Below, piece after piece: positions 1-64,000 of a DNA stretch of 64,000 bases. The notes under the pieces were generated by a model. It did no database searches and was not told the origin of the DNA. It saw nothing but the letters and a program-made list of their open reading frames with translations. Each line of letters opens with the position of its first letter. Position 1 is the first letter of the stretch. The position numbers and the translations under genes were made by a program. Source of the DNA: an uncultured Coriobacteriaceae bacterium (lineage in GTDB: Bacteria > Actinomycetota > Coriobacteriia > Coriobacteriales > Atopobiaceae); contig CACYTH010000002.1 in NCBI GenBank assembly GCA_902777325.1, forward strand, positions 75,831 to 139,830, given 5' to 3'.

Positions 1-1295
1 ACCTTGAGGTAGCGCTCGGCCGTCTCGCCCGTGCAGACCGAGCAGCCACCACAGCCGTCTGGCGGCAGCACCATCCGCTGTCCGAAGTAGCGCAGCACGC
101 GCGCACGCAGGCAGCTCGTGCTCATGGCATAGCCGATCATCTCGCCCAGGAGCCGCTCGCGCTGCTCGCGCAAGAAGCGCTGCTCGGCTGGGGTGACGCC
201 CTCGGCGTACTCGATGTTGTCGATGAAGAAGTGCGCCGTGCGGATGTCCCCCCTGCTCCACAGCAGGTAGCAGGCGGCAGGGTCTCCGTCCCTGCCGGCA
301 CGCCCGGCCTCCTGGTAGTACTCCTCCAGAGACTGCGGCATGCCACAGTTGATGACATAGCGCACGTTGCTCTTGTCGATGCCCATGCCAAAGGCGTTGG
401 TCGCCACCAACACGTGCACGTCGTCGTTGACAAAGGCCTGCTGCGAGAGCGTGCGCTCGGAGTCGGACATCCCCGCGTGATAGGAGGCCGCCTTGATGCC
501 GGCATCCTGGAGCCTCTCGCAGATCTGCTCCACCTTCTTGCGCGTGAGCGCGTACACGATGCCCGACTCCCCGGGGTGTTGCCTCGCATAGTTGACCGTC
601 CAGCGCTCGCGATCCTTGGGCGTGAGCTCGAAGGAGGCAAGCTGCAGGTTGGGCCTGTCGAAGCCGCTCACCTCGATCACGGGATCGCGGAGGCCCAGAA
701 GCTCGCGCACGTCGGTCTGCACGCGGGCCGTTGCCGTGGCCGTGAGCGCGGCCACGCGCGGACGGTTGGGCAGGGAGTCCACAAAGTCCCTGATGGCACG
801 GTAGGCGGGCCTGAAGTCCTGGCCCCACTGGCTCACGCAGTGTGCCTCGTCCACCGCAACCAGAGGGATGTCTGCCGCCGCCGCAAAGGCGCGAAACCCT
901 GGGTCGCCCAGACGCTCCGGGGCCACGTACATGAGGTCGTACCAGCCCGCCAGCGCCCGCCGGAGGACCTCGGGCCGCACGCGCGGCTTGAGTGTCGAGT
1001 TGTAGAACGAGCCCCTGATGCCCGCCTCCTTGAGGGCGCGCACCTGGTCGGCCATGAGCGAGATGAGCGGCGAGACCACAAGCGTGAGCCCCCCGAGCAC
1101 CACCGCCGGCACCTCGTAGCACACCGACTTCCCTGCTCCCGTGGGCATCACGGCCATGACGTCGCGGCCCGCGAGGACCGCCGCGATGACACGCTCCTGA
1201 CCCGGCCTGAAGCTCTGGTAGCCAAAGTGCTCGGACAGCGCCTGCCGGGCATCGTCGATGGTGGGTTGTATGCGCTGCGTTGAGTCCACGCTCAT
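1..1295 (-). CDS. recQ: ATP-dependent DNA helicase RecQ (3' end beyond left edge)
   Basis: Superfamily 2 3'-5' DNA helicase acting in recombination and replication-fork repair. About 431 codons are visible; the C-terminus lies outside the window. Reading from the start I see the Walker A loop (MPTGAGKS), the RecQ form of the DEAH box (VDEAHCVSQWG), the TATAT motif, the helicase C lobe with MGIDKSNVR, the arginine-finger segment QEAGRAGRDG, and the start of the RecQ-C-terminal zinc-binding cysteines (CGGCSVC). The ATG at 1295 gives a standard N-terminus (FGYQSFRPGQE follows closely). The gene is divergent from the EamA transporter at 1359, so the 63-bp gap should hold both promoters. Whether an HRDC domain follows cannot be seen. 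Confidence 0.95.
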   Translation of the reverse strand, partial: MSVDSTQRIQPTIDDARQALSEHFGYQSFRPGQERVIAAVLAGRDVMAVMPTGAGKSVCYEVPAVVLGGLTLVVSPLISLMADQVRALKEAGIRGSFYNSTLKPRVRPEVLRRALAGWYDLMYVAPERLGDPGFRAFAAAADIPLVAVDEAHCVSQWGQDFRPAYRAIRDFVDSLPNRPRVAALTATATARVQTDVRELLGLRDPVIEVSGFDRPNLQLASFELTPKDRERWTVNYARQHPGESGIVYALTRKKVEQICERLQDAGIKAASYHAGMSDSERTLSQQAFVNDDVHVLVATNAFGMGIDKSNVRYVINCGMPQSLEEYYQEAGRAGRDGDPAACYLLWSRGDIRTAHFFIDNIEYAEGVTPAEQRFLREQRERLLGEMIGYAMSTSCLRARVLRYFGQRMVLPPDGCGGCSVCTGETAERYLK

Positions 1296-1358
1296 CGCTT
1301 CCCTCGTGGTGGTGGTATCCTTTGTGACTCGACCCACTACCCTACACCAAGGAATCCC

Positions 1359-2237
1359 GTGAGAAGCTCGCGCGCCATCCACATCGCATCCGCAGCCTTT
1401 GCCTGCCTCCTCTGGAGCGGCTCGCTGATCGCATCAAAGCTCAGCTACGACACGCTGGGCCCCATGTCACTGGGGCTCATCCGCTTTGCCATCTCCACCG
1501 TCGTGTTCTTTGCCATCCGCCTGGTCATGCGCGATCATGAGATGCCCGACCTTCGTGGCATGGCGGCCATCGCCCTCACGGGCTTTCTGGGCACGACGCT
1601 CTACTTTGCCGCCGAGAACTACGGCGTCGCCATGCTGCCCGCCTCGACCTCGTCGCTCATCGTGGGGTCGTTTCCAGCCATGGCGCTTGTGCTCGAGTGC
1701 CTGATAGACAAGGTGCGCCCCCAGCCGGCAAAGACCTTGGGCATCGTCCTGGCGTTTGTGGGCGTCGCCCTGCTCGCCCTCACCGAGAGCGCCGAGGGTG
1801 GCTCGGACGTGATGCTCGGCAGTCTCATCCTCATGTTTGGCGGCCTGTGCTGGGCGCTCTACAACTTTGCGATGCGCCTCGTGCTGGGCACCTACTCGTC
1901 CCTCACCATCACCACCTGGCAGACCCTCTTTGGCGCGTTGGGATTCATCCCCTTCGTGCTCTATGAGGGTGTCCCGCAAAGCCTGCCCTCGCCCACCACC
2001 TGGGCTTCGCTCGCCTACCTGGTGCTCGGCTGCACGGTTGCGGGCTTCGTGATGTACAACTGGGCCCTGGAGGAGCTCGAGCCCTCCACCGCCACCTCGC
2101 TCTCCAACCTCATCCCGGTCTTCGGGCTCATGCTCTCGGCCCTCATCCTGGGCGAGCACATCAGCGTGCAGCAGCTCGTCGGCGGTACCGTGGTGATCGT
2201 GGGCATCGTGCTCTCGACCCAAGAGACCAAGGCATGA
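1359..2237 (+). CDS. EamA-family (drug/metabolite) transporter
   Basis: Integral membrane permease of the DMT superfamily, 292 aa, the usual length for a ten-helix protein made of two EamA repeats. The first repeat begins IHIASAAFACLLWSGSLIASK and the second starts near residue 150 (MFGGLCWALYNFAMR), each followed by a run of hydrophobic helices. The YNWALEELEPSTAT segment and the later GEHIS are typical of EamA repeat ends. The start is GTG at 1359, with AAGGA five bases upstream. The last codon overlaps the next gene by ATGA, so the two are translationally coupled. The substrate cannot be read from the sequence. Confidence 0.9.
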   Translation: MRSSRAIHIASAAFACLLWSGSLIASKLSYDTLGPMSLGLIRFAISTVVFFAIRLVMRDHEMPDLRGMAAIALTGFLGTTLYFAAENYGVAMLPASTSSLIVGSFPAMALVLECLIDKVRPQPAKTLGIVLAFVGVALLALTESAEGGSDVMLGSLILMFGGLCWALYNFAMRLVLGTYSSLTITTWQTLFGALGFIPFVLYEGVPQSLPSPTTWASLAYLVLGCTVAGFVMYNWALEELEPSTATSLSNLIPVFGLMLSALILGEHISVQQLVGGTVVIVGIVLSTQETKA

Positions 2238-2947
2238 GCGGGCTGCGGCGCGTCTCAGATCCGGCGCTTGAGGCGCTTGCGGACGAGGTGCGGCGCAGCT
2301 GCAATTGCCCACAGCTCTGCCTTGCAGCATTTGAGGGGGCGGCGTCCTGGCAGGACGATGAGGATGCTCTCACGCAGCTTTTCGCCACGGACGCGAACCC
2401 TGCTCCCTCCCTCTCACATGACCTGAGGGGCGCCCCCTACCTGCAAGACGTGCAAGGGGTAGAGGAGCGCAGCCTTCTGGTCAGCCTGAGCGATGAGGGA
2501 GAGGCGCTTGCGGCGGCGTGGGCACGGACGCAAGACTCCAGCCGACTCATGGGCCTTGGCGTCGACCTGTGCGCCGCCGAGCGCTTTGCGCCGCGCACGG
2601 ACAGGCGTGACCGCGCGCGGCTGCTGCTCACCGAACGCGAGCGCGCGCTTGCGCCATCCCTCTGGCCGGATGACTTGCCCCTCGCCCACGCGACGATCTT
2701 TGCGGCAAAGGAGGCCGCCTTCAAGGCGACTGCCGCACCACTGCGTCGCTGGCACGAGAAGCACGACACCGAGCTACGCTTTGGCGTACGCCACTTTGTG
2801 ACGGAAGACGCGCTGCTGGAGCGAGGCACGGGTAGAGACGGTGCGGCGCAACGAGCGCTCGACGCGATGGGCGTCAAGCGCATCGAGATCCATTGCACCC
2901 GGCTCGGCGGGATGGCGCTTGTCGTTGCCTGTGCGCTTGCTCGCTGA
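2234..2947 (+). CDS. 4'-phosphopantetheinyl transferase superfamily protein
   Basis: 237 aa. The C-terminal half (from about residue 105) carries the two signature motifs of AcpS/Sfp-type enzymes: LGVDLCAAERF (Mg-binding Asp) and FAAKEAAFKA (the KEA..K motif). These enzymes move phosphopantetheine from CoA to a carrier-protein serine. The first 100 residues are not part of the short AcpS fold and resemble no domain I know; they may be a degenerate pseudo-repeat as in Sfp-type proteins. It overlaps the upstream EamA gene by four bases (ATGA). The carrier-protein target is not encoded in the window. It could be the cell's holo-ACP synthase or a second, specialised transferase. Confidence 0.75.
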   Translation: MSGLRRVSDPALEALADEVRRSCNCPQLCLAAFEGAASWQDDEDALTQLFATDANPAPSLSHDLRGAPYLQDVQGVEERSLLVSLSDEGEALAAAWARTQDSSRLMGLGVDLCAAERFAPRTDRRDRARLLLTERERALAPSLWPDDLPLAHATIFAAKEAAFKATAAPLRRWHEKHDTELRFGVRHFVTEDALLERGTGRDGAAQRALDAMGVKRIEIHCTRLGGMALVVACALAR

Positions 2948-2979
2948 GCGAAGCTGCGCTAAAAAGCCAGAGTCAATGC

Positions 2980-3381
2980 CTATTGCGCTGCCTCGAGCTC
3001 TGCCTCGAGGGCGGCAAACTCCTCGGGCACCACGTTTTGGTCAACGTCAAACGACTCGGCCACCGCCTGGGCCTGATCCCAGCGCAGACGCGCCTTGGCG
3101 GCATCGCCCATGTCGTCGTAGGCATCGCCCACGTGGTCGAGCACGTAGCTCACGTACTGCGCCAGCGAGTCGCCCATGCCCGACAGGAGCATCATGGTGA
3201 CGAGCGAGTCGGGCGTGAGGTTCATGGCCGTCTGCGGGTCGAGGTCGATGAGGCTGGCCACGCTGTTCTCTGCCTCCTGAACGGACTCGAGGCTGCCCTC
3301 CAGCAGGGCGCCCCTGAGCGCCACCGTCACGGTCTCGACAAAGCGGGAGATCATCTCGAGCAGGTAGTCACGATGTAGCAT
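2980..3381 (-). CDS. Small helical protein, resembles DUF6483
   Basis: 133-aa soluble, mostly helical, acidic protein starting MLHRDYLLEMISRF. The opening (RDY-[hydrophobic]-MI--F) resembles the DUF6483 group of uncharacterised proteins from Firmicutes and Coriobacteriia; I hold that match loosely. It contains a possible TPR-like segment (LDHVGDAYDDMGDAAKARLRW). It lies only 7 bp downstream of ruvB on the same strand, so it is probably the last gene of the ruvCAB transcript. No catalytic motif is visible and the function is unknown. Confidence 0.7.
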   Translation of the reverse strand: MLHRDYLLEMISRFVETVTVALRGALLEGSLESVQEAENSVASLIDLDPQTAMNLTPDSLVTMMLLSGMGDSLAQYVSYVLDHVGDAYDDMGDAAKARLRWDQAQAVAESFDVDQNVVPEEFAALEAELEAAQ

Positions 3382-3388
3382 GCATGCC

Positions 3389-4471
3389 TCACTTCTGGAC
3401 GGGCGGAACGATCCCCAGGTGCTCGAAGGCGGCCGGGGTGGCCTGGCGACCCTGGGGCGTACGAATGATCAGGCCCTGTTGCAGCAGGTAGGGCTCATAG
3501 ACGTCCTCCAGCGTGGACGGGTCCTCGCCGACTGCGGACGCGACGGTGGTAAGGCCCACCGGCCGACCACGGAAGGTGCGCGCCAGCGCGTCGAGGATCT
3601 TGACGTCCATCCAGTCGAGCCCCAGCTCGTCGATCTCGAAGAATGCGAGCGCCTCGGCCGCCACCTCCCACGAGATGGACCCCTCGGCCTTTACCTGCGC
3701 GTAGTCGCGCACGCGCTTGAGCAGGCGGTTTGCGAGGCGAGGCGTGCCACGAGAGCGCGAGGCGATCTCGGCCGCCCCCTGAGCGTCGATCTCGACCCCG
3801 AGGATGGCTGCCGAGCGCGCGACGATGCGAGCCAGCTCATCGGTGGAGTAGTAGTCGAGGCGGTAGGAGATGCCAAAGCGATCGCGCAGCGGACCGGTGA
3901 GCAGGCCCGTGCGCGTGGTGGCCCCCACCAGGGTGAAGCGCGGGATGTCGAGGCGGATGGAGCGCGCCGCCGGGCCCTTGCCGATGACGATGTCGAGGAA
4001 GAAGTCCTCCATCGCGGGATAGAGCACCTCCTCCACCTGATGGTTGAGGCGGTGGATCTCGTCCACGAAGAGGATGTCCCCCTCGCTCAAGTTGGTGAGG
4101 ATCGCCGCGAGGTCTCCCGTGCGCTCGATGGCCGGACCCGAGGTGGTGTGCAGGTTGGCGCCCATCTCGTTGGCCACCACGCCCGCGAGCGTCGTCTTGC
4201 CGAGGCCCGGGGGGCCGCTGAAGATGACATGGTCGAGCGGCTCGTTGCGGTCACGTGCGGCCTGGATGAGCACGCGAAGGTTCTCGCGCACGCGCTCCTG
4301 GCCGCAGTAGTCGTCGAGCGTCTTGGGACGCAGGGTGCGGTCGACGTCGAGGTCGTCCGAGGTGAGCTCGGCGGTGACGCTGCGCTGACCCATGCGCTGG
4401 GGAGAGATGCCCGCGCCGCCGCGCGAGGATCCGGCGCCCTCGAACAGGTCTTCCTTGTCGGCCTCCCACAT
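3389..4471 (-). CDS. ruvB: Holliday junction branch-migration helicase RuvB
   Basis: AAA+ motor of the RuvAB complex, which drives branch migration of Holliday junctions. 360 aa, about family length. Visible motifs: the RuvB entry segment [12 protein letters not shown], Walker [10 protein letters not shown], Walker [11 protein letters not shown], sensor I/arginine segment GATTRTG, and the C-terminal winged-helix region ending in [10 protein letters not shown]. Its ATG overlaps the stop of ruvA by one base. Part of ruvC-ruvA-ruvB behind a LexA-type box, so DNA-damage induction is likely. Confidence 0.98.
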
Positions 4472-5100
4472 CAGGCACCACCTCCCAGACGTCTCAGGGC
4501 GTAGGCAAGGGCCTTCTCGATGGTGGTGGCGCCCGCCTCCTCATGTCCCTCGAGGGCAAGCTCGGCCTCCTGCGGCGAGAAGCCCATGGAAAGCAGCGCG
4601 TCGGTTGCCTCGGCACCGACCGAGGCGGCAGGAGTGGAGACCGCATTGGTAAGCGTCGGCTGCTCGAGGCCCACGAGGCCACGCAGCTCGGCGTCCTTGG
4701 TAAAGACCCCCTCGAGCTCCACGAGCAGGCGCTGACCCTTGCGCTTGCCCACGCCGGGCACCTGCGCCATGCGGCTGATGTCCTGCGTTGCCACGACCGT
4801 CGCCAGCTGGGCGGGCGAGAAGGTGGAGAGGACCGAAAGCGCCAGCTTGGGCCCCACGCCCGAGATGGCCACGAGCTTGTCAAAGAGCGAGCGCTCCGCG
4901 CGCGTGGCAAAGCCATAGAGGTCCATGGCGTCCTCGCGCACGATGAGGCGCGTGAGGATGGTGACGCCCGCCTCCCCCACCTGCGGCAGGGCTGCGGCCG
5001 TGGATGTGGAGACGCCGAGCTCGTAGCCCACGCCGCCCACGTCGAGCACCACATGGGTGGGCAGCACCTCCACGAGAGTGCCCGTCAACTGAACGATCAT
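4471..5100 (-). CDS. ruvA: Holliday junction DNA-binding subunit RuvA
   Basis: 209 aa. RuvA tetramers bind the four-way junction and load RuvB. The N-terminal OB fold starts MIVQLTGTL and includes [13 protein letters not shown]. Two helix-hairpin-helix units follow ([11 protein letters not shown] and [16 protein letters not shown]). A C-terminal UBA-like domain (about residues 160-209) binds RuvB, after a variable linker. Its start overlaps the 3' end of ruvC by four bases, and its stop touches ruvB, so all three are translated as a coupled set. Confidence 0.97.
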
Positions 5101-5726
5101 GAGGCGCTCCTCCTTCTTTGCTCCTCGCGCATGCGCGCGACGTTTGCGGCCGTGGCAGCCGCGGTGACCTCACGGGCCTCCTCGCGCTCGAGCGCAAGCT
5201 GCGCCTGCTCGGCCTCGTGGATTGCCTCGCCGGCAGCAAGGCGCGAGAGCGCCTTTGTGCGGTTGAGGTTGGCGTGGCAGACGGCCGCGGCAAGCGCGTC
5301 GGCCGCGTGGTCGGGATGCGGGTCGTGGTCGAGGCAGAGCACCGTACGCACCATGTAGATGACCTGGTGCTTGTCGGCGGCTCCGGTGCCCACCACGGCC
5401 TGCTTGATCTGCATGGGGGTATACTCTCCCACCTCGAGGCCCGCTTGCGAGCAGGCCACGATGGCAGCCCCGCGCGCATGGGCGGTTGCCAGCGCCGAGC
5501 GGGTGTTCTCGCCAAAGAAGATCTTCTCGATGGCAAGCTGCGTGGGGTGGTAGGTATCGATGACGCGGGCGATCTCGGAGAAGATCTTGCCCAGGCGCTG
5601 ATCGATGGGCTCGGCCGCCTTGGTGGTCACGCAGCCATAGGCACGCGCGCGACAGAGCGCCCCGCGCGTCTCCACAATGCCCCAGCCCGTATGGGCCAGG
5701 CCAGGATCTATGCCCAAGATGATCAA
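5097..5726 (-). CDS. ruvC: Crossover junction endodeoxyribonuclease RuvC
   Basis: RNase-H-fold nuclease that resolves Holliday junctions. Catalytic acidic residues are visible in GIDPG (near the N-terminus), IEKIFFGEN and the C-terminal DHAADALAAA. I set the start at TTG 5726, just after AAGGAGG, because the protein then begins LIILGIDPG as in the family. An upstream in-frame TTG at 5750 lies inside a small hairpin and would add eight unconserved residues. The C-terminus extends about 45 residues past the usual end as an Ala/Glu/Arg-rich helix, which is odd for RuvC. First gene of ruvCAB. Confidence 0.95.
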   Translation of the reverse strand: MIILGIDPGLAHTGWGIVETRGALCRARAYGCVTTKAAEPIDQRLGKIFSEIARVIDTYHPTQLAIEKIFFGENTRSALATAHARGAAIVACSQAGLEVGEYTPMQIKQAVVGTGAADKHQVIYMVRTVLCLDHDPHPDHAADALAAAVCHANLNRTKALSRLAAGEAIHEAEQAQLALEREEAREVTAAATAANVARMREEQRRRSAS

Positions 5727-5742
5727 GCGGCCTCCTTGCCAG

Positions 5743-5757
5743 TGCGGCAAAGCCGCA
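5743..5757 (-). other. Small hairpin in the ruvC leader
   Basis: Perfect 6-bp dyad (TGCGGC / GCCGCA) with a 3-nt loop between the LexA-type box and the ruvC ribosome-binding site. It overlaps the alternative upstream TTG codon, which argues against that start. Its role is unknown. Confidence 0.45.
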
Positions 5758-5759
5758 TT

Positions 5760-5773
5760 AGAACGTCCGTTCT
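5760..5773 (-). promoter_or_regulatory. LexA-type SOS box upstream of ruvCAB
   Basis: The sequence AGAACGGACGTTCT on the minus strand is a perfect palindromic GAAC-N4-GTTC, the core of the LexA/DinR operator known in Gram-positive bacteria. It sits about 35 bp upstream of the ruvC start. ruvCAB is a classical SOS operon, so repression by LexA is a direct prediction. No LexA gene is in the window. Confidence 0.75.
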
Positions 5774-5793
5774 ATCCTAGCACACCCAGGTCG

Positions 5794-7581
5794 CTAGTTC
5801 TCCGAGAATGGACTCAACCATCCGAGGGGCTTGCCCTCGCTGCTCATACCGACGTCAAACCCGGCGGGTGCGCCACCGCCCTGTGCGAGCCCCGGTGGGA
5901 GAAGCCCTCCCTGCTCGGCAAAGTCGCGGAGCATGGCAAGGGTGGCGTCGAGGTCGAACTCCGCTGGCGGCTCGCCCTCGCCAGGGGCCACAGCCCCCTT
6001 TGGAGCGGGCAGCATCGAGCCAAGCGTCGCATCGGTCACGTCCTCGAGGTGAGTGTCGTGCCAGCTCACGCCCAGGGGGAACCGCGCGTCATCCAACGTG
6101 CACGTGCTCATGGCAAGCACGGGAGGCAGCGTCCTGCGCCACGGCTCGGCCAGGCGCTGAGCCGCAAGCACCGCCTGCGCCAGGGCACCATCGTCGTCCC
6201 CGCTGGCCGCAAGCTCGGCCAACGGGCGCTCGTACTCCACGTGGCCCATGAGAATCTCGTCCACGAGCATGACGTCCGCATCGCTTGCCGCCACGTACGG
6301 CGAGCCATCCGGCAGCGTCAGGGCAACCATCTCCGACTCGGAGAGGCTCACGCGCCTGAAGAGCGGCGATATGGTGTTGCGGACATGGGCCATGTCGAGC
6401 ACGTCGGAGCGATACACGTCACCAAGAGGACAGAGCTCGGCGCACGAGACGTGCCTTCCGTAGCCGCCGAGCGCAAGCCCCGTCTTGTCGAAGGATGAGA
6501 GCACCACCGCATGTTGCTCGCGTGCCAGCGCGGCAAGCTCGAGCTCGTCGAGGTCGCGCACGTCAAGGCCACGAGGCTGCCCGGCGGCGTCCCGCTGGTC
6601 GATGTGCAGGCGCTTGGCCAGCTCGCGGCAGACTGGCGCGGAGGCCCCGGCAGAAGCGCCTACCAGCGCATGTACGTGCAGCGGACCCATCGCGTCGGAC
6701 GCCAGCGCGGCGAGCACCGAGGCGGCGAGGCTGCCGTCAAGGAGAAGCGCCACGTCGGTTAGCCCCCGCTTGGTCACGTAGTCGTGGATTCCCAGGGAGA
6801 CGGTCTGCCACAGGTGGAAGGGTATGTCGAAGACCTCCGAGAGCGGCGGCTCCACTGCACTCGCATCCGCGTGCCCGTCGCCGACATCAGCCACGAGCAG
6901 AGCCTCCTCGAAGGCCGGCGCAAGCGCCACCAGGCTGCCCGACGGCGCAAGCACAAAGCTCGATCCGGTAAAGACCTGATCGCCATAGCCACCGACGGGC
7001 GCGCATCCCACCACCCACGCCTGGGTCGCCTGGGCATCGGACTCAAAGCGCGCGTGAGCCAGATCCGCTCCCATGGCACTCGCCGGATCATCCAGCGCAA
7101 AGGGGTAACCGGATATGTAGAGCACCAGGTCGACGTCGTAGTCGTAGTCGCAGAGCGCATCCAGGTCGTCCTGCGAGAGGGCCAGGGCCGCGCGCATGCC
7201 AAAGAGGTCGAACTCGGGCACGTCCACATGGGCGCGCGCGTCCGTGCCGGGCCTGGTCACATTGCCCAGAAGCCGCATGTCACCATGGTCGATCATGAGC
7301 GCGCCGAAGGACCTCCCCGGCATGCCCATGTCTACGGGCACCGGCACGATGGCCGGACAGGCAAAGCGGTCCGCCATATGTACGAGCGCCTCCGCCACGT
7401 CATGCAGGTAGGCGGGTATGTCGGGATACGGCAGATCGTCAATGCCCGCGAGGGCCGCGAGCGGGAAGACCACGAGGTCTGCTCCCTGCTCGGCGGCCCT
7501 TCGCGTCTGTGCCACCATGCGCTCGACGATCTCGTCGAACGCACCTGGCACCGTGTTTATCTGCGCAAGAGCAATCCGCAC
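5794..7581 (-). CDS. NAD+ synthetase (NadE) homologue with both active sites degenerate
   Basis: 595 aa with the full two-domain layout of glutamine-dependent NAD synthetase: a nitrilase-like glutaminase (residues 1 to about 235) and an ammonia-ligase domain. Overall similarity is clear (VLAPSGSLVALAPAFEEALLVADV; LGIHDYVTKRGL; PLGDVYRSDVLDMA). The catalytic motifs are altered. The glutaminase FPE-LALTG motif is FPLAALAG at residues 39-46, so the Glu is lost. ICEDLW is replaced by LSQDDL at 135-140, so the nucleophile Cys is Ser. The ATP-binding SGGxDS loop is LLLDGSLAAS at 279-288. It should be inactive in both half-reactions. It lies between ruvC and superoxide reductase on the same strand. 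It may be a regulatory or structural pseudoenzyme. Confidence 0.85.
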   Translation of the reverse strand: MRIALAQINTVPGAFDEIVERMVAQTRRAAEQGADLVVFPLAALAGIDDLPYPDIPAYLHDVAEALVHMADRFACPAIVPVPVDMGMPGRSFGALMIDHGDMRLLGNVTRPGTDARAHVDVPEFDLFGMRAALALSQDDLDALCDYDYDVDLVLYISGYPFALDDPASAMGADLAHARFESDAQATQAWVVGCAPVGGYGDQVFTGSSFVLAPSGSLVALAPAFEEALLVADVGDGHADASAVEPPLSEVFDIPFHLWQTVSLGIHDYVTKRGLTDVALLLDGSLAASVLAALASDAMGPLHVHALVGASAGASAPVCRELAKRLHIDQRDAAGQPRGLDVRDLDELELAALAREQHAVVLSSFDKTGLALGGYGRHVSCAELCPLGDVYRSDVLDMAHVRNTISPLFRRVSLSESEMVALTLPDGSPYVAASDADVMLVDEILMGHVEYERPLAELAASGDDDGALAQAVLAAQRLAEPWRRTLPPVLAMSTCTLDDARFPLGVSWHDTHLEDVTDATLGSMLPAPKGAVAPGEGEPPAEFDLDATLAMLRDFAEQGGLLPPGLAQGGGAPAGFDVGMSSEGKPLGWLSPFSEN

Positions 7582-7584
7582 GGC

Positions 7585-7965
7585 TTAGAGGTCAGCCTTG
7601 AACAGGCCGTGGAGGTTGCAGTACTCGTAGACGGTGACATCCTCGGCGCCGTCGCAGGCAAAGGTGGCAACCGGCTCCTCGCCAGGGTTGAGCTTCTTGA
7701 TCTCGAGGCGGTCGGGCGTCGCGAGTGCAACGAACTGGATGTAGTGAGCGTCGAGCATGGGGTGATCGACCTCGCCGATGCGGGCGACGATCTTGCCATC
7801 CTCGCGGGTCACGGCCGGGACGTGCTTCTCGCGGGCACCATCGGAGGAGCCGGCGACGAGCTCCTGGCAAGGCTCGCCACAGCAAACCGGCGTGCAGGGA
7901 CCCTCGAGAACCTTCACGAACATGTTGGCGCACTTGGTGCACTTGAAGAACTTGACGTCAGCCAT
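7585..7965 (-). CDS. dfx: Superoxide reductase (desulfoferrodoxin)
   Basis: 126-aa two-domain desulfoferrodoxin, reducing superoxide to hydrogen peroxide in the cytoplasm of anaerobes. The N-terminal rubredoxin-like site uses C9, C12, C28 and C29. The catalytic non-haem iron centre is visible as EKHVP, HPM, HYIQF and the C-terminal CNLHG, giving four His and one Cys. I chose ATG 7965 because it follows GGAG with good spacing and matches the family N-terminus (MADVKFFKC); the frame extends further upstream without similarity. Only 3 bp separate its stop from the start of the NAD-synthetase homologue, so the two are probably cotranscribed. Confidence 0.95.
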   Translation of the reverse strand: MADVKFFKCTKCANMFVKVLEGPCTPVCCGEPCQELVAGSSDGAREKHVPAVTREDGKIVARIGEVDHPMLDAHYIQFVALATPDRLEIKKLNPGEEPVATFACDGAEDVTVYEYCNLHGLFKADL

Positions 7966-8137
7966 AGGGGCTCCTTTCCAAAACGTCCTCTCCTGCGAAC
8001 GATACGTCCGTTGCATCCTATTGTACGTGACGCGGGGACCTGTGGTGCGAGTCAGCTTTGCGGACAAGCGCTACCCTTAGACAATCGGAGCACGAGATTC
8101 CGGCCACATGTGCTGGAACAAAGCGAGGGAGAAGGCC

Positions 8138-9061
8138 ATGGACTGTGCAAGCGCTTCCACCCAAGACATACCCATCACCGAGGGCCATGTGGCGTTTGGC
8201 CCCTACGAGACCTACTGGCGAGCCGCTGGCGACCTTTGCTCCGACAAGCCGGCGCTGCTGCTCCTGCACGGCGGACCGGGTTCCACGCACAACTACTTCG
8301 AGGTGCTGGATTGTCTGGCAGAGGAGACCGGACGGGCCATCGTGAGCTATGACCAGCTGGGCTGCGGCAAGTCCTATGTCGAGGGGCATCCGGAGCTCTG
8401 GTGCGCAAAGACGTGGGTCGACGAGCTGGAGGGGCTGATCGATGCCTTGGGGCTCAGGCGCATCCACCTGCTTGGGCAGTCATGGGGCGGCATGCTGGCA
8501 ATAACCTACCTGGCAGAGCATGGGTTGGAGGGCGTGAGCTCGGTGATCCTCTCCTCCACGCTCTCGGACTCGCAGCTTTGGGGAGAGGAGCAGCACCGCA
8601 TGGCCAGGCAGCTGCCTTCGACCGAGTGGGAGGCACTCATGCAGGCAGAGGAGACAGGCGACTTCTCCTCCCCCGCCTACCAGCAGGCACTCGACCATTA
8701 CATGCTCCTGCACTGCGCCGACCTGCACTACGACGAGAGCGCGCCGGAATGCCTGTGGCGCGCGAAGGTGTCGGGCACCGAGTCGTACGTCACGGCCTGG
8801 GGCCCCAACGAGCTGACACCCATGGGCACGCTCGCACAGTGGAGCTATACCGACAGGCTGCACGAGCTCGACCTTCCTGCCCTTGTCATCAGTGGGACGG
8901 ATGACCTGTGCACCCCGCTCATTGCCAAGACGATGTACGACCGTCTGCCGCAGGCGCGCTGGGAGCTCATGGCTGGTTGCCGTCACATGTGCTTTGTGGA
9001 TGACAACGAGCGGTACTGCCAGCTGCTAGCCAGCTGGATGGACGAGCACGACGACCGATAG
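8138..9061 (+). CDS. Proline iminopeptidase-family alpha/beta hydrolase
   Basis: 307 aa from the ATG at 8138 (an in-frame ATG at 8108 adds ten residues and has a poorer ribosome-binding site). It shows the S33-family oxyanion motif LLLHGGPGSTHNYF, the nucleophile elbow GQSWGGM, the acid in SGTDDLCTP and the terminal histidine in GCRHMCFVDD. The family removes N-terminal proline or acts on related amides. The fold and triad are complete, so activity is likely; the substrate is not certain. It is divergent from the superoxide reductase gene, and a large palindrome follows it. Confidence 0.88.
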   Translation: MDCASASTQDIPITEGHVAFGPYETYWRAAGDLCSDKPALLLLHGGPGSTHNYFEVLDCLAEETGRAIVSYDQLGCGKSYVEGHPELWCAKTWVDELEGLIDALGLRRIHLLGQSWGGMLAITYLAEHGLEGVSSVILSSTLSDSQLWGEEQHRMARQLPSTEWEALMQAEETGDFSSPAYQQALDHYMLLHCADLHYDESAPECLWRAKVSGTESYVTAWGPNELTPMGTLAQWSYTDRLHELDLPALVISGTDDLCTPLIAKTMYDRLPQARWELMAGCRHMCFVDDNERYCQLLASWMDEHDDR

Positions 9062-9087
9062 TCGTTGGCCTTGGGACTAGGGCGGGG

Positions 9088-9192
9088 GACGGGTGGGACA
9101 GGGTGGGACAGGGGACGTGCCTGGTGTCCCACCTTGGTCTAACCAAGGTGGGACACCAGGCACGTCCCCTGTCCCACCCTGTCCCACCCGTC
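9088..9192. repeat. Perfect long palindrome (51-bp arms, 3-nt loop)
   Basis: Left arm 9088-9138 and right arm 9142-9192 are exact reverse complements around a CTA loop. The arms contain short iterations of GGGTGGGACA and then GGGGACGTGCC. A stem this long and perfect is far beyond a terminator and has no T-run. It looks like a REP/BIME-like or miniature mobile palindrome. It lies between the hydrolase stop and the HEPN gene. Confidence 0.9.
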
Positions 9193-9238
9193 GCAGTCGT
9201 CGCAAGTCACGTATCATGGGAGCTGACGAGGGGGTGGC

Positions 9239-10156
9239 ATGGAGAAGCAGTTCAGGTCCATAGGCGAGCAGATGGCGCTGCTGCGGATGCGCGGAGTTGA
9301 GACGGGCGAGCAGACCGCAGCGATACTCCTGCGCGACGGCTACTACGCCGTGGTCAACGGGTATGGCAAGGCGTTTCTCGACCAGTCAGCGAGCAGGGCG
9401 GCCGATGACGACCGCTACCGTCCCGGCACGACCTTCGACCAGATCTACCAGCTCTTTCTGTTTGACCGCGAGCTGCGTTCGGTGACCTTCCGCGCCGTGA
9501 TGTGCGTGGAGTCGACTCTTCGCGCCGTGCTCTCCCACACCTTCTGCGAGCACCACCGCAAGGCCAACGCGTACCTCAGGCGCGGATGCTACGCCCTGCA
9601 GGGCGAGTACCTGCGCGGCCCCGACCGCCACGAGGGCGACCTCACCTGGATGATCAACACGCTCGAGCACCACGCGCGCGGGCACATCGTAGACGAGCAC
9701 GACGACGAGCCCCGCGACAGTAACCGCGTGGCCTGGTACCGCGAGAACTACGACCAGGTGCCCCTCTGGGTGCTCTTCTCCGACCTGACCTTCGGCAACC
9801 TTCGCTACTTCTTCGCGCTGATGAAGCGCGGCGAGCAGCGCCAGGTGTGCCAGCGCATGCGCGAGGCCTGCGGCGCCACGCACGAGGGCAAGACCCTCTC
9901 CCCCGCCGGCATGCTGCACGACCTCGAGACCCTAAGCGAGCTGCGCAACGACTGCGCCCACGAGGAGCGCATCTACGACGCGCGCTTTGGCGACGACGAG
10001 CTCACCTACGTGCAGGTCGTCGACGTGCTTGCCGCCTACCTTGCCGATCAGGACGAGCGGCGCCTGGCCGACGACATCGATTCCCTCGTGGCGCGCACCG
10101 TCGCCCAGACGCCATCGCTGGCTCGCGTCCTGGCGTCAAACGGGTTCGAAGCATAG
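9239..10156 (+). CDS. Abi-like (AbiF/AbiD family) HEPN protein
   Basis: 305 aa, resembling the Abi_2 (AbiD/AbiF) abortive-infection family: an N-terminal 'REGLxxDGYYxxxNGYxxxF'-like segment (LLRDGYYAVVNGYGKAF), then FDQIYQLFLFDRELRS, then the segment PLWVLFSDLTFGNLRYFF. A HEPN motif R-x4-H is visible as RNDCAH near residue 240. HEPN proteins of this type are usually RNases in phage defence or toxin roles. The ATG at 9239 follows GAGGGGGTGGC. No antitoxin-like partner is adjacent. The long palindrome lies 46 bp upstream. Confidence 0.85.
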   Translation: MEKQFRSIGEQMALLRMRGVETGEQTAAILLRDGYYAVVNGYGKAFLDQSASRAADDDRYRPGTTFDQIYQLFLFDRELRSVTFRAVMCVESTLRAVLSHTFCEHHRKANAYLRRGCYALQGEYLRGPDRHEGDLTWMINTLEHHARGHIVDEHDDEPRDSNRVAWYRENYDQVPLWVLFSDLTFGNLRYFFALMKRGEQRQVCQRMREACGATHEGKTLSPAGMLHDLETLSELRNDCAHEERIYDARFGDDELTYVQVVDVLAAYLADQDERRLADDIDSLVARTVAQTPSLARVLASNGFEA

Positions 10157-10158
10157 AG

Positions 10159-10186
10159 AAGGGCGCCGGAGCACTCCGACGCCCTT
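10159..10186. terminator. Shared terminator between the convergent Abi and dnaE genes
   Basis: Hairpin of 12-bp arms with one mismatch (AAGGGCG...CGCCCTT), 4-nt loop, between two converging genes. It can work in both directions, though T-runs are weak. Confidence 0.6.
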
Positions 10187-10213
10187 GTCGCACTCTGTGC
10201 AGGAGCGCAGTGC

Positions 10214-13200
10214 CTATGCGTAGGCCACGTGCCCCTCCTGGCCAATCAGGTCCTGCACCTCGGCCTCCAGCAGGGCGTTGCGCGCGTCGACGCGCGTGGG
10301 CAGCTCCATGCGCATCGTGTTGCCCGACGCCTCCTGCACCAGAAGCTCCACGCGATCCATGCCGGCATAGCGCGAGAAGATGGAGTTGAGGTACTGCAGG
10401 CGGTCGTAGGTGAGCAGCTTGGGCGTCAAGAACACCTCGAGGACCTTGGGCTTGTTGGTGCGCTCCGAGAGCTCCATCGCCTGGACCTCCTGGCAGATGA
10501 TCTGGTTGCCGCGGTCGGAGCGCTCGAGCTTGCCCGTCACGCGCACGAACACGTTGCCCACGGTCTCGCCGGTCTCCTGGTCGATCTCGCCGGCCAGAAT
10601 CGACGCGCACTGCCGGTAGAGCTTGGGGAACACGACCAGCGTGATCTCGCCCTCCATGTCCTCGAGGGTGACGATGGCCATGTTGTCGCCGTTCTTGGTG
10701 GTCTTCTTGGCGACCGCCGTGACCATGCCGGCCAGATGGATGTTCTTGCCCTCGGGCACCTTGTAGCGCGTGGAGGTGGTGCCCGTCGCGGGGTTGACGT
10801 ACTCCTCGCTCAGCTCGATGTCGCTGATCATAACGTCGCGCGCCTTGGAGAGCGCGTACTCGTAGGGCCGCAGCGGATGGTCGGAGACGTAGATGCCCAG
10901 CACCTCGTGCTCCTGCGCGAGCTTGGCGGTACGGTCCCACTCGATGCCATCCGGCTCGGGCACGTCGCTCTCGAAGCCCGAGCCCGCCACGTCGGCAAAC
11001 ATGTCAAAGAGGGAGCTCTGGCCCGCGGCGCGGTCCTTCTGGCGCTTGATGGCCGCATCGATGATGTTCTCGGGGTTGTTCTTGTCGACGAAGTGCATCA
11101 TCTGCATGCGCGTGTAGCCCGTAGAGTCGAAGGCGCCGCTCTTGATGAGCGCCTCGATCACGCGACGGTTGGCCTGGCTCGAGTCGACGCGCTCCACGAA
11201 GTCGTGCAGGGTCTTGAAGGGGCCGCCCGCCTCGCGCTCGGCCATGATGGCCTCGCCCACGCCGGCACCCACGCCGCGGATGCCCGCAAAGCCAAAGCGG
11301 ACGCCCTCGGCCGTGGCCGTGAAGTCCTTTCCGCTCTCGTTGATGTCAGGCGGCAGGATGGCGACGCCCTCGTGACGGCATGCCGTCACGTAGTGGACGA
11401 TCTTCTCCGTCTTGCCCATGTAGCTGGTAAGGACCGATGCCATGTACTCCTTGGGGAAGTAGGCCTTGAGCCAGGCCGTCTGCATGACCAGGATGGCGTA
11501 TCCGGCCGAGTGGCTCTTGTTGAAGGCATAGGACGCGAACTCAAGAACGTCGTCCCAGATCTTCTGCGCGATCTGGCGGGTGTACTGGTTGTCCTCGGCA
11601 CCGTTCATCCAGTGGTCGTAGATGGTCTCGTCCTTGCCGTTCTCCCAGTGGAAGACCTCGTCGGTGAGCATCTTGATCTTCTTCTTGGCCACCGGCTTGC
11701 GGATGCGCGAGTCGGACTCTCCGGCCGAGAAGCCGCACATCTTCATGGAGATCTGCATGACCTGCTCCTGGTAGACCATGGTGCCGTAGGTCTCCTCCAG
11801 GATGTCGGACAGGCGGTTGTCGTAGAAGGCGACCTCCTTGCGGCCGTTCATGCGGTCGATGTAGTCGCTTACCATGCCGGCGCCGAGCGGGCCCGGGCGA
11901 TAGAGGGCGATAAGTGCCACGACCTGCTTGTACTCGCGCGGCTGCATGCCCTTGATGGTGGCCGTCATGCCCGCAGACTCGATCTGGAAGACGCCCGCCG
12001 TGTGGCCGCGGCCCATCAGCGCAAAGATGGCGGGGTCGTCGAAGGGAATCTTGTCGACGTCGATGTCCACGCAGGTGGCGCCGGGCTTGATGGTGGCACG
12101 CACAGCGTCGGGCATGCGGTCGATGTCCTCGATGTTCGGGTAGTTGGCACGGATGTTGCGCAGGGCCTTGGAGATGACCGTGAGGGTGCGCAGGCCCAGG
12201 AAGTCCATCTTGAGCAGGCCCATGTCCGCCACCGAGTGTCCCTCGTACTGGGTGATCTCGACGCCGCCCTTGGTGTCGAGCTTGGTGGGCACGTGGTCGT
12301 TAACGGGCGTTGGCGCGATGAGGACGGCGCAGGCGTGCACGCCCTCGCCGCGGGTCTTTCCCTCGATGGCCAGCGCCGCGTCGATGATGCGGTGCGCGTC
12401 CGCGTCCTTGTCGTAGGCGTCGCGGAAGTCCTGGCTGTAGAGGTCCTCCTTGCCGTCGGTCTTGTTGAGCACGAACTTGAGCTTGGCCTTTGGGTCGTTG
12501 CTGATCATCTTGGAGAGGCGCTGGCCCATGTACACCGGGAAGCCCAGCACGCGGTTGGCGTCGTTGATGGCCTGCTTGGCCTTGATGGTGGAGTAGGTGA
12601 TGACGTGGCTCACGCGGTCGGACCCATACAGCTCGCGGACGTGCTGCACGACCTCGAGCCGTCGCTCATCGTCGAAGTCCATGTCGATATCGGGCATCTC
12701 GGAGCGCTCGACGGACAGGAATCGCTCGAACATCAGGCCGTTCTCGAGCGGGTCGAAGGTGGTGATGTCCATGGCGTAGGCCACGATGGCGCCGGCGGCG
12801 GAGCCACGGCCCGGCCCGACGCCGATGCCGTTCTCCTTGGCCCAGCGCACGTACTCCTGCACGATCAGGAAGTAGTCCGCGAAGCCCTTGGTGCAGATGA
12901 CGTTGTACTCGTACTCGAAGCGCTCGAGCACGTTGACGCCGCCAATGGTGAGCTCGCGCCAGTTGTCCCCGTAGCGCTTGGCCAGGCCCTCCTCGCACTC
13001 CTTGCGGAAGCGCTCCTCGGAGGTCTCCCCCTCGGCCAGGCCAGGGAACTTGGGCAGGTACATGTGCGTCCAGTCGAGCTCGTAGTTGCACTTGTCCGCG
13101 ATCTCGAGCGTGGTGTCGCAGGCCTCGGGGAGCCAGGAGAAGAGCCGGCGCATCTCGTCCTCGGTCTTGAGGTAGAACTCCGTGCCCTCCATGTGCTTGC

Positions 13201-14125
13201 GGTTTGTGTTGTCGAGCTGGTCGGCGGTGCCGATGCAGCTGAGGATGTCCTGCGTGGGGGCGTCCTCGCGCGTGAGGTAGTGGAAGTCGTTGGTGGCGAC
13301 GATCTTGATGCCCAGCTTGCGCGCCAGCTTGACGAGCTGCTCGTCGAGGGAGCGGTCGTTGTAGCCGCCCCTGAACTCGAGCCCGTGGTCCTGCACCTCG
13401 ATGTAGAAGTCATCGCCAAAGATGCCCTGGAAGGTGCGGGCCCAGCGCTCGGCCTCGGCAAAGTTGCCGTCGAGGATGTTCTGCGGGATGATGCCCTGCA
13501 CGCAGGCGCTCTGGCAGACGATGCCCTCGTGGTACTCCTCGAGCATGGCCAGCGTGGTGCGTGGCTTGTAGTAGAACATCTCGTTGGCGGCCTTGGACAT
13601 CATCTTCATCAGGTTGACGTAGCCCGTCTCGTTCTTGGCGAGCAGGATGAGGTGATAGCGGCGCTGGCGCGTGCCCTTCTCGATGGTGTCGTCGGTGATG
13701 AAGTAGGCCTCGCAGCCAAAGATGGGCTTGATGACGGGCACGGGCTTGCATGCGTCCACGGCAGCAAGCGCGGCCTCGCGGTTTGCCTCGCCGCCGTTTG
13801 CCTGCCACGCCGCGACGTCGCGCTCCCACTGGGCGTGCACGTGGTCGTGCGGGCCGGCGTCAGGGGCGTCCGGCGCAGGCTCGTCGAGCTGCCAGCCCTT
13901 CTGGAAGCACTCGCGGTCGTGCGACCACTGCTTGTAGTCGGCGGCTCCCGAGTTGTACTTGCGGCACTCCAGGTCGAAGTTGGGCACGCCGAACATGTAG
14001 CCGTGGTCGGTCAGTGCGATGGCCGGCATGCCGAGGTCGACGGCGCGCTTTACCATGCCGGGGATGGACGTGGCGCCGTCGAGGATCGAGAAGTCGGAGT
14101 GGTTGTGAAGATGGACGAATGCCAT
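10214..14125 (-). CDS. dnaE: DNA polymerase III alpha subunit (DnaE)
   Basis: Replicative polymerase catalytic subunit, 1303 aa. It opens with the PHP domain (VHLHNHSDFSILDGA). The palm has the catalytic PDIDMDFDDERR; fingers motifs follow (GRGSAAGAIVAY precedes, YRPGPLGAGM and GYAILVMQTAWLK after). Tandem HhH and OB-fold regions end the protein (NIHLAGMVTAVAKKT; EGEITLVVFPKLY). Residues about 55-128 form an Asp/Pro/Ala-rich insertion inside the PHP domain that longer or shorter DnaE proteins do not all share. ATG 14125 has AAAGG upstream. A converging terminator lies at its 3' end. Confidence 0.98.
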   Translation of the reverse strand: MAFVHLHNHSDFSILDGATSIPGMVKRAVDLGMPAIALTDHGYMFGVPNFDLECRKYNSGAADYKQWSHDRECFQKGWQLDEPAPDAPDAGPHDHVHAQWERDVAAWQANGGEANREAALAAVDACKPVPVIKPIFGCEAYFITDDTIEKGTRQRRYHLILLAKNETGYVNLMKMMSKAANEMFYYKPRTTLAMLEEYHEGIVCQSACVQGIIPQNILDGNFAEAERWARTFQGIFGDDFYIEVQDHGLEFRGGYNDRSLDEQLVKLARKLGIKIVATNDFHYLTREDAPTQDILSCIGTADQLDNTNRKHMEGTEFYLKTEDEMRRLFSWLPEACDTTLEIADKCNYELDWTHMYLPKFPGLAEGETSEERFRKECEEGLAKRYGDNWRELTIGGVNVLERFEYEYNVICTKGFADYFLIVQEYVRWAKENGIGVGPGRGSAAGAIVAYAMDITTFDPLENGLMFERFLSVERSEMPDIDMDFDDERRLEVVQHVRELYGSDRVSHVITYSTIKAKQAINDANRVLGFPVYMGQRLSKMISNDPKAKLKFVLNKTDGKEDLYSQDFRDAYDKDADAHRIIDAALAIEGKTRGEGVHACAVLIAPTPVNDHVPTKLDTKGGVEITQYEGHSVADMGLLKMDFLGLRTLTVISKALRNIRANYPNIEDIDRMPDAVRATIKPGATCVDIDVDKIPFDDPAIFALMGRGHTAGVFQIESAGMTATIKGMQPREYKQVVALIALYRPGPLGAGMVSDYIDRMNGRKEVAFYDNRLSDILEETYGTMVYQEQVMQISMKMCGFSAGESDSRIRKPVAKKKIKMLTDEVFHWENGKDETIYDHWMNGAEDNQYTRQIAQKIWDDVLEFASYAFNKSHSAGYAILVMQTAWLKAYFPKEYMASVLTSYMGKTEKIVHYVTACRHEGVAILPPDINESGKDFTATAEGVRFGFAGIRGVGAGVGEAIMAEREAGGPFKTLHDFVERVDSSQANRRVIEALIKSGAFDSTGYTRMQMMHFVDKNNPENIIDAAIKRQKDRAAGQSSLFDMFADVAGSGFESDVPEPDGIEWDRTAKLAQEHEVLGIYVSDHPLRPYEYALSKARDVMISDIELSEEYVNPATGTTSTRYKVPEGKNIHLAGMVTAVAKKTTKNGDNMAIVTLEDMEGEITLVVFPKLYRQCASILAGEIDQETGETVGNVFVRVTGKLERSDRGNQIICQEVQAMELSERTNKPKVLEVFLTPKLLTYDRLQYLNSIFSRYAGMDRVELLVQEASGNTMRMELPTRVDARNALLEAEVQDLIGQEGHVAYA

Positions 14126-14363
14126 GCTGGGCCTTTCGAACGCGTGGTGTAGGGATTCATTCTAACCGAGGCAACGGACGCCAATTGGGTCTTGCTCGAA
14201 GCGGCGCGAAGAGGCAACAGCTTGTTCGGTCCGAGCCAGGCCGTGGCGGCCGCCACCTGACAGCCCCCGAGACTTGTGGAAACGGCAGATATTGCCCCTC
14301 TTGGCAACATATCGGATACGATAGTGCGGCTAAGACGACATCACCCGCAAAAGAAGGAGCCCC

Positions 14364-15761
14364 ATGGAGCACCCCAACGCCTGGACCACCTACACCGACG
14401 AGCAGCTCGCCGAGCTTGACGGCTTTGCTGCCGACTACACCACCTTCATCTCCCACAACAAGACCGAGCGCGAGTGCGTGGCCGAGGCCATCGAGATGGC
14501 ACGCGCCAAGGGCTACCGCAGCCTCGAGGAGTGCATCGAGGACGGCGGGCAGCTGCAGCCCGGCGACGGCGTCTATGCCTGTATGCGCGGTAAGTCGCTC
14601 ATCCTCGCAAAGATCGGCGAGCAGGACCTCACGCAGGGACTCAACATCCTAGGCGCCCACGTGGACAGCCCGCGCCTCGACATCAAGCAGAACCCCCTCG
14701 AGGAGAAGAACGACCTCGCCTACCTCGACACCCACTACTACGGTGGCATCAAGAAGTACCAGTGGGTGACCCTGCCCCTCGCCATCCACGGCGTGGTGGC
14801 CAAGAAGGACGGCAGCGTGGTGAGCGTCGTCGTGGGCGAGGATGCCACCGACCCGGTGTTCGTGATCTCCGACCTGCTCATCCACCTCTCGGCCGACCAG
14901 ATGGACAAGAACGCCGCCAAGGTGATCGAGGGCGAGATGCTCGACGTGATCGTCGGCCACAAGCCGCTTGCCATCAAGGGCGAGGACGACAAGAAGGACC
15001 TGGTCAAGCGCCAGATCCTGAGCCTCCTGGAGGAGCGCTACGGCATCGCCGAGCAGGACCTGCTTTCCGCCGAGCTCGAGGTGGTCCCCGCGGGACCCGC
15101 CCGCGACCTGGGCTTCGACCGCTCCATGATCTTGGGCTACGGCCATGACGACCGCAGCTGCTCGTACCCGAGCCTGCGCGCACAGCTCGCCCTCGAGAAG
15201 GCACCCGCGCGCACGGCCCTCACCATCCTGGTGGACAAGGAGGAGATCGGCTCCGTCGGCGCCACCGGCATGCAGAGCCACTTCTTCGAGAACGTGGTGG
15301 CCGAGCTTCTGGCGCTGACCGGCCATGGCGACGGCACGCTGGCGCTCAGGCGCTGCCTCATGAGCTCCGACATGCTCTCGAGCGACGTCTCCGCAGGATA
15401 CGACCCCTCCTTTGCAAGCGCCTTCGAGCCCAAGAACGCCGCGTACCTGGGGCACGGACTCGCCTTCAACAAGTACACGGGCGCCCGTGGCAAGAGCGGC
15501 TCCAACGACGCCGACGCCGAGTACGTGGCGCGCATCCGCGCCTGCATGGACGGTCATGACGTCAGGTGGCAGACGGCCGAGATCGGCAAGGTCGACCAGG
15601 GCGGTGGCGGCACCATCGCCTACATCCTGGCGAACTACGGCATCCGCGTCATCGACTGCGGCGTGCCCGTGCTCTCGATGCACGCCCCCTGGGAGGTGTG
15701 CTCCAAGGCGGACCTCTACGAGGCATACCGCGGCTACCAGGCGTTCCTTACGCTTGCCTAG
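14364..15761 (+). CDS. M18-family aminopeptidase
   Basis: 465 aa, cytoplasmic dinuclear-metal aminopeptidase of the M18 (aspartyl aminopeptidase/LAP4) family. Metal ligands and catalytic residues are visible: HVDSPRLDIK, LVDKEEIGSVGATGMQ, the DMLSSDVSAGYDP aspartate and the late HAPWEVCSKADLYEAYR histidine. Length and end fit the bacterial clostridial-type M18 proteins. The ATG follows AAAAGAAGGAGCCCC, an excellent ribosome-binding site. Monocistronic, with a strong hairpin just after the stop. Confidence 0.95.
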   Translation: MEHPNAWTTYTDEQLAELDGFAADYTTFISHNKTERECVAEAIEMARAKGYRSLEECIEDGGQLQPGDGVYACMRGKSLILAKIGEQDLTQGLNILGAHVDSPRLDIKQNPLEEKNDLAYLDTHYYGGIKKYQWVTLPLAIHGVVAKKDGSVVSVVVGEDATDPVFVISDLLIHLSADQMDKNAAKVIEGEMLDVIVGHKPLAIKGEDDKKDLVKRQILSLLEERYGIAEQDLLSAELEVVPAGPARDLGFDRSMILGYGHDDRSCSYPSLRAQLALEKAPARTALTILVDKEEIGSVGATGMQSHFFENVVAELLALTGHGDGTLALRRCLMSSDMLSSDVSAGYDPSFASAFEPKNAAYLGHGLAFNKYTGARGKSGSNDADAEYVARIRACMDGHDVRWQTAEIGKVDQGGGGTIAYILANYGIRVIDCGVPVLSMHAPWEVCSKADLYEAYRGYQAFLTLA

Positions 15762-15790
15762 CGCCTCGCCCACACCCGAACCCTAAAGCG

Positions 15791-15824
15791 CGAGCCTCCC
15801 TCCGCACCAGCGAAGGGAGGCTCG
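15791..15824 (+). terminator. Rho-independent terminator after the M18 aminopeptidase
   Basis: Perfect 11-bp arms (CGAGCCTCCCT / AGGGAGGCTCG) around a 12-nt loop, followed by TCTCTT. It also ends the converging gene at 15855 if used on the other strand. Confidence 0.8.
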
Positions 15825-15854
15825 TCTCTTCTGTCGGATGCCCTCTTGCGCGGC

Positions 15855-16520
15855 CTATGCGCCGGTGAGGGCCGAGAAGGCGGAGCTCACGCCCAGCACC
15901 ACGTCGGCGACGCTCGCGAGCGAGTCCACGACCTCGCTGGCAGAGCCGATCGTGCTGCGCAGCTCGTCAGCCCAGGCGTTCACCTCGTCGAAGTGAGACG
16001 TCTGGAGGGCGTCCGCCTGCTCCCTGCACGTGTCGACCACCGCCGCGGCATCGCTTACCTCCTGGGCGAGCTGCACGACCTGGCCGGCCTTTGCCTGCAC
16101 CTGCGAGGCATCAAGCTGGCCATCGACCAGAACGCCGCTGCCCGACAGCTCGTCCCATGCGTCGAGCACGGGAATCACCGCGTCATCGGAGAGCGTGCCC
16201 GCGATGGAGCTGATGGAGCGCATCGTCGAGACGTCGACGCCGAGCACGGGCAGCTTGGAGGCCAGGTCCCACTGCACGCCGTCAAGCTCGTCGGCCGCCT
16301 GGCTCGTGAGCGTGGCAGCCGTGCGTGCGTCAACGAGCGCCTGGGCATAGTCGCCCTTCTCGGCGTTCAGCTTAATCTGGTCGTAGCTGGCTGACGCCTC
16401 GGTCAGGAGGCTCTCCGCGCGCTTGAAGCTGAGCCCCAGCCAGCCGCCCATGCCTATCACGGCCACGAGCAGGAGCAGGAGGACGAGTTTGAGCAGGGTG
16501 TGGTTCTTCTTGCCGGCCAT
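15855..16520 (-). CDS. Membrane-anchored extracytoplasmic protein, resembles DUF4012 N-terminus
   Basis: 221 aa: short basic start (MAGKKNHTLLK), one strong transmembrane helix (about residues 10-30), then a helical, acidic outer domain. The segment ASKLPVLGVDVSTMRSIS resembles the conserved start of DUF4012 proteins found in actinobacteria, often near cell-wall or polysaccharide genes; the rest of that domain is absent, so this is a short version. I chose ATG 16520 because GGAGG lies 5 bp upstream; the frame extends to 16547 with no other support. Function is unknown. Confidence 0.75.
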   Translation of the reverse strand: MAGKKNHTLLKLVLLLLLVAVIGMGGWLGLSFKRAESLLTEASASYDQIKLNAEKGDYAQALVDARTAATLTSQAADELDGVQWDLASKLPVLGVDVSTMRSISSIAGTLSDDAVIPVLDAWDELSGSGVLVDGQLDASQVQAKAGQVVQLAQEVSDAAAVVDTCREQADALQTSHFDEVNAWADELRSTIGSASEVVDSLASVADVVLGVSSAFSALTGA

Positions 16521-16653
16521 GGGGACCTCCTTGGTCAAGCAGGGCAAACGGGGCCCAAGGGTTAGCGGGCACCTATCGCCATGCTACCCATTTGAGACCC
16601 CGCGAATACGCTCGCCGGGCACACCTGAATGGATTTGCCCTCGCCTCCCGCGA

Positions 16654-19600
16654 CTAGCCGATCTGGGGCAGTGCGCTCTGGTCAAAGCGGTACCGCACGA
16701 CCACCGGACCACCCGCCCCGTCATCCACCTCAACACAGACAAAGGCGCACTCCACGGTCTCGAAGCCCTGGTCCATGAGCACCCACGCGTAGAAGTTCGC
16801 CTGCATGCGGTGGCGGTCCTCGATCTGCTCGAGCGTGAGGCCGACGTCACCGGTCTTGTAGTCGACCACCAGGGCCTCGGTGGCGCCGCGGTCGCATGCG
16901 AGCAGGTCGATCGCGCCCTCCACGTAGTTGCCGTAGCGGGACTCCACCCGCACGAAGAAGGGCACCTCGGGCCTGACCAGATCGAACGCGAGCGCCTCGC
17001 GCCGTATCGCCGAGCCCTCCCAGCGGGCGATGGCCTCGCGCAGGCGCCTTGTCTGGCGCTGCGAGAGGTTCCAGGTGCGGGCGAGTGCTTCGAGGCGCTC
17101 CGGGTCGTGATCGCGCCGCGTCTCCACCATGGTCTGCGCCAACTCGTGGAAGGCGGAGCCGAGGTTGGTCGCCTTGTCGACGTCGTCGGTGTAGGCCGAG
17201 CCCTCCGCCTCGGCCTCCTGCTGAGCCTTGGGAGGCGTGGGCGGCAGCTTGGGTGCACCCTTGGCATCGCGGGGAGGCGCGGCAGCGGCGGCCTCCTCCA
17301 TGAGGGCGTGTGCCGACGAGTAGCTGAAGGTGCCCTCGCGCGCACGCCATCCCGTGACGGCAAACGTGCGCTCCTCGATCGGATAGAGCAGGAAGTGGTG
17401 CTCGGAAGCCTGCTCCTGCTCTGCGCCTTCGACCCCAAGAAGCGGAATCGTTGTCACGCTCTCGGGGAGAATGCCGTCAAAGCCCGCAAGCGTGTCCGCA
17501 GACGACACCAGCCACGGACCGCCCGAGCCACGCTCGGGAGCCGTCAGGCGAACCACGCGCGCGATGCCCTCGGTAGCCTGCACGGCAGCGCGCTCGTAGC
17601 GCACGGTGCCGTCGGCGGCAGCAATGCGCCGCTCGAGCTCGATCGGCGCCTCGGGCGTGACCTCGATCACGTGCTCGCCCGCCTCGAGCTCGTCCAGGTT
17701 GGGGAATGCGGAGAGCATGCCCAACGCAAGCTCGGAGACATACCTCTCGGTCCCCGAGACGGGCAGGCCCACCACCAGCGCCTCCTCGGCACGCGTGAGC
17801 GCCACGTAGAGCAGGCGCGCCTTCTCGGCGGCCTCGGCGGCAAGCTCTCGCTGGTCGAGGAAGGTCGCCCAGTCCACCACCGTACGGCAGGCGCCAGCGT
17901 CGTCAGGCACGTCGCAGGCCTTGCGCGCGGCCGAGAGGCTCCCTGCAGAGGGCCCAGGAGCTGCGCAGACCACGCAGCGGCCATCAATCCGGCCGAGCGA
18001 CAGACGTCCGGACGTGCTTGGGTTGCCCCAGCACTCCGACACGGCGGTCACGGCAAACTGGAGGCCCTTGGACCCGTGGATGGTCATCACTCGCACCGCA
18101 TCGACCTCGTCGCCCACCAGATTGGCAGGCGTGAGCTTTGCGGCGGCCAGCCAGCGGTCGAACTCGTCGGCCGCACGCGCCACGCCAAGGCCCAGGCTCA
18201 CCGTCAGCTCGCGCACGTAGCGCACGGCAGCCAGGACGTTTGCCGCCACGGAGAGGCCATCGGTGCCTTGGCGCTCCAGGCGCGCGAGCCAGCCGGACTC
18301 CTCCACCACGGCCTGGCACACCTCTGCGAGCTGCCAGCGCCCCATGCGCTCGAACGCCCTGCTCAGGACCTCGTGCGCGTGCCTCAGGCGCTCGGAGGGC
18401 TGGACGCCGCCATACAGGGTGAGGTCGCCCGTCACAAAGCACTGCTCCACGGGACGCTTGGTGGGCGCCTCGAGCACGTCCTGCTGGCGTGTGCCCAGCT
18501 GGCAGAAGTCATCGGCGTCCAGACGGAACATGTCGCTCGACAACAGGCGGAAGAGCCCCGTCTCGGTGTCGTGCGGGTTTGCCAGGGTGTGGAGCAGGGC
18601 CTGGATGACGCCGACCTCGGGCGTGCTGGTAAACGACGAGCCACCCGTGACCACCGCCTGCAGCCCACGAGCCCTGAGGGCATCGAGGTAGAGCCCCACC
18701 TTTGAGGTGGTGCCGAGCAGGAGCGCCATGCTGGACACCGGCTGGCCGGCGTCGCGGTACGAGGCGAGACGGTCGGCGATCTGGGCCGCCAACGTGGCGC
18801 TCATCAGCTCGGACTTGCCGCCCGCGGCCACCTCCAGGCGGATGCGGCACGGCTCGGCGCCGTCGGACCCGCGCGCGACGAGCCTGCTGGTGCGTCCGGC
18901 GTCGCCTGCCAGCTTGAGGAAGTCGCCGATCAGGCCTGCGTCGCCGCAGACGCGCTCCACCAGCGCGAGCACGTTGTGGTCGGAGCGGTAGTTGACGTCC
19001 ATGTCGATGTGCTGGCTCGTGGCAAGACCTCTGCCGCGCGCGCGGAAGACCTCGACGTCACCCCCGCGGAAGCGATAGATGGACTGCTGGGCATCCCCCA
19101 CCGTCGTCAGGTGGCAGGCGTCCTTGCCGGACAGCAGCGAGATGAGCCTGAGCTGCTTCTCGTCGGTGTCCTGGAACTCGTCGATCATCACCAGGCGGAA
19201 GCGGTCCGCATAGTCGCGCGCGATCTCGGGGTTGCCCTCCACCGCCTTGAGGGCCAGCCCGATGAGGTCGTTGTTGTCGAGGCTTGAGCGCTCGTGCTTG
19301 AGCTCGGCATAGCGCTCGTCGACCAGCCGTGCGAGCGCGACGATCTGGGGGCACAGCTCCTGCACGCGCTCGTACTGCGCCGCCATGGTGGCTATCGCAA
19401 GCTGGCGCTTGGCGTCCTCCTTGAAGGGCTTCTGGTCGGCCTTGGAGAGGGCAGGCACCTTGATGGAGGCGAGGGCCTCGCAGGCGCGCCTGGCTGTGCG
19501 CTCGCCCGGAGCGAGGCCCGCAAACGCAGACAGCGACGCCAGCGAGGCATCGGTCACCTCGCGCTGCTTGGGCGCAAGCTTGAACGAGGAGATGGACTCG

Positions 19601-20250
19601 AAGATGGCGAGCAGCCTCATGACCTCGTCGGCCGCCTCGTGCGACGTGGGACACACGAAGTCGTCGAAGCCATGGATGCACTTGGCCGCCTCGTCGCGCA
19701 GCACGCCTATCATGCCCACCACCGAGCCATTGCTCGCGCTCCAGAGGGGGTACTCGGCCCTGAGCTCGGCAAACTCCTCGTCGCGACCGACCTCGGTCAT
19801 GACCTCGTCGAGCGCGCGGGCCAGAAGCGCGTCCGCCACGCTGCCGTCGACCACCCTGAACTGTGGGTCGATCCCCAGCTCGATGGCATGGCGATGGAGG
19901 ATGCGCGAGCACATGCCATGGATGGTGGAGATCCAGGCTCCGTCCACGCGCAGGGCCTCCTCGCGCAGGTGAGGGTCGTCCTCCCCTGCCGCACGCAGGG
20001 CCTGGCGCACGCGCTCCTTGATCTCGAGCGCAGCCGCATCGGTGAAGGTGATGACCAGCGCCTCGTCGATCGATGAGAGGTAGCGACCGCCGTCTGCGGC
20101 GCTGCCCTCCGAGAGTGCGTGGACCAGGCGCGCCGTGAGCGTGAAGGTCTTGCCCGAGCCGGCACCCGCTGCCACAAACAGGGGCTCGTCGAGTCGCTCG
20201 ACCACGCTGCGCTGGCCGGCGTTGAGCCGTGAGAGATCGATCGTTGCCAT
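16654..20250 (-). CDS. addA: AddA-like UvrD-family helicase/nuclease
   Basis: 1198 aa. With the upstream gene it forms an AddAB-type helicase-nuclease, which processes double-strand ends for recombination. Motifs: Q-motif LNAGQRSVVE, Walker A VAAGAGSGKTFT, Walker B LVMIDEFQDTDEKQ, GGDVEVFRARG, motif V IHGSKGLQF, motif VI VALTRAEEAL, and the C-terminal PD-(D/E)XK nuclease VEGAIDLL ... LVVDYKTGD. The start at ATG 20250 overlaps the addB stop by one base (TAATG). The open frame continues upstream through addB in another frame, which is coincidental. A Lys/Ala/Pro-rich linker of about 45 residues precedes the nuclease domain. Confidence 0.92.
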   Translation of the reverse strand: MATIDLSRLNAGQRSVVERLDEPLFVAAGAGSGKTFTLTARLVHALSEGSAADGGRYLSSIDEALVITFTDAAALEIKERVRQALRAAGEDDPHLREEALRVDGAWISTIHGMCSRILHRHAIELGIDPQFRVVDGSVADALLARALDEVMTEVGRDEEFAELRAEYPLWSASNGSVVGMIGVLRDEAAKCIHGFDDFVCPTSHEAADEVMRLLAIFESISSFKLAPKQREVTDASLASLSAFAGLAPGERTARRACEALASIKVPALSKADQKPFKEDAKRQLAIATMAAQYERVQELCPQIVALARLVDERYAELKHERSSLDNNDLIGLALKAVEGNPEIARDYADRFRLVMIDEFQDTDEKQLRLISLLSGKDACHLTTVGDAQQSIYRFRGGDVEVFRARGRGLATSQHIDMDVNYRSDHNVLALVERVCGDAGLIGDFLKLAGDAGRTSRLVARGSDGAEPCRIRLEVAAGGKSELMSATLAAQIADRLASYRDAGQPVSSMALLLGTTSKVGLYLDALRARGLQAVVTGGSSFTSTPEVGVIQALLHTLANPHDTETGLFRLLSSDMFRLDADDFCQLGTRQQDVLEAPTKRPVEQCFVTGDLTLYGGVQPSERLRHAHEVLSRAFERMGRWQLAEVCQAVVEESGWLARLERQGTDGLSVAANVLAAVRYVRELTVSLGLGVARAADEFDRWLAAAKLTPANLVGDEVDAVRVMTIHGSKGLQFAVTAVSECWGNPSTSGRLSLGRIDGRCVVCAAPGPSAGSLSAARKACDVPDDAGACRTVVDWATFLDQRELAAEAAEKARLLYVALTRAEEALVVGLPVSGTERYVSELALGMLSAFPNLDELEAGEHVIEVTPEAPIELERRIAAADGTVRYERAAVQATEGIARVVRLTAPERGSGGPWLVSSADTLAGFDGILPESVTTIPLLGVEGAEQEQASEHHFLLYPIEERTFAVTGWRAREGTFSYSSAHALMEEAAAAAPPRDAKGAPKLPPTPPKAQQEAEAEGSAYTDDVDKATNLGSAFHELAQTMVETRRDHDPERLEALARTWNLSQRQTRRLREAIARWEGSAIRREALAFDLVRPEVPFFVRVESRYGNYVEGAIDLLACDRGATEALVVDYKTGDVGLTLEQIEDRHRMQANFYAWVLMDQGFETVECAFVCVEVDDGAGGPVVVRYRFDQSALPQIG

Positions 20251-23200
20251 TATCGGGCCATCCTCTTCTCGCATTGCATGACCGGGCAGAAGTCGCAGGA
20301 GTGCGCGTCGCGCGGACGTGCCTCGACGTTTCCGGCCAGCATCTGGCGCACCTGCTCGGCCACCAGCTCCTCGGTGCTGTCGAGCAGGGCGTTCATGCCG
20401 CTCTCGCCCTCGGACGTGCGCGGGACGCTCACGCGGCCCGTGCGCTGCTTGCTCACGCGCCCAAAGACGAGGTCGACGACGTTCTCGTCCGCCACGCCGG
20501 CCAGGGCGTGGGGGCTCTTGGTGCTGAGGTAGACGCTGCCCACCAGGCGCAGGCGCCCCTCGAAGGCGCGCCGCACCACCTGTGCGTAGATGAGCGACTG
20601 GACGCGGTTGGGCAGCAGCTTGCCCTCGAGCACGCCGTCCTGCAGCGCGTCGTACTCGGCGGCAAAGCCATTGGGGCTCTTGTGCTTGTAGTCGATGATC
20701 ACGGCGGTGCCGTGCGGGCTCACGTCGATGCGGTCGACCGTGCCCGTGAAGTAGGCCCCTGCGTACTCCACCAGCTCGCCATGGCGTCCGAAGCTCCACT
20801 CGAAGAGCCTCGGCTCGAAGCCCTGGAGAATGCGCGTCTCGTACTCGAGCGAGGAGAGCAGGTCGGTGCGCAGCTGGTCCTCCTGCGCACGCTCGGAGGC
20901 GTTGTGGGCCACCAGGAGCTGCTGGGCGGCACGCGGGCGCCTGACCATGTACATGTGCTGCTGATGCAGGTCGAACTCGAGCTCGAGGGCGGCGCGCGCG
21001 GCGTCGAGCGAGCCCTCGTCGACCTTTGACCCCGCGATGTGGCGCGCCGGGTCCGCCTCGACCTGGGCGAGCAGCGCCTCGCGCTCAATGCCCGGGGACT
21101 CCGCCTCGAGCGCGCGGGAGAGCAGCTCGCGGTGGGTGACCTCGAGCACGCGGTGGGCGAAGGTGCCCATCTCCATGCCGCCGTGGCCGGCATCGACGGT
21201 GCCCAGGCGCAGCCTCCTCAGGCTGAACCACTTGTAGGGGCAGTCGAGGTAGGTCTCCACCTGGGAGGCCGAGAGCACCGGCTTGCCGCCCGCGAGCACC
21301 TCGCTGCCGTCCTGCGGCACAAAGACAAAGGGACGCGCGAGCGGCGTCAGCCTGCCCGCAGGCGCCGGGTCGTCCGCCGACACGTGCCCGACGGGAACGC
21401 CCTTCACGGAGAGGTTGCCCGTGAGGCTGGTCTCGGGGAGCATCCTCTTGGGGAGCGAGACGTCCGCAAAGCCTGCCGTTGCCGAGATGCCGTAGGTTGC
21501 AAGCAGCTCGGAGAGCATGACCGAGGGATAGGTGGGCTTGGAGTCGGAGTCGTGCTGGGCGCGCTCGAGCACCACGCGCTCGCGCGCGACGGAGAGCAGC
21601 GCATGGAACTCGGCGCGCGCCTTTGCCATGGGGTCGGCCACGGGCTCCACGCCCAGCAGCTCGAGAAGGGCCTGGAGCAGGTCGTCTGCGGCCTTGACGG
21701 GACGCTCCCCCGTCGTGAGCCCGCAGGCCACCACCACGTCGGCCGAGCCGGGAGCCAGACGGGCCGCCTCCCCCGCACTCATCACGCTCACCATGTGGCC
21801 AGCGAGCCCCTCCCCAACCTCAAGGCGCTCGACGACCTTCATGCCCTCGGCCGCCCACTGCGCGATCTCGATGAGCTCGCGCAGGCTGACGGAGCCTTCC
21901 ACGGAGGGGTCGGCCGTCACGCCAAGCTCGCGCAGGGTGCCTGCGAGCTGCAGGATTGCCTGGAGAGCCGCCCGGGCCTCGTCCGCACGCTCGTCCAAGC
22001 CGACGCCTCCCGGCGCCAGCGCCGCCACGTAAGGCTGCAGCAGCTTTGAGGCGGCCGTGCCCATGCGGCCCTTGAGCAGCTCCATCGTCGCACGCGCCAC
22101 CGCAGCAGAGGTGTCGCTCTCGGACTGCAGCATGGCAAGGATGCGCTTGGGCGTGAGCAGCCGGTTGCCGCGCCAGGTGGCATCGGCCCACCAGGCCCTC
22201 GTGGCACCGACGTGCGCGATGTCGGACAGGAGAAAGTCGGAGAGCTCGCGCGGGGGCCACCAGCTCATGTCGCCGAGCTGGGCCATGGGACCCTCCAGCC
22301 CCAGCGCGGGCTCAGGCCACGACGCATCAAGCTCGGCGAGCAGCGCCACCGTCTGGGCAAAGGAGAAGAACGCCTGCGCGGATGGACAGTCGAGCAGGGG
22401 CGTGGAGCAGGAGAGTCGCACGCGACACCCGCGCGCGGCAAGCTTGGCCACGAGCTCTCGACGGGCACGGAGTGCGTCCGGGACCGCGACCACGATGGAG
22501 CGACCCCCTTCCGCAAGCTCGCTCACGCGCCGCGCGACGATCTCGGCCTCCGCCACGGGACCCGCGGGAAGCAGCAGCTCGACGGGACCCTGCGGGTCCG
22601 TCGCAAGGCGCTCCTCGGTAAAGATCGAGGCGAGCAGCGAGGAGAGCCCCTCCGCGCGCGTTGCCGAGACGTCCTCCTCGGATGCAGGCGCAGCCGCGCA
22701 GGACGCCGCATGCTCGAACCATGCGGCGAGCGCGTCTGCCTGGCCAGAGGCAGGGCCCGGGCGGGTGGGAATGACCACGCTCACGGGAGCAAGGGAGCCC
22801 AGGGCCACCACAAGCTCGCGCTCGGCACGTGCCATGGACTCGAAGCCCGCGACGACAACGGAGGGCACCGTGGCCGATGCGTCTGCCAGCAGCTGCGGCA
22901 CCAGCGAGAATGCCGTCGCAGACGCGATGTAGCCACGCTGGCCGAGGAGCATGCCCAGCCTGCCGGCAAGGCCCACCAGAAGCGTCTCCGCCTCCGTCAG
23001 CCCCGCAGCGGCGCAGACGTCCCTGCGCACCCGCCCGTCAGGGTCAAGCGGAAGCCATGGCAGGGCCTGGCTCACGAGGCTCGAGAGCACCTGCACCACG
23101 CCAGGCGACAGCTCGATGGGGCCGAGCTCGTCCGGCGCGGTCTGCATGATCGCCTCGCGCCCCAGCACCTTGAGCGCCGTGGCGTCTGCAAGCGAGCGAC

Positions 23201-23432
23201 CGTCACCCCAGACCTCCCAGCGCTCCTTGACCCAAGCCGAGGGCGTGGTGGTGGTGACCGAGAGTGCCAGGCCCTGCTCGGCGGAGAGCTCGCGCTGCGC
23301 ATCGAGCGCCTGGGCAAAGCTCGGCACCAGCAGCACGGCCTGGCCGCTGTGCTCTATGCCTGCGTGCAGCGCCTGCCTGACGCATGTGGCGACGAGGCGC
23401 TCCTGGCTTGTTCTGACAACGGAAAGAGACAT
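20250..23432 (-). CDS. addB: AddB-like exonuclease subunit
   Basis: 1060 aa, directly upstream of addA. The C-terminal PD-(D/E)XK nuclease is clear (TGTVDRIDVSPHG ... VIIDYKHKSP). The cysteines that hold the AddB Fe-S cluster are present as one Cys before the nuclease (YLDCPYKWF) and three at the end (CDFCPVMQC). The last spacing is CxxCx4C rather than the CxxCx5C of Bacillus AddB. The N-terminal helicase-like region lacks a recognisable Walker A loop, so DNA unwinding probably depends on AddA. ATG 23432 has AGGGAG upstream and is preferred over 23447. Confidence 0.88.
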   Translation of the reverse strand: MSLSVVRTSQERLVATCVRQALHAGIEHSGQAVLLVPSFAQALDAQRELSAEQGLALSVTTTTPSAWVKERWEVWGDGRSLADATALKVLGREAIMQTAPDELGPIELSPGVVQVLSSLVSQALPWLPLDPDGRVRRDVCAAAGLTEAETLLVGLAGRLGMLLGQRGYIASATAFSLVPQLLADASATVPSVVVAGFESMARAERELVVALGSLAPVSVVIPTRPGPASGQADALAAWFEHAASCAAAPASEEDVSATRAEGLSSLLASIFTEERLATDPQGPVELLLPAGPVAEAEIVARRVSELAEGGRSIVVAVPDALRARRELVAKLAARGCRVRLSCSTPLLDCPSAQAFFSFAQTVALLAELDASWPEPALGLEGPMAQLGDMSWWPPRELSDFLLSDIAHVGATRAWWADATWRGNRLLTPKRILAMLQSESDTSAAVARATMELLKGRMGTAASKLLQPYVAALAPGGVGLDERADEARAALQAILQLAGTLRELGVTADPSVEGSVSLRELIEIAQWAAEGMKVVERLEVGEGLAGHMVSVMSAGEAARLAPGSADVVVACGLTTGERPVKAADDLLQALLELLGVEPVADPMAKARAEFHALLSVARERVVLERAQHDSDSKPTYPSVMLSELLATYGISATAGFADVSLPKRMLPETSLTGNLSVKGVPVGHVSADDPAPAGRLTPLARPFVFVPQDGSEVLAGGKPVLSASQVETYLDCPYKWFSLRRLRLGTVDAGHGGMEMGTFAHRVLEVTHRELLSRALEAESPGIEREALLAQVEADPARHIAGSKVDEGSLDAARAALELEFDLHQQHMYMVRRPRAAQQLLVAHNASERAQEDQLRTDLLSSLEYETRILQGFEPRLFEWSFGRHGELVEYAGAYFTGTVDRIDVSPHGTAVIIDYKHKSPNGFAAEYDALQDGVLEGKLLPNRVQSLIYAQVVRRAFEGRLRLVGSVYLSTKSPHALAGVADENVVDLVFGRVSKQRTGRVSVPRTSEGESGMNALLDSTEELVAEQVRQMLAGNVEARPRDAHSCDFCPVMQCEKRMAR

Positions 23433-23538
23433 GGTTCTCCCTCGCATGGCTTCATGGTTGGAACAACCATGGTAGCAAGTGGGGAGGACAACAATCCGAT
23501 GAGAATCCTAGGGAGACGATCGAGTGCAGACGCGCTGT

Positions 23539-23847
23539 CTACGACTCCTCCCCGTCCAGCCTGTCGAGCACCAGGCGATACCCGCCGACCTCGCCGTTCA
23601 GGCACTTGGACACCCGGCTCACCGTGGTGGACGAGGCACCCGTCACGCGGGACACCTCCACATACGACTTGCCCGCCCTGAGCATGACGGCCACCTCGAG
23701 ACGCTGCGCCAGCTCGGAGGTCTCTCGCCTGGTGCACAGGTCGGCAAGCAGCGCATGCGCCTCCTCCGGCGTCCTGAGGGCGCACAGGGCCACGCAAAGG
23801 CGCTCGATCATCTGCTCGTGAGACGCTTCCCCATGCTGGCCTGTCAT
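23539..23847 (-). CDS. YerC/YecD-family TrpR-related transcriptional regulator
   Basis: 102 aa, all-helical DNA-binding protein of the Trp-repressor superfamily: LLADLCTRRETSELAQRLEVAVMLRAGKSYVEVSRVTGASSTTVSRV contains the helix-turn-helix. The family is widespread in Gram-positives; its ligand is unknown. ATG 23847 has GAGG upstream; the frame is open up to 23934 without similarity. It ends 107 bp upstream of addB. A CTTTA-6-TAAAG dyad at 23884-23899 in its own leader is a possible autoregulatory site. Confidence 0.88.
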   Translation of the reverse strand: MTGQHGEASHEQMIERLCVALCALRTPEEAHALLADLCTRRETSELAQRLEVAVMLRAGKSYVEVSRVTGASSTTVSRVSKCLNGEVGGYRLVLDRLDGEES

Positions 23848-23883
23848 CCGGACCTCTTCCACTCGTGGCAATGGCGCAAAACA

Positions 23884-23899
23884 CTTTAGCGCATTAAAG
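23884..23899. promoter_or_regulatory. Possible operator dyad before the TrpR-like gene
   Basis: Inverted repeat CTTTA / TAAAG with 6-nt spacer, about 37 bp upstream of the regulator's ATG, in an AT-rich patch. TrpR-family proteins bind dyads and often autoregulate; the link here is inference. Confidence 0.35.
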
Positions 23900-24051
23900 C
23901 ATCTGACACCACCCCGGCACGCCCTCAAAGGCATTTTGGCGTAGAGGCCGAATTCACCAAGCGTTCACCCCGCGTTCATGATGTGCCGGGCAGAATGGGG
24001 TACAAAGATAGTGAGCGATTCATCCGATCGCCATACAGAAAGGATCCAAAC

Positions 24052-24411
24052 ATGGAATTCATGGGAACCTGGCTTGCGACCACCATCGCCACGGCCGTCG
24101 CAATCGCACTCGTCCCTGGCATAAGCGCAGTCGGCGGCTCCTATATGGGACCGATCATGTGCGCCCTTGCCCTCGCCTTGGTCAACGCCATCGTCAAGCC
24201 CGTCATCGAGGTGCTCTCGCTGCCCCTCACGATCGTCTCGCTCGGTCTGTTTTTGCTGGTCATCAACGCCTTCATGCTCCAGCTCGCAGGCAGCCTCTCC
24301 GTCGACCTGTTTGGCTCCGGCATCGAGATCAGCTCGTTTGGGGCTGCCATCGCGGGCTCAATCATCATCTCCATCACGTCGATGATCATCGGTCCGGTGA
24401 TTGGCTCATAG
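24052..24411 (+). CDS. Phage-holin-family small membrane protein
   Basis: 119 aa, almost wholly hydrophobic, with four predicted helices; it matches the '4-TMS phage holin / YvlD' family: VPGISAVGGSYMGPIMCALALALVNAIVKPVIEVLSLPLTIVSLGLFLLVINAFML. The conserved N-A-[hydrophobic]-KP and LP-T--T-G motifs are present. Such proteins in chromosomes are not usually true holins and may act in envelope stress. ATG 24052 follows AAAGGA. Divergent from the TrpR-like gene and followed by a strong terminator. Confidence 0.88.
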   Translation: MEFMGTWLATTIATAVAIALVPGISAVGGSYMGPIMCALALALVNAIVKPVIEVLSLPLTIVSLGLFLLVINAFMLQLAGSLSVDLFGSGIEISSFGAAIAGSIIISITSMIIGPVIGS

Positions 24412-24436
24412 CCACGCACTTGCATCACACGTGCAT

Positions 24437-24470
24437 GGGGGCGTCCGCAACGCGCGTTGCGGACGCCCCC
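24437..24470. terminator. Strong hairpin terminator between convergent genes
   Basis: Perfect 15-bp arms (GGGGGCGTCCGCAAC / GTTGCGGACGCCCCC) with a 4-nt loop, followed by TTCCTT on the plus strand. Serves the holin-family gene and the converging DUF2974 gene. Confidence 0.85.
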
Positions 24471-24474
24471 TTCC

Positions 24475-25695
24475 TTACTTGTCGGCAGGCTCCGTCAGAC
24501 GCTTCTTGATCTCCTCGCGCGGGGCGTTGATGCGCTTTGCAGCGTCCTCGGCAATGCTCAGGGCCGTCTGCTTGAAGCCGCTCCAAGCCTGCCGCACCTG
24601 GCGCGACACCGTCTCCACCGAGATGTTGACCGTGGCCTCCACCAGCGCCGACGCCAGCTCGCGAGTGCGTGCGTCAGTCGCACCGAGCGCGCGAAGCACC
24701 TGTTGGAAGCCCTCGGAAGACTCTGCGATCTCGTCAAAGCGCGTCGCCCCGCCGGCCTGCAGCGCGTCGAAGACCTCGTCGACGGCGCGGGCACGCTCGT
24801 CCAGGGGGATTCCCGCAGCCCACTCCGCGATGGCCCTGTTGAGCACCGCGCAGTCCCTCTGCAGCTCAAGCTCCTCGTCGACCCCTCCGCGCAAGACCTG
24901 CCACGTCGTCAGGTCGTGCTGGCCGATGCCCGTGCCCGTGCTGCGCACCACGATCTGCGGGTCGGTCTCGCGGGCAAACAGCATGCCGATGATGCTATAG
25001 CTGGGCACGATGCGCCTGAGCTTGTCGCCAAGCACCTCGCGGCTTTCGATGGACATGACCTCCGGCGCCATGCCGGGACCGTCGTTGCTGTACACGCGCA
25101 CGATGCTCCTAAGCAGGTCTGCCGGGCAGAGTGCGGCCGCATACTCGGCAAGGTTGCCGCCCTTGGAGTGGCCGCCCACGCGAACCGTCCTGCCCTGCCC
25201 CACCGCACGGACGATCGCGCGCTGCAGGTAGCTCGCCGCCTCGCGCTGCGACTCCGTCACGGTGAACGAGAGCATGAAGTCCTCCCGCCAGCCCACCAGC
25301 GTGCTGTCGGTGCCCCTGAAGGAGACGTAGGTCTCGCCGGGCATGTCCACCTGGAGAGCGGCAAACTGCAGGGCCCGGCTCTCGTCGACCTCGTCCACGT
25401 AGGCGCCGAGCAGGGCATCGCGGAAACGCCGCGAGTCGGCCAGCAGCTGGACGAAGCGCGAGTCGACCTTTGCCACCGAGCGCACGTACGGCGTCACGTC
25501 TCCGCCAGACTTCTCCAGAAGGCGCACGCACGCCTGACCCACCGTCACCTGCCTGCCCGTCGCCTCTCCCGGCACGATGCCCGTGAAGTCCAGGTAGGAG
25601 AGGGCGGCCAGAATGATGTTGTCCACGTCGTTGAACGGCCGCTCGGCAAAGGTGAGGTCGCCGCGCCACTGCAGGTAGTCGTTGATGTTTGCCAT
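24475..25695 (-). CDS. DUF2974 (Mbeg1-like) lipase-fold protein
   Basis: 406 aa. It carries the alpha/beta-hydrolase features of DUF2974: YVSFRGTDSTLVGWREDF, the nucleophile elbow VGGHSKGGNLAEYAA and NDGPG. A serine hydrolase acting on an unknown lipid or ester is the usual inference. The C-terminal 120 residues are a helical tail with several amphipathic stretches, not part of the core domain. ATG 25695 has GGAGG upstream and gives the family N-terminus (MANINDYLQWRGDLTF). It stands alone between two terminators. Confidence 0.88.
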   Translation of the reverse strand: MANINDYLQWRGDLTFAERPFNDVDNIILAALSYLDFTGIVPGEATGRQVTVGQACVRLLEKSGGDVTPYVRSVAKVDSRFVQLLADSRRFRDALLGAYVDEVDESRALQFAALQVDMPGETYVSFRGTDSTLVGWREDFMLSFTVTESQREAASYLQRAIVRAVGQGRTVRVGGHSKGGNLAEYAAALCPADLLRSIVRVYSNDGPGMAPEVMSIESREVLGDKLRRIVPSYSIIGMLFARETDPQIVVRSTGTGIGQHDLTTWQVLRGGVDEELELQRDCAVLNRAIAEWAAGIPLDERARAVDEVFDALQAGGATRFDEIAESSEGFQQVLRALGATDARTRELASALVEATVNISVETVSRQVRQAWSGFKQTALSIAEDAAKRINAPREEIKKRLTEPADK

Positions 25696-25750
25696 GAGAT
25701 CCTCCAGCCCATACGGGACGATGACAGCCACTGAGGGTAGCGTACACAAA

Positions 25751-25779
25751 ACGGGGCCGGGTTTTTCGCCCGGCCCCGT
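25751..25779 (-). terminator. Rho-independent terminator of fucO
   Basis: 11-bp GC-rich arms (ACGGGGCCGGG / CCCGGCCCCGT). On the minus strand they are followed by TTTT, placed 23 bp after the fucO stop. Confidence 0.88.
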
Positions 25780-25801
25780 AAGCGTCTCTTAAGGCGTCGC
25801 G

Positions 25802-26962
25802 TTACGCCATGATCTTGCGGAAGAGCTCCTTGACGGTCTCGTGATCGGCCTCACGCGGGTTGCCCGGGTAGCAGGCGTCGGCGAGGGCGTCGGAGGCGAG
25901 CTGATCGAGGTCCTCCTCGACCAGGCCGTCACAGGTCTTGGGGATGTTGACGTCGGCGGAGAGCTGCTTGACGGCGGCGATGGCGGCGTCTGCAGCCTCG
26001 TCCTCGCTCATGCCGGTGGTGTCAACGCCCATGGCCACGGCGACCTCGGCGAGGCGCTTGGTGACGACCGGCTTGTTGTACTCCATGGCGATGGGGAGCA
26101 GCATGGCGCAGGCGACGCCGTGCGGGGTGTCATAGTGAGCTGAGAGGGTGTGCGCCATGGCGTGGTCGATGCCCAGGCCCACGTTGGAGAAGCCCATGCC
26201 GGCCACGTACTGGCCAAGGGCCATGCCCTCGCGGCCGCTGCCGGGCTCGCCGCTCTTGGCCTCTGCGTAGGAGTTGCGCAGGTTCTGGCTGATGAGCTGG
26301 ATGGCCTTGAAGTGGAACATGTCGGAGAGCTCCCAGGCGCCGCGGGTGGTGTAGCCCTCGATGGCGTGGGTCAGGGCGTCCATGCCAGTGGCGGCGGTGA
26401 GGCCGGCGGGCATGGAGGCCATCATGTCGGGATCGACGACGGCGACATCGGGGATGTCGTTGACGTCAACGCACACGAACTTGCGCTCCTTCTCGACGTC
26501 GGTGATGACGTAGTTGATGGTGACCTCGGCGGCGGTGCCGGAGGTGGTGGCGACGGCGATGGTGAAGACGGCGTGGTTCTTGGTGTCGGCGACGCCCTCG
26601 AGGGAGACGACGTCCTCGAACTCGGGGTTGGTTGCGATGATGCCGATGGCCTTGGAGGTGTCCATGGCAGAGCCGCCGCCCACGGCGACGATGCAGTCAG
26701 CGCCGGAGGCCTTGAAGGCCGCAACGCCGTCCTTGACGTTCTGGATGGTGGGGTTGGGCTTGATCTCGGAGAAGAGCTCCCACTCGATGCCAGCCTCGTC
26801 GAGGAGGTCAGTAACCTTGGAGGTGACGTTGAACTTCACCAGGTCGGGGTCGGAGGCAACGAAGACCTTCTTGAAGCCGCGACGCTGAATCTCGCCGGGG
26901 ACCTCCTTGATGGCGCCCTTGCCGTGATAGCTGATGTTGTTGAGGACGAAGCGGTTAGCCAT
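25802..26962 (-). CDS. fucO: Iron-dependent alcohol dehydrogenase, lactaldehyde reductase type
   Basis: 386 aa group III alcohol dehydrogenase, very close in layout to E. coli FucO, which reduces lactaldehyde to 1,2-propanediol with NADH. Visible: NAD-binding IVAVGGGSAMDTSKAIGI, TSGTAAEVTINYVITD, the metal site residues in GMDALTHAIEGY, LGIDHAMAH and YDTPHGVACA (two His and one Asp expected to bind iron). ATG 26962 has AAGGGAG upstream. No other fucose or rhamnose gene is nearby, so it may serve general aldehyde or glycerol-type fermentation. Confidence 0.92.
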   Translation of the reverse strand: MANRFVLNNISYHGKGAIKEVPGEIQRRGFKKVFVASDPDLVKFNVTSKVTDLLDEAGIEWELFSEIKPNPTIQNVKDGVAAFKASGADCIVAVGGGSAMDTSKAIGIIATNPEFEDVVSLEGVADTKNHAVFTIAVATTSGTAAEVTINYVITDVEKERKFVCVDVNDIPDVAVVDPDMMASMPAGLTAATGMDALTHAIEGYTTRGAWELSDMFHFKAIQLISQNLRNSYAEAKSGEPGSGREGMALGQYVAGMGFSNVGLGIDHAMAHTLSAHYDTPHGVACAMLLPIAMEYNKPVVTKRLAEVAVAMGVDTTGMSEDEAADAAIAAVKQLSADVNIPKTCDGLVEEDLDQLASDALADACYPGNPREADHETVKELFRKIMA

Positions 26963-26998
26963 GAATCTCTCCCTTTCTGTTGAAAGACTGACCCTCCT

Positions 26999-27029
26999 AT
27001 TATGACCATTTGCGAGATGCCTTATGCAA
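26999..27029 (-). promoter_or_regulatory. Possible promoter of fucO
   Basis: TTGCAT (27024-27029, read on the minus strand) and TCATAAT-like -10 (26999-27005), spacer 18-19. Weakly supported, 37 bp upstream of the fucO ATG. Confidence 0.3.
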
Positions 27030-27140
27030 GCATCGGAAAGCCGGGCAAGAAAACTAAAGCGAGACCCTCGATCCGCATGCCTCGGGGAGAAGGCACCCGC
27101 ACGTGGCCCTATACTGAATGACATCGTGAGAGGAGGCAGC

Positions 27141-28007
27141 TTGCCTGGCAATCGTAACAGCTCGACGCTTATCGGCACCGAGGCCAGCCTGAGGCCGGTG
27201 GTGCTGGCCGTCACCTATGGCTGCGACGCCATGGCGGCCGTTCTCCTACTGCTTGCCCTTGGCCGCGTGAGTCCGGCTGCGTGGGCTCTCAGCCTGGCGC
27301 TTGCCCTTGTGGGAGCCCTCTCCAACCTGCACTACCGCCGCACGCACACCCTCACCACCATCGGCATGATGCCCATCGCGGCGCTCTCCGTCCTCCCTCC
27401 GGCAGTGGCCCTTGCCACGGCAGACGCAACGCCCGCAGCGTTGCGCACACTTTGCCTGGCACTCTCCGCACCTCTCTGCCTGCTGCTCGTGGCACTCGGC
27501 ACGACCTTTGCGCTTCTCAGGGCATCCTACCGCGCACATCCGGAGGTCTCCCCCACCGCAGCGCTCATCGTGCTTGGCGGGGCCATCAAGCACGGGCGCC
27601 CCTGCCAGACGCTGGCGCTCAGGCTGGATGCAGCCGCCTCGCTCTGGCAGGCCGAGCCCACGCGCACGATCGTGGTCACCGGAGGCCCCACCCCTGACGG
27701 CCGCACCACCGAGGCCCGTGAGATGGCCAGATACCTGCAAGAACACGGCGTCATGCGGAAGCGCATCCTGCTCGAGCCCACGGCCCGCAACACGCGCGAG
27801 AACATCGCACGCTCCTCCGAGCTGCTCGACGACCGCGGCTTCTGCGGCCAGCGCTGCGTGGTCTCGAGCGACTACCACCTCTATCGCGCCCTCAGGGAGA
27901 CGCGCCGCCTCGGCCGGAGCCTCACGCCCGTTGCCGCCCCCACCCCGCCCGCCAGTGCGCCTCAGCAGTGGTGTCGCGAGGCACTGACCGTCTGGTTTGG
28001 CAGATAG
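27141..28007 (+). CDS. YdcF-family (DUF218) membrane protein
   Basis: 288 aa. Three to four N-terminal transmembrane helices (about residues 18-125) are followed by a DUF218 domain: ALIVLGGAIKHGRP, TIVVTGGPTPDGRTTEAREM, ILLEPTARNTRENI and VVSSDYHLYRAL. This order of GG, ExxxxNTxEN and S-x-x-H/Y motifs defines YdcF/SanA/ElyC proteins, linked to envelope maintenance. I favour TTG 27141 because GAGGAGG lies just upstream; the frame is open from 27024 without conserved sequence. A second member occurs at 58827-60278. Confidence 0.82.
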   Translation: MPGNRNSSTLIGTEASLRPVVLAVTYGCDAMAAVLLLLALGRVSPAAWALSLALALVGALSNLHYRRTHTLTTIGMMPIAALSVLPPAVALATADATPAALRTLCLALSAPLCLLLVALGTTFALLRASYRAHPEVSPTAALIVLGGAIKHGRPCQTLALRLDAAASLWQAEPTRTIVVTGGPTPDGRTTEAREMARYLQEHGVMRKRILLEPTARNTRENIARSSELLDDRGFCGQRCVVSSDYHLYRALRETRRLGRSLTPVAAPTPPASAPQQWCREALTVWFGR

Positions 28008-28163
28008 GCCACCGCCATGCCCTAGCTGTACATCTATGCGGAGCGCATAATCGGTTGTTTCGTAACTGATACGGGTCGGTTTCTATGATTTGGCACTTTC
28101 TGATGCCGACGCGCCATGCGGCTATCCTCAGATGCACATCGTTTGGCAGCGAAAGGCGGACAC

Positions 28164-28988
28164 ATGACCGAGAAGCTCCTGCTCATCAACGACCTCGCTG
28201 GATATGGCAAGGTGGCCCTCGGAGCGATGATGCCCGTATTGACCCATATGGGCTACGACCTCTACACGCTCCCCACAGCACTCGTGTCCAACACGCTGGA
28301 CTACGGCAAGTTCCACATCCTGGACACCACCGACTACATCGAGAACACCATCGCCGTATGGGACGAGCTCGGCTTCAGCTTTGACGCCATTGCTACCGGC
28401 TTCATCGTCAACGGTCGCCAGGCCTCCCTCATCGCAGACTTTTGCGCCGCGCAGCAGAAGCGCGGCGTGCCCGTCTTTGTCGACCCGATCATGGGCGACG
28501 AGGGCAGGCTGTACAACGGCGTCGACCGCTCCCTCGTCGGCCACATGCGTGACCTGGTGGGCATCGCCGACGTGGCCGTGCCCAACTACACGGAGGCCTG
28601 CCTGCTCACCGGCGCCCCCTACGCCGGGGCGCAGGGCATGGGCGACCGCGATGTCACGCGCCTCATGGACTGCATGCGCCGCATCTGCCCGCGCTCGATC
28701 GTCATTACCAGCGCCGCCGTCAACGGACGCGCCGCGGTCATCGGCTACGACCACGAGCGCGACGAGCAGTTCGTCATCCCCTTCGAGGAGATTCCCGTGC
28801 GCTTCCCCGGGACCGGCGACGTGTTCTCCTCGGTGCTCATGGGCCGCAAGCTGGGCGGACGCACGCTCGAGGACGCCACCGCCAACGCGATGCACGCGGT
28901 CAAGGACCTCATCCGCATCAACAAGGACGTCGACGACACCTACAAGGGCATTCCCCTCGAGCGCTACCTGGGGAGCGTGCTCAGGTGA
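28164..28988 (+). CDS. Pyridoxal/pyridoxamine kinase family protein
   Basis: 274 aa, PfkB-like kinase fold of the PdxK/PdxY group, which phosphorylates B6 vitamers. Seen: INDLAGYGKVALGAMMPVL at the N-terminus, the DPIMGDEGRLY motif, the VPNYTEACLLTG segment and the anion-hole region RFPGTGDVFSSVLMG, which holds the catalytic Asp. ATG 28164 follows AAAGG and starts with the family sequence; the frame is open to 28116. The stop overlaps the next start by four bases, so the TIGR04076 gene is coupled to it. Confidence 0.9.
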   Translation: MTEKLLLINDLAGYGKVALGAMMPVLTHMGYDLYTLPTALVSNTLDYGKFHILDTTDYIENTIAVWDELGFSFDAIATGFIVNGRQASLIADFCAAQQKRGVPVFVDPIMGDEGRLYNGVDRSLVGHMRDLVGIADVAVPNYTEACLLTGAPYAGAQGMGDRDVTRLMDCMRRICPRSIVITSAAVNGRAAVIGYDHERDEQFVIPFEEIPVRFPGTGDVFSSVLMGRKLGGRTLEDATANAMHAVKDLIRINKDVDDTYKGIPLERYLGSVLR

Positions 28989-29251
28989 GCCGACGGCCAA
29001 AGATCTCCATCGAGCTGATCGACCGGCTCGGGCAGATGCCGTGCCACCGCGGGCACTGCGTGGGAGACTGCTACGACTTTGACACGCAGCGCGGCGAGCT
29101 CTGCCCCATGGCGGCTCACGTGGCCTTCCCCTACATCGACATCCTGCGCTATGGCGGAGAGATTCCCGGCCAGCCAAAGGGAACCGCCGTCTTCTGTTGC
29201 CCCGACGTGGAGACCATAAACGTGTTCCGCGTCACGCGTGTGGAGGCCTAA
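28985..29251 (+). CDS. TIGR04076-like small cysteine-rich protein
   Basis: 88 aa starting with GTG inside the end of the kinase gene (GTGA overlap). Cysteines at CHRGHCVGDC, LCPMAAH and FCCPD, and the final F--CCPD-----F pattern, resemble the TIGR04076 family of small proteins of unknown function, which may bind a metal or Fe-S cluster. Tight coupling to the B6-kinase-like gene suggests a shared role, but nothing in the sequence shows it. Confidence 0.7.
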   Translation: MSRRPKISIELIDRLGQMPCHRGHCVGDCYDFDTQRGELCPMAAHVAFPYIDILRYGGEIPGQPKGTAVFCCPDVETINVFRVTRVEA

Positions 29252-29344
29252 CGGCAACCGAGCCGCCAATCCGTCCCGGTGGAGTATGCTAGAGATTCGC
29301 AACCAAGCGCCCGTCATGGCGGGCGAGTCTCTATGGAGGACCTC

Positions 29345-31609
29345 ATGGCCAAGGTCACACCGGGCTTCAAGCTCTATCTCTACCAACTGCTCTCGCGCGA
29401 GCTGGGCACGGGCAAGCAGACGCTCTTGCCGCAGGTGGAGGAGGCGCTTGCCACAGACGACATCACCCCCTCGGACCTCGAGTGCGACAGCATCCAAGAG
29501 CTGGTGGAGGCCTGCTCCGACTTCCTCAAGCTGCGGGTCTTCAAGAAGGGCCGTGCGTACGTGACGGTACTCAAGAACGATGAGTGGGACCAGATGCTGT
29601 CCGCCCCTCCCGAGAAGTCTGATGGCAAGAAGGCCTCCGCCGGTGGTCCCAAGACCTGGAAGAAGAAAAAGAGCGGCAAGAAGACTCTCAAGGCGGTGAA
29701 GCCCGGCAAGCAGCGCCGGGAGCGCGAGGCGGCCGAGGCTGCCGCGGCCGAGGCTGCCGCCGAGCTGGCACGCCAACAGGAGCTCGATGCCCAGCGTATG
29801 GCCGAGGAGGCAGCCGCCGAGGAGGCCGAGGCGCAAGAGACGCAGGCCGAGATGCCGGTGGAGGAGCCTGCCGCCGAGCCTGCGCCCGCTGAGGAGAAGG
29901 CCTCCGAGGAGACGACCGCCGACGTGCCCGTCGCCCGCACCGTGGCCGAGATCATGGCGGAGGCGCGTGCCGCCGAGGCTGCTGCCGAGGTCGAACCGGA
30001 GCCCGCACCTGCCCCAGAGCCCGAGCCTGCAACGATGCCCGCACCTGCTCCGGAGCCGGAGCCCGCACCAACGCCGGGGCCGGAGCCCGCACCAACGCCG
30101 GAGCCTGCACCTGCCCCGGAGCCCGCGCCGGACGCACCGGAGCCCGAGCCCGCACCGACCGCACCGGAGCCCGAGCCCATCTCGCTCACCATCACCTACG
30201 ACCCCTACGAGGACATGGAGCGCGAGCTCGAGCGGCAGGCCGCCATGGAGCCTGAGCCCGCTCCCGCGCCGCGCCTCAAGCCAAAGCCCACGCCGAGCGT
30301 CGTGGCTCCTGGCATCCCCTCCGCCGATCTCCCGCAGGACTTCGGTGCCGAGGTCAGCTGCAAGGACGCGCTGCTCAGGATCCTCTATCAGCTGCTCCCC
30401 TACGAGGTGGAGCCCATGGCCGTGCTCGACGAGGACTGGCGCGTGGCGCGCTCGACGGGCACCGTGTCCGGCTCGCGCAGCAGGGTCAGCTTCCCCCTGC
30501 ACTACCTGCACGAGGACGGCACCCCCATCACGGTCACCCTGCGCAAGACCGCGCGCAATGCCTCGCCCAAGAAGTGGAACCTCGCCCTCGTGGACGGCAA
30601 CGACGGCTCGGGCGACACGCACCTCTCCATTGGCTACGAGGGGCTGCCCGCCTCCGACGAGGGCGCCTGGAGCGACATCTCCGGCACCGCCCCCAACCCG
30701 GCAATCAGCCCCCTGCGCGAGCTCGCGCAGGACATGGTCATCGGCAGCTGGGACAGGCTGCTTGGCTCCCTTGCGGCCATAACGGCGCCCGAGCGCTGGA
30801 ACTACCCCGGCGAGGGCGCCGGCAAGCCCAGCCGCTACGGCATCCTGCGCGAGTACCTGACCTGCACCTATCACGCCATCCGCTGCCAGGAGCTCGTGGC
30901 CAAGTCGGCTGACGGGTCCTTTGCCGCCTTCAACACCGGCCTGCTCACGGCCTTCGGCGAGGACATCTACGCCTGCCTTGCGGCACGCAAGGGAGACATC
31001 CCCTGGGAGTTTGCCGGCTTTGCCACGGCAGGGTCGGGCGAGCTTGGCGCGCGCCTCATAGGCGCCATATCGCCCCTGCCCGAGCCGCCGTGCTACCTCT
31101 CCTCGACGGAGAGCGTCATGCCGTCGCCCGGGCGTCTGGTGATCCTCGACCTCGACGCGATCGCGGGACGCCAGCTTGGCCGTCTCCCCCGCGCATTTCT
31201 TACCGAGCTGCTCGAGGGCAGCCCCGAGGCGCGCGAACTGCTCGAAGAGGGCGGACGCCTCTCCAGCGAGAGCCTCGCAAGGCTGACGCGCGTCATCAAG
31301 GCGAGCCCCGCCATCTATCGCAGGCTCCGTCGCAGGCTGGACGACGCCGTCGAGCAGTCGCTCAAGACGGTGCGCGCAAGCTATCGGCTTGCCGTGCCCG
31401 TATACGACCCGGCCGAGAACCGCACCAAGCTCCTGGTGCCGCTCTGCCTGGTGGAGGACGGCAAGGCTGACTGCGCGCTGGCGCTCGACCTGCAGCCGTC
31501 AGGCGCCTACTGCGCCGCGGCGCTGCTCCCGCTGCCGCGCGCCTACGCCTGCGCACGCGTCATCAGTCGCGAGCAGCCCTCGTGGCTTGCGGCCGAGCGC
31601 GTCCTCTGA
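29345..31609 (+). CDS. DUF3825 protein with long Pro-Glu-Ala-rich linker
   Basis: 754 aa. N-terminal domain (1 to about 95) starts VTPGFKLYLYQLLSREL and may be an OST-HTH/LOTUS-like winged helix. A Lys-rich stretch follows, then an Ala/Glu/Pro region of about 200 residues with many EPEPAPAPEPEP-type repeats. The C-terminal region (about 340-754) contains the DUF3825 hallmarks RYGILREYLTCTYHAI, FNTGLLTAFGEDIYAC and later LPRAFLTELL. DUF3825 proteins are often tied to RNA- or nucleotide-related roles, but none is proven. ATG 29345 follows GGAGGACCTC. The frame also opens at 29279. Confidence 0.78.
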   Translation: MAKVTPGFKLYLYQLLSRELGTGKQTLLPQVEEALATDDITPSDLECDSIQELVEACSDFLKLRVFKKGRAYVTVLKNDEWDQMLSAPPEKSDGKKASAGGPKTWKKKKSGKKTLKAVKPGKQRREREAAEAAAAEAAAELARQQELDAQRMAEEAAAEEAEAQETQAEMPVEEPAAEPAPAEEKASEETTADVPVARTVAEIMAEARAAEAAAEVEPEPAPAPEPEPATMPAPAPEPEPAPTPGPEPAPTPEPAPAPEPAPDAPEPEPAPTAPEPEPISLTITYDPYEDMERELERQAAMEPEPAPAPRLKPKPTPSVVAPGIPSADLPQDFGAEVSCKDALLRILYQLLPYEVEPMAVLDEDWRVARSTGTVSGSRSRVSFPLHYLHEDGTPITVTLRKTARNASPKKWNLALVDGNDGSGDTHLSIGYEGLPASDEGAWSDISGTAPNPAISPLRELAQDMVIGSWDRLLGSLAAITAPERWNYPGEGAGKPSRYGILREYLTCTYHAIRCQELVAKSADGSFAAFNTGLLTAFGEDIYACLAARKGDIPWEFAGFATAGSGELGARLIGAISPLPEPPCYLSSTESVMPSPGRLVILDLDAIAGRQLGRLPRAFLTELLEGSPEARELLEEGGRLSSESLARLTRVIKASPAIYRRLRRRLDDAVEQSLKTVRASYRLAVPVYDPAENRTKLLVPLCLVEDGKADCALALDLQPSGAYCAAALLPLPRAYACARVISREQPSWLAAERVL

Positions 31610-31628
31610 CGCAAGGGCGGTGGCAGCC

Positions 31629-33116
31629 GTGGATGTGAGCAACGCTTTTGACGTGGTGGTCGTGGGCTCCGGCATCGCCGGCACGTCGGCCGCCATCGAG
31701 GCGGCACGCGCCGGCGCGAGCGTGGCGCTTGCCAGCCTGGGCAGCACCTTCTCGGGATCGAGCTTCTTTGGTGGCACGTGGGGCCTTGGCCTCGTGGGTC
31801 CCGAGGGCGAGCATGACCTCGACGACTTTCTGCAGACCATCCTGTGCGTCGGCTGCGGCGAGGCAGATCCGCAGCTCGCACAACAGCTCGTGGAGGGCAT
31901 AGACCCCGCCATCCGCTGGCTCGAGGAGATGGGCGTCGAGCTACGCAGGCCCAAGGATGCCACGCAGCGCGCGTACGTCCCCTGCTTTGACTACAAGGTC
32001 CGTGGTTGGCATGGCCTTGTGCGCGACAGCCTGCGCAACGCCTGGGCGCGCGAACTTGCACGCCTTGGGGTCACGCTGCTACCAAACAACGAGCTCGTCG
32101 ACCTCGTCGAGCAGGACGGCCACGTAACGGGAGCCCTGCTCTTTGACCACATGCGGGAGCAGCTTGCGCCCGTCTCCTGCCACGCCATCGTGCTTGCCAC
32201 CGGAGGGCTCTCCGCCCTCTACGAGCGACGCCTCACGGCTGACGACACCTGCGCGAGCGCACACGGCATCGCCCTCGCCCATGGCTGCTCGCTGGTCAAT
32301 GCCGAGTTCCTGCAGATGATGCCCGGCATCGTGAGTCCCGTGCAGGGCGTCGTCATCAACGAGAAGGCCTTCCGCTTCTCCACGCTCCCCTTTGACGGTG
32401 GGCTTCTGGACGAGCGGTCCGGCTATGGCCCCTTCACCTCGCGCCTCGCGTCCCACGCAATCGACCTTGCCATAGCCGGCGCCGGCGCCTCCGGCATGCC
32501 CCTCTCCTACAACTTGCCGAGCGATCCGCCCGAGCTGGTGGCCGACTACTTCACCTGGCTCTCTGGAGCCTTTGGCATCAGCCCCGACGACGAGGTGCGC
32601 ATCGCCCTCTATGCCCACGCATCAAATGGTGGCATCCGCATCGCACCTGATGCCTCCTGCGTCGGAGGACCATCCGGCCTCTTTGCCTGCGGGGAGTGTG
32701 CTGGTGGCATGCACGGGGCAGACCGCATCGGTGGGCTGGCGAGCGCCGCGGCCCTGGTCTTTGGTCGCACTGCCGGCACGCATGCCGCATACGAGGCAGG
32801 CCATGACACACCGGCCGAGGTTGCATGCGAGGCCGAGCTCCCATGCTCGCCATTCGGCAGGGACACCCTCGCCGAGCTGCGCCAGCTCATGAGCGCGCAT
32901 GCGATGGTGGGGAGAACCGCCCAGGGCCTGGGCGAGGTGCTTTCGGGCATCAGCGCACTCGAGGGTCGCCTTCTGGAGAACGCAAGCCCAGACGGCACGT
33001 CACGCGAGCAGGTCCTTGCCGCACGAGCAGAGCACCAGCTGTCTGCCGCACGGGCGATGATCGGCGCCATGCTCCACCGCAGGAAGAGCTGCGGCTCGCA
33101 TCATCGCGCAGACTAG
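31629..33116 (+). CDS. FAD-dependent oxidoreductase of the NadB/FrdA family
   Basis: About 495 aa. N-terminal FAD dinucleotide motif VVVVGSGIAGTSAAIEAARAG, the middle substrate-cap region, and a C-terminal FAD-binding segment GGMHGADRIGGLASAAALVFGRTAG are clear. The substrate motif EFxQFHPT of fumarate reductases and aspartate oxidases reads EFLQMMPGIV here, so the key His and Thr are missing; the GG-R-DxxxRAI arginine region is kept (FTSRLASHAI). It is therefore unlikely to be an ordinary fumarate reductase or NadB. Start is uncertain: GTG 31629 is preferred, 31620 and 31635 are possible. It lies 19 bp after the DUF3825 gene. Confidence 0.75.
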   Translation: MDVSNAFDVVVVGSGIAGTSAAIEAARAGASVALASLGSTFSGSSFFGGTWGLGLVGPEGEHDLDDFLQTILCVGCGEADPQLAQQLVEGIDPAIRWLEEMGVELRRPKDATQRAYVPCFDYKVRGWHGLVRDSLRNAWARELARLGVTLLPNNELVDLVEQDGHVTGALLFDHMREQLAPVSCHAIVLATGGLSALYERRLTADDTCASAHGIALAHGCSLVNAEFLQMMPGIVSPVQGVVINEKAFRFSTLPFDGGLLDERSGYGPFTSRLASHAIDLAIAGAGASGMPLSYNLPSDPPELVADYFTWLSGAFGISPDDEVRIALYAHASNGGIRIAPDASCVGGPSGLFACGECAGGMHGADRIGGLASAAALVFGRTAGTHAAYEAGHDTPAEVACEAELPCSPFGRDTLAELRQLMSAHAMVGRTAQGLGEVLSGISALEGRLLENASPDGTSREQVLAARAEHQLSAARAMIGAMLHRRKSCGSHHRAD

Positions 33117-33186
33117 GCCCAAGCGCTACGCATCCATGCAAGTTGGTAGAATCTAGAGTCCGCAGCCCACGACCAGTAAGGTGGCA

Positions 33187-33630
33187 ATGGTAGAGCTCAG
33201 ACCCATAGCAGAGGACAACTTTGTCGACGCGTTCAACCTGAGACTTGCGCCGGATCAGGAGGGCCTTGTCTCCCATCCGATCCGCAGCCTCGCGCAGGCT
33301 TACGTCTATCGGGATCAATGCCAGCCGTTCGGCATCTACGCGACAGGCAAAATGGTCGGCTACGTCATGGTCATCTATGACTACGACGTCCCCGAGTACG
33401 ACATCTGGCATATGGTGATCGACGAGGCGGAACAGGGACGCGGCTATGGCAGCGCAGCGCTCGATCGCGTCATCGACTACATCCGAACCAAACCCTTCGG
33501 CAGCTCGGACAGGGTCGCCCTGACCTGCAACAAGGAGAACCCCATCGCACTCAGGCTGTACGAGCGCCAGGGCTTCTCCCCCACTGGCTGGGAGGACGAG
33601 GACGAGATCGAGCTTTCCCTGAGGCTTTAG
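33187..33630 (+). CDS. GNAT-family N-acetyltransferase
   Basis: 147 aa, single GNAT domain using acetyl-CoA. The pantetheine-binding motif is DEAEQGRGYGSAAL; the C-terminal part has NKENPIALRLYERQGFSPTG. The beginning (VELRPIAEDNFVDAF) and the YDYDVPEYDIWHMVID strand resemble spermidine- or SpeG/PaiA-like acetyltransferases. ATG 33187 has TAAGG upstream; a GTG at 33181 is an alternative. Substrate not identifiable. Confidence 0.88.
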   Translation: MVELRPIAEDNFVDAFNLRLAPDQEGLVSHPIRSLAQAYVYRDQCQPFGIYATGKMVGYVMVIYDYDVPEYDIWHMVIDEAEQGRGYGSAALDRVIDYIRTKPFGSSDRVALTCNKENPIALRLYERQGFSPTGWEDEDEIELSLRL

Positions 33631-33660
33631 GGCTTCCGGTCAGGGACCCGCGCGCAAAGC

Positions 33661-34023
33661 TTAGTCGAAGTGGGCCATAGGATAGATCTCTGAGGCCTTG
33701 TACCACTTGTGGCAACGCATCTCAAAGAGGCGCTTGCGGACGCCGTCCTCCCAGTGCACAAAGCCCATCATGGGCATGGCGTCATGAAGGTAGTGCTCGC
33801 ATATGGCTTCCACCCAAAGCTCGACGTCAACGGGGATCTCCTGGTTGGCCCGCACGCGCTCGAGCGTGTAGATGGCACCCCACGGCTCGTGCACCTCCTC
33901 GGCGTCGTATGCCGCCTGCGCGCGCTCAAGGGCCTCGCGGCGCCTCTCCTCACATGCAGCGACCTTACCCCGCGAAGGTGTGCCCACCTCGGGCAGAGAT
34001 CCTGACTCCATGTCATGGTTCAA
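33661..34023 (-). CDS. Hypothetical protein, 120 aa
   Basis: Soluble, charged protein with no domain I recognise. It has an N-terminal helix rich in Glu/Arg/Ala (ACEERRREALERAQAAYDAEEV), then a conserved-looking core with several aromatic residues (EPWGAIYTLERV, VELWVEAICEHYLHDAMPMMGFVHWEDGVRKRL). The TTG start at 34023 overlaps the stop of the small upstream gene (TTGA), so coupling is likely; ATG 34011 is the alternative. Confidence 0.55.
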   Translation of the reverse strand: MNHDMESGSLPEVGTPSRGKVAACEERRREALERAQAAYDAEEVHEPWGAIYTLERVRANQEIPVDVELWVEAICEHYLHDAMPMMGFVHWEDGVRKRLFEMRCHKWYKASEIYPMAHFD

Positions 34024-34151
34024 CCTGTCAAAGAGTCGCTGGTTGTGACCCAGGGGCTGTTCGGGTCGACTTCCGCAACCTGAGCCGCCTCGACCTCAGC
34101 CGCCTTCGCCGCTTGCCGCGCAGCCTTCTTGCGCTTTAGGAATCCGAACAT
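34020..34151 (-). CDS. Small basic-to-acidic protein, 43 aa
   Basis: Starts MFGFLKRKKAARQAAKAAEVEAAQ at an ATG preceded by GGGAGGGACA, an excellent ribosome-binding site. A short hydrophobic-basic start and an Ala/Glu-rich helix are all that can be seen. Its stop overlaps the TTG of the following gene, suggesting translational coupling. Function unknown. Confidence 0.5.
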   Translation of the reverse strand: MFGFLKRKKAARQAAKAAEVEAAQVAEVDPNSPWVTTSDSLTG

Positions 34152-34193
34152 TGTCCCTCCCAGGTCGGTCTCTCCCTCACCAAAACCACACCA

Positions 34194-34241
34194 CGGCAGG
34201 GCGGGAGGTTCGAGCACCCTCGACCCTCTCGCCCTGCCGTA
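34194..34241 (-). terminator. Terminator of the GH1 gene
   Basis: Arms CGGCAGGGCGGGA and TCTCGCCCTGCCG (one mismatch). On the minus strand the hairpin follows the GH1 stop by 35 bp and is followed by GGTGTGGTTTTGG. Confidence 0.65.
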
Positions 34242-34275
34242 GCAAAAAGCTCAGCGTTTCCGCTGGCAACAGGGC

Positions 34276-35697
34276 CTATGCCAGGTCGGTCCCCTTGCTG
34301 GCAATGACCTTCTTGTACCAGAAGAAGGAATCCTTGCGCACGCGGCGCAGGTCGAGCAGGTCAAACTCCTCGCGGTTGACGAAGATGAAGCCATAGCGCT
34401 TGACGAAGCCTTCGTGGGTGGAGATGAGGTCCACGGCACTCCAAGGGCAGTAGCCCATCATCTCGACGCCGTCGGTGATGGCCAGGCGCATCTGCTCGAT
34501 GTGGGCGCGCAGGTACTCGATGCGGTAGGGGTCGTGCACCACATCGTTGCCGTTCTCGTCCTGCTCGAGCTTGTCGTAGGCGCCGAGGCCGTTCTCGGTG
34601 ATGATGATCGGCAGGTGGTAGCGGCTGTAGACCTCGCGCAGCGTGTTGCGGAAGCCGACCGGGTCGATCTCCCAGCCAAACTGGGTCTTTTGGAAGTTGG
34701 GGTTGGAGATGCCCTGGGAGAAGCCGGCGATGGTGGCACCGCGCTGCTGGTCGCCCTTGGTGCTCTCGGCATCGGCCTCCGGCATCTTGACGGTGGCGGT
34801 GCTGTAGTAGTTGAAGGCGATGAAGTCGGGCTTTGCGGAGGCCATGAGCTCCATGTCGCCCGGCAGGATGTTCTCGGGCACCGCGTCGATCTCGGCGAGG
34901 TAGCTCCACGCGAGGTTGTTGTAGATGCCAAAGACGGCCATGTCGAGGTAGAGCCAGTTGCGCAGGGCGTTCATGTTCTGGGCCGCCAGCACGTCCTCGG
35001 GCTTGCAGGTGGCGGGATAGACCAGCGCGATGTTGGGCGCGGGGCCGATCTTGGCCTCGGGCAGCATCTCGTGGCAAAGGTTCATCGACTTGGCCTGGGC
35101 GAGCAGCATGTGGTGGTTCATCTCGTAGATGCGCTTCTGCGCGCCGGGAGCGGAGGTGTCCACGCCCAGCACGGCGCCGGCGGCGAGCGTCATCATGTTC
35201 TGCTCGTTGATGGTGAGCCAGTACTTGACGCGGTCGCCGTAGCTCTTGAACATGAGCTCGGAGAACTCCACGAAGGCGTCGACCGTGGCGCGGTTGGCCC
35301 AGCCGCCCTGCTCGTCGAGCGCGGCGGGAAGGTCAAAGTGGTACATGGTCACGAGCGGCTGGATGTCGTACTTCAGGCACTCGTCGATGAGGTCGGAATA
35401 GTACTGCACGCCTTCCTCGTTGACCTCGCCGGTGCCCTTGGGCAGCAGGCGTGCCCAGCTGATGGAGAAGCGATAGGTCTTGAAGCCCATCTCGGCCATC
35501 AGGGCCACGTCCTCCTTGAAGTGATGGTACTGGTCGGCCGCGACCTCAAAGCCCGAGGTGCCCGCCGGCGGCTCCTTGACGTCCTGCACGGACGGGCCCT
35601 TGCCGTTGGTGAGTGCGGCACCCTCGACCTGATAGGCGGAGGTGGAGGCTCCCCAGAGGAACTCGTCCGGGAAGGCCTTGAGCGTCTTGTGTAGCAT
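34276..35697 (-). CDS. Glycoside hydrolase family 1 (6-phospho-beta-glucosidase-like)
   Basis: 473 aa TIM-barrel enzyme. The GH1 N-terminal signature FPDEFLWGASTSAYQVEGA, the acid/base segment TINEQN (normally TxNEP) and the nucleophile segment IITENGLGAYD are present. The C-terminal KRYGFIFVNRE matches the K-R-Y-G-F pattern of phospho-beta-glycosidases, so the substrate is probably a phosphorylated beta-glucoside taken up by a PTS not in the window. ATG 35697 follows GGGAG. The dyad at 35730-35742 is a likely operator. Confidence 0.9.
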   Translation of the reverse strand: MLHKTLKAFPDEFLWGASTSAYQVEGAALTNGKGPSVQDVKEPPAGTSGFEVAADQYHHFKEDVALMAEMGFKTYRFSISWARLLPKGTGEVNEEGVQYYSDLIDECLKYDIQPLVTMYHFDLPAALDEQGGWANRATVDAFVEFSELMFKSYGDRVKYWLTINEQNMMTLAAGAVLGVDTSAPGAQKRIYEMNHHMLLAQAKSMNLCHEMLPEAKIGPAPNIALVYPATCKPEDVLAAQNMNALRNWLYLDMAVFGIYNNLAWSYLAEIDAVPENILPGDMELMASAKPDFIAFNYYSTATVKMPEADAESTKGDQQRGATIAGFSQGISNPNFQKTQFGWEIDPVGFRNTLREVYSRYHLPIIITENGLGAYDKLEQDENGNDVVHDPYRIEYLRAHIEQMRLAITDGVEMMGYCPWSAVDLISTHEGFVKRYGFIFVNREEFDLLDLRRVRKDSFFWYKKVIASKGTDLA

Positions 35698-35729
35698 TCG
35701 TAACTCCCATCCCTCTTTCTGGTTACAGA

Positions 35730-35742
35730 TATGAAAATCATA
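35730..35742. promoter_or_regulatory. Possible operator dyad for the GH1 gene
   Basis: Perfect dyad TATGA-AAA-TCATA 33 bp upstream of the GH1 ATG; on the minus strand it overlaps a -10-like TATGAT. Such dyads serve GntR-type sugar regulators. No regulator gene is adjacent. Confidence 0.4.
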
Positions 35743-35810
35743 CCTGCATGAGGGGTGGGCTTGGCCAGCGCCAATATGCCCAGCGCTCGGAGGATTGCGC
35801 CAGATGTCGC

Positions 35811-35854
35811 AGGCCCGCTGACGGCACACGCACGAGCGTGCCACCAGCGGGCCT
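35811..35854 (-). terminator. Terminator hairpin of the PurF homologue
   Basis: Perfect 10-bp outer arms AGGCCCGCTG / CAGCGGGCCT with an inner GGCAC/GTGCC stem, 35 bp after the stop of the PurF homologue. T-run is weak. Confidence 0.6.
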
Positions 35855-35888
35855 TGTCTCAGATGAAAGGCCTCTTTGGGACGCCGTC

Positions 35889-37310
35889 CTACTCCTTGCC
35901 GCTCCAGCAGTAGGTGCAGACCAGCTTGCGGTCGATGCCGATGGCATCCAGCAGGCCATCAAGGGTCTGGTAGTTGAGCGAGTCGAAGCCCATCTCCTCG
36001 CAGATGGCCTTGAGCATGCACTGGCCGCGCTCGGTGCGGCTGTCGGCGTACTCGTCGAGATGCTGCTCGCCGGCCTCGCCCTCAAGCTCAAGCACCTTGC
36101 GACGGGCAATGAGCTCGTAGTCGGAGCGGCTGCGGGAGAACGACAGGTACTTGCAGCCGTACATGATGGGCGGGCACGCGGAGCGCATGTGGATCTGTGC
36201 CGCGCCGGCGCCGTAGAGAAAGTCGATCGTCTCGCGCAGCTGGGTGCCGCGCACGATGGAGTCATCCACAAACAGCAGCTTCTTGCCCTCGATGAGCTCG
36301 GGCACCGGAATCTGCTTCATCTTGGCCACGCGGTTGCGCACCTCCTGGTTGGCAGGCATGAAGGACCGCGGCCAGGTGGGCGTGTACTTGACGAAGGGGC
36401 GTGCGAAGGGCTTGCCGCTCTCCGTGGCATAGCCGATGCCGTGGGGCAGGCCGCTGTCGGGCACGCCGGCAACGTAGTCCACATCGGGCAGCAGGCCGCG
36501 ACGCGCGTCCTCGCGGGCCATGATGGCGCCGTTGCGGTAGCGCATGAGCTCCACGTTGACGCCCTCGTAGTTGGAGTTGGGATACCCGTAGTACACCCAC
36601 AAGAAGGCGCAGATGCGCATCTCGTCGCGCGCGGGCGCCAGCGTCTCGTACCCCTCTGCGGTGATGCGCACGATCTCGGCAGAGCCCAGCTCGTACTCGT
36701 CCACGTAGCCAAGCTTGCCGTAGGCAAAGCTCTCGAAGGTCACGCAGTAGCCGTCGTCGTCCTTGCCGACGAGGACGGGCAGGCGGCCCATCTTGTCGCG
36801 CGCGGCGATGAGCTCGCCCTTGTCTGTCATCAGAAGGAGGGTGAGCGACCCTTCGACCTGGTCCTGCGCGTACTGAATGCCGCTCACGAGGTCGCCCTGC
36901 GTGTTGATGAGAGCCGCCACCAGCTCCGTCACGTTGACGTCGCCGGAGCTCATGGCCATAAACTGGTGACCCACGCCCGTGAACGACTTGATGAGCTCGT
37001 CGGCGTTGTTCACGGCTCCCACCGTGGCCAGCGAGAACACCCCAAGGTGCGAGCGAACGAGCAGCGGCTGCGGGTCGGAGTCCGAGATGCAGCCCATGCC
37101 CACCGTGCCCCTGAAGCCGGGCAGGTCCTTCTCGAACTTGGTACGGAAGGGCGTGTTCTCAATGGAATGAATCTCGCGCGTAAAGCCGTCATGCGCATCC
37201 CAGGTGACCATGCCTGCGCGGCGGGTACCTAAGTGAGAGTGATAGTCCACGCCAAAAAACACGTCGAGCGCGATCTCACGCCGTGATGCAACTCCGAAGA
37301 AGGCTCCCAT
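35889..37310 (-). CDS. Amidophosphoribosyltransferase homologue lacking the N-terminal Cys
   Basis: 473 aa with the two-domain PurF layout: an N-terminal Ntn-hydrolase-like glutaminase and a C-terminal type I phosphoribosyltransferase. The PRPP motif LLFVDDSIVRGTQLRET is intact and GCISDSDPQPLLVRSHLGVFS marks the glutaminase core. The mature PurF begins with the nucleophile Cys; here the start is MGAFFGVASRRE, so the nucleophile is absent. HLGTRRAG replaces the usual HRGQES. It may use free ammonia or another amine donor, or another protein may supply the amine. ATG 37310 has AAGGGGG upstream. I recall related Cys-less proteins from gut anaerobes. Confidence 0.82.
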   Translation of the reverse strand: MGAFFGVASRREIALDVFFGVDYHSHLGTRRAGMVTWDAHDGFTREIHSIENTPFRTKFEKDLPGFRGTVGMGCISDSDPQPLLVRSHLGVFSLATVGAVNNADELIKSFTGVGHQFMAMSSGDVNVTELVAALINTQGDLVSGIQYAQDQVEGSLTLLLMTDKGELIAARDKMGRLPVLVGKDDDGYCVTFESFAYGKLGYVDEYELGSAEIVRITAEGYETLAPARDEMRICAFLWVYYGYPNSNYEGVNVELMRYRNGAIMAREDARRGLLPDVDYVAGVPDSGLPHGIGYATESGKPFARPFVKYTPTWPRSFMPANQEVRNRVAKMKQIPVPELIEGKKLLFVDDSIVRGTQLRETIDFLYGAGAAQIHMRSACPPIMYGCKYLSFSRSRSDYELIARRKVLELEGEAGEQHLDEYADSRTERGQCMLKAICEEMGFDSLNYQTLDGLLDAIGIDRKLVCTYCWSGKE

Positions 37311-37376
37311 ACTGATCCCCCTTGCACCCATTCACCGAGCGAATCAGGCCGCTCGGCCGTGTCTGCTTACCACACA

Positions 37377-37408
37377 AGTATACGGGCTTGCCGTTACCGT
37401 CACGGCAA
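37377..37408 (-). promoter_or_regulatory. Possible promoter and operator of the PurF homologue
   Basis: On the minus strand a TATACT -10 (37377-37382) follows a 7-bp inverted repeat TTGCCGT / ACGGCAA (37388-37408). No good -35 is at 17 bp. The dyad next to the -10 suggests regulation. Confidence 0.4.
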
Positions 37409-37483
37409 GGGGCAATCAACTCTTTTAAAGTACGTAACAGAATGACGCTGAGGAGAAGTGCAGACGGCTCCGGCGGAGGCGTG

Positions 37484-37963
37484 TCAGTACCAGCCCACGG
37501 GCGTCTCCCCCGTCACGCGGTGCGAGAGGCGGTTTGCCCAGCGCTCCACCGGAAAGCGGTAGTAGGAAAAGTTCTTGCGCGCACGATAGCGCCTGGCCTG
37601 CGGAAGTCCCGCCCAAACAAGCGATGGCAGGACGATGACCGGCAGAAACAGCGGTCCCAGCAAGAGGGACTGCAGCGTGTGGCCGTACTCGTGCACGAGC
37701 AGGCTCCGAGGCGTGTCGCGCGGCACGAAGATGAACATGCCCATCGAGAGTCCCGAGTCGAGCTTCCACTCCATCACGTACGCCGAGCGATAGCGTGCCC
37801 AGCGATTGGTATGCCTGAGCAGGAAGAACATGCAGGAGCCGATGGTGGTCTGCGGCAGGCCCCAGACCACCTGCCACAGGCGCGCAACCCTGTAGAGGGG
37901 ACGGGACTCCGCCCCTCTCAGCTGCTCAAACAGGTCGCGGCGCCGCGGCCGTGCAAATGACAT
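37484..37963 (-). CDS. Membrane protein with HEYGH motif, function unknown
   Basis: 159 aa with two hydrophobic stretches (about residues 32-47 and 95-120). Between them is RSLLVHEYGHTLQSLLLGPLFLPV, where HEYGH fits the HExxH zinc-protease pattern; the end is PVERWANRLSHRV. Similar short HEYGH membrane proteins occur in many gut bacteria without assigned function, in my recollection. A third zinc ligand is not obvious. ATG 37963 has GAAGG upstream. It lies 76 bp after gatB on the same strand and could be cotranscribed with gatCAB. Confidence 0.65.
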   Translation of the reverse strand: MSFARPRRRDLFEQLRGAESRPLYRVARLWQVVWGLPQTTIGSCMFFLLRHTNRWARYRSAYVMEWKLDSGLSMGMFIFVPRDTPRSLLVHEYGHTLQSLLLGPLFLPVIVLPSLVWAGLPQARRYRARKNFSYYRFPVERWANRLSHRVTGETPVGWY

Positions 37964-38039
37964 CTGCCTTCCCACAAGTTCCTCCCACGTTGCAGACGGA
38001 TGCGACGCACATGCGGGCGCGTCCCACCCGGCCGCCCAG

Positions 38040-39548
38040 CTACGCCTCCAGCCGCCGCACGAGCAGCTGGTTGAACATCTTTGGGTTGCCCGAGCCCTTG
38101 CTGGCCCTCATGCACTGACCAACGAGAAACCCGACGACCTTCTCGTTGCCGTCATGGTACTGCTGAACCTGGCTCTCGCAGCGCTCGAGCACCTCATCCA
38201 CAATCGCACCCAACGCATCGGCGTCGGTGGACTGGCGCATGCCGCGCTCGTCCACCACCCGCACGGGATCCGCATCCGTGCCGTCCACCAACTCAAACAC
38301 CTCGCGGGCCTGCGCAAACGTCAGGGCATCCTCGGCAAGCAGGCCCGAGACGGACGCCACCTGCGCCTCGTCCAGCGCCGCAAAGGCCGGCACGAGATTG
38401 ACCATCACGTTGACGAGCGTCGGCATCACCGAGGGCTCGACCTGCGCGGCGACGGCTTCGAAGAAGGAGGCCGTGGCGGGATCGGCCACCAGCTTCTCCG
38501 CATCGAGGCGCCTGAGTCCCCACGTCGTCATGTAGCGGTCGCGCCTGGCGTCGGGCAGCTCGGGCATGCGCGCCCGGCAGCGCTCGACGAACTCGTCCGA
38601 GAGGTCGAAGGGCGCGAGGTCGGGATCGGGGAAGAAGCGATAGTCGTCCGCCGTCTCCTTCACGCGCATGACCACGGTCCGACGGCGGCTTGGCTCCCAA
38701 TGCCGCGTCTCCTGACGGACGGCGCCTCCCTCCTCGAGCACCTCTGCCTGGCGGCAGATCTCGTAGGCAAGCGCGTCGTGCAGGCTCTTGAACGAGTTGA
38801 GGTTCTTCAGCTCGGTCTTGGTGCCAAAGTGGGTGTCGCCACGACGGCGCAGGCTGACGTTGCCGTCGCAGCGCATCGAGCCCTTCTCCATGGAGCAGTC
38901 GGAGATGCCCAGCGCGAGAAAGGTCTGGCGCAGCTTCTCCATAAAGAGGCGCGCCTCCTCGGGCGTGCGCAGGTCAGGCTCGGTCACCAGCTCGATGAGC
39001 GGCGTCCCGCAGCGGTTGTAGTCGATGAGGCTCTCGCTGGCACCACCAATTCGCCCCTCCGCCCCGCCGAGATGGTTCATCTTGGCAGCGTCCTCCTCCA
39101 TGTGGATGCGCAGTATGCGGATGGGGGCTACATAGGAGCCGTCCGGTCGCTTGTCGACGGTCGCGCCGAGGCGCTCGCAGGCGCCCTCGCCCGAGACCTC
39201 GAGGTCGAGGTGTCCGTGCATGACAAAGGCGACGGGGCCCTGCGTGGTCTGGAAGTTCTTGGCCATGTCGGGATAGAAGTAGTGCTTGCGGTAGAACATC
39301 GAGCGGCGCATGACCTCGCAGTTGGTGGCGAGGCCCGCCATGACGATGGACTCGATGGCCTTCTCGTTGGGCACCGGCAGGGCCCCTGGCATGCCCAGGC
39401 AGATGGGGCATACGTTAGCGTTGGGCTCGTCGTCGTGACTGAGCCTGCAGCCGCAGAGCATCTTGGTCTCGAGCGTGGTGAGCGCGGTATGCACCTCGAG
39501 GCCGATGACGGCCTCCCAATCCTCGAGGACATCGGCGAGCCTCCTCAT
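38040..39548 (-). CDS. gatB: Asp/Glu-tRNA amidotransferase subunit GatB
   Basis: 502 aa. Kinase-like and tRNA-binding subunit of GatCAB, which amidates misacylated Glu-tRNA(Gln) and Asp-tRNA(Asn). The N-terminal EAVIGLEVHTALTTLETKMLC, the zinc cysteines C-G-C ... C-P-I-C (GCRLSHDDEPNANVCPICLG), and the C-terminal YqeY-like domain (VGFLVGQCMRASKGSGNPKMFNQLL) are all present. Start overlaps gatA's stop (ATGA). Last gene of gatC-gatA-gatB. Confidence 0.97.
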   Translation of the reverse strand: MRRLADVLEDWEAVIGLEVHTALTTLETKMLCGCRLSHDDEPNANVCPICLGMPGALPVPNEKAIESIVMAGLATNCEVMRRSMFYRKHYFYPDMAKNFQTTQGPVAFVMHGHLDLEVSGEGACERLGATVDKRPDGSYVAPIRILRIHMEEDAAKMNHLGGAEGRIGGASESLIDYNRCGTPLIELVTEPDLRTPEEARLFMEKLRQTFLALGISDCSMEKGSMRCDGNVSLRRRGDTHFGTKTELKNLNSFKSLHDALAYEICRQAEVLEEGGAVRQETRHWEPSRRRTVVMRVKETADDYRFFPDPDLAPFDLSDEFVERCRARMPELPDARRDRYMTTWGLRRLDAEKLVADPATASFFEAVAAQVEPSVMPTLVNVMVNLVPAFAALDEAQVASVSGLLAEDALTFAQAREVFELVDGTDADPVRVVDERGMRQSTDADALGAIVDEVLERCESQVQQYHDGNEKVVGFLVGQCMRASKGSGNPKMFNQLLVRRLEA

Positions 39549-41044
39549 CAGAGCTCACCGCCCTTCCCTACAAAGGCCGGTGCGACGACGCCTTCCATGT
39601 CGCACGCGCGCTCGAGCGCTCGCGCAAAGGTGAGGAGGCTTGCGTCGGCGAAGGTCGGGCCCTGCAGCTGGGCGCCGATGGGCATGCCCGAGTCTGTGCC
39701 AAGACCGACCGGCACGCTGATGCCGCAGTTGCCCGCTATGTTATTCGAGATGGTGTAGACGTCAGCCAGATAGAGGGCCGCCGGGTCGGATATCGCGCCG
39801 TGCTCCCAGGCAACGGTGGGGCTCGCTGGCATTAGAATGGCATCTACCTGCGCAAAGGCACGCTGGTAGTCAGCCGTGATGAGCGTGCGCACCTTCTGGG
39901 CAGCAAGGTAATACCTCTCGTAGACGCCGCTGGAAAGCAGGTAGGCACCCAGCATCTGGCGCCTCTTTGCTTCGGGCCCGAAGCCATGCGCACGCGAGAG
40001 CGACGACTGCTCGGCCAGCGTCGCGCACCCCGGCTCCTGGTAGCCATAGCGCACGCCGTCGAAGCGCGCGAGGTTGGAGAAGGCCTCGCACGACGCAAGC
40101 ACGTAGTAGGCGGCGATGGAGCTTGCCATGTTGGGCAGGTCCACCTCCATGATCCGTGCGCCAGCATCCGCCAGCTTGTGCGCGGCGCGCTCGATGGCAG
40201 ATCGCACCTCGGGGGCCAGGCCCTCCGCCTCGAGCAGCGCCGGGATGACACCCACTGCACGCCCCTCGATGGGATCCTCGAGGTGGGCAAGGTAGTCCTG
40301 CGTGCAGTCTCGGCTCGTGGCATCAAGACGATCGCGACCGCCGGCCGTGAGCGCGTTCATGGCAAGCGCGACGTCCTCCACTCGTCGGCCGATCGGCCCC
40401 ACCTGGTCGAGCGAGCTGCCAAAGGCAACCACGCCATAGCGGCTCACCACCCCGTAGCTGGGCTTCATGCCCACCACGCCGCACAGCGAAGCAGGCTGTC
40501 GGATCGAGCCGCCGGTGTCCGAGCCAAGCGCCAAGGTGACCTCGCCCGCAGTCACGGCTGCCGCGCTTCCGCCCGACGAGCCTCCTGGCACGCGCGTCAG
40601 GTCCCAGGGGTTATTGGTTGGGTGAAAGGCGGAGGAGTCCGTGGTGGAGCCAAAGGCAAACTCGTCCATGTTGAGCTTGCCCAGCGGCGTTGCGCCTGCG
40701 TCCAGCATGCGCTGCACGCAGGTGGCGGTATAGGCGCTCTCGTAGGGCTCGAGCATGCGGCTCGCGCAGGTGGTGCGCGTGCCGACGAGATTCATGTTGT
40801 CCTTGAAGGCCACGGGGACGCCCGCGAGCGGCCCCAGCCTCTCCCCCGCCGCACGCGCGGCGTCCGTCCTTGCGGCAGCCGCCAGGGCAAGCTCCTCGCT
40901 CACCTGCAAGAAGGCCTGCGTCTTCCCGTCTCGGGAGGCAATGGCGTCAAGCGACGCTTGGGCGACCTCCGTTGCGGAGAAGTCGCCTCGGGTGACGCCT
41001 GTGGCTATCTGGCGCGCCGAGAGTGCGTCAAGGCTCCCCATCAT
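39548..41044 (-). CDS. gatA: Asp/Glu-tRNA amidotransferase subunit GatA
   Basis: 498 aa amidase-signature glutaminase that releases ammonia for GatB. The catalytic Lys is in VAFKDNMNL and the cis-Ser/Ser pair in RVPGGSSGGSAAAVTAG, followed by ALGSDTGGSIRQPAS with the remaining Ser. Starts at ATG 41044 (an adjacent ATG at 41041 is possible), overlapping the gatC stop by four bases. Confidence 0.97.
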   Translation of the reverse strand: MMGSLDALSARQIATGVTRGDFSATEVAQASLDAIASRDGKTQAFLQVSEELALAAAARTDAARAAGERLGPLAGVPVAFKDNMNLVGTRTTCASRMLEPYESAYTATCVQRMLDAGATPLGKLNMDEFAFGSTTDSSAFHPTNNPWDLTRVPGGSSGGSAAAVTAGEVTLALGSDTGGSIRQPASLCGVVGMKPSYGVVSRYGVVAFGSSLDQVGPIGRRVEDVALAMNALTAGGRDRLDATSRDCTQDYLAHLEDPIEGRAVGVIPALLEAEGLAPEVRSAIERAAHKLADAGARIMEVDLPNMASSIAAYYVLASCEAFSNLARFDGVRYGYQEPGCATLAEQSSLSRAHGFGPEAKRRQMLGAYLLSSGVYERYYLAAQKVRTLITADYQRAFAQVDAILMPASPTVAWEHGAISDPAALYLADVYTISNNIAGNCGISVPVGLGTDSGMPIGAQLQGPTFADASLLTFARALERACDMEGVVAPAFVGKGGEL

Positions 41045-41346
41045 GCGCTACCCCCAACCGCAAGGATCGCTGGCACCCGGAAGGAGCGCCCACGGATACT
41101 CGCTGCGTTCGCGAGGGCCTCCTCCAGGGACAGCCCTGCCACCACCGTGTCTTCGCGCACGACGTTGGCGAGGTCTCCCGTGGGATGGAAGGTGGGCTCC
41201 ACGCCGTCTAGGTCGTAGTCGATAATGGGGTCGAGCAGGGCAATCGCGTCGTTCATGTACGCGGTCATCTCGTCCAGCTCAACATCGGTCAGGGCAATGC
41301 GCGCATACGCGGCAATGCCTGCCACATCTTCTCTCGTGAGGGGCAT
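41041..41346 (-). CDS. gatC: Asp/Glu-tRNA amidotransferase subunit GatC
   Basis: 101 aa, the small wrapping subunit that stabilises GatA-GatB. The family pattern is visible: LTREDVAGIAAYARIALTD, then the extended arm with VEPTFHPTGDLANVVREDTV. AAGGAGG lies 7 bp upstream of ATG 41346. First gene of the amidotransferase operon. No clear -35/-10 pair is obvious upstream. Confidence 0.93.
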   Translation of the reverse strand: MPLTREDVAGIAAYARIALTDVELDEMTAYMNDAIALLDPIIDYDLDGVEPTFHPTGDLANVVREDTVVAGLSLEEALANAASIRGRSFRVPAILAVGGSA

Positions 41347-41659
41347 GGTGCCTCCTTGTGCTTCACAAATGCAGCGTTGTCATAATACGCCAAGCCGGTC
41401 TCTTTCCGTTTGTGGTGGGACAAAGTGAGCAACTGACCCGTTGACGTCAACCAACCGTGTGTCATCAGGCTTACAGGGACTGGCCGAGAGCAGAAGCTCG
41501 TTATCACCAGCTCCAATCAAGTGGCACCCATCGCAGCTTTTCGCATGAGCCACCTCCACATAGGATCGTTCACATCAATATTTTGAGGTGGTCTGAGCAT
41601 ATTGCCGTGTTTTGTCATCTTTGGGCCGTGATAGACTACCTCTTGATCGGCAGTCGTAG

Positions 41660-41699
41660 TTGACCGCTACGTTTGTAACCACTTAGCAAACCCGGTTAC
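41660..41699 (+). promoter_or_regulatory. Candidate promoter/operator of the TerD-like gene
   Basis: TTGACC (41660-41665) and TTAGCA (41683-41688) are spaced 17 bp. An inverted repeat GTAACC / GGTTAC (41675-41680, 41694-41699) straddles the -10, as an operator would. Confidence 0.45.
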
Positions 41700-41721
41700 G
41701 AGAGACAGCCGGTCACCTGTT

Positions 41722-41760
41722 TGCTGCGGGCTGCCACAATCCTGATGGCAGCCCGCAGCA
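41722..41760 (+). other. 15-bp-stem leader hairpin
   Basis: Perfect arms TGCTGCGGGCTGCCA / TGGCAGCCCGCAGCA with 9-nt loop, 49 bp before the GTG start of the TerD-like gene. No T-run, so an mRNA-stabilising or attenuating leader, or the remnant of a mobile palindrome, are both possible. Confidence 0.6.
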
Positions 41761-41808
41761 TAAGGCTAACGACATCACCACGCCTCAGCACAAGAAGGGA
41801 AGGCCATC

Positions 41809-44091
41809 GTGAGCCTGTCAGATACCACAGCCAGACAGATGGCCCCAAGAGAGCCCTTCGACGCGTTTGGCATCCTCTATTACCCCGTTTTCTCGCATCG
41901 TACCGACCTTCCCACCACAGTTGATGACATCGACATGGCATGGGCCGTCACTGCGGACGCGAACCTCGTGGGAACGGGCTTTACGCTCTCGCAGCTATCA
42001 ATCCTCACGTTGGCCCGCTGCCATCACGCACGACCCCAAAACGCACTCGGCATCAACCCACTTGACGATCTCAAGCAATTCATCAGTCATATCGACACGA
42101 CGCCTAGGTACCCTGGCTTCCCCAGCCAGTTCATGCAGACTGTGGAGGCAAAGCTTCACCTGACCCAACAGCATCACGATCGTCTTGCCCATGGCGAGAA
42201 GCTGCTTGCCAGACTTGGTGAGCCCACGCTGGCCGGAGGCAATGGCTGGTTCCCCGAGGTTGACACCACCCCCGAGCGCGGTCGCAGCGCGGCGTTCGTC
42301 GAGCCGAAGACGCTACAGGTCATCGTAACCTCCGAGGACCTGCGAGCCATCGTTGCAGCCCGTCTCGCGCGTGCGACTCGCATGAGCGAGGCCGAGCTTG
42401 CCACAGCCATGCTGGTATTCGACGACGACATCGACACCTGCCTGACGGCCTTCCCCAAAGTCGCCTTCCACGAGAACATGATGAGTCTCATCTACATGGC
42501 TTCCAAGCAAGACTCAAACACGCTGGAGCGTGTGGCTGCAAGCCTCGCACAGCACCCCGGCGACCTTCTCAAGGCGATCCGAGACGTTAGCGGTAGCCAC
42601 CTTACGACCCGTCAGAAGAAGGGCTTCTGCCGCGCTTTCGAGCATTTTGAATCACGGGAAATCGCCCAGAACATCGTAGATGCCAGTCGTCGGAACCGAA
42701 TAGCCCCCAATCTCCTCTCAGTGGCACGCTTTGGCGGCCCACATCTGCGCGAGGCCATCGAGTTGGTGGAGACGGGCGCGGTACGCTCGTGGGCAAGTAC
42801 GCTCGAGCAGCTCTGGAGCAAGGTCTATCGCCTCGCTCCGGTCGACCGCGAGCAGGTGTGGCGCAAGCTCTTTGCCAGCCGTAATCAACACAGCGACCCT
42901 TCGCGCCGCAAACAGTTCGACGAGATGTATGACCGTCTTTACCTGCGGGAGAATCCTGAACTGACGAAGCTGTGGGAGGAGTTGCTCACGCACTACGGAA
43001 AGCGTCCGGGCATGCTGCTGCGCTCGCTCCGTCGTCTGCTTAAGGCGGGCTGTCCCGTGGAGCTGCTCGAGCCCGAGGTCCAAGCTCACACCTCCGAGTA
43101 TTCCCTCCGCACTCTCGCAGGTATACTCACCAGTTTAGCTGCAAGCAACCTCGTTAAGATGGATACCAATCCATGGTGGGATGGCTACCGCGAACCTCTC
43201 AACCTGCGTCTCGAGATGGAGGATGAGGACGCCGTCAAGCTTCGATCACAGCTCTGCAAAGTGCTCTGCAGCGCCATGGTTCCCCACATGCGCAACCTCA
43301 AAACCCCGCTCAAGGGCAAACGCGTCCATCTCGACACCTCTGGTGTCTCGCTCGTCGGATCGATGCTCATTCCCAACAAGGTTGACCCCTCCAACAATGT
43401 CTGGCCACCAGTAGGCATCGCGTTCGACCTGCCTCGGGACAAGACAATTCGATTCTTCATTTATCAAGACAATCGTGAAGAGAAGAATCCCCATACGTTC
43501 CTTAAATTAGCTGAGCTCACCACATCGGGACGGTGCCACATACTGGGGGGTAGCCATGAAAGCACAGCCACAAGGCACACCTTGGTGGAGTACGTGGACG
43601 TGCATGTGGATGACCTCCTCGAGGAAGGCGTAACGTTTGGAGTGGTAAGCCTAGACATCGATAGCATGTTCCATTATCGAGACATCGATGGCTGCTTCCA
43701 TTCTTGGGATGACCTCATTGCCTGCTTCTGTGGTGTGCTGGCGGTAGATGGTGAGGAGTGGAACGACGACCTCAATGACACCAGTCGATTGCTCTTCGGC
43801 CATGATTTCGGCCGCACTTACAATAAAAGAGAGTGCTATGCGCTCGTCAACCTTCCCGGTCACTATGCCCGCATCTTGCATGGGGCCCCGATTCCCTTGG
43901 GCAACACGAGTTTCTCGCTGGGTAGCTACCTCAAGATGCTGTTTGAGGCTCAAGAGGTCACGCTGGTTGACACCCCAGACAAGGCAGATGTGCGCGTTTG
44001 CGTAGCCAGTAGCAATGACCCCGAAGTCATCAGCCTCTTTGACGAGGGCTTCTATCTCGGTTTGGAGAGGTCTCGAAATATCATCCAATAA
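41809..44091 (+). CDS. Large protein with TerD-like C-terminal domain
   Basis: 760 aa. The C-terminal 220 residues resemble a TerD/stress domain of the large MXAN_6230/SCO0854-type proteins: LPRDKTIRFFIYQDNRE (near residue 540), HILGGSHESTATRHTLVEYVDVHVDDLLEEGVTFG, then an aspartate-rich strand and YLKMLFEAQ. No RING finger is present, unlike some relatives. The N-terminal 530 residues are helical repeats (AFEHFESREIAQNIVDASRRNRIAPNLLSVARFGG) of unknown fold. TerD proteins bind calcium and act in tellurite/phage/stress responses. GTG start has AAGGGAAGG. Codon use and GC look different from the neighbours, suggesting transfer. Confidence 0.6.
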   Translation: MSLSDTTARQMAPREPFDAFGILYYPVFSHRTDLPTTVDDIDMAWAVTADANLVGTGFTLSQLSILTLARCHHARPQNALGINPLDDLKQFISHIDTTPRYPGFPSQFMQTVEAKLHLTQQHHDRLAHGEKLLARLGEPTLAGGNGWFPEVDTTPERGRSAAFVEPKTLQVIVTSEDLRAIVAARLARATRMSEAELATAMLVFDDDIDTCLTAFPKVAFHENMMSLIYMASKQDSNTLERVAASLAQHPGDLLKAIRDVSGSHLTTRQKKGFCRAFEHFESREIAQNIVDASRRNRIAPNLLSVARFGGPHLREAIELVETGAVRSWASTLEQLWSKVYRLAPVDREQVWRKLFASRNQHSDPSRRKQFDEMYDRLYLRENPELTKLWEELLTHYGKRPGMLLRSLRRLLKAGCPVELLEPEVQAHTSEYSLRTLAGILTSLAASNLVKMDTNPWWDGYREPLNLRLEMEDEDAVKLRSQLCKVLCSAMVPHMRNLKTPLKGKRVHLDTSGVSLVGSMLIPNKVDPSNNVWPPVGIAFDLPRDKTIRFFIYQDNREEKNPHTFLKLAELTTSGRCHILGGSHESTATRHTLVEYVDVHVDDLLEEGVTFGVVSLDIDSMFHYRDIDGCFHSWDDLIACFCGVLAVDGEEWNDDLNDTSRLLFGHDFGRTYNKRECYALVNLPGHYARILHGAPIPLGNTSFSLGSYLKMLFEAQEVTLVDTPDKADVRVCVASSNDPEVISLFDEGFYLGLERSRNIIQ

Positions 44092-44108
44092 CCTCAAAAT
44101 CTTGAGGT
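44091..44108 (+). terminator. Weak hairpin after the TerD-like gene
   Basis: 7-bp dyad ACCTCAA / TTGAGGT with 4-nt loop starting on the stop codon, then GTTTG. Short; a real terminator role is uncertain. Confidence 0.35.
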
Positions 44109-44326
44109 GTTTGCACCCTTATAACAGTTCACGCCCTTCATGATGCGGATATCATATAGTTAGCGAGCGGGGCACGGGAGTCGCACGCAGCCCTGACAGC
44201 CAGCGCAACACCACCGTCCCCATTTGCAGCGATACCGTATGAGAGGAGCGTGACAGCCATGTCGGGAGGCAGGGATCCCCCTATCACAACCCCACAGCTT
44301 CAGTTTTGTTTTACAGAGGAAACACT

Positions 44327-44431
44327 ATGACGAGCACGTCTAACGCCAGCCCAAGGCAGCCGACGAGGCTCGTTCCTCTTTATCTGAGCATGGCGATTAG
44401 TTCGCCGAGAGGGTCCCTGGCTGGACGATAG
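44327..44431 (+). CDS. Possible 34-aa small ORF
   Basis: ATG preceded by AGAGGAAACACT; encodes a peptide starting MTSTSNASPRQPTRLVPLYLSM with a weak hydrophobic run. The start looks like that of a transporter, so it may be a truncated remnant. Low support beyond the ribosome-binding site. Confidence 0.3.
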   Translation: MTSTSNASPRQPTRLVPLYLSMAISSPRGSLAGR

Positions 44432-44468
44432 TACTTGGCCAACATCAATGAGCATGCGCACGTCGCGC

Positions 44469-44474
44469 TATGAT
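44469..44474 (+). promoter_or_regulatory. Candidate -10 for the lipoprotein/rSAM pair
   Basis: TATGAT 41 bp upstream of the lipoprotein ATG. No good -35 at 17-18 bp. Confidence 0.3.
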
Positions 44475-44514
44475 AGAGATGGCCTGCAGGCAGAGCGGAT
44501 GAGGAGGACTGCCC

Positions 44515-44823
44515 ATGAAGAAGACCTTGGTCTTTGGTGCCGCCACGGCAGCAGTCGCCCTCTCCCTGGGCAGCTGCGTGATGGTCAGCTGCGCGCCGCA
44601 GCCCGTACCTTCGCTCTATGGCCCTCCGCCCATGCAGGAGGATGATGACCCCATCGAGGACGTCTATGGGTCCCCAGTCGACTTCGACGAAGAAACGGAC
44701 AGCAACGACACAGATGACCTCGATGACGGCACGGACATCGATGACGCTGAGCCAGCTGAGCCCGAGGACGATGAGGGCATGATGATTACGCTCTACGGTC
44801 CGCCACCAACAGACATGGATTGA
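44515..44823 (+). CDS. Acidic lipoprotein with YGPPP motifs, candidate radical-SAM substrate
   Basis: 102 aa. A lipoprotein signal (MKKTLVFGAATAAVALSLGSC) places the lipid Cys at 21. The mature chain has LYGPPP at residue 34, VYGSP at 50 and TLYGPPP at 92, separated by a very acidic, Asp/Glu-rich middle with no fold visible. AGGAGG lies 8 bp upstream of the ATG. The radical SAM/SPASM gene starts 44 bp after its stop. Small lipoproteins with Y-G-x-P motifs next to an rSAM/SPASM enzyme resemble the TIGR04134 ('lipoprotein with rSAM') substrates described from Bacteroidetes. That it is modified is inference. Confidence 0.72.
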   Translation: MKKTLVFGAATAAVALSLGSCVMVSCAPQPVPSLYGPPPMQEDDDPIEDVYGSPVDFDEETDSNDTDDLDDGTDIDDAEPAEPEDDEGMMITLYGPPPTDMD

Positions 44824-44867
44824 CGCACAAGCCTCCTATCCCCATCCGTCCGCCGCAAAGGACGCCC

Positions 44868-45965
44868 ATGCAACAGACCAACGCCCTCAAACGCTCGGGA
44901 CTCGAGCGCCAGCGCGGCCGCTTTGAGCGCAACCGCATCTCCCCCACCCTCCAGCAGCTCTTCTTGGAGGTCACACCGCGCTGCAACCTCTCGTGCGTCC
45001 ACTGCGGCAGCCGCTGTGACGAGCACAGCCTGACGCAGGAACTCTCCCTCGACGAGTATCGCAGCGTGCTCTCGCGCGTGCGCGACGCGTTTGGCACGCG
45101 CGTGTTTGTGGTGCTCACCGGCGGCGAGCCCCTGCTCTATAGCGACATCTACCGCCTGGGATCTCTCATAGCAGACATGGGCTTCCCCTGGGGGATGACC
45201 ACCAACGGGACGCTCATCACACGCGAGGTGGCAAACCGGCTCGTGGATTGTGGCATGCGCACCGTCTCCATCAGCGTCGACGGGACGCGCAAGACCCACG
45301 ATGCCGTGCGCCGCCACCCCGGCGCCTACGACGCGGCGCTCGCCGGCGTGCAAAACCTTGCCGACAATGGAGACCTCAAGGCCCTGCAGGTGACCTCCGT
45401 CGTCAACCACCAGACCATCGACGAGATAGACCGGCTCTTCGACCTCATGGTGAGTCTTCCCATCGACAGCTGGCGCCTTGCCAACGTGGAGCCCATCGGC
45501 AGCGCGCTGCTCCACCCCGACATCCTCTTTACGCCCGAGGACTATGCGCGCTTGTTTGCCTTCATCCGCGAGAAGCGCGAGCAAGAGTGGCCCGTGGAGT
45601 ACGGCTGCTGCCACTACCTGGGTCTCGGCTACGAGGGAGAGCTTCGTAACTGGTTCTGGCTCTGCAGCGCGGGCATCCACGTGATGTCCGTCACGCACAC
45701 CGGTGACATCGCCAGCTGCCTCGATATTGAGCGCTCGCCGAAGACCGTCTTTGGCAACATCCGCACCGACGACATCGCCCAGGTGTGGCACGACGGCTTT
45801 GGCATCTACCGGCAGCGCGATGGGCTGGCAGAGCGCAACGCGCGTTGCGTCGCCTGCTCCCAGAAGCGCTGGTGTCGGGGCGACTCCGCACACAGCTGGG
45901 ACTTCACCCGCGACGAACCACGCGTGTGCATGGCCCGCGACCTGCCGGGCTTCATCCCACTGTAG
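44868..45965 (+). CDS. Radical SAM/SPASM protein, TIGR04133-like
   Basis: 365 aa. The radical SAM motif CNLSCVHC supplies C39, C43 and C46; GGEPLL and SVDG follow in the SAM barrel. C-terminal SPASM cysteines are present (LCSAG, SCLDIE, CVACSQKRWC, VCMARD), together with GDSAHSWDF. This layout fits peptide/protein-modifying rSAM enzymes, notably the TIGR04133 type paired with lipoproteins. ATG 44868 has AAAGGA upstream; a TTG at 44820 would overlap the lipoprotein stop. It ends at a shared terminator with the flotillin gene. Confidence 0.82.
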   Translation: MQQTNALKRSGLERQRGRFERNRISPTLQQLFLEVTPRCNLSCVHCGSRCDEHSLTQELSLDEYRSVLSRVRDAFGTRVFVVLTGGEPLLYSDIYRLGSLIADMGFPWGMTTNGTLITREVANRLVDCGMRTVSISVDGTRKTHDAVRRHPGAYDAALAGVQNLADNGDLKALQVTSVVNHQTIDEIDRLFDLMVSLPIDSWRLANVEPIGSALLHPDILFTPEDYARLFAFIREKREQEWPVEYGCCHYLGLGYEGELRNWFWLCSAGIHVMSVTHTGDIASCLDIERSPKTVFGNIRTDDIAQVWHDGFGIYRQRDGLAERNARCVACSQKRWCRGDSAHSWDFTRDEPRVCMARDLPGFIPL

Positions 45966-45998
45966 GCTCTCAAGTCATTGGTCCATCACCAAACAGAA

Positions 45999-46025
45999 GG
46001 GGGCACCTCTCGCGAGATGCCCCCC
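45999..46025. terminator. Shared terminator between rSAM and flotillin genes
   Basis: Hairpin with GGGGGCA / TGCCCCC outer stem and palindromic TCTCGCGAGA inside, between two converging genes. Confidence 0.7.
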
Positions 46026-46053
46026 GTCACGTTAGGTACTGCGGCTGCTGTAC

Positions 46054-47586
46054 CTAGGCTTCGACCGCCTCGTCCGACACGACCGCCTCGTCCTGCAGGC
46101 TCGCCCCACTCGGCACGCCAGCCTCGCTCGGCACCAGGCCCTCGGCCTCCACGCGCACGTTGCGGTTGACTGCAGCATCGTAGCTGCTCGCGCGCATGAT
46201 GTCGCGCATGTCGACACCCGTCGCCTCGCTCATGGTGTCAAAGACCTGACGGATGACCACGGGCATCTGGGCGCTCACGCGGCTCACGCCGCCCTCGCCA
46301 CCCGCACCGGCGTCGTAGATGGAGACGTTGCCGATGCTGGAGAGGGGCTGCGCCACGGCCGCCGCCACCTCGGGCATGATCTTGATCATCATCTCGGCCA
46401 TGCCCGCCTGGTTCATCTTCTGCAGGGCCAGGGCACGCTTCTCGAGCGCCGCCGCATCGGCCTCGCCCTTGGCACGGATGGCCTCGGCCTCCGCCTCGCC
46501 CTGGATGCGGGTAGCCTCAGCCTGGGCCTCGGCGCGCAGGCGCATGGCCTCCGCCTCCTGCTCGGCAGCGTAACGCTCAGCCTCCGCCTCACGCTTGCGC
46601 TGCTCTAGGGCGGCCTCGGCCTCCTGCTCGATGCGATACTTGTCAGCCTCGGCCTGCTTCTTGACCTGGGCCGCAAGCTCCTGCTCGCGAACCTTGACCT
46701 CGCGCTCGCGCAGCTCGGTCTCGCGCTCGGTGCGTGCGATCTGGGCATTGACGATGGCCGCCTGGATGACGCGCTGCTGCTCCTGCTCCTGGATGGCGTA
46801 CGCCGCGTCCGCACGGGCCCGCTCGGTATCCTCGCGCGCTTTGAGGCCCGCCCGCTGGATGGCAAGGGCGTTCTGCTTCTCGGCGATGTCAGTGTCGGCC
46901 TTCACGCGCTGGTCGTTGGCCTCGCGCTCGGCCTGCGCCTGAGCTATGGAGACTTCCTTCTCCGCCTGGGCCTTGGCGATGGCCGCGTCCTTCTTGATCT
47001 TGGACGTGTTGTCCATGCCGAGGTCGGTGATGAGCCCATGCTCGTCGGTGACGTTCTGGATGTTGCACGAGAGAATCTCGATGCCCAGTTTCTCCATGTC
47101 GCGGCTGGCCTTGGCTAGCACCTGGTCGGAGAACGAGTCGCGATCGGTGTTGATCGAGCGAAGGTCAAGCGTGCCGATGATCTCGCGCATGTTGCCCTGC
47201 AGCGAGTCCTGCAGCGAGGTCGCAATCTGCTGCTCGTTCATGTTTAGGAAGTTGCGCTCTGCCAGAAGCATCCCGTCGGGGTCATCGGTAACCCGCACCT
47301 TTGCCACCGCATCGACCTTGACGTTGATGAAATCGTTGGTGGGGATGTACTGGTCCGTCTTGATATCGACGGAGATCTGCTTGAGGCAGAGGCGGTCAAC
47401 GCGCTCGAAGAACGGGACCTTGAAGCCGGCGCGACCGATGAGCACGCGCGGACGCTCGTGCAGGCCGCTGATGATGAGTGCGACATCGGGCGGAGCCTTG
47501 ACGTACCCGGTAGACACGAAGGTGATTACCAGCACAGCAAGCGCTGCGCCCAATGCAACCACTGCAAACGGAACACCAAACAACAT
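46054..47586 (-). CDS. floT: Flotillin-like SPFH protein
   Basis: 510 aa. One N-terminal transmembrane segment (about 5-27), an SPFH domain (about 40-190: LHERPRVLIGRAGFKVPFFERVDRLCLKQISVDI), then a very long Ala/Glu/Gln-rich coiled coil (about 205-400) and a flotillin-type C-terminus (AGMAEMMIKIMPEVAAAVAQPL). It organises membrane microdomains; bacterial members are FloT/YuaG-like. Usual length for the family. GAGG lies upstream of ATG 47586. Confidence 0.9.
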   Translation of the reverse strand: MLFGVPFAVVALGAALAVLVITFVSTGYVKAPPDVALIISGLHERPRVLIGRAGFKVPFFERVDRLCLKQISVDIKTDQYIPTNDFINVKVDAVAKVRVTDDPDGMLLAERNFLNMNEQQIATSLQDSLQGNMREIIGTLDLRSINTDRDSFSDQVLAKASRDMEKLGIEILSCNIQNVTDEHGLITDLGMDNTSKIKKDAAIAKAQAEKEVSIAQAQAEREANDQRVKADTDIAEKQNALAIQRAGLKAREDTERARADAAYAIQEQEQQRVIQAAIVNAQIARTERETELREREVKVREQELAAQVKKQAEADKYRIEQEAEAALEQRKREAEAERYAAEQEAEAMRLRAEAQAEATRIQGEAEAEAIRAKGEADAAALEKRALALQKMNQAGMAEMMIKIMPEVAAAVAQPLSSIGNVSIYDAGAGGEGGVSRVSAQMPVVIRQVFDTMSEATGVDMRDIMRASSYDAAVNRNVRVEAEGLVPSEAGVPSGASLQDEAVVSDEAVEA

Positions 47587-47919
47587 GATTACCTCTTTCT
47601 TGGAACCAACCGTCCAAACTCGAACTGACTGCCCTCATGGGACTGACTGCCCAAACTCAAACGACGCCCCTCGTCATGCGTCTGACGCCCTTTAGTCCAC
47701 CGGTACCTCCCTTCGTGCCCCACCCGGGCACATCGCCGACGTCTTACCTGCCGTAAGACAATTAGGATTAGCTATACCCATTCCCAGATTCCCCATACCG
47801 ACCGCCCGCGACCATCGCTGCTCCATAATTCGAATGCCTTTGGGCGGGATGCCCGCTCCCTTGGCATATGCGCCCTGCGGTACCATAAGGGCAACGACTG
47901 TCATCGAGGGGAGATGCGC
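47587..47919. other. 333-bp divergent intergenic region
   Basis: Contains the flotillin ribosome-binding site, a 7-bp dyad (GTCTTAC / GTAAGAC) at 47741-47759 and an AT-rich patch around 47760-47790 that may hold promoters for both directions. I see no gene. Confidence 0.5.
47741..47759. promoter_or_regulatory. Possible operator dyad
   Basis: GTCTTAC-5-GTAAGAC perfect inverted repeat next to an AT-rich patch in the divergent flotillin/HAD intergenic region. Confidence 0.35.
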
Positions 47920-48747
47920 ATGTACCAGCTCGTAGCAACCGACATGGACGAGACCTTCCTGGCCTTCGACCACTCCGTTCCCCAGGCGAACATCGACGCC
48001 ATCCTGCGCATGAAGGAGCTCGGCGTGCACTTTGTCCCCTCGTCGGGACGTGCCTACGACTCCATCATGGGAAGCCTGCGCGGGCTGCCCGCAGAGTGCC
48101 TCGAGGGCGGCTACGTCATCTCGTACAACGGCGGCTGCATCAACCGCATCGGCGACCCCAAGCCCCTCATCAGCCACACCATTCCCTTCGAGCGCGTCAA
48201 GCAGCTCTTTGACTACGCTGCCTACATCGGCGACGTGGGGATGCACATATACCAGCTCGACGGCCACGTGTGGGGCTGGAACCTCACCCAAAGCGAGGTG
48301 GACTACCTCGCCGGCCACATCGCCATCGAGCAGTTCGACGGCCTCAGCATCGAGTTTCTGCGCGACGTGCCCCTGGCCAAGTGCCTCTATGTGTACGAGG
48401 ACCTCGACCTGCTCCACGAGCTCGAGCTGGCCATGCCGCCCGAGCTGGCCGAGGGCCTCTCCACCACCTTCTCCTCCGGGCGCTACTACGAGTTCAACCC
48501 CGCCGGCGTGGACAAGGGCTTTGGCCTGCGTGCGCTTGCCGACTTCTTGGGCATCGATATCAAGGACACCATCGCCTGCGGCGACTCGGCCAACGACATG
48601 GCCATGATCGAGGCGGCCGGCCTCGGCGTGGTGGTCTCCAACGCATCGCACGACGCCGCGGCAATCGCAGACTACCGTGCGCAAAGCAGCTGCAACGACG
48701 GCATCTTTGCCGAGGTGCTCGAGAAGTTCATCGAGCCGCAGCACTAG
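47920..48747 (+). CDS. Cof-type HAD-IIB phosphatase
   Basis: 275 aa. Catalytic DMDET near the N-terminus, motif II SSGRAYDSI, cap domain in the middle and motif IV GDSANDMAMIEAAG near the end mark a Cof/YidA-type hydrolase that dephosphorylates sugar or cofactor phosphates. Start set at ATG 47920, 8 bp after GAGGGG; ATG 47914 is too close to it. Single gene, divergent from flotillin. Confidence 0.92.
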   Translation: MYQLVATDMDETFLAFDHSVPQANIDAILRMKELGVHFVPSSGRAYDSIMGSLRGLPAECLEGGYVISYNGGCINRIGDPKPLISHTIPFERVKQLFDYAAYIGDVGMHIYQLDGHVWGWNLTQSEVDYLAGHIAIEQFDGLSIEFLRDVPLAKCLYVYEDLDLLHELELAMPPELAEGLSTTFSSGRYYEFNPAGVDKGFGLRALADFLGIDIKDTIACGDSANDMAMIEAAGLGVVVSNASHDAAAIADYRAQSSCNDGIFAEVLEKFIEPQH

Positions 48748-48804
48748 GCGCCGGCGTGGGCTGCCGTGGCCCGCACGTCAAATGTATGGTGTTCTCTCCA
48801 TGCC

Positions 48805-48838
48805 TTGCATGTCCTCCTGACTTGTAGGTAAAATACCT
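48805..48838 (+). promoter_or_regulatory. suf operon promoter with Rrf2-like operator
   Basis: TTGCAT (48805-48810) and TAAAAT (48829-48834), spacer 18. A perfect dyad AGGTA-AAA-TACCT (48826-48838) covers the -10 and a related GTAGGAATTACTC element follows. Rrf2/IscR-type regulators bind such AT-centred dyads, and an Rrf2 gene ends the operon, so autoregulation is likely. Confidence 0.55.
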
Positions 48839-48887
48839 CACTGCAAGTAGGAATTACTCATTGCGGGACATGCTAGAGAGAGGCACC

Positions 48888-49655
48888 ATGTCAGACCAGC
48901 TTCTTACCATCTCTGGGCTCTCGGCCGGGACCGAGGACAAGCCCATTCTCCACGATATCAGCCTGAGCGTCGGCGCAGGCGAGACCCACGTGCTCATGGG
49001 CCCCAACGGCGCCGGCAAGTCAACGTTGGGCCACGTCATCATGGGTGACCCCATCTACCAGGTCTCGAGTGGCTCCATCACCTTTGACGGCGCTGACGTC
49101 ACCGAGCTCGGCCCGGACAAGCGCTCGCTTGCGGGCATCTTCCTGTCCTACCAGGCGCCCGTCGAGGTGCCGGGCGTGCCGCTGTACAGCTTCCTGCGCA
49201 CCATCTGCCAGATGCGCCCCGAGCTCAAGACCACCGCGCGCAAGTTCCGCACCCGTGTGGGCGAGATTGCCGAGCAGCTCGACATCAACCAGAACTTCCT
49301 CACGCGCGAGCTCAACGTGGGCTTCTCCGGCGGCGAGAAGAAGAAGATCGAGATGATGCAGCTCCTGCTGCTCCGTCCCAAGCTGGCCATCCTCGACGAG
49401 ACCGACTCCGGCCTGGACGTCGACGCGCTCTCCATCGTGAGCCGCGGCATCGAGGCCTACCGCCAGGAGTGCGATGGCGCACTGCTCATGATCACGCACA
49501 ACACGCGCATCCTCGAGCGCCTCACCGTGGACCGAACCCACGTCATGGTGCGCGGCAACCTCGTGGCAGAGGGTCCCGCCAGCCTCATCGACGACATCGA
49601 CGCGCACGGCTTCGCGCGCTTCGAGGAGGCCCTCGCTCAGAAGGCGGAGGCATAG
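48888..49655 (+). CDS. sufC: Fe-S assembly ATPase SufC
   Basis: 255 aa ABC-type ATPase that powers the SufBCD scaffold. Walker A GPNGAGKST, ABC signature SGGEKKK, Walker B LAILDETDSGLD, and the SufC-specific YQAPVEVPGV are present. ATG 48888 is preferred over 48861 because MSDQLLTISGLS matches the family and AGAGAGG lies upstream. First gene of sufC-sufB-sufD-sufS-sufU-rrf2. Confidence 0.97.
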   Translation: MSDQLLTISGLSAGTEDKPILHDISLSVGAGETHVLMGPNGAGKSTLGHVIMGDPIYQVSSGSITFDGADVTELGPDKRSLAGIFLSYQAPVEVPGVPLYSFLRTICQMRPELKTTARKFRTRVGEIAEQLDINQNFLTRELNVGFSGGEKKKIEMMQLLLLRPKLAILDETDSGLDVDALSIVSRGIEAYRQECDGALLMITHNTRILERLTVDRTHVMVRGNLVAEGPASLIDDIDAHGFARFEEALAQKAEA

Positions 49656-49660
49656 CATTC

Positions 49661-51096
49661 ATGGCAGAGGCAACTGAAAACACCCGCAAGAGGTCGCAGG
49701 TCGCCGACGTCGACCGCTCCCTCTATGACTTCAAGATGAGCGAGGAGGGCTACGAGCGCTACGCCGACGGCCTCTCCACCGACATCGTGCGCGCCATCTC
49801 CGAGAAGAAGGACGAGCCCGAGTGGATGCTCGAGATGCGCCTCAAGGCGCTTGCCATCTACGAGGAGATGGAGATGCCCGCAAACTGGGGTCCCTCCATC
49901 GAGATGCTCGACCTCAACCACATCAGCGCGTACGTCTCGCCCAAGACCAAGCAGGCCAACAGCTGGGACGACGTGCCCGAGGACATCAAGAACACCTTCG
50001 AGCGCCTGGGCATCCCCGAGGCCGAGCGCGAGAGCCTGGCCGGCGTCGGAGCCCAGTACGACTCCGAGATCGTCTACCACAACATGCGCGAGGAGGTGGC
50101 GCCGACCAGGGCGTCATCTACACCACCATCGAGGACGCCCTGCACGACCCCGAGCTCGAGCCCATCGTGCACGAGTACTTTGGCAAGCTCATCCCCATGC
50201 GCGACCACAAGTTTGCCGCGCTGCACTACGCCGTGTGGAGTGGCGGCTCGTTTGTGTACGTGCCCGAGGGCGTCACGCTCCCCTATCCGCTGCAGAGCTA
50301 CTTCCGCCTGAACGCGCAGGGCGCGGGCCAGTTCGAGCACACGCTCATCATCGTGGAGCCCGGTGCCGACCTGCACTTTATCGAGGGCTGCTCCGCACCC
50401 AAGTACTATGAGGCCAACCTGCACGCCGGTGCCGTCGAGCTGTTTGTCAAGGACCACGCGAAGCTGCGTTACAGCACCATCGAGAACTGGTCCAAGAACA
50501 TGTTCAACCTCAACACCAAGCGTGCCACGGTGGGCGCCGACTCCATCATGGAGTGGGTCAGCGGCAGCTTTGGCAGCCACGTGAGCTACCTCTACCCCAC
50601 CACCTACCTGCAGGGCGCGCACTCGAGCTGCGAGTTCACCGGCATCACCTTTGCCGGTGCCACGCAGGACCTCGACACCGGCTGCAAGGTCATCCTGAAC
50701 GGCGCCGACACCACCGCGAGCGTGGACACCAAGTCCATCTCCAAGGATGGCGGCATCAACACCTTCCGCAGCTCCATCATCGTGGGACGTCACGCCGACC
50801 GCGCGCGTGCCACCGTCAGCTGCGCGTCGCTCATGCTCGACGACATCAGCCGCTCCGACACCATCCCCGCGATGGACGTGCGCAACGGCAGCGCCAGCGT
50901 GGGCCACGAGGCCACCATCGGCCGCATCTCCGACGACACGATCCTCTACCTCATGAGCCGCGGCTGCTCCGAGAGCGAGGCTCGCACCATGGTGGTCAAC
51001 GGCTTTGCCGACCCGGTGAGCAAGGAGCTCCCCATGGAGTACGCCATCGAGATGAACAACCTTATCAAGCTCGAGATGGAGGGGGCGATCGGGTAA
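49661..51096 (+). pseudogene. sufB: SufB scaffold with a one-base frameshift
   Basis: Fe-S scaffold subunit of SufBCD. The N-terminal part reads to MREEV at about 50098. Then the frame must shift by one base to continue as GADQGVIY, exactly as the family runs. One G appears missing in GTGGC. The rest is intact: the C-terminal cysteine region VSCASLMLDDIS (E. coli SufB C405 position), GHEATIGRIS and ELPMEYAIEMNNLI. Span length is 1436 bp, one short of a multiple of three. Translated as written, it would stop early in a false frame. Either a sequencing/assembly indel or a true mutation. Confidence 0.9.
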
Positions 51097-52144
51097 TGGC
51101 CAACACCATCATCACGGCCGGTCAGGCCGACACCACCACCCTCGCGCACGTCAACGTGCCACCCGCGCAGACCTGGAACTACCTGCGCATCAACGACATT
51201 TCGCTCACCGTGCCCGAGCCCCACTTTGTGGGCGACGTCTACGCGCGCCTGCCGCGACTGTTTGACGGCGTGGAGTGCGGCATCGGCGACGAGGCGCTCA
51301 CCTGGATCACCCGCGCCGCCGGCGATGCCACCTACCTTGAGGTCAAGGCCGGCGAGGTGCGCGAGGAGCCCATCTACGTGGACATCGACGCCAGCGGCTG
51401 CGAAGTGGCGGACACGGGCGTGCTCGTGCGCGCCGGTGCCAGCGCAACCATCGTGACCTGCGCCCATGGTGCCGCAGCCGACGCCACCTCCGCATCGCTT
51501 CTGCGCGTGGTGGCCGAGCGTGACGCCCAGGTCAAGATTGTGGAGGTCGTCGCCTGCGGCGAAGGCCAGCAGCACCTGGACGCCGTAGGCATCGAGGTCG
51601 CCGAGGGTGCGCGCATCGAGATGCGCCAGTACGCGCTGGGCGGGGCCAAGGTGGCCTGCGGCCTGTGCTGCAACCTGGCAGGCACCTCCGCGCGCTTCAC
51701 GCTGGACTCCCGCTACCAGGCCGCCGGCACCGACGTGCTCGACATCAACCACGTGGTGCGTCAGCGCGGTCGCTCCACGCGCTCGGACATCGTGACCACG
51801 GGCATCCTGGCCGATTCCGCGCGCAAGACCATGCGCGAGACCATCGACCTCATCCACGGCGCCAAGTTTGCCGAGGGCTCCGAGATCGAGACGGTGCTGG
51901 TCACCGGCGACGAGGTGGTCAACAAGACCCTGCCGGTCACCAGCTGGCGTTTCTCGCCGCACGTGGCCTCAGCGAGGAGGACGCCGAGCTGCTCTTCTCA
52001 CGCGCGCTCTTTGACGACGCGCTCATCCACGCCACCTACCCCGCCGCCCGCGCGGCCGTGCTCGCGCGTGCAGCCGTGGTGCTGGGCGAGGATACCTCAC
52101 GCGACATGGCCGAGGTTCTCGGCATCGACGCCAAGGAGGCATGA
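51096..52144 (+). pseudogene. sufD: SufD with internal deletion and frameshift
   Basis: SufB-like partner of the SufBCD scaffold, starting in TAATG with the sufB stop. The N-terminal 281 codons (to NKTLPV) are in one frame. After about 51939 the family sequence resumes in another frame as QLAFLAARGLSEEDAELLF and runs to the TGA at 52144. Some 20-25 residues that normally lie between, including the conserved HGAT motif (E. coli SufD H360, needed for cluster assembly), are absent. Unlike sufB, one indel cannot explain it: a piece is missing as well as the frame. Confidence 0.85.
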
Positions 52145-53409
52145 TGCTGACATCCGAGCAGATTGCAGCCATCGAGGAGAGCCCGTACAAGGCGGACTTC
52201 CCCCTTCTGGCCAAGCATCCCGAGATCGTCTTCATGGACAGCGCCGCCACCGCGCAGCGCCCCGAGGCGGTGCTCGCCGCCGAGCGGACCTTCTACGAGA
52301 CGATGAATGCCAACCCGCTGCGCGGGCTGTATCGCCTCTCCGTGGAGGCCACGGCTTCCATCGAGGAGGCGCGCAAGCACATCGCCGAGCTCATCGGCGC
52401 GGTTGACGACGCCGGTAGGCCCAAGGGCTCCGAGATCGTCTTCACGCGCAACGCCAGCGAGTCGCTCAACCTCGTGGCACGCACGCTGCCGCAGGCGGTG
52501 GGGCTTGGCCCGGGCGACGACGTGGTCATCTCCATCATGGAGCATCACTCCAACATCATCCCCTGGCAGCAGGTGTGCAAGGCCACCGGTGCCAACCTCG
52601 TCTACCTGCGCCTGGACGACGACTACACCATCACGCAGGACGAGATCGAGGCCAAGATCGGACCTGCCGCAAAGATCGTGAGCGTCACGCAGGTCTCCAA
52701 CGTGCTGGGCGTGGAGAACGACATCCCCGCCATCGCCGCGCGCGCCCACGAGATGGGTGCCACCATGGTGGTCGACGGCGCGCAGTCCGTGCCGCACATC
52801 GCCGTCGACGTGCGCGAGCTTGGATGCGACCTGCTTGCCTTCTCCGCGCACAAGATGGGCGGCCCCATGGGCATCGGCGTGCTGTGGGGCAAGGCCGAGC
52901 TGCTCGACGCCATGCCGCCCTTCCTGACCGGTGGCGAGATGATCGACTCCGTGACCGAGACGGGTGCCGTCTGGGCTCCCGTGCCGCAGAAGTTCGAGGC
53001 GGGCACGCAGGACGCAGCCGGCAGCTTTGCCTTCGACGCGGCCATCGGCTACCTCAAGGGCCTCGGCATGGAGACCATCGAGGAGCGCGAGCGCCTGCTT
53101 GCCACCTACCTCACCGACCAGCTGAACGCGCTGGACTTTGTCCACGTCATCGGCCCGGCCGATGGCACGCGCCACGTTGGCGCGGTGGCCTTCAACGTGG
53201 AGGGCATCCACCCGCATGATGTCGCCTCCATCCTGGACATGAGCGACATCTGCATCCGCGCGGGCCATCACTGCGCCCAGCCGCTGCTCGCCTATCTGGG
53301 CGAGTCGAGCACGTGCCGTGCGAGCATCGCGTTCTACAACGACAAGAGTGACATCGATGCCCTCGTCGAGGGCCTCAAGGGCGTTTGGCAGGTATTCAAT
53401 GGCAGTTAA
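52144..53409 (+). CDS. sufS: Cysteine desulfurase SufS
   Basis: 421 aa, PLP-dependent, supplies sulfur from cysteine. PLP lysine in SAHKMGGP, DGAQSVPH, the TRNASESLNLVA segment, and the active-site Cys in SSTCRASIAFYN are visible; RAGHHCAQP is the group II hallmark. ATG 52144 directly follows the sufD stop region (ATGATGCTG; ATG 52141 is too close to AAGGAGG). Its end overlaps sufU by 11 bp. Confidence 0.96.
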   Translation: MLTSEQIAAIEESPYKADFPLLAKHPEIVFMDSAATAQRPEAVLAAERTFYETMNANPLRGLYRLSVEATASIEEARKHIAELIGAVDDAGRPKGSEIVFTRNASESLNLVARTLPQAVGLGPGDDVVISIMEHHSNIIPWQQVCKATGANLVYLRLDDDYTITQDEIEAKIGPAAKIVSVTQVSNVLGVENDIPAIAARAHEMGATMVVDGAQSVPHIAVDVRELGCDLLAFSAHKMGGPMGIGVLWGKAELLDAMPPFLTGGEMIDSVTETGAVWAPVPQKFEAGTQDAAGSFAFDAAIGYLKGLGMETIEERERLLATYLTDQLNALDFVHVIGPADGTRHVGAVAFNVEGIHPHDVASILDMSDICIRAGHHCAQPLLAYLGESSTCRASIAFYNDKSDIDALVEGLKGVWQVFNGS

Positions 53410-53890
53410 TCCGCTTTACAACGCGCAGTTCATCGACCATGCGCAGCATCCCGACTACAAGTACCAGATGGACGAGCCCACCATGTCGCACGAGGGCATC
53501 AACCCCTCCTGCGGTGACGAGCTGACCTTCTCGGTGCGCCTTGCCGACAACGGCACCATCGAGGAGGCCGCGTTCACCGGCAGCGGATGCGCCATCAGCC
53601 AGGCCTCGGCCGACATGATGAGCGACCTCATGGTCGACAAGACCCCGCAGGAGGCCATCGAGCTCTGCGAGCTGTTCAAGCGCATGATCCGTGGCGAGGA
53701 GACCGACGACGAGGTGCTGGAGCAGCTCGACGAGGCTGCCATGCTGCGCGACATCGCCCACATGCCGGCGCGTGTCAAGTGCGCGGAGCTGGCGTGGCGC
53801 ACGCTGCAGGAGATGCTCGAGGCCCATGACCTCGTGGGCACGGCGACGGCGAAGGTCCATGCCGCCTGCGATCACGACCACGACGAGTAG
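53399..53890 (+). CDS. sufU: Zinc-dependent sulfurtransferase SufU
   Basis: 163 aa, accepts sulfur from SufS in Gram-positives. The zinc ligands C38, D40, C64 and C128 (NPSCGDE, GSGCAISQASADMM, VKCAELAW) are all in place; the GxxCxIS and 19-residue insert distinguish it from IscU. A His/Asp-rich end (ACDHDHDE) is an extra. Starts inside sufS by 11 bp. Confidence 0.95.
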   Translation: MAVNPLYNAQFIDHAQHPDYKYQMDEPTMSHEGINPSCGDELTFSVRLADNGTIEEAAFTGSGCAISQASADMMSDLMVDKTPQEAIELCELFKRMIRGEETDDEVLEQLDEAAMLRDIAHMPARVKCAELAWRTLQEMLEAHDLVGTATAKVHAACDHDHDE

Positions 53891-53926
53891 GCTGCGGACG
53901 CCTTGAGCGAAGGGACGGTAGGTTAG

Positions 53927-54361
53927 ATGGCTGGAGGAATGTTCTCCACCAAGGGGCGCTACGCCCTGCGTGCGATGCGGGACCTCGCACAGCATCCCGG
54001 CTGGGTCTCGCTGGGTGACGTCGCCGAGCGGCAGCACATCTCGCGCAAGTATCTCGAGCAGGTCATTGCCCTCATGCACAAGGCTGGCTACGTCGAGAGC
54101 CTGCGCGGCAAGGGTGGCGGGTATCGCCTGACGCGCAAGCCCGAGGAGTACACCTTGGGTCAGATCCTGCGCGCGGCCGAGGGCTCGCTTGCGCCGGTGT
54201 CCTGCCTGGACTGCACCAACGACGAGATATGTCCCATCGTCGACACCTGCCCTACCGTGACCATCTGGCGCGATCTGGGCAAGGTGACCAGCGCGTATCT
54301 CGACAGCAAGACGCTGGCTGACATCATGGGCAACGCGCTTCCCAAGGAGGAAGACGAGTAA
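53927..54361 (+). CDS. Rrf2/IscR-family regulator of the suf operon
   Basis: 144 aa. N-terminal winged HTH (TKGRYALRAMRDLAQHPGWVSLGDVAERQHISRKYLEQVI), the Rrf2 wing LRGKGGGYRL, and C93, C96, C102, C108 in a loop fit to bind a Fe-S cluster. Position as the last gene and the dyad over the suf promoter point to sensing Fe-S status. ATG 53927 is chosen from the GGTAGG upstream. Confidence 0.92.
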   Translation: MAGGMFSTKGRYALRAMRDLAQHPGWVSLGDVAERQHISRKYLEQVIALMHKAGYVESLRGKGGGYRLTRKPEEYTLGQILRAAEGSLAPVSCLDCTNDEICPIVDTCPTVTIWRDLGKVTSAYLDSKTLADIMGNALPKEEDE

Positions 54362-54385
54362 CGGCGCAGTTGCAACGTACGCATG

Positions 54386-54417
54386 GAGGGGTCTGTCCTA
54401 TGGCAGGCCCCTCTTTT
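54386..54417 (+). terminator. Terminator of the suf operon
   Basis: Arms GAGGGGTCTG / CAGGCCCCTC (one G-T pair), 8-nt loop, followed by TTTT. Confidence 0.8.
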
Positions 54418-54463
54418 GTGGCAACGGGCGGGCTGCGCACATGATTCGGCCGCGACGGCAAAA

Positions 54464-54489
54464 GGGCCCCGGATCTCTCCGGGGCCCCG
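54464..54489 (-). terminator. Outer copy of the fba terminator
   Basis: Stem GGGGCCCCGGA / TCCGGGGCCC with GAGA loop, followed on the minus strand by TTTTGCCG. Copy left by the duplication. Confidence 0.75.
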
Positions 54490-54599
54490 ACTAGCACATG
54501 TGTGCAGCTAAAGCTTACGCCCAGCCCTTGCCGTCGGAACCGAAGGTGGGGAGCCGGCCAAGGGCGGGCCGGGCGCCGACTTCGGCCGCGACGGCAAAA

Positions 54600-54625
54600 G
54601 GGCCCCGGATCTCTCCGGGGCCCCG
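54600..54625 (-). terminator. fba rho-independent terminator
   Basis: Same stem as the outer copy, 25 bp past the fba stop, followed by TTTT on the minus strand. Confidence 0.85.
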
Positions 54626-54650
54626 ACTAGCACGTGTGTGCAGCTAAACC

Positions 54651-55523
54651 TTACGCCCAGCCCTTGCCGTCGGAACCGAAGTCGACGATGAGCTCCTTGG
54701 CGCGGTCGACGATGGCGTCGAAGCCAGGCTTGAGGAGCTTGCGCGGGTCGTAGTTCTTGCCCTTCTTGGCCTCGCCGGACTCGACGAACGCCCACGTGGC
54801 CTTGGCCATAGCGACCTGGAGGTCGGTGTTGACGTTAATCTTGGCGATGCCGTTGTGAATGGCTTCCTGGACCATGGGGGTCGGGATGCCGGTGCCACCG
54901 TGGAGGACGAGCGGCAGGTCGCCGGTCAGAGCCTTGATCTCGGCCAGACGGTCCATGGACAGGCCCTCCCAGTCATCGGGATACAGGCCGTGGATGTTGC
55001 CGATGCCGCAGGCGAGGAAGTCAACGCCGAGGTCGGCGATGGCCTTGCACTCATTGGGATCTGCGAGCTCGCCAGCGGAAGCAACGCCGTCCTCGACGCC
55101 ACCGATGCCGCCAACCTCAGCCTCGACGGAGATGCCCTTGCCGTGGCAGAGCTTCACGATCTCAGCAGTGCGCTCCATGTTGATGTCGAACGTGGGCTCG
55201 TGGGAGCCGTCGTACATGATGGAGGTGAAGCCGGCATCGATGGCCTTGAAGCAATCCTCGTAGGTGCCGTGGTCGAGGTGCATGGCAACAGGCACGGTGA
55301 TGTTCATGTAGTCGACGAGGTCCTTGACGACGTCAGCGACGACCTTGAAGCCCATCTGCCACTTGGCGGCACCAGCGGTGCACTGAATGATGACGGGGGA
55401 CTGGAGCTCCTCGGCGGCCTGGAGGATGGAGCGGGTCCACTCGAGGTCGTTGGTGTTGAAGGCGGGAATACCGTAGTGACCAGCAACAGCAGCGTCGAGC
55501 ATGTACTTGGCATTAACAAGCAT
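54651..55523 (-). CDS. fba: Class II fructose-1,6-bisphosphate aldolase
   Basis: 290 aa zinc-dependent aldolase of glycolysis/gluconeogenesis. HLDHGTYEDCFKAID carries the catalytic Asp and a metal His, VEAEVGGIGGVEDG is the class II signature, and HGGTGIP with a later NVNTDL complete the site. ATG 55523 has GGAGG upstream and starts MLVNAKYMLDAAV; the frame extends to 55577 without similarity. A copy of its 3' end lies just beyond the stop. Confidence 0.95.
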   Translation of the reverse strand: MLVNAKYMLDAAVAGHYGIPAFNTNDLEWTRSILQAAEELQSPVIIQCTAGAAKWQMGFKVVADVVKDLVDYMNITVPVAMHLDHGTYEDCFKAIDAGFTSIMYDGSHEPTFDINMERTAEIVKLCHGKGISVEAEVGGIGGVEDGVASAGELADPNECKAIADLGVDFLACGIGNIHGLYPDDWEGLSMDRLAEIKALTGDLPLVLHGGTGIPTPMVQEAIHNGIAKINVNTDLQVAMAKATWAFVESGEAKKGKNYDPRKLLKPGFDAIVDRAKELIVDFGSDGKGWA

Positions 55524-55708
55524 GTGGTACCTCCAAATTGGTCGGACTTCCATAACTTGGGACATCATAACCCCCACTCCCCCTCTTGAGTTCCACGCTA
55601 TCTGCCAATATGCGCATTTTTGGGTGAGCGTAGGTTCTGGGGGTAGTTGCGCGCTGAGAGGTATACGCTAGCTCGCTTGAAGATTGAGTCGCTCGGAAAG
55701 GAATCGGA

Positions 55709-56506
55709 TTGACTCAGCAGCAGCAACGCCTTGCCACGCAGGGCGAGGCACCCAAGAAGGGCATCCTCTCGCAGCTCTCCATGCCTGCCGTGGTGGCCGC
55801 CATTCTCACGTCCATAACCTCGTTCATGCTCTCGTCCAAACTGGGACTTGCCGGCTCGCTCATCGGCGCTGCCCTGGTTTCGGCCGTGTCAACCATAGCC
55901 TCGCAGCTCTACAACGCCATGATCAACTCCTCGGTCGAGAAGATCCACGATCTGTCCGACCAGATGCACACCATGGTGTTCGATCGTCTCGACGCAGAGA
56001 TGCTCCCTGCGTCGCCGCATGTTTCCCGCGACGCCGCGCGGGTCGTGCGCAGGAGCTTTGCCGTGGCCATGGCAGCCGCCCTGCTCGCCCTCTTCGTGTA
56101 CAGCGAGGTGGTCGATGTCGCGACGCAGGGACAAGGCATCGGGCCCACCCTCACAGTGCAGACGCAGCAGTCGGTTGAGGACCAGAGTGCTGGCGAAACC
56201 GATCAGGTCGAGAAGCCCGACGAGGAGACCGAAGACGATACGGCTGCCGAGCAGGAAGCTGCGGATGCGGCAGACGAGCCGAAGGCTGACGAGGTGGCTG
56301 CCGATGCCACGCCCGCAGACGGGCTCCTCTCAGATGCGGGCATCAGCCAGGATGCGGAGACAACCCAGGACAGCGCTACCGACACCGAGCAGGTCGCAGA
56401 CAGCTCCTCCGAGGAGGCCGCGACGGAGGAACCTTCCAGCAGCAGCACCGCCATCGCAAAGGAAGGCACTGGCGCAAGCGCACCGTCCGCTGGCACGACC
56501 GTCTAG
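55709..56506 (+). CDS. Membrane protein with acidic cytoplasmic or extracellular tail
   Basis: 265 aa, function unknown. Two to three transmembrane segments (about residues 25-65 and 112-132; SMPAVVAAILTSITSFMLSS and SFAVAMAAALLALFVYSEVV) are followed by a 130-residue tail rich in Asp, Glu, Thr and Ala, with no fold. TTG start at 55709 follows GGAAAGGAATCGGA. The tail is low complexity and probably disordered; no family recognised. Confidence 0.6.
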   Translation: MTQQQQRLATQGEAPKKGILSQLSMPAVVAAILTSITSFMLSSKLGLAGSLIGAALVSAVSTIASQLYNAMINSSVEKIHDLSDQMHTMVFDRLDAEMLPASPHVSRDAARVVRRSFAVAMAAALLALFVYSEVVDVATQGQGIGPTLTVQTQQSVEDQSAGETDQVEKPDEETEDDTAAEQEAADAADEPKADEVAADATPADGLLSDAGISQDAETTQDSATDTEQVADSSSEEAATEEPSSSSTAIAKEGTGASAPSAGTTV

Positions 56507-56555
56507 GGACAACGGATCCAAGCCGACCATTGTAGGCAGTTCCTTTTGGTTGGAA

Positions 56556-56586
56556 TTGCGGTTTGGGGAGTATCCCCAAACCGCAA
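56556..56586. terminator. Hairpin after the acidic-tail membrane gene
   Basis: Perfect 13-bp arms TTGCGGTTTGGGG / CCCCAAACCGCAA, 5-nt loop, 50 bp past the stop. No long T-run, so termination is plausible but unproven. Confidence 0.55.
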
Positions 56587-56602
56587 ACAATCCCCACGAT
56601 CG

Positions 56603-56636
56603 AAAAGAGGGGTGTTGACGCAGGTCAACACCCCTC
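56603..56636 (-). terminator. Rho-independent terminator of dapA-dapB
   Basis: Perfect 13-bp arms GAGGGGTGTTGAC / GTCAACACCCCTC with a 4-nt loop. On the minus strand TTTT follows, 48 bp after the dapB stop. Confidence 0.88.
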
Positions 56637-56683
56637 CCTCTGATACACAGCAGCTCAAAGGCGGCCAGGCCACCGAACAAGCC

Positions 56684-57415
56684 TTAGTCGAACATCAGCT
56701 GGTCGAAGGTGTAGAAGCCACGACCGCGTCCGAGCAGCCGCTTGGCTGCGGCAACGGCACCATTGACGAAGATCTGGCGGCTCGTGGCCCTGTGCGTGAG
56801 GCAAATCTCCTCGTCGGGGCCAAAGAAGTGCACCTCATGCGTGCCCGCCACGGTGCCGCCGCGCACGGCATGCATGCCGATCTCGCGCTTGGTGCGCGCT
56901 CCGACCATGCCCACGCGGCCGTTGACCACAGGACGATCGCCGTCGGCATCGATGGCCTTGCGCAGCATCTCCGCGGTACCGGAAGGTGCATCTGCCTTCT
57001 GGTTGTGATGCGTCTCGACGATCTCGGCGTCCCAGTCGGCGCAGGCAGCAGCCACCAGCTCGGTCGCATGGCGCAGGGCAGCTACTCCCAGGGAGTAGTT
57101 GCCGCTCCAGATGACCGGCGCAACCTCGCCGAGCGTGCGCAGGCTCTCCTGCTCCTCGTCGGAGAAGCCCGTGGTGCCGCACACGAGCGCGGCCCCCGTG
57201 CGACGCACGTAGGCGAGCACATGCGGCAGCGCCGCCTTGTTGGAGAAGTCGATGGCGAGGTCGGCCTCGGGGGCGGATTCGTCCAGGTCGTCGATGTTGT
57301 CGATGTCGTAGGTCCCGAGCACCACGAAGCCACCATCGGCAGCAAGGGCCTCGTCGATGAGCTTGCCCATGCGGCCACCGCCGATAAGCACCACCGTCGT
57401 CAGCTCGTTAGTCAA
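56684..57415 (-). CDS. dapB: 4-hydroxy-tetrahydrodipicolinate reductase DapB
   Basis: 243 aa, second committed enzyme of lysine/DAP synthesis. NAD(P) loop VVLIGGGRMGKLI, CGTTGFSDEE, EIVETHHNQKADAPSGTAEML (catalytic His and Lys) and the C-terminal HRATSRQIFVNGAV are clear. TTG 57415 is preferred because GGGGAG lies about nine bases upstream; it overlaps the dapA stop by eight bases. TTG 57424 is an alternative. Cotranscribed with dapA under the lysine riboswitch. Confidence 0.93.
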   Translation of the reverse strand: MTNELTTVVLIGGGRMGKLIDEALAADGGFVVLGTYDIDNIDDLDESAPEADLAIDFSNKAALPHVLAYVRRTGAALVCGTTGFSDEEQESLRTLGEVAPVIWSGNYSLGVAALRHATELVAAACADWDAEIVETHHNQKADAPSGTAEMLRKAIDADGDRPVVNGRVGMVGARTKREIGMHAVRGGTVAGTHEVHFFGPDEEICLTHRATSRQIFVNGAVAAAKRLLGRGRGFYTFDQLMFD

Positions 57416-58301
57416 TGAGACCAACTCCCCTCATGGCGTTGTAGAGGCGCTCGCGGCTGGCGTCGGCCATGGGCCACAGCGGCTGGCGATACGCCTCGGT
57501 GATGAGACCCATCTTTGCCAGGGCAGCCTTCACCGGAATGGGGTTGACCTCGCAGAACAGCGAATGGATGAGCTCGAGCTCGTCAAGCTGGATGCGCAGG
57601 GCCGTCTGGTAGTCGTTGGCAAGGTAGCTGGCCACCATGTCGTGCACCTGCTGCGGGCGGATGTTGGCCCACACGCTGATGACGCCGGAGCCACCGAGCG
57701 ACAGGATGGGCACCACCATGTCGTCGTTGCCCGAGTACATGCGGAAGTCGTCGGAGAGATACTGGGCGACGGTGGTCGCATAGCTGATGGAGCCAGAGGC
57801 CTCCTTGATGCCCATCACCTTGGGATGCTCGCACAGGCGCGCCACGTTGCGCTCGGAGATGGAGCAGCCGGTGCGCCCGGGGATGTTGTACAGGATGGAG
57901 GGGATCTCCATCTGGTCGAGGACCGTGGTGAAGTGGCGGTAGATGCCCTCCTCGTTGGACTTGTTGTAGTACGGGGTGATGAGCAGCAGCGCGTCGCAGC
58001 CGATCATCTGCAGGCTCTTGGCCTTGTTGAGCGACTCCATGGTGGAGTTGGAGCCCGCGCCGCCGATGATGGGGATGGCGCCGTTCACGCGGTTGACCAC
58101 GTGCTGGGCCACGGCCACGTCCTCGGCGTCGGTCATCGTCGAGCTCTCGCCCGTGGTGCCCAGCACCAGGATGCCGTCGGTGCCGTTCTCGAGGTTGAAG
58201 TCGACGATGCGGTCGAGTGCGTCGAAGTCGATGTCGCCGTTGTCCTTGAACGGGGTGACCAGGGCGACGATCGAGCCGGTCAGGTTGTTGATGCTTGCCA
58301 T
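57408..58301 (-). CDS. dapA: 4-hydroxy-tetrahydrodipicolinate synthase DapA
   Basis: 297 aa aldolase condensing pyruvate with aspartate semialdehyde. GTTGESST (Thr pair), the Tyr in LYNIPGRTG and the Schiff-base Lys in VMGIKEASGS are visible. ATG 58301 has AGAGG upstream. Its 5' leader holds a lysine riboswitch, and dapB follows with an overlap, so the pair is controlled by lysine. Confidence 0.96.
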   Translation of the reverse strand: MASINNLTGSIVALVTPFKDNGDIDFDALDRIVDFNLENGTDGILVLGTTGESSTMTDAEDVAVAQHVVNRVNGAIPIIGGAGSNSTMESLNKAKSLQMIGCDALLLITPYYNKSNEEGIYRHFTTVLDQMEIPSILYNIPGRTGCSISERNVARLCEHPKVMGIKEASGSISYATTVAQYLSDDFRMYSGNDDMVVPILSLGGSGVISVWANIRPQQVHDMVASYLANDYQTALRIQLDELELIHSLFCEVNPIPVKAALAKMGLITEAYRQPLWPMADASRERLYNAMRGVGLID

Positions 58302-58533
58302 GATGTGTTCCTCTCGTCAGAACCGAATGGTTGGTGTTGCCCCGTAGGGTGCGCCCCTCATGGACGCACGAGCTTGATACGCTCCCCCACCGGCAACGCC
58401 CCCGGCAGAGCAGGACGCGCGAGAAGACCCAAGGCCCCCTGACGTGCTTCTGTTGTGTATGGGCTCATCTGTGCCACGATGCCTCCCGACCATGCCCTCT
58501 GCCGCGGTACGCTCCCGCTGCGATGGCTCGCGT
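58302..58533 (-). other. Expression platform of the lysine leader
   Basis: Non-coding leader between the aptamer and dapA. No clear intrinsic terminator with a T-run is visible, so control may be at translation or by Rho. GC-rich short stems occur but I cannot assign a switch pair by eye. Confidence 0.5.
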
Positions 58534-58700
58534 CGAGATAGCGCACCTGTCGGCAGCCAGCCAACAGACAGTCCTGCAGGTGTTCCCCGCAAGCCCACCC
58601 CCCACCTGTGCCCAAGCAGGGAGTTCGGCGGATTAAGCCTCCTTGCACGCTCCTACGCCCGCCGGCTCGCGTGCAGATCATCATTTCCGCGCCTCTATCG
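58534..58700 (-). ncRNA. Lysine riboswitch (L box)
   Basis: On the minus strand the aptamer shows AGAGGCGC near the 5' end, GTGCAAGGAGGC, then the conserved CCGCCGAAC, a later ACTGTCTGTTGGCTGGCTGC region, and a 3' strand GCGCTATCTCG that pairs with the 5' CGATAGAGGCGC. These elements and their order match the L box. It lies about 230 nt before dapA, the expected target. Confidence 0.8.
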
Positions 58701-58826
58701 TGGTTCCCAGTGTATGTCAGCGGCCTACGATGCACGGGCTTGCGTAACACGATGGACAAAATGCAGGCGGACGAATGGCAGATGCGGCTTGCGAGCGGCA
58801 CCTTGCGAGAAAGACGTGCCTCTCGT

Positions 58827-60278
58827 CTATCCCATCGTTATGATGACGTACTCGGCCAGGCCGTACACGAGCTCGACTGCCAGAAGCGCCAGGGCAAGCG
58901 ACTTGGGCCGTGCGGCAAGCAGTCCCACGAACTCGCGCAGAAACGCGTTCGGCCAGAAGTAGAGCTTGGTGGGAGCGGCGATCCCCTCGGCTACGATCCC
59001 CGCCTCATGCGCATAGGTGTAGCTGCGGAACACGTGGTAGTTGGTGGTTGAGAAGGCGATGCGCGCCTCCTTGGGATCTGCGCCCGAGGCCTCGATTGCC
59101 TTGGCCGTGAGGGCGAAGTTCTCTCGCGTGTTGGTGGAGGCATCCTCCTTGATGATGTGCGCCTCGTCCACGCCCTGTTCGACAAGGTAGCGACGCATCG
59201 ACTCGGCCTCGGCCCAGCGCTCGTCGTCTCCCTTGCCACCACTCGGCACAAAGACCGGCGCCGGCTGCCCCGCGGCAACCTGGGCATCGGCATACTTGCG
59301 CGCCGCATCGACACGACCCGCCAGAAGCGGAGTCGGCGAGCCATCGGGCCTCAGCCCGCACCCGAGAATGAGGATGAAGTCACGTGGCCTGGAGGGCACG
59401 TGATGCGCGGCGAGCCAGCTGCAGAGCGACGCGCCTGCAAGAACGCAGATGCCAAACGAGACGGCGGCCGCAAAGAACGAGTTGAGCAGCAGCGACATGA
59501 CGAGGGCATAGTAGTCCTCGAATTCCAAGCCCGAGGCAAAGCGAAGGGCGAGGCAGGCGGCTGCCCAGGCGATGCTTGCGGCAATCCCCAGCAGGTTTGT
59601 GGGACGCAGGCCCTCGTGCCGCACCAGCGCAAGGTTGCTCAGGCTCACCAGCACGGCAGCCACTGCCATGGGTGCCAGCAGCAGCCACACGAAGCGGTCC
59701 GCGATGAGGAGGATCCGGTACGAGAGGTCCATGAAGTCGTGCGCCTGACCCGAGAGCATGATCTGCAGGAAGATGACCGCCTGGACGCCGCAGAACAGCG
59801 CTCCGCTCGCATTGGCCGCCATCTCGTGGCCATACCACGAGCGCCTGAGAAGCCAGACTACGTTCCATGCACAGACGAGAAAGGCCACGCCAAACGAGAT
59901 CGCAAGGCTCCAACCCACGTACTCCCAGCCAGTGAAGTTTGCCTGATCGGTCACGACAACCTTGCCCGGCTTGACCGACACGGTGAACATCATGCCCGAG
60001 TCCACGGCATTCACCAGGCATACACCATCAGCCACCTCGTCGGCCACGATCTCTGCCACAGGAACGTCGCCCTCGTAGCTCACGCTTGCGACATGGGCCA
60101 TGGTCGGCGGATCGATCTGGAAGTTCTCCGTGGTGAGCTTCGCGCCCGGCATATCACCAATGCGGTACCAATAGGTCTGTCCTACCGAGCGGATGTGCAT
60201 GACGCATGCCAAAAGGCAGGCGATGACCGTCAGCGCGAGCAGCACGAAACGCTTGCGTGCAACCGTTATGTCGACCAT
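58827..60278 (-). CDS. YdcF-family membrane protein with extracytoplasmic N-terminus
   Basis: 483 aa. One N-terminal helix (11-29), an outer domain to about 110, then about seven helices and a C-terminal DUF218 domain: ILILGCGLRPDGSPTPLLAGRVDAA, VFVPSGGKGDDERWAEAESMRRYL, IIKEDASTNTRENFALT and STTNYHVFRS. The motifs match ElyC/YdcF-type envelope proteins. It is a separate lineage from the shorter YdcF-like protein at 27141-28007. No partner is obvious next to it. Confidence 0.88.
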   Translation of the reverse strand: MVDITVARKRFVLLALTVIACLLACVMHIRSVGQTYWYRIGDMPGAKLTTENFQIDPPTMAHVASVSYEGDVPVAEIVADEVADGVCLVNAVDSGMMFTVSVKPGKVVVTDQANFTGWEYVGWSLAISFGVAFLVCAWNVVWLLRRSWYGHEMAANASGALFCGVQAVIFLQIMLSGQAHDFMDLSYRILLIADRFVWLLLAPMAVAAVLVSLSNLALVRHEGLRPTNLLGIAASIAWAAACLALRFASGLEFEDYYALVMSLLLNSFFAAAVSFGICVLAGASLCSWLAAHHVPSRPRDFILILGCGLRPDGSPTPLLAGRVDAARKYADAQVAAGQPAPVFVPSGGKGDDERWAEAESMRRYLVEQGVDEAHIIKEDASTNTRENFALTAKAIEASGADPKEARIAFSTTNYHVFRSYTYAHEAGIVAEGIAAPTKLYFWPNAFLREFVGLLAARPKSLALALLAVELVYGLAEYVIITMG

Positions 60279-60314
60279 CTGTGGTCACCTCCGGCTATGG
60301 GTGCATGAATGGCA

Positions 60315-60348
60315 AACTCCCGCGGGGCCTCGGAACCTCGCGGGAGTT
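60315..60348 (-). terminator. Terminator of the thiamine-uptake operon
   Basis: 10-bp arms AACTCCCGCG / CGCGGGAGTT, 14-nt loop, followed on the minus strand by TTTGCC; lies between the operon's last gene and the YdcF-like gene. Confidence 0.7.
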
Positions 60349-60426
60349 CATTATAGGTCATAAGCCCTGTTAGCCTGTCTTATAGGGGTGCGGCCGCGTG
60401 CGTCGCGCATGGCGCCATGTGACGCG

Positions 60427-61239
60427 TCAGCCCAGGAGCTCCAGGACCTTGCGCTTGACGGCGACGTACTCGGGCGTGAGCGCAAAGTCGTCTACGTCGG
60501 AGGAGGCAAGCGCCTCGGCGCGCGGGACCTTAACCTCACCGGCGAGCGTCGTGGGAATGCCGGCGCGGGGGTTGCCCTCGAGCACGTAGATGCGGTCGGC
60601 CATGGTCACCGCCTCGTCCACGTCGTGGGTGATGACCACCGAAGCCATGCCCAGCTCAGAGGCCATCGCACAATACCATGAGCGCAGGTCGACGCGCGTG
60701 ATGGCATCGAGGGCCGAGAAGGGCTCGTCGAGCAGGGCCACGTCGTTGCCCATGAGGTACGTGCGCAGGAAGGCGGCGCGCTGGCGCATGCCGCCCGAAA
60801 GCTGCGAGGGCCACTGGCGTTCGGTGCCCTCGAGGCCAAAGCGCTCGAAGAGCGGCGCTGCCTTGGCGCGGGCCTCCTGCTTGGATGCGCCCGCAATCAC
60901 CAGCGGCAGGCACACGTTGTCTATGATGCGCTTGGAGGGGATGAGCAGGTCCTTTTGCAGCATGTAGGAGACGCGGCCGGGAACGCCGCTCACGTCCTCG
61001 CCATGCAGCAGCACCCGTCCCTCAAGCGGCTTGGTCAGGCCTGAGAGCGCATGCAGAATGGTGGTCTTACCGCAGCCGGAGCGTCCCACGATGCAGACAA
61101 CCTCGCCCGATGCGACCGTGAGGCTGATGTCGCGCACGACGATGCTTCTGCCGTTGTCCCAGCTCAGCGTAAGAGAGCGCGCCACCAGAGCGGGAGCGGT
61201 CGTCCCGCCCTGGCTGGCGGCGTTCAGATCTGAAGCCAC
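60427..61239 (-). CDS. thiZ: ABC transporter ATPase ThiZ
   Basis: 270 aa ATPase of a ThiXYZ-type importer for the thiamine precursor HMP or a related pyrimidine. Walker A GRSGCGKTT, signature LSGGMRQRAAFLR and Walker B VALLDEPFSALD are intact. GTG 61239 follows GGAGG and overlaps the thiY stop by one base (TAGTG). Last gene of a TPP-riboswitch operon. Confidence 0.88.
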   Translation of the reverse strand: MASDLNAASQGGTTAPALVARSLTLSWDNGRSIVVRDISLTVASGEVVCIVGRSGCGKTTILHALSGLTKPLEGRVLLHGEDVSGVPGRVSYMLQKDLLIPSKRIIDNVCLPLVIAGASKQEARAKAAPLFERFGLEGTERQWPSQLSGGMRQRAAFLRTYLMGNDVALLDEPFSALDAITRVDLRSWYCAMASELGMASVVITHDVDEAVTMADRIYVLEGNPRAGIPTTLAGEVKVPRAEALASSDVDDFALTPEYVAVKRKVLELLG

Positions 61240-62261
61240 TATGCCTCCAGGTAGTCCATGGTCCAGCCGGCGTTGACGTCGAGCGGGGTCTCCACCAGGT
61301 TGTTGTCGTTCAGCCACTGGAAGAACGCCGCCCAGCGGTCGGCCTCGATGAGGCCCCAGCTGGCCGCGTCTGCCTGGTACTCCCCCGCCAGGAAGGCCGC
61401 GCTCTGGCCGACCAGCGCGGCATCGAGCTCGGGAACGGCCTCGCACAGGATGGCGGCCGCGCCGTCAGGATCCTCGATGGCATACTCATAGCCACGCTTG
61501 GCCGCACGCAGGAATGCCTTGACCACGTCGGGGTTGCTCTCGCAGAAGTCGGTGTTTGCCGCGAGAACCGGGGTGTAATAGTCAAAGACGTCGTCGATGG
61601 AGATGAAGCTGAAGTAGTTGACCGGGTAGTCCTGCACGGCGGCATTCTGCACAGCCCATCCCTCGTAGACCCAGACGGTGTCAAAGAGGTCGGCCTTGAA
61701 GCCGCTGATCTCGTCGTCGACCGTGTAGGGCACGAGCTTCACCTTGGAGTAGTCGCCGCCGTCCTTCTCGACCACCTGCTTGACGGTGGCCTGCTCGATC
61801 GGCATCTCCCACGTGGCGTAGCGCAGGCCCTCCATGCCCTTGGCGGAGGTCACGCCCAGCTCCTTGGGGCTCATGATGCCGGAGGTGTTGTGCTGGATGA
61901 CCGCCGCCACGGCCACGAGGTTGGTGTTGCCACCCGCATAGGAGTTGGCGATGTAGTCCTGGTAGCTCACGCCGAGCTGCGCCTGGCCGGTACCGATCAT
62001 GGCCTCGGCGGTGTCCTCGGCGGGCTGGACGATGGTCACCTCGAGGCCCTCCTCGGCAAAGAAGCCCTGGCTCTGGGCCACGTAGATGCCCGTGTGGTTG
62101 GTGTTGGGCGTGTAGTCGAGGCAGAAGGTGATGGGTGTGAGCTCGCCCTGATCGGCGGAGCCCGAGCCAGCATCGGACGAGCCGCCACATGCGGCGAGCG
62201 CGGTGGTGGCGGCAGCGGCAGATGCGACGGCAAAGGAGCGGCGCGTGAGGTTGGTGGTCAT
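61239..62261 (-). CDS. thiY: Thiamine-precursor binding lipoprotein ThiY
   Basis: 340 aa, NMT1/THI5-like substrate-binding lipoprotein. A Tat-like start (TRRSF) followed by a lipobox LAAC suggests Tat export and lipidation. LDYTPNTNHTGIYVAQSQGFFAEEGLEV, ADLFDTVWVYEG and WAAFFQWLNDNNLV fit pyrimidine-binding proteins of this group. ATG 62261 has AAAGGA upstream. Coupled to thiZ. Confidence 0.88.
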   Translation of the reverse strand: MTTNLTRRSFAVASAAAATTALAACGGSSDAGSGSADQGELTPITFCLDYTPNTNHTGIYVAQSQGFFAEEGLEVTIVQPAEDTAEAMIGTGQAQLGVSYQDYIANSYAGGNTNLVAVAAVIQHNTSGIMSPKELGVTSAKGMEGLRYATWEMPIEQATVKQVVEKDGGDYSKVKLVPYTVDDEISGFKADLFDTVWVYEGWAVQNAAVQDYPVNYFSFISIDDVFDYYTPVLAANTDFCESNPDVVKAFLRAAKRGYEYAIEDPDGAAAILCEAVPELDAALVGQSAAFLAGEYQADAASWGLIEADRWAAFFQWLNDNNLVETPLDVNAGWTMDYLEA

Positions 62262-62296
62262 GGGATGGTTCCTTTCGTAGTAAGGGGTAGCGGGGC

Positions 62297-63124
62297 TTAC
62301 TCGTCTTCGGCCTGCTTCCAGGGCATGCAGACACGTTGGAGCAGGTCGACGAGGTACATGAGGGCAAGGGAAAGCACGGAGATGAGGATAATGACGGCAA
62401 ACATGCGGTCGTAGGCGAACGACTTGCGGACACGCGTCATGTAGACGCCGAGACCGGAGAAGCCGCCGAGCCACTCGGAGATGACCGCGCCGACGATGGC
62501 GTAGGTCGCGCTGATGCGCAGGCCGCTGAAGAGCTGGTCGAGCGCGCCGGGAAGCTTGACCTGCGTGAAGATCTGCAGGTCAGAGGCACCCATCGTGCGC
62601 ATGAGATCGATCATGTCGGGGTCGGTCGCCTTGAAGCCCGAGACCAGCGAGACGGCCACGGGGAAGAACGTCGTCAGCACGATGAGGATGACCTTGGGCG
62701 CAAGCCCATAGCCAAACCAGAGAACCAGAAGCGGGGCGATGGCCACCGTGGGGATGGTCTGAGAGATGGTGATGAGCGGGTCGAGAGCCAGGTAGATGGT
62801 CTCGAAGCGGTCCATGAGGATCGCGGCGACAAAGCCCACGGCCACGCCGATGATGAGGCCGAGTGCAGACTCGACGAGCGTGGTTCCGGCGTGACTGGCT
62901 AGAAGCGCCGAGTCACTCGCCAGAGCGGACACCACCTGCGTGGGGCTCGGCAGCAGGAAGTTGGGCACAACGCCCAAGCGCACGACCGCCTCCCACACAA
63001 CCAGCAGCACGGCTACGGTGATGGCGGGAACGGCGATGCGCCTTGCATGAGAAGGCCCGGTGCTGACGTTGGCCCGCGAGGTACCGATTGGCTCGGCGTT
63101 GGGAGTGTCGGCAGAGGTTGCCAT
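62297..63124 (-). CDS. thiX: ABC transporter permease ThiX
   Basis: 275 aa, BPD-type inner-membrane permease with an EAA-like loop (MGASDLQIFTQVKLPGALDQLFSGLRI) and five to six helices. Partner of ThiY and ThiZ. ATG 63124 begins MATSADTPNAEPIG; the first 35 residues look cytoplasmic and variable. Confidence 0.9.
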   Translation of the reverse strand: MATSADTPNAEPIGTSRANVSTGPSHARRIAVPAITVAVLLVVWEAVVRLGVVPNFLLPSPTQVVSALASDSALLASHAGTTLVESALGLIIGVAVGFVAAILMDRFETIYLALDPLITISQTIPTVAIAPLLVLWFGYGLAPKVILIVLTTFFPVAVSLVSGFKATDPDMIDLMRTMGASDLQIFTQVKLPGALDQLFSGLRISATYAIVGAVISEWLGGFSGLGVYMTRVRKSFAYDRMFAVIILISVLSLALMYLVDLLQRVCMPWKQAEDE

Positions 63125-63133
63125 GAGAACCCC

Positions 63134-63475
63134 TTACGCGACCGCGGACGGCGCGGTGGGAGCGAACTCGGAATCGGTCTCGTGGTACTTGCCGATCTTG
63201 TGCTCGGTCGACATGACGTCGGTGTTGGGGCGGAAGTCAATCTTTGCGTAGGTCATCATCGAGTTGCAGCCGGCCTTGGCACCAACGAGCTGGCAGTTCT
63301 TGAGGATCTCCATGCAGAGGTCGTAGCTGCCCTCGATGGTGGTCTCAAAGGGTCCGACGTAGTAGTCAACGCCCGTGGAGTCGATGTAGGCAATGACCTC
63401 GTCGACGATGCGGCAGGTCTCCTCGTCGGAGGTGGCGTCCATGGGCAGATATTGGATCGCGATGGCACAGTTCAT
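63134..63475 (-). CDS. Thiamine-binding MTH1187/YkoF-type protein
   Basis: 113 aa, first gene of the operon. AIAIQYLPM, the D-S-T-G-V-D-Y-Y-V-G-P-F-E-T-T-I-E-G motif and late-strand K-----C resemble the MTH1187 family, whose members bind thiamine or its precursors. GGAG upstream of ATG 63475. A likely helper or sensor for the transporter. Confidence 0.8.
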   Translation of the reverse strand: MNCAIAIQYLPMDATSDEETCRIVDEVIAYIDSTGVDYYVGPFETTIEGSYDLCMEILKNCQLVGAKAGCNSMMTYAKIDFRPNTDVMSTEHKIGKYHETDSEFAPTAPSAVA

Positions 63476-63523
63476 GCGCGCGCTCCTCTCTGCGGCCTGC
63501 GGCCGCTGGTTGGGAGCGGGACT

Positions 63524-63556
63524 AAAAAACGAGGCCCCGCTCATGTGGGGACCTCG
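63524..63556 (-). terminator. Attenuator terminator of the TPP switch
   Basis: Hairpin CGAGGTCCCC / CGGGGCCTCG (one G-T pair) followed by TTTTTT on the minus strand, between the aptamer and the first gene. Formation when TPP is bound would stop transcription. Confidence 0.88.
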
Positions 63557-63572
63557 CGTCTGCATCCGTGTG

Positions 63573-63664
63573 TGGTCCCTACGCTGGCATTACCCAGATC
63601 AGGTTGGAGGGTCGAGCGATTTGGTCGCTCCTCTCAGCCAGGCCATATGCTCCTAGCTCCCCTT
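63573..63664 (-). ncRNA. TPP riboswitch (THI box)
   Basis: Minus strand contains GGGGAGCT, GGCTGAGAGG, GACCCTCCAACCTGATCTGG and GGTAATGCCAGCGTAGGGA, the full conserved TPP aptamer. It heads the MTH1187-thiX-thiY-thiZ operon, with an attenuator after it. Confidence 0.95.
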
Positions 63665-63675
63665 TTGTGATTGCC

Positions 63676-63705
63676 ACTATAGCACACCTTTCTGGGTGGT
63701 ACGAA
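63676..63705 (-). promoter_or_regulatory. Promoter of the thiamine-uptake operon
   Basis: TTCGTA (63700-63705) and TATAGT (63676-63681), spacer 18, just upstream of the TPP aptamer. Confidence 0.6.
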
Positions 63706-63795
63706 TCTGGTACAAATCGCGCTCGGATTTGAACGGCGGTCCATAGATACGACTCATCGACTTACACTCCATCCTTCATTACCACAGAGCGCGAG

Positions 63796-64000
63796 ATGCG
63801 CCGCCACGAGGCCAGCGACGCCGCCATCGCCCGCCGTGCCGCCGAGCTTGACGGCAACGGCTTCGAGTCGGACGGCTACCTCATCGCCAACGCGCAGCAC
63901 AACTGCGTGGCTGGGTTCATCGACAAGTACGCCAGCGGCCAGACCGACCTCTGGCTGATGCAGAAGTGCAGCGACCCCGGCAGGCCGCTCGAGACCGTTG
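63796..64000 (+). CDS. Partial open frame at right edge, function unknown
   Basis: A frame open to the window end from about 63733; the first ATG in it is 63796. The encoded start MRRHEASDAAIARRAAELDG continues LIANAQHNCVAGFIDKYASG. GC codon use looks coding, but the ribosome-binding site is weak, and the start may lie upstream or the gene may be a 5'-truncated fragment. Confidence 0.4.
   Translation, partial: MRRHEASDAAIARRAAELDGNGFESDGYLIANAQHNCVAGFIDKYASGQTDLWLMQKCSDPGRPLETV

Follow-up and report, generated by a model that had tools for sequence, protein, structure and literature searches.

Among the described systems closest to the gene pair reported here, two kinds stand out. The first are the TIGR04133 (rSAM_w_lipo) and TIGR04134 (lipo_with_rSAM) pairs of Bacteroidota and Treponema, in which a radical SAM enzyme is encoded adjacent to a lipoprotein bearing a YGxP motif close to its lipobox. 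The chemistry of TIGR04133 is, to our knowledge, undescribed, and a literature search returned no paper on TIGR04133 and no functional paper on TIGR04133/TIGR04134 pairs.

The second are the spliceases (PlpXY; TIGR04103, nif11-class maturase 3; TIGR03913, GDL-motif maturase), where we take PlpX, a proven splicease, to belong to TIGR04103. PlpX, whose family is given as IPR026482, is partnered by the RRE protein PlpY (PMC11002830), and PlpXY excises tyramine at XYG (PMC10533398, PMC11002830). It works on short tags without a leader, a tag of ten residues being enough (PMC10533398), and protease inhibition is described for spliceotide products (PMC11117315).

The lipoprotein gene and the radical SAM/SPASM gene

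The window, a stretch of 64,000 nucleotides from an uncultured Coriobacteriaceae bacterium of the rumen, encodes an acidic lipoprotein of 102 aa that carries three YGxP motifs, followed after 44 nt by a radical SAM/SPASM gene on the same strand. This arrangement, described in the earlier note, is confirmed from the sequence, and its features are as follows.

44502 to 44507, + strand: AGGAGG, Shine-Dalgarno-like, of the lipoprotein gene (direct sequence reading)
44515 to 44823, + strand: YGPP-repeat lipoprotein, 102 aa, ATG start, proposed substrate (ORF reading; orthologues at the equivalent position in related loci)
44515 to 44592, + strand: lipoprotein signal peptide and lipobox region with candidate cysteines C21 and C26 (sequence)
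44617 to 44631, + strand: motif 1, L-YGPPP, residues 35-39 (sequence; family logo)
44665 to 44676, + strand: motif 2, V-YGSP, residues 51-54, YGAP in the nearest relative (sequence; comparison)
44794 to 44808, + strand: motif 3, L-YGPPP, residues 94-98 (sequence)
44868 to 45965, + strand: radical SAM/SPASM enzyme, 365 aa, TIGR04133 sister and proposed YGPP modifier (profiles, alignment, tree)
44982 to 45005, + strand: CX3CX2C (C39, C43, C46), motif of the SAM-binding [4Fe-4S] cluster (unchanged across sets of 13 and of 71 homologues)
45663 to 45929, + strand: SPASM domain, C266-X12-G-X4-C284 ... C327-X2-C330-X5-C336 ... C354 (profile and alignment)

The signal of the lipoprotein is an ordinary Sec-type signal, and its lipobox cysteine is either C21 (LGSC) or C26 (VSC), with C26 being the column aligned as invariant. 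The 82 residues from C21 onward include 27 Asp or Glu and no Lys or Arg, and all three tyrosines in this region sit inside the YGxP motifs at residues 35 (LYGPPP), 51 (VYGSPV), and 94 (LYGPPP), resembling an acidic, disordered-looking repeat tether. The window protein and its nearest relative differ by a 12-residue linker block, yet both have the first and third YGPPP; the second motif reads YGSP in the window and YGAP in the relative. No NCBIfam or Pfam family matched the window lipoprotein, and five related lipoproteins gave no meaningful match in NCBIfam. A 760-aa protein encoded just upstream (41809 to 44091, + strand) also has no NCBIfam or Pfam match, and its pairing with the locus is not conserved across 80 related loci.

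The best start of the enzyme gene is the ATG at 44868. A longer ORF from a TTG at 44820 is possible, but the alignment with three near relatives (L010, L011, and L012) begins at the ATG and favors it; the intergenic gap is therefore exactly 44 nt. A simple scan of the + strand found no terminator-like site between the two genes, and a stable hairpin lies downstream of the enzyme gene; the two genes are likely cotranscribed.

The enzyme belongs to the radical SAM/SPASM superfamily, having the CX3CX2C motif and matching both PF04055 (84 bits, cut-off 29.5) and the SPASM domain PF13186 (28 bits, cut-off 21.5) above the cut-offs. The canonical seven-cysteine SPASM pattern is incomplete, with the fourth cysteine of CX2CX5CX3C gone and C-x-G-x3-H in its place, so that the CX3C position has no cysteine while H342 is invariant. 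The same loss, with a histidine two residues further on, is found in 71 of 71 YGPP enzymes and in each of the three TIGR04133 enzymes compared. The spliceases, AhbD, and MftC in this comparison retain a cysteine at or beside this position. The auxiliary cluster, and hence the reaction, may therefore differ from that of the spliceases.

Modeled with AlphaFold (mean pLDDT 90.8), the enzyme shows an ordinary SPASM maturase fold, matching SuiB, ChlB, anSME, SkfB, CteB, and PqqE with Z scores of 23 to 27. The model has no fused RRE domain, only a single helix ahead of the core. The fold and the cluster-binding architecture are thus common to SuiB, ChlB, SkfB, CteB, and PqqE, but these proteins, like MftC, are only about 20% identical to the enzyme and have other substrates and motifs.

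Conservation of the pair and of its motif

At least 561 relatives of the enzyme turned up when GTDB genomes were scanned, and the neighborhoods of the best 80 were studied. These best 80 of at least 561 belong to Coriobacteriia, Lachnospiraceae, Oscillospiraceae/Ruminococcaceae, Erysipelotrichaceae, and Saccharofermentans, and they stem mostly from rumen and gut metagenome-assembled genomes, with Bacillota predominating. The occurrence of the pair in an actinobacterium, to which the earlier note had drawn attention, is thus real but not peculiar to that group.

Among these relatives, 77 loci from Coriobacteriia and Clostridia/Erysipelotrichia had enough upstream DNA, and in 70 of them a YG.P lipoprotein is encoded just ahead of the enzyme gene in the same orientation, in most cases less than 100 nt away. 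ORF clustering around the 80 enzymes identifies this lipoprotein as the sole widely conserved neighbor, the next cluster being present at 14 of the 80 loci at a median of about 2.6 kb downstream. No conserved third gene, including a PlpY-type RRE partner, was found within about 5 kb across the 80 loci; the statement in the earlier note that no exporter or protease lies beside the pair extends to the whole set, where none is conserved.

An adjacent lipoprotein is lacking at eight loci (L082, L085, L096, L105, L117, L122, L126, and L128). A clear YGPP lipoprotein is encoded elsewhere in the genome for seven of them, sometimes about 6 kb off, and the eighth (L105, genome G103) has a weak lipoprotein match that is cut by a contig end.

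The scan for co-occurrence with conserved YGPP, proposed earlier as the test of the pairing, was borne out at the level of genomes as well as at the 70 of 77 loci. A strong enzyme match is present in 18 of 100 sampled Coriobacteriia genomes, and a lipoprotein match (<1e-10) is found in 17 of these 18 and in none of the 82 enzyme-free genomes (Fisher p 3e-18, with relatedness ignored). The lone exception, genome G011, has its enzyme cut at a contig start. In a sample of 76 Lachnospirales genomes, the enzyme is present in four, each with an adjacent YGPP lipoprotein, two of which were detected by profile and two, having a single motif, by reading the DNA beside the enzyme gene.

Two further observations concern the outer range of the family. 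A more distant Coriobacteriia locus (L027, genome G093) has a TIGR04133-like enzyme (193 bits) at a contig end, and a YG.P lipoprotein was not seen beside it. A viral contig collection contains one close homologue of the enzyme (L157, 47%) and six weak ones, and phage records contain distant radical SAM proteins only; the L157 contig may be host flank, and the match gives no evidence for a phage system.

The repeat unit of the lipoproteins is N-x4-[VL]-Y-G-P-P-[EP]-x-F, present in one to seven copies per protein. Across 219 copies from 70 lipoproteins, Y, G, P, and P are conserved at 99 to 100%, where the search pattern YG.P presets Y, G, and the second P, and the freely varying P right after YG is found in 99%. 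The residue before Y is V in 87% and L in 11% (together 98%), N stands six residues before Y in 76%, position +4 is E or P, and F occupies position +6 in 33%. Twin-arginine-like signals (MKKLTRRxFTAAG) are found in a second Coriobacteriia clade, and the pattern RRx[FLI] occurs somewhere in 11 of the 70 lipoproteins.

The Lachnospiraceae genome G105 encodes five YGPP lipoproteins. Three of them (L189, L190, and L191) are unlinked to the enzyme and have, close to the lipobox, one YGPP or YGAP ahead of a longer domain, a layout like that of TIGR04134 proteins, which argues that the enzyme reads the motif and not the whole lipoprotein. The genome of the window itself encodes a second YGPP lipoprotein (L075, 1396 to 2556, + strand, 386 aa) in which one DYGPP directly follows the lipobox. 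It was considered as a substrate in trans and set aside because D, not V or L, precedes Y and because its sole relative among 40 genomes, in G002, is without the motif.

Relation to TIGR04133/TIGR04134 and to the spliceases

The resemblance to the TIGR04133/TIGR04134 pairs that had been suggested for this locus holds for the enzyme in part. TIGR04133 is the best NCBIfam family for it, with 265 bits (264.6) and the next family at 152 bits, but the score stays below the family cut-off of 425 bits, as do those of two Clostridia relatives and one further Coriobacteriia relative (254 to 270 bits). The annotated members from Parabacteroides and Treponema reach 608 and 451 bits. Judged from these profiles, the tree, and the alignment, the enzyme is a probable sister of TIGR04133 and not a member, sharing with it the loss of the fourth SPASM cysteine and the C-x-G-x3-H motif.

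For the lipoprotein, membership in TIGR04134 was not supported. Neither the window protein nor the five related lipoproteins match the TIGR04134 HMM (cut-off 39.8 bits), to which a Parabacteroides control scores 207 bits. A search for TIGR04134 in the window's own genome gave no match, and it was a weak search, since control genomes were also without a match. In the annotated TIGR04134 protein, the lipobox is followed by one YGxP and then by an Ig/carboxypeptidase-regulatory-like domain, unlike the tandem YGPP motifs in an acidic, disordered-looking tether described here. Three TIGR04133-linked lipoproteins carry CEYGSP, CEYGTP, and SCYGMP. In an unannotated Phocaeicola massiliensis record (L164, 3914 to 5493), a YGTP lipoprotein is encoded downstream, not upstream, of a TIGR04133 enzyme.

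We placed the enzymes in a tree of 39 proteins with the outgroups AhbC/AhbD/TIGR04053, MftC, and PqqE on long branches. The YGPP enzymes form one group (98/95) that joins TIGR04133 (100/97), and both then join TIGR04103, TIGR03913, and an Agathobacter enzyme (98/98), apart from AhbC/AhbD/TIGR04053 and from the separate branches of PqqE and MftC. Topologies uniting either the spliceases or the YGPP/TIGR04133 enzymes with the heme-biosynthesis enzymes to the exclusion of the other were rejected (p-AU 0.009 and 0.008), while these groupings are indistinguishable in the tree without the outgroup rows. Given the long outgroup branches, we take the placement beside the spliceases as good, not final.

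The enzyme is not a TIGR04103 protein, scoring 116 bits against a cut-off of 725, where a Nostoc enzyme scores 853 bits. What it has in common with the spliceases is the wider clade and an X-Tyr-Gly in the proposed substrate. The Nif11 precursor beside the Nostoc enzyme ends in ALYGLPPELF, and its core LYGLPPELF is close to VYGPPExF. DUF1843 peptides beside splicease-clade enzymes of Azospirillum and Aureibacter carry RPYGPAM and QPYGAGI, although one of two paralogues in Azospirillum and two of three in Aureibacter have no X-Tyr-Gly at that place. RPYGPAM is the only one of these splicease-clade examples with Pro directly after YG. The differences are a lipoprotein substrate, no Nif11 or DUF1843 leader, the altered SPASM motif, and no PlpY or other RRE protein found nearby.

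Two of these comparison loci merit a description of their own. The Nostoc plasmid locus (L168, 3615 to 5436) encodes the Nif11 precursor, the TIGR04103 enzyme, and a 71-aa ORF where PlpY would be expected. In Agathobacter rectalis (L167), an unannotated 35-aa ORF with VMYGTG, from about 3784 on the + strand, directly precedes a TIGR04103-like radical SAM gene (235 bits), and it is a candidate precursor for a splicease of this commensal of the human gut.

Proposed modification and alternative explanations

We are highly confident that the lipoprotein and the radical SAM enzyme form a substrate-enzyme pair with the YGPP sites as the target. For the chemistry, the placement in the tree beside spliceases with X-Tyr-Gly substrates leads us to propose splicease-like backbone editing at V/L-Y-G, and we give tyramine excision at the YGPP sites a little short of an even chance.

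In this proposal, the cytoplasmic, iron-sulfur-dependent enzyme would read the N-x4-[V/L]-Y-G-P-P-[E/P] motifs and modify each Tyr-Gly site, and because of its location and its cofactors, it would have to act before export. A tyramine unit (C8H9NO, about 135.07 Da) would be removed at X-Tyr-Gly, leaving an alpha-keto-beta-amino (ketoamide) residue in place of the Val or Leu that precedes Tyr. The modified lipoprotein would then be exported by the general lipoprotein route, which would be Sec here and twin-arginine-like in the second Coriobacteriia clade, where such signals would suit modification before transport. The result would be a lipid-anchored tether, acidic and flexible, presenting between one and seven modified sites. 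Its role at the surface could, speculatively, be protease-trapping or otherwise nucleophile-reactive, and protease inhibition, as described for spliceotides, would be compatible with a tethered P1-like Val/Leu ketoamide.

The lack of a conserved PlpY-like gene nearby, the TIGR04103 score, the replaced SPASM cysteine, and the rarity of Pro directly after YG among the splicease-clade examples considered here speak against chemistry identical to that of the spliceases, so the chemistry could differ within the clade. The fuller picture of a lipid-anchored class in gut Bacillota and Coriobacteriia, in which an RRE-free splicease sister with an altered cluster edits tandem V/L-Y-G-P-P sites into surface ketoamide arrays, is put forward as a tentative model, somewhat more doubtful than the excision step itself.

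A rather unlikely alternative, which leaves the pair intact, is a cross-link at the motif from Tyr to a neighboring Val, Pro, or Glu carbon with the loss of 2 H per site, as made by SPASM enzymes that form cyclophanes and by PqqE, which links Glu to Tyr. The predicted fold agrees with this, since it matches the cross-linking maturases SuiB, SkfB, CteB, and PqqE, but anSME, MoaA, and viperin match it too, so the fold is no proof of function. A strained ring might be favored by the stiff Pro-Pro next to Tyr, although we know of no cyclophane in which Pro serves as the acceptor. The altered SPASM motif shared with TIGR04133 would also be compatible with a cross-link, while the tree places the enzyme with the spliceases and not with PqqE or MftC.

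Slightly less probable again is some other chemistry at Tyr, Gly, or Pro, possibly a new reaction, with epimerization, C-alpha or C-beta oxidation, beta-scission, and cofactor-like maturation as options. The CxGxxxH-type motif that replaces the SPASM cysteine throughout the YGPP enzymes suggests a changed auxiliary cluster and would leave room for such a reaction, but nothing speaks positively for any specific one.

That the enzyme has its target elsewhere and the lipoprotein is merely coregulated cargo is improbable. In its favor one can cite the solubility of the enzyme and the export of the lipoprotein; against it stand the near-perfect co-occurrence by gene and by genome, unlinked lipoproteins included, and a motif that is conserved while the linkers vary. 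Chance neighbors with a chance motif are refuted by the co-occurrence; in addition, none of 200,000 shuffles of the same composition contained three YG.P (47 contained two) and the pair is conserved in two phyla.

We found no family model for the lipoprotein or for the pair, and a literature search, whose scope lay outside the splicease survey (Scott and others, Chem 2022), gave no paper on a radical SAM enzyme with a YGPP lipoprotein. Taken together, the results point to a sister family of TIGR04133 near the spliceases, with an unmodeled repeat lipoprotein that would be a widespread modified surface protein.

Most of what is known of peptide chemistry by radical SAM enzymes concerns natural products that are secreted, while the apparent product here is a resident surface lipoprotein with tandem sites, found across rumen and gut bacteria. 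The make-up is that of two genes, substrate and enzyme, with no leader and with an RRE partner not found nearby. If tyramine excision is true, the compact motif and the leaderless enzyme would make a handy protein-labeling tool. Through the Tyr-Gly motif and the common branch, the pair links TIGR04133/TIGR04134 of Bacteroidota and Treponema to the spliceases, and the chemistry of all these systems can therefore be tested together.
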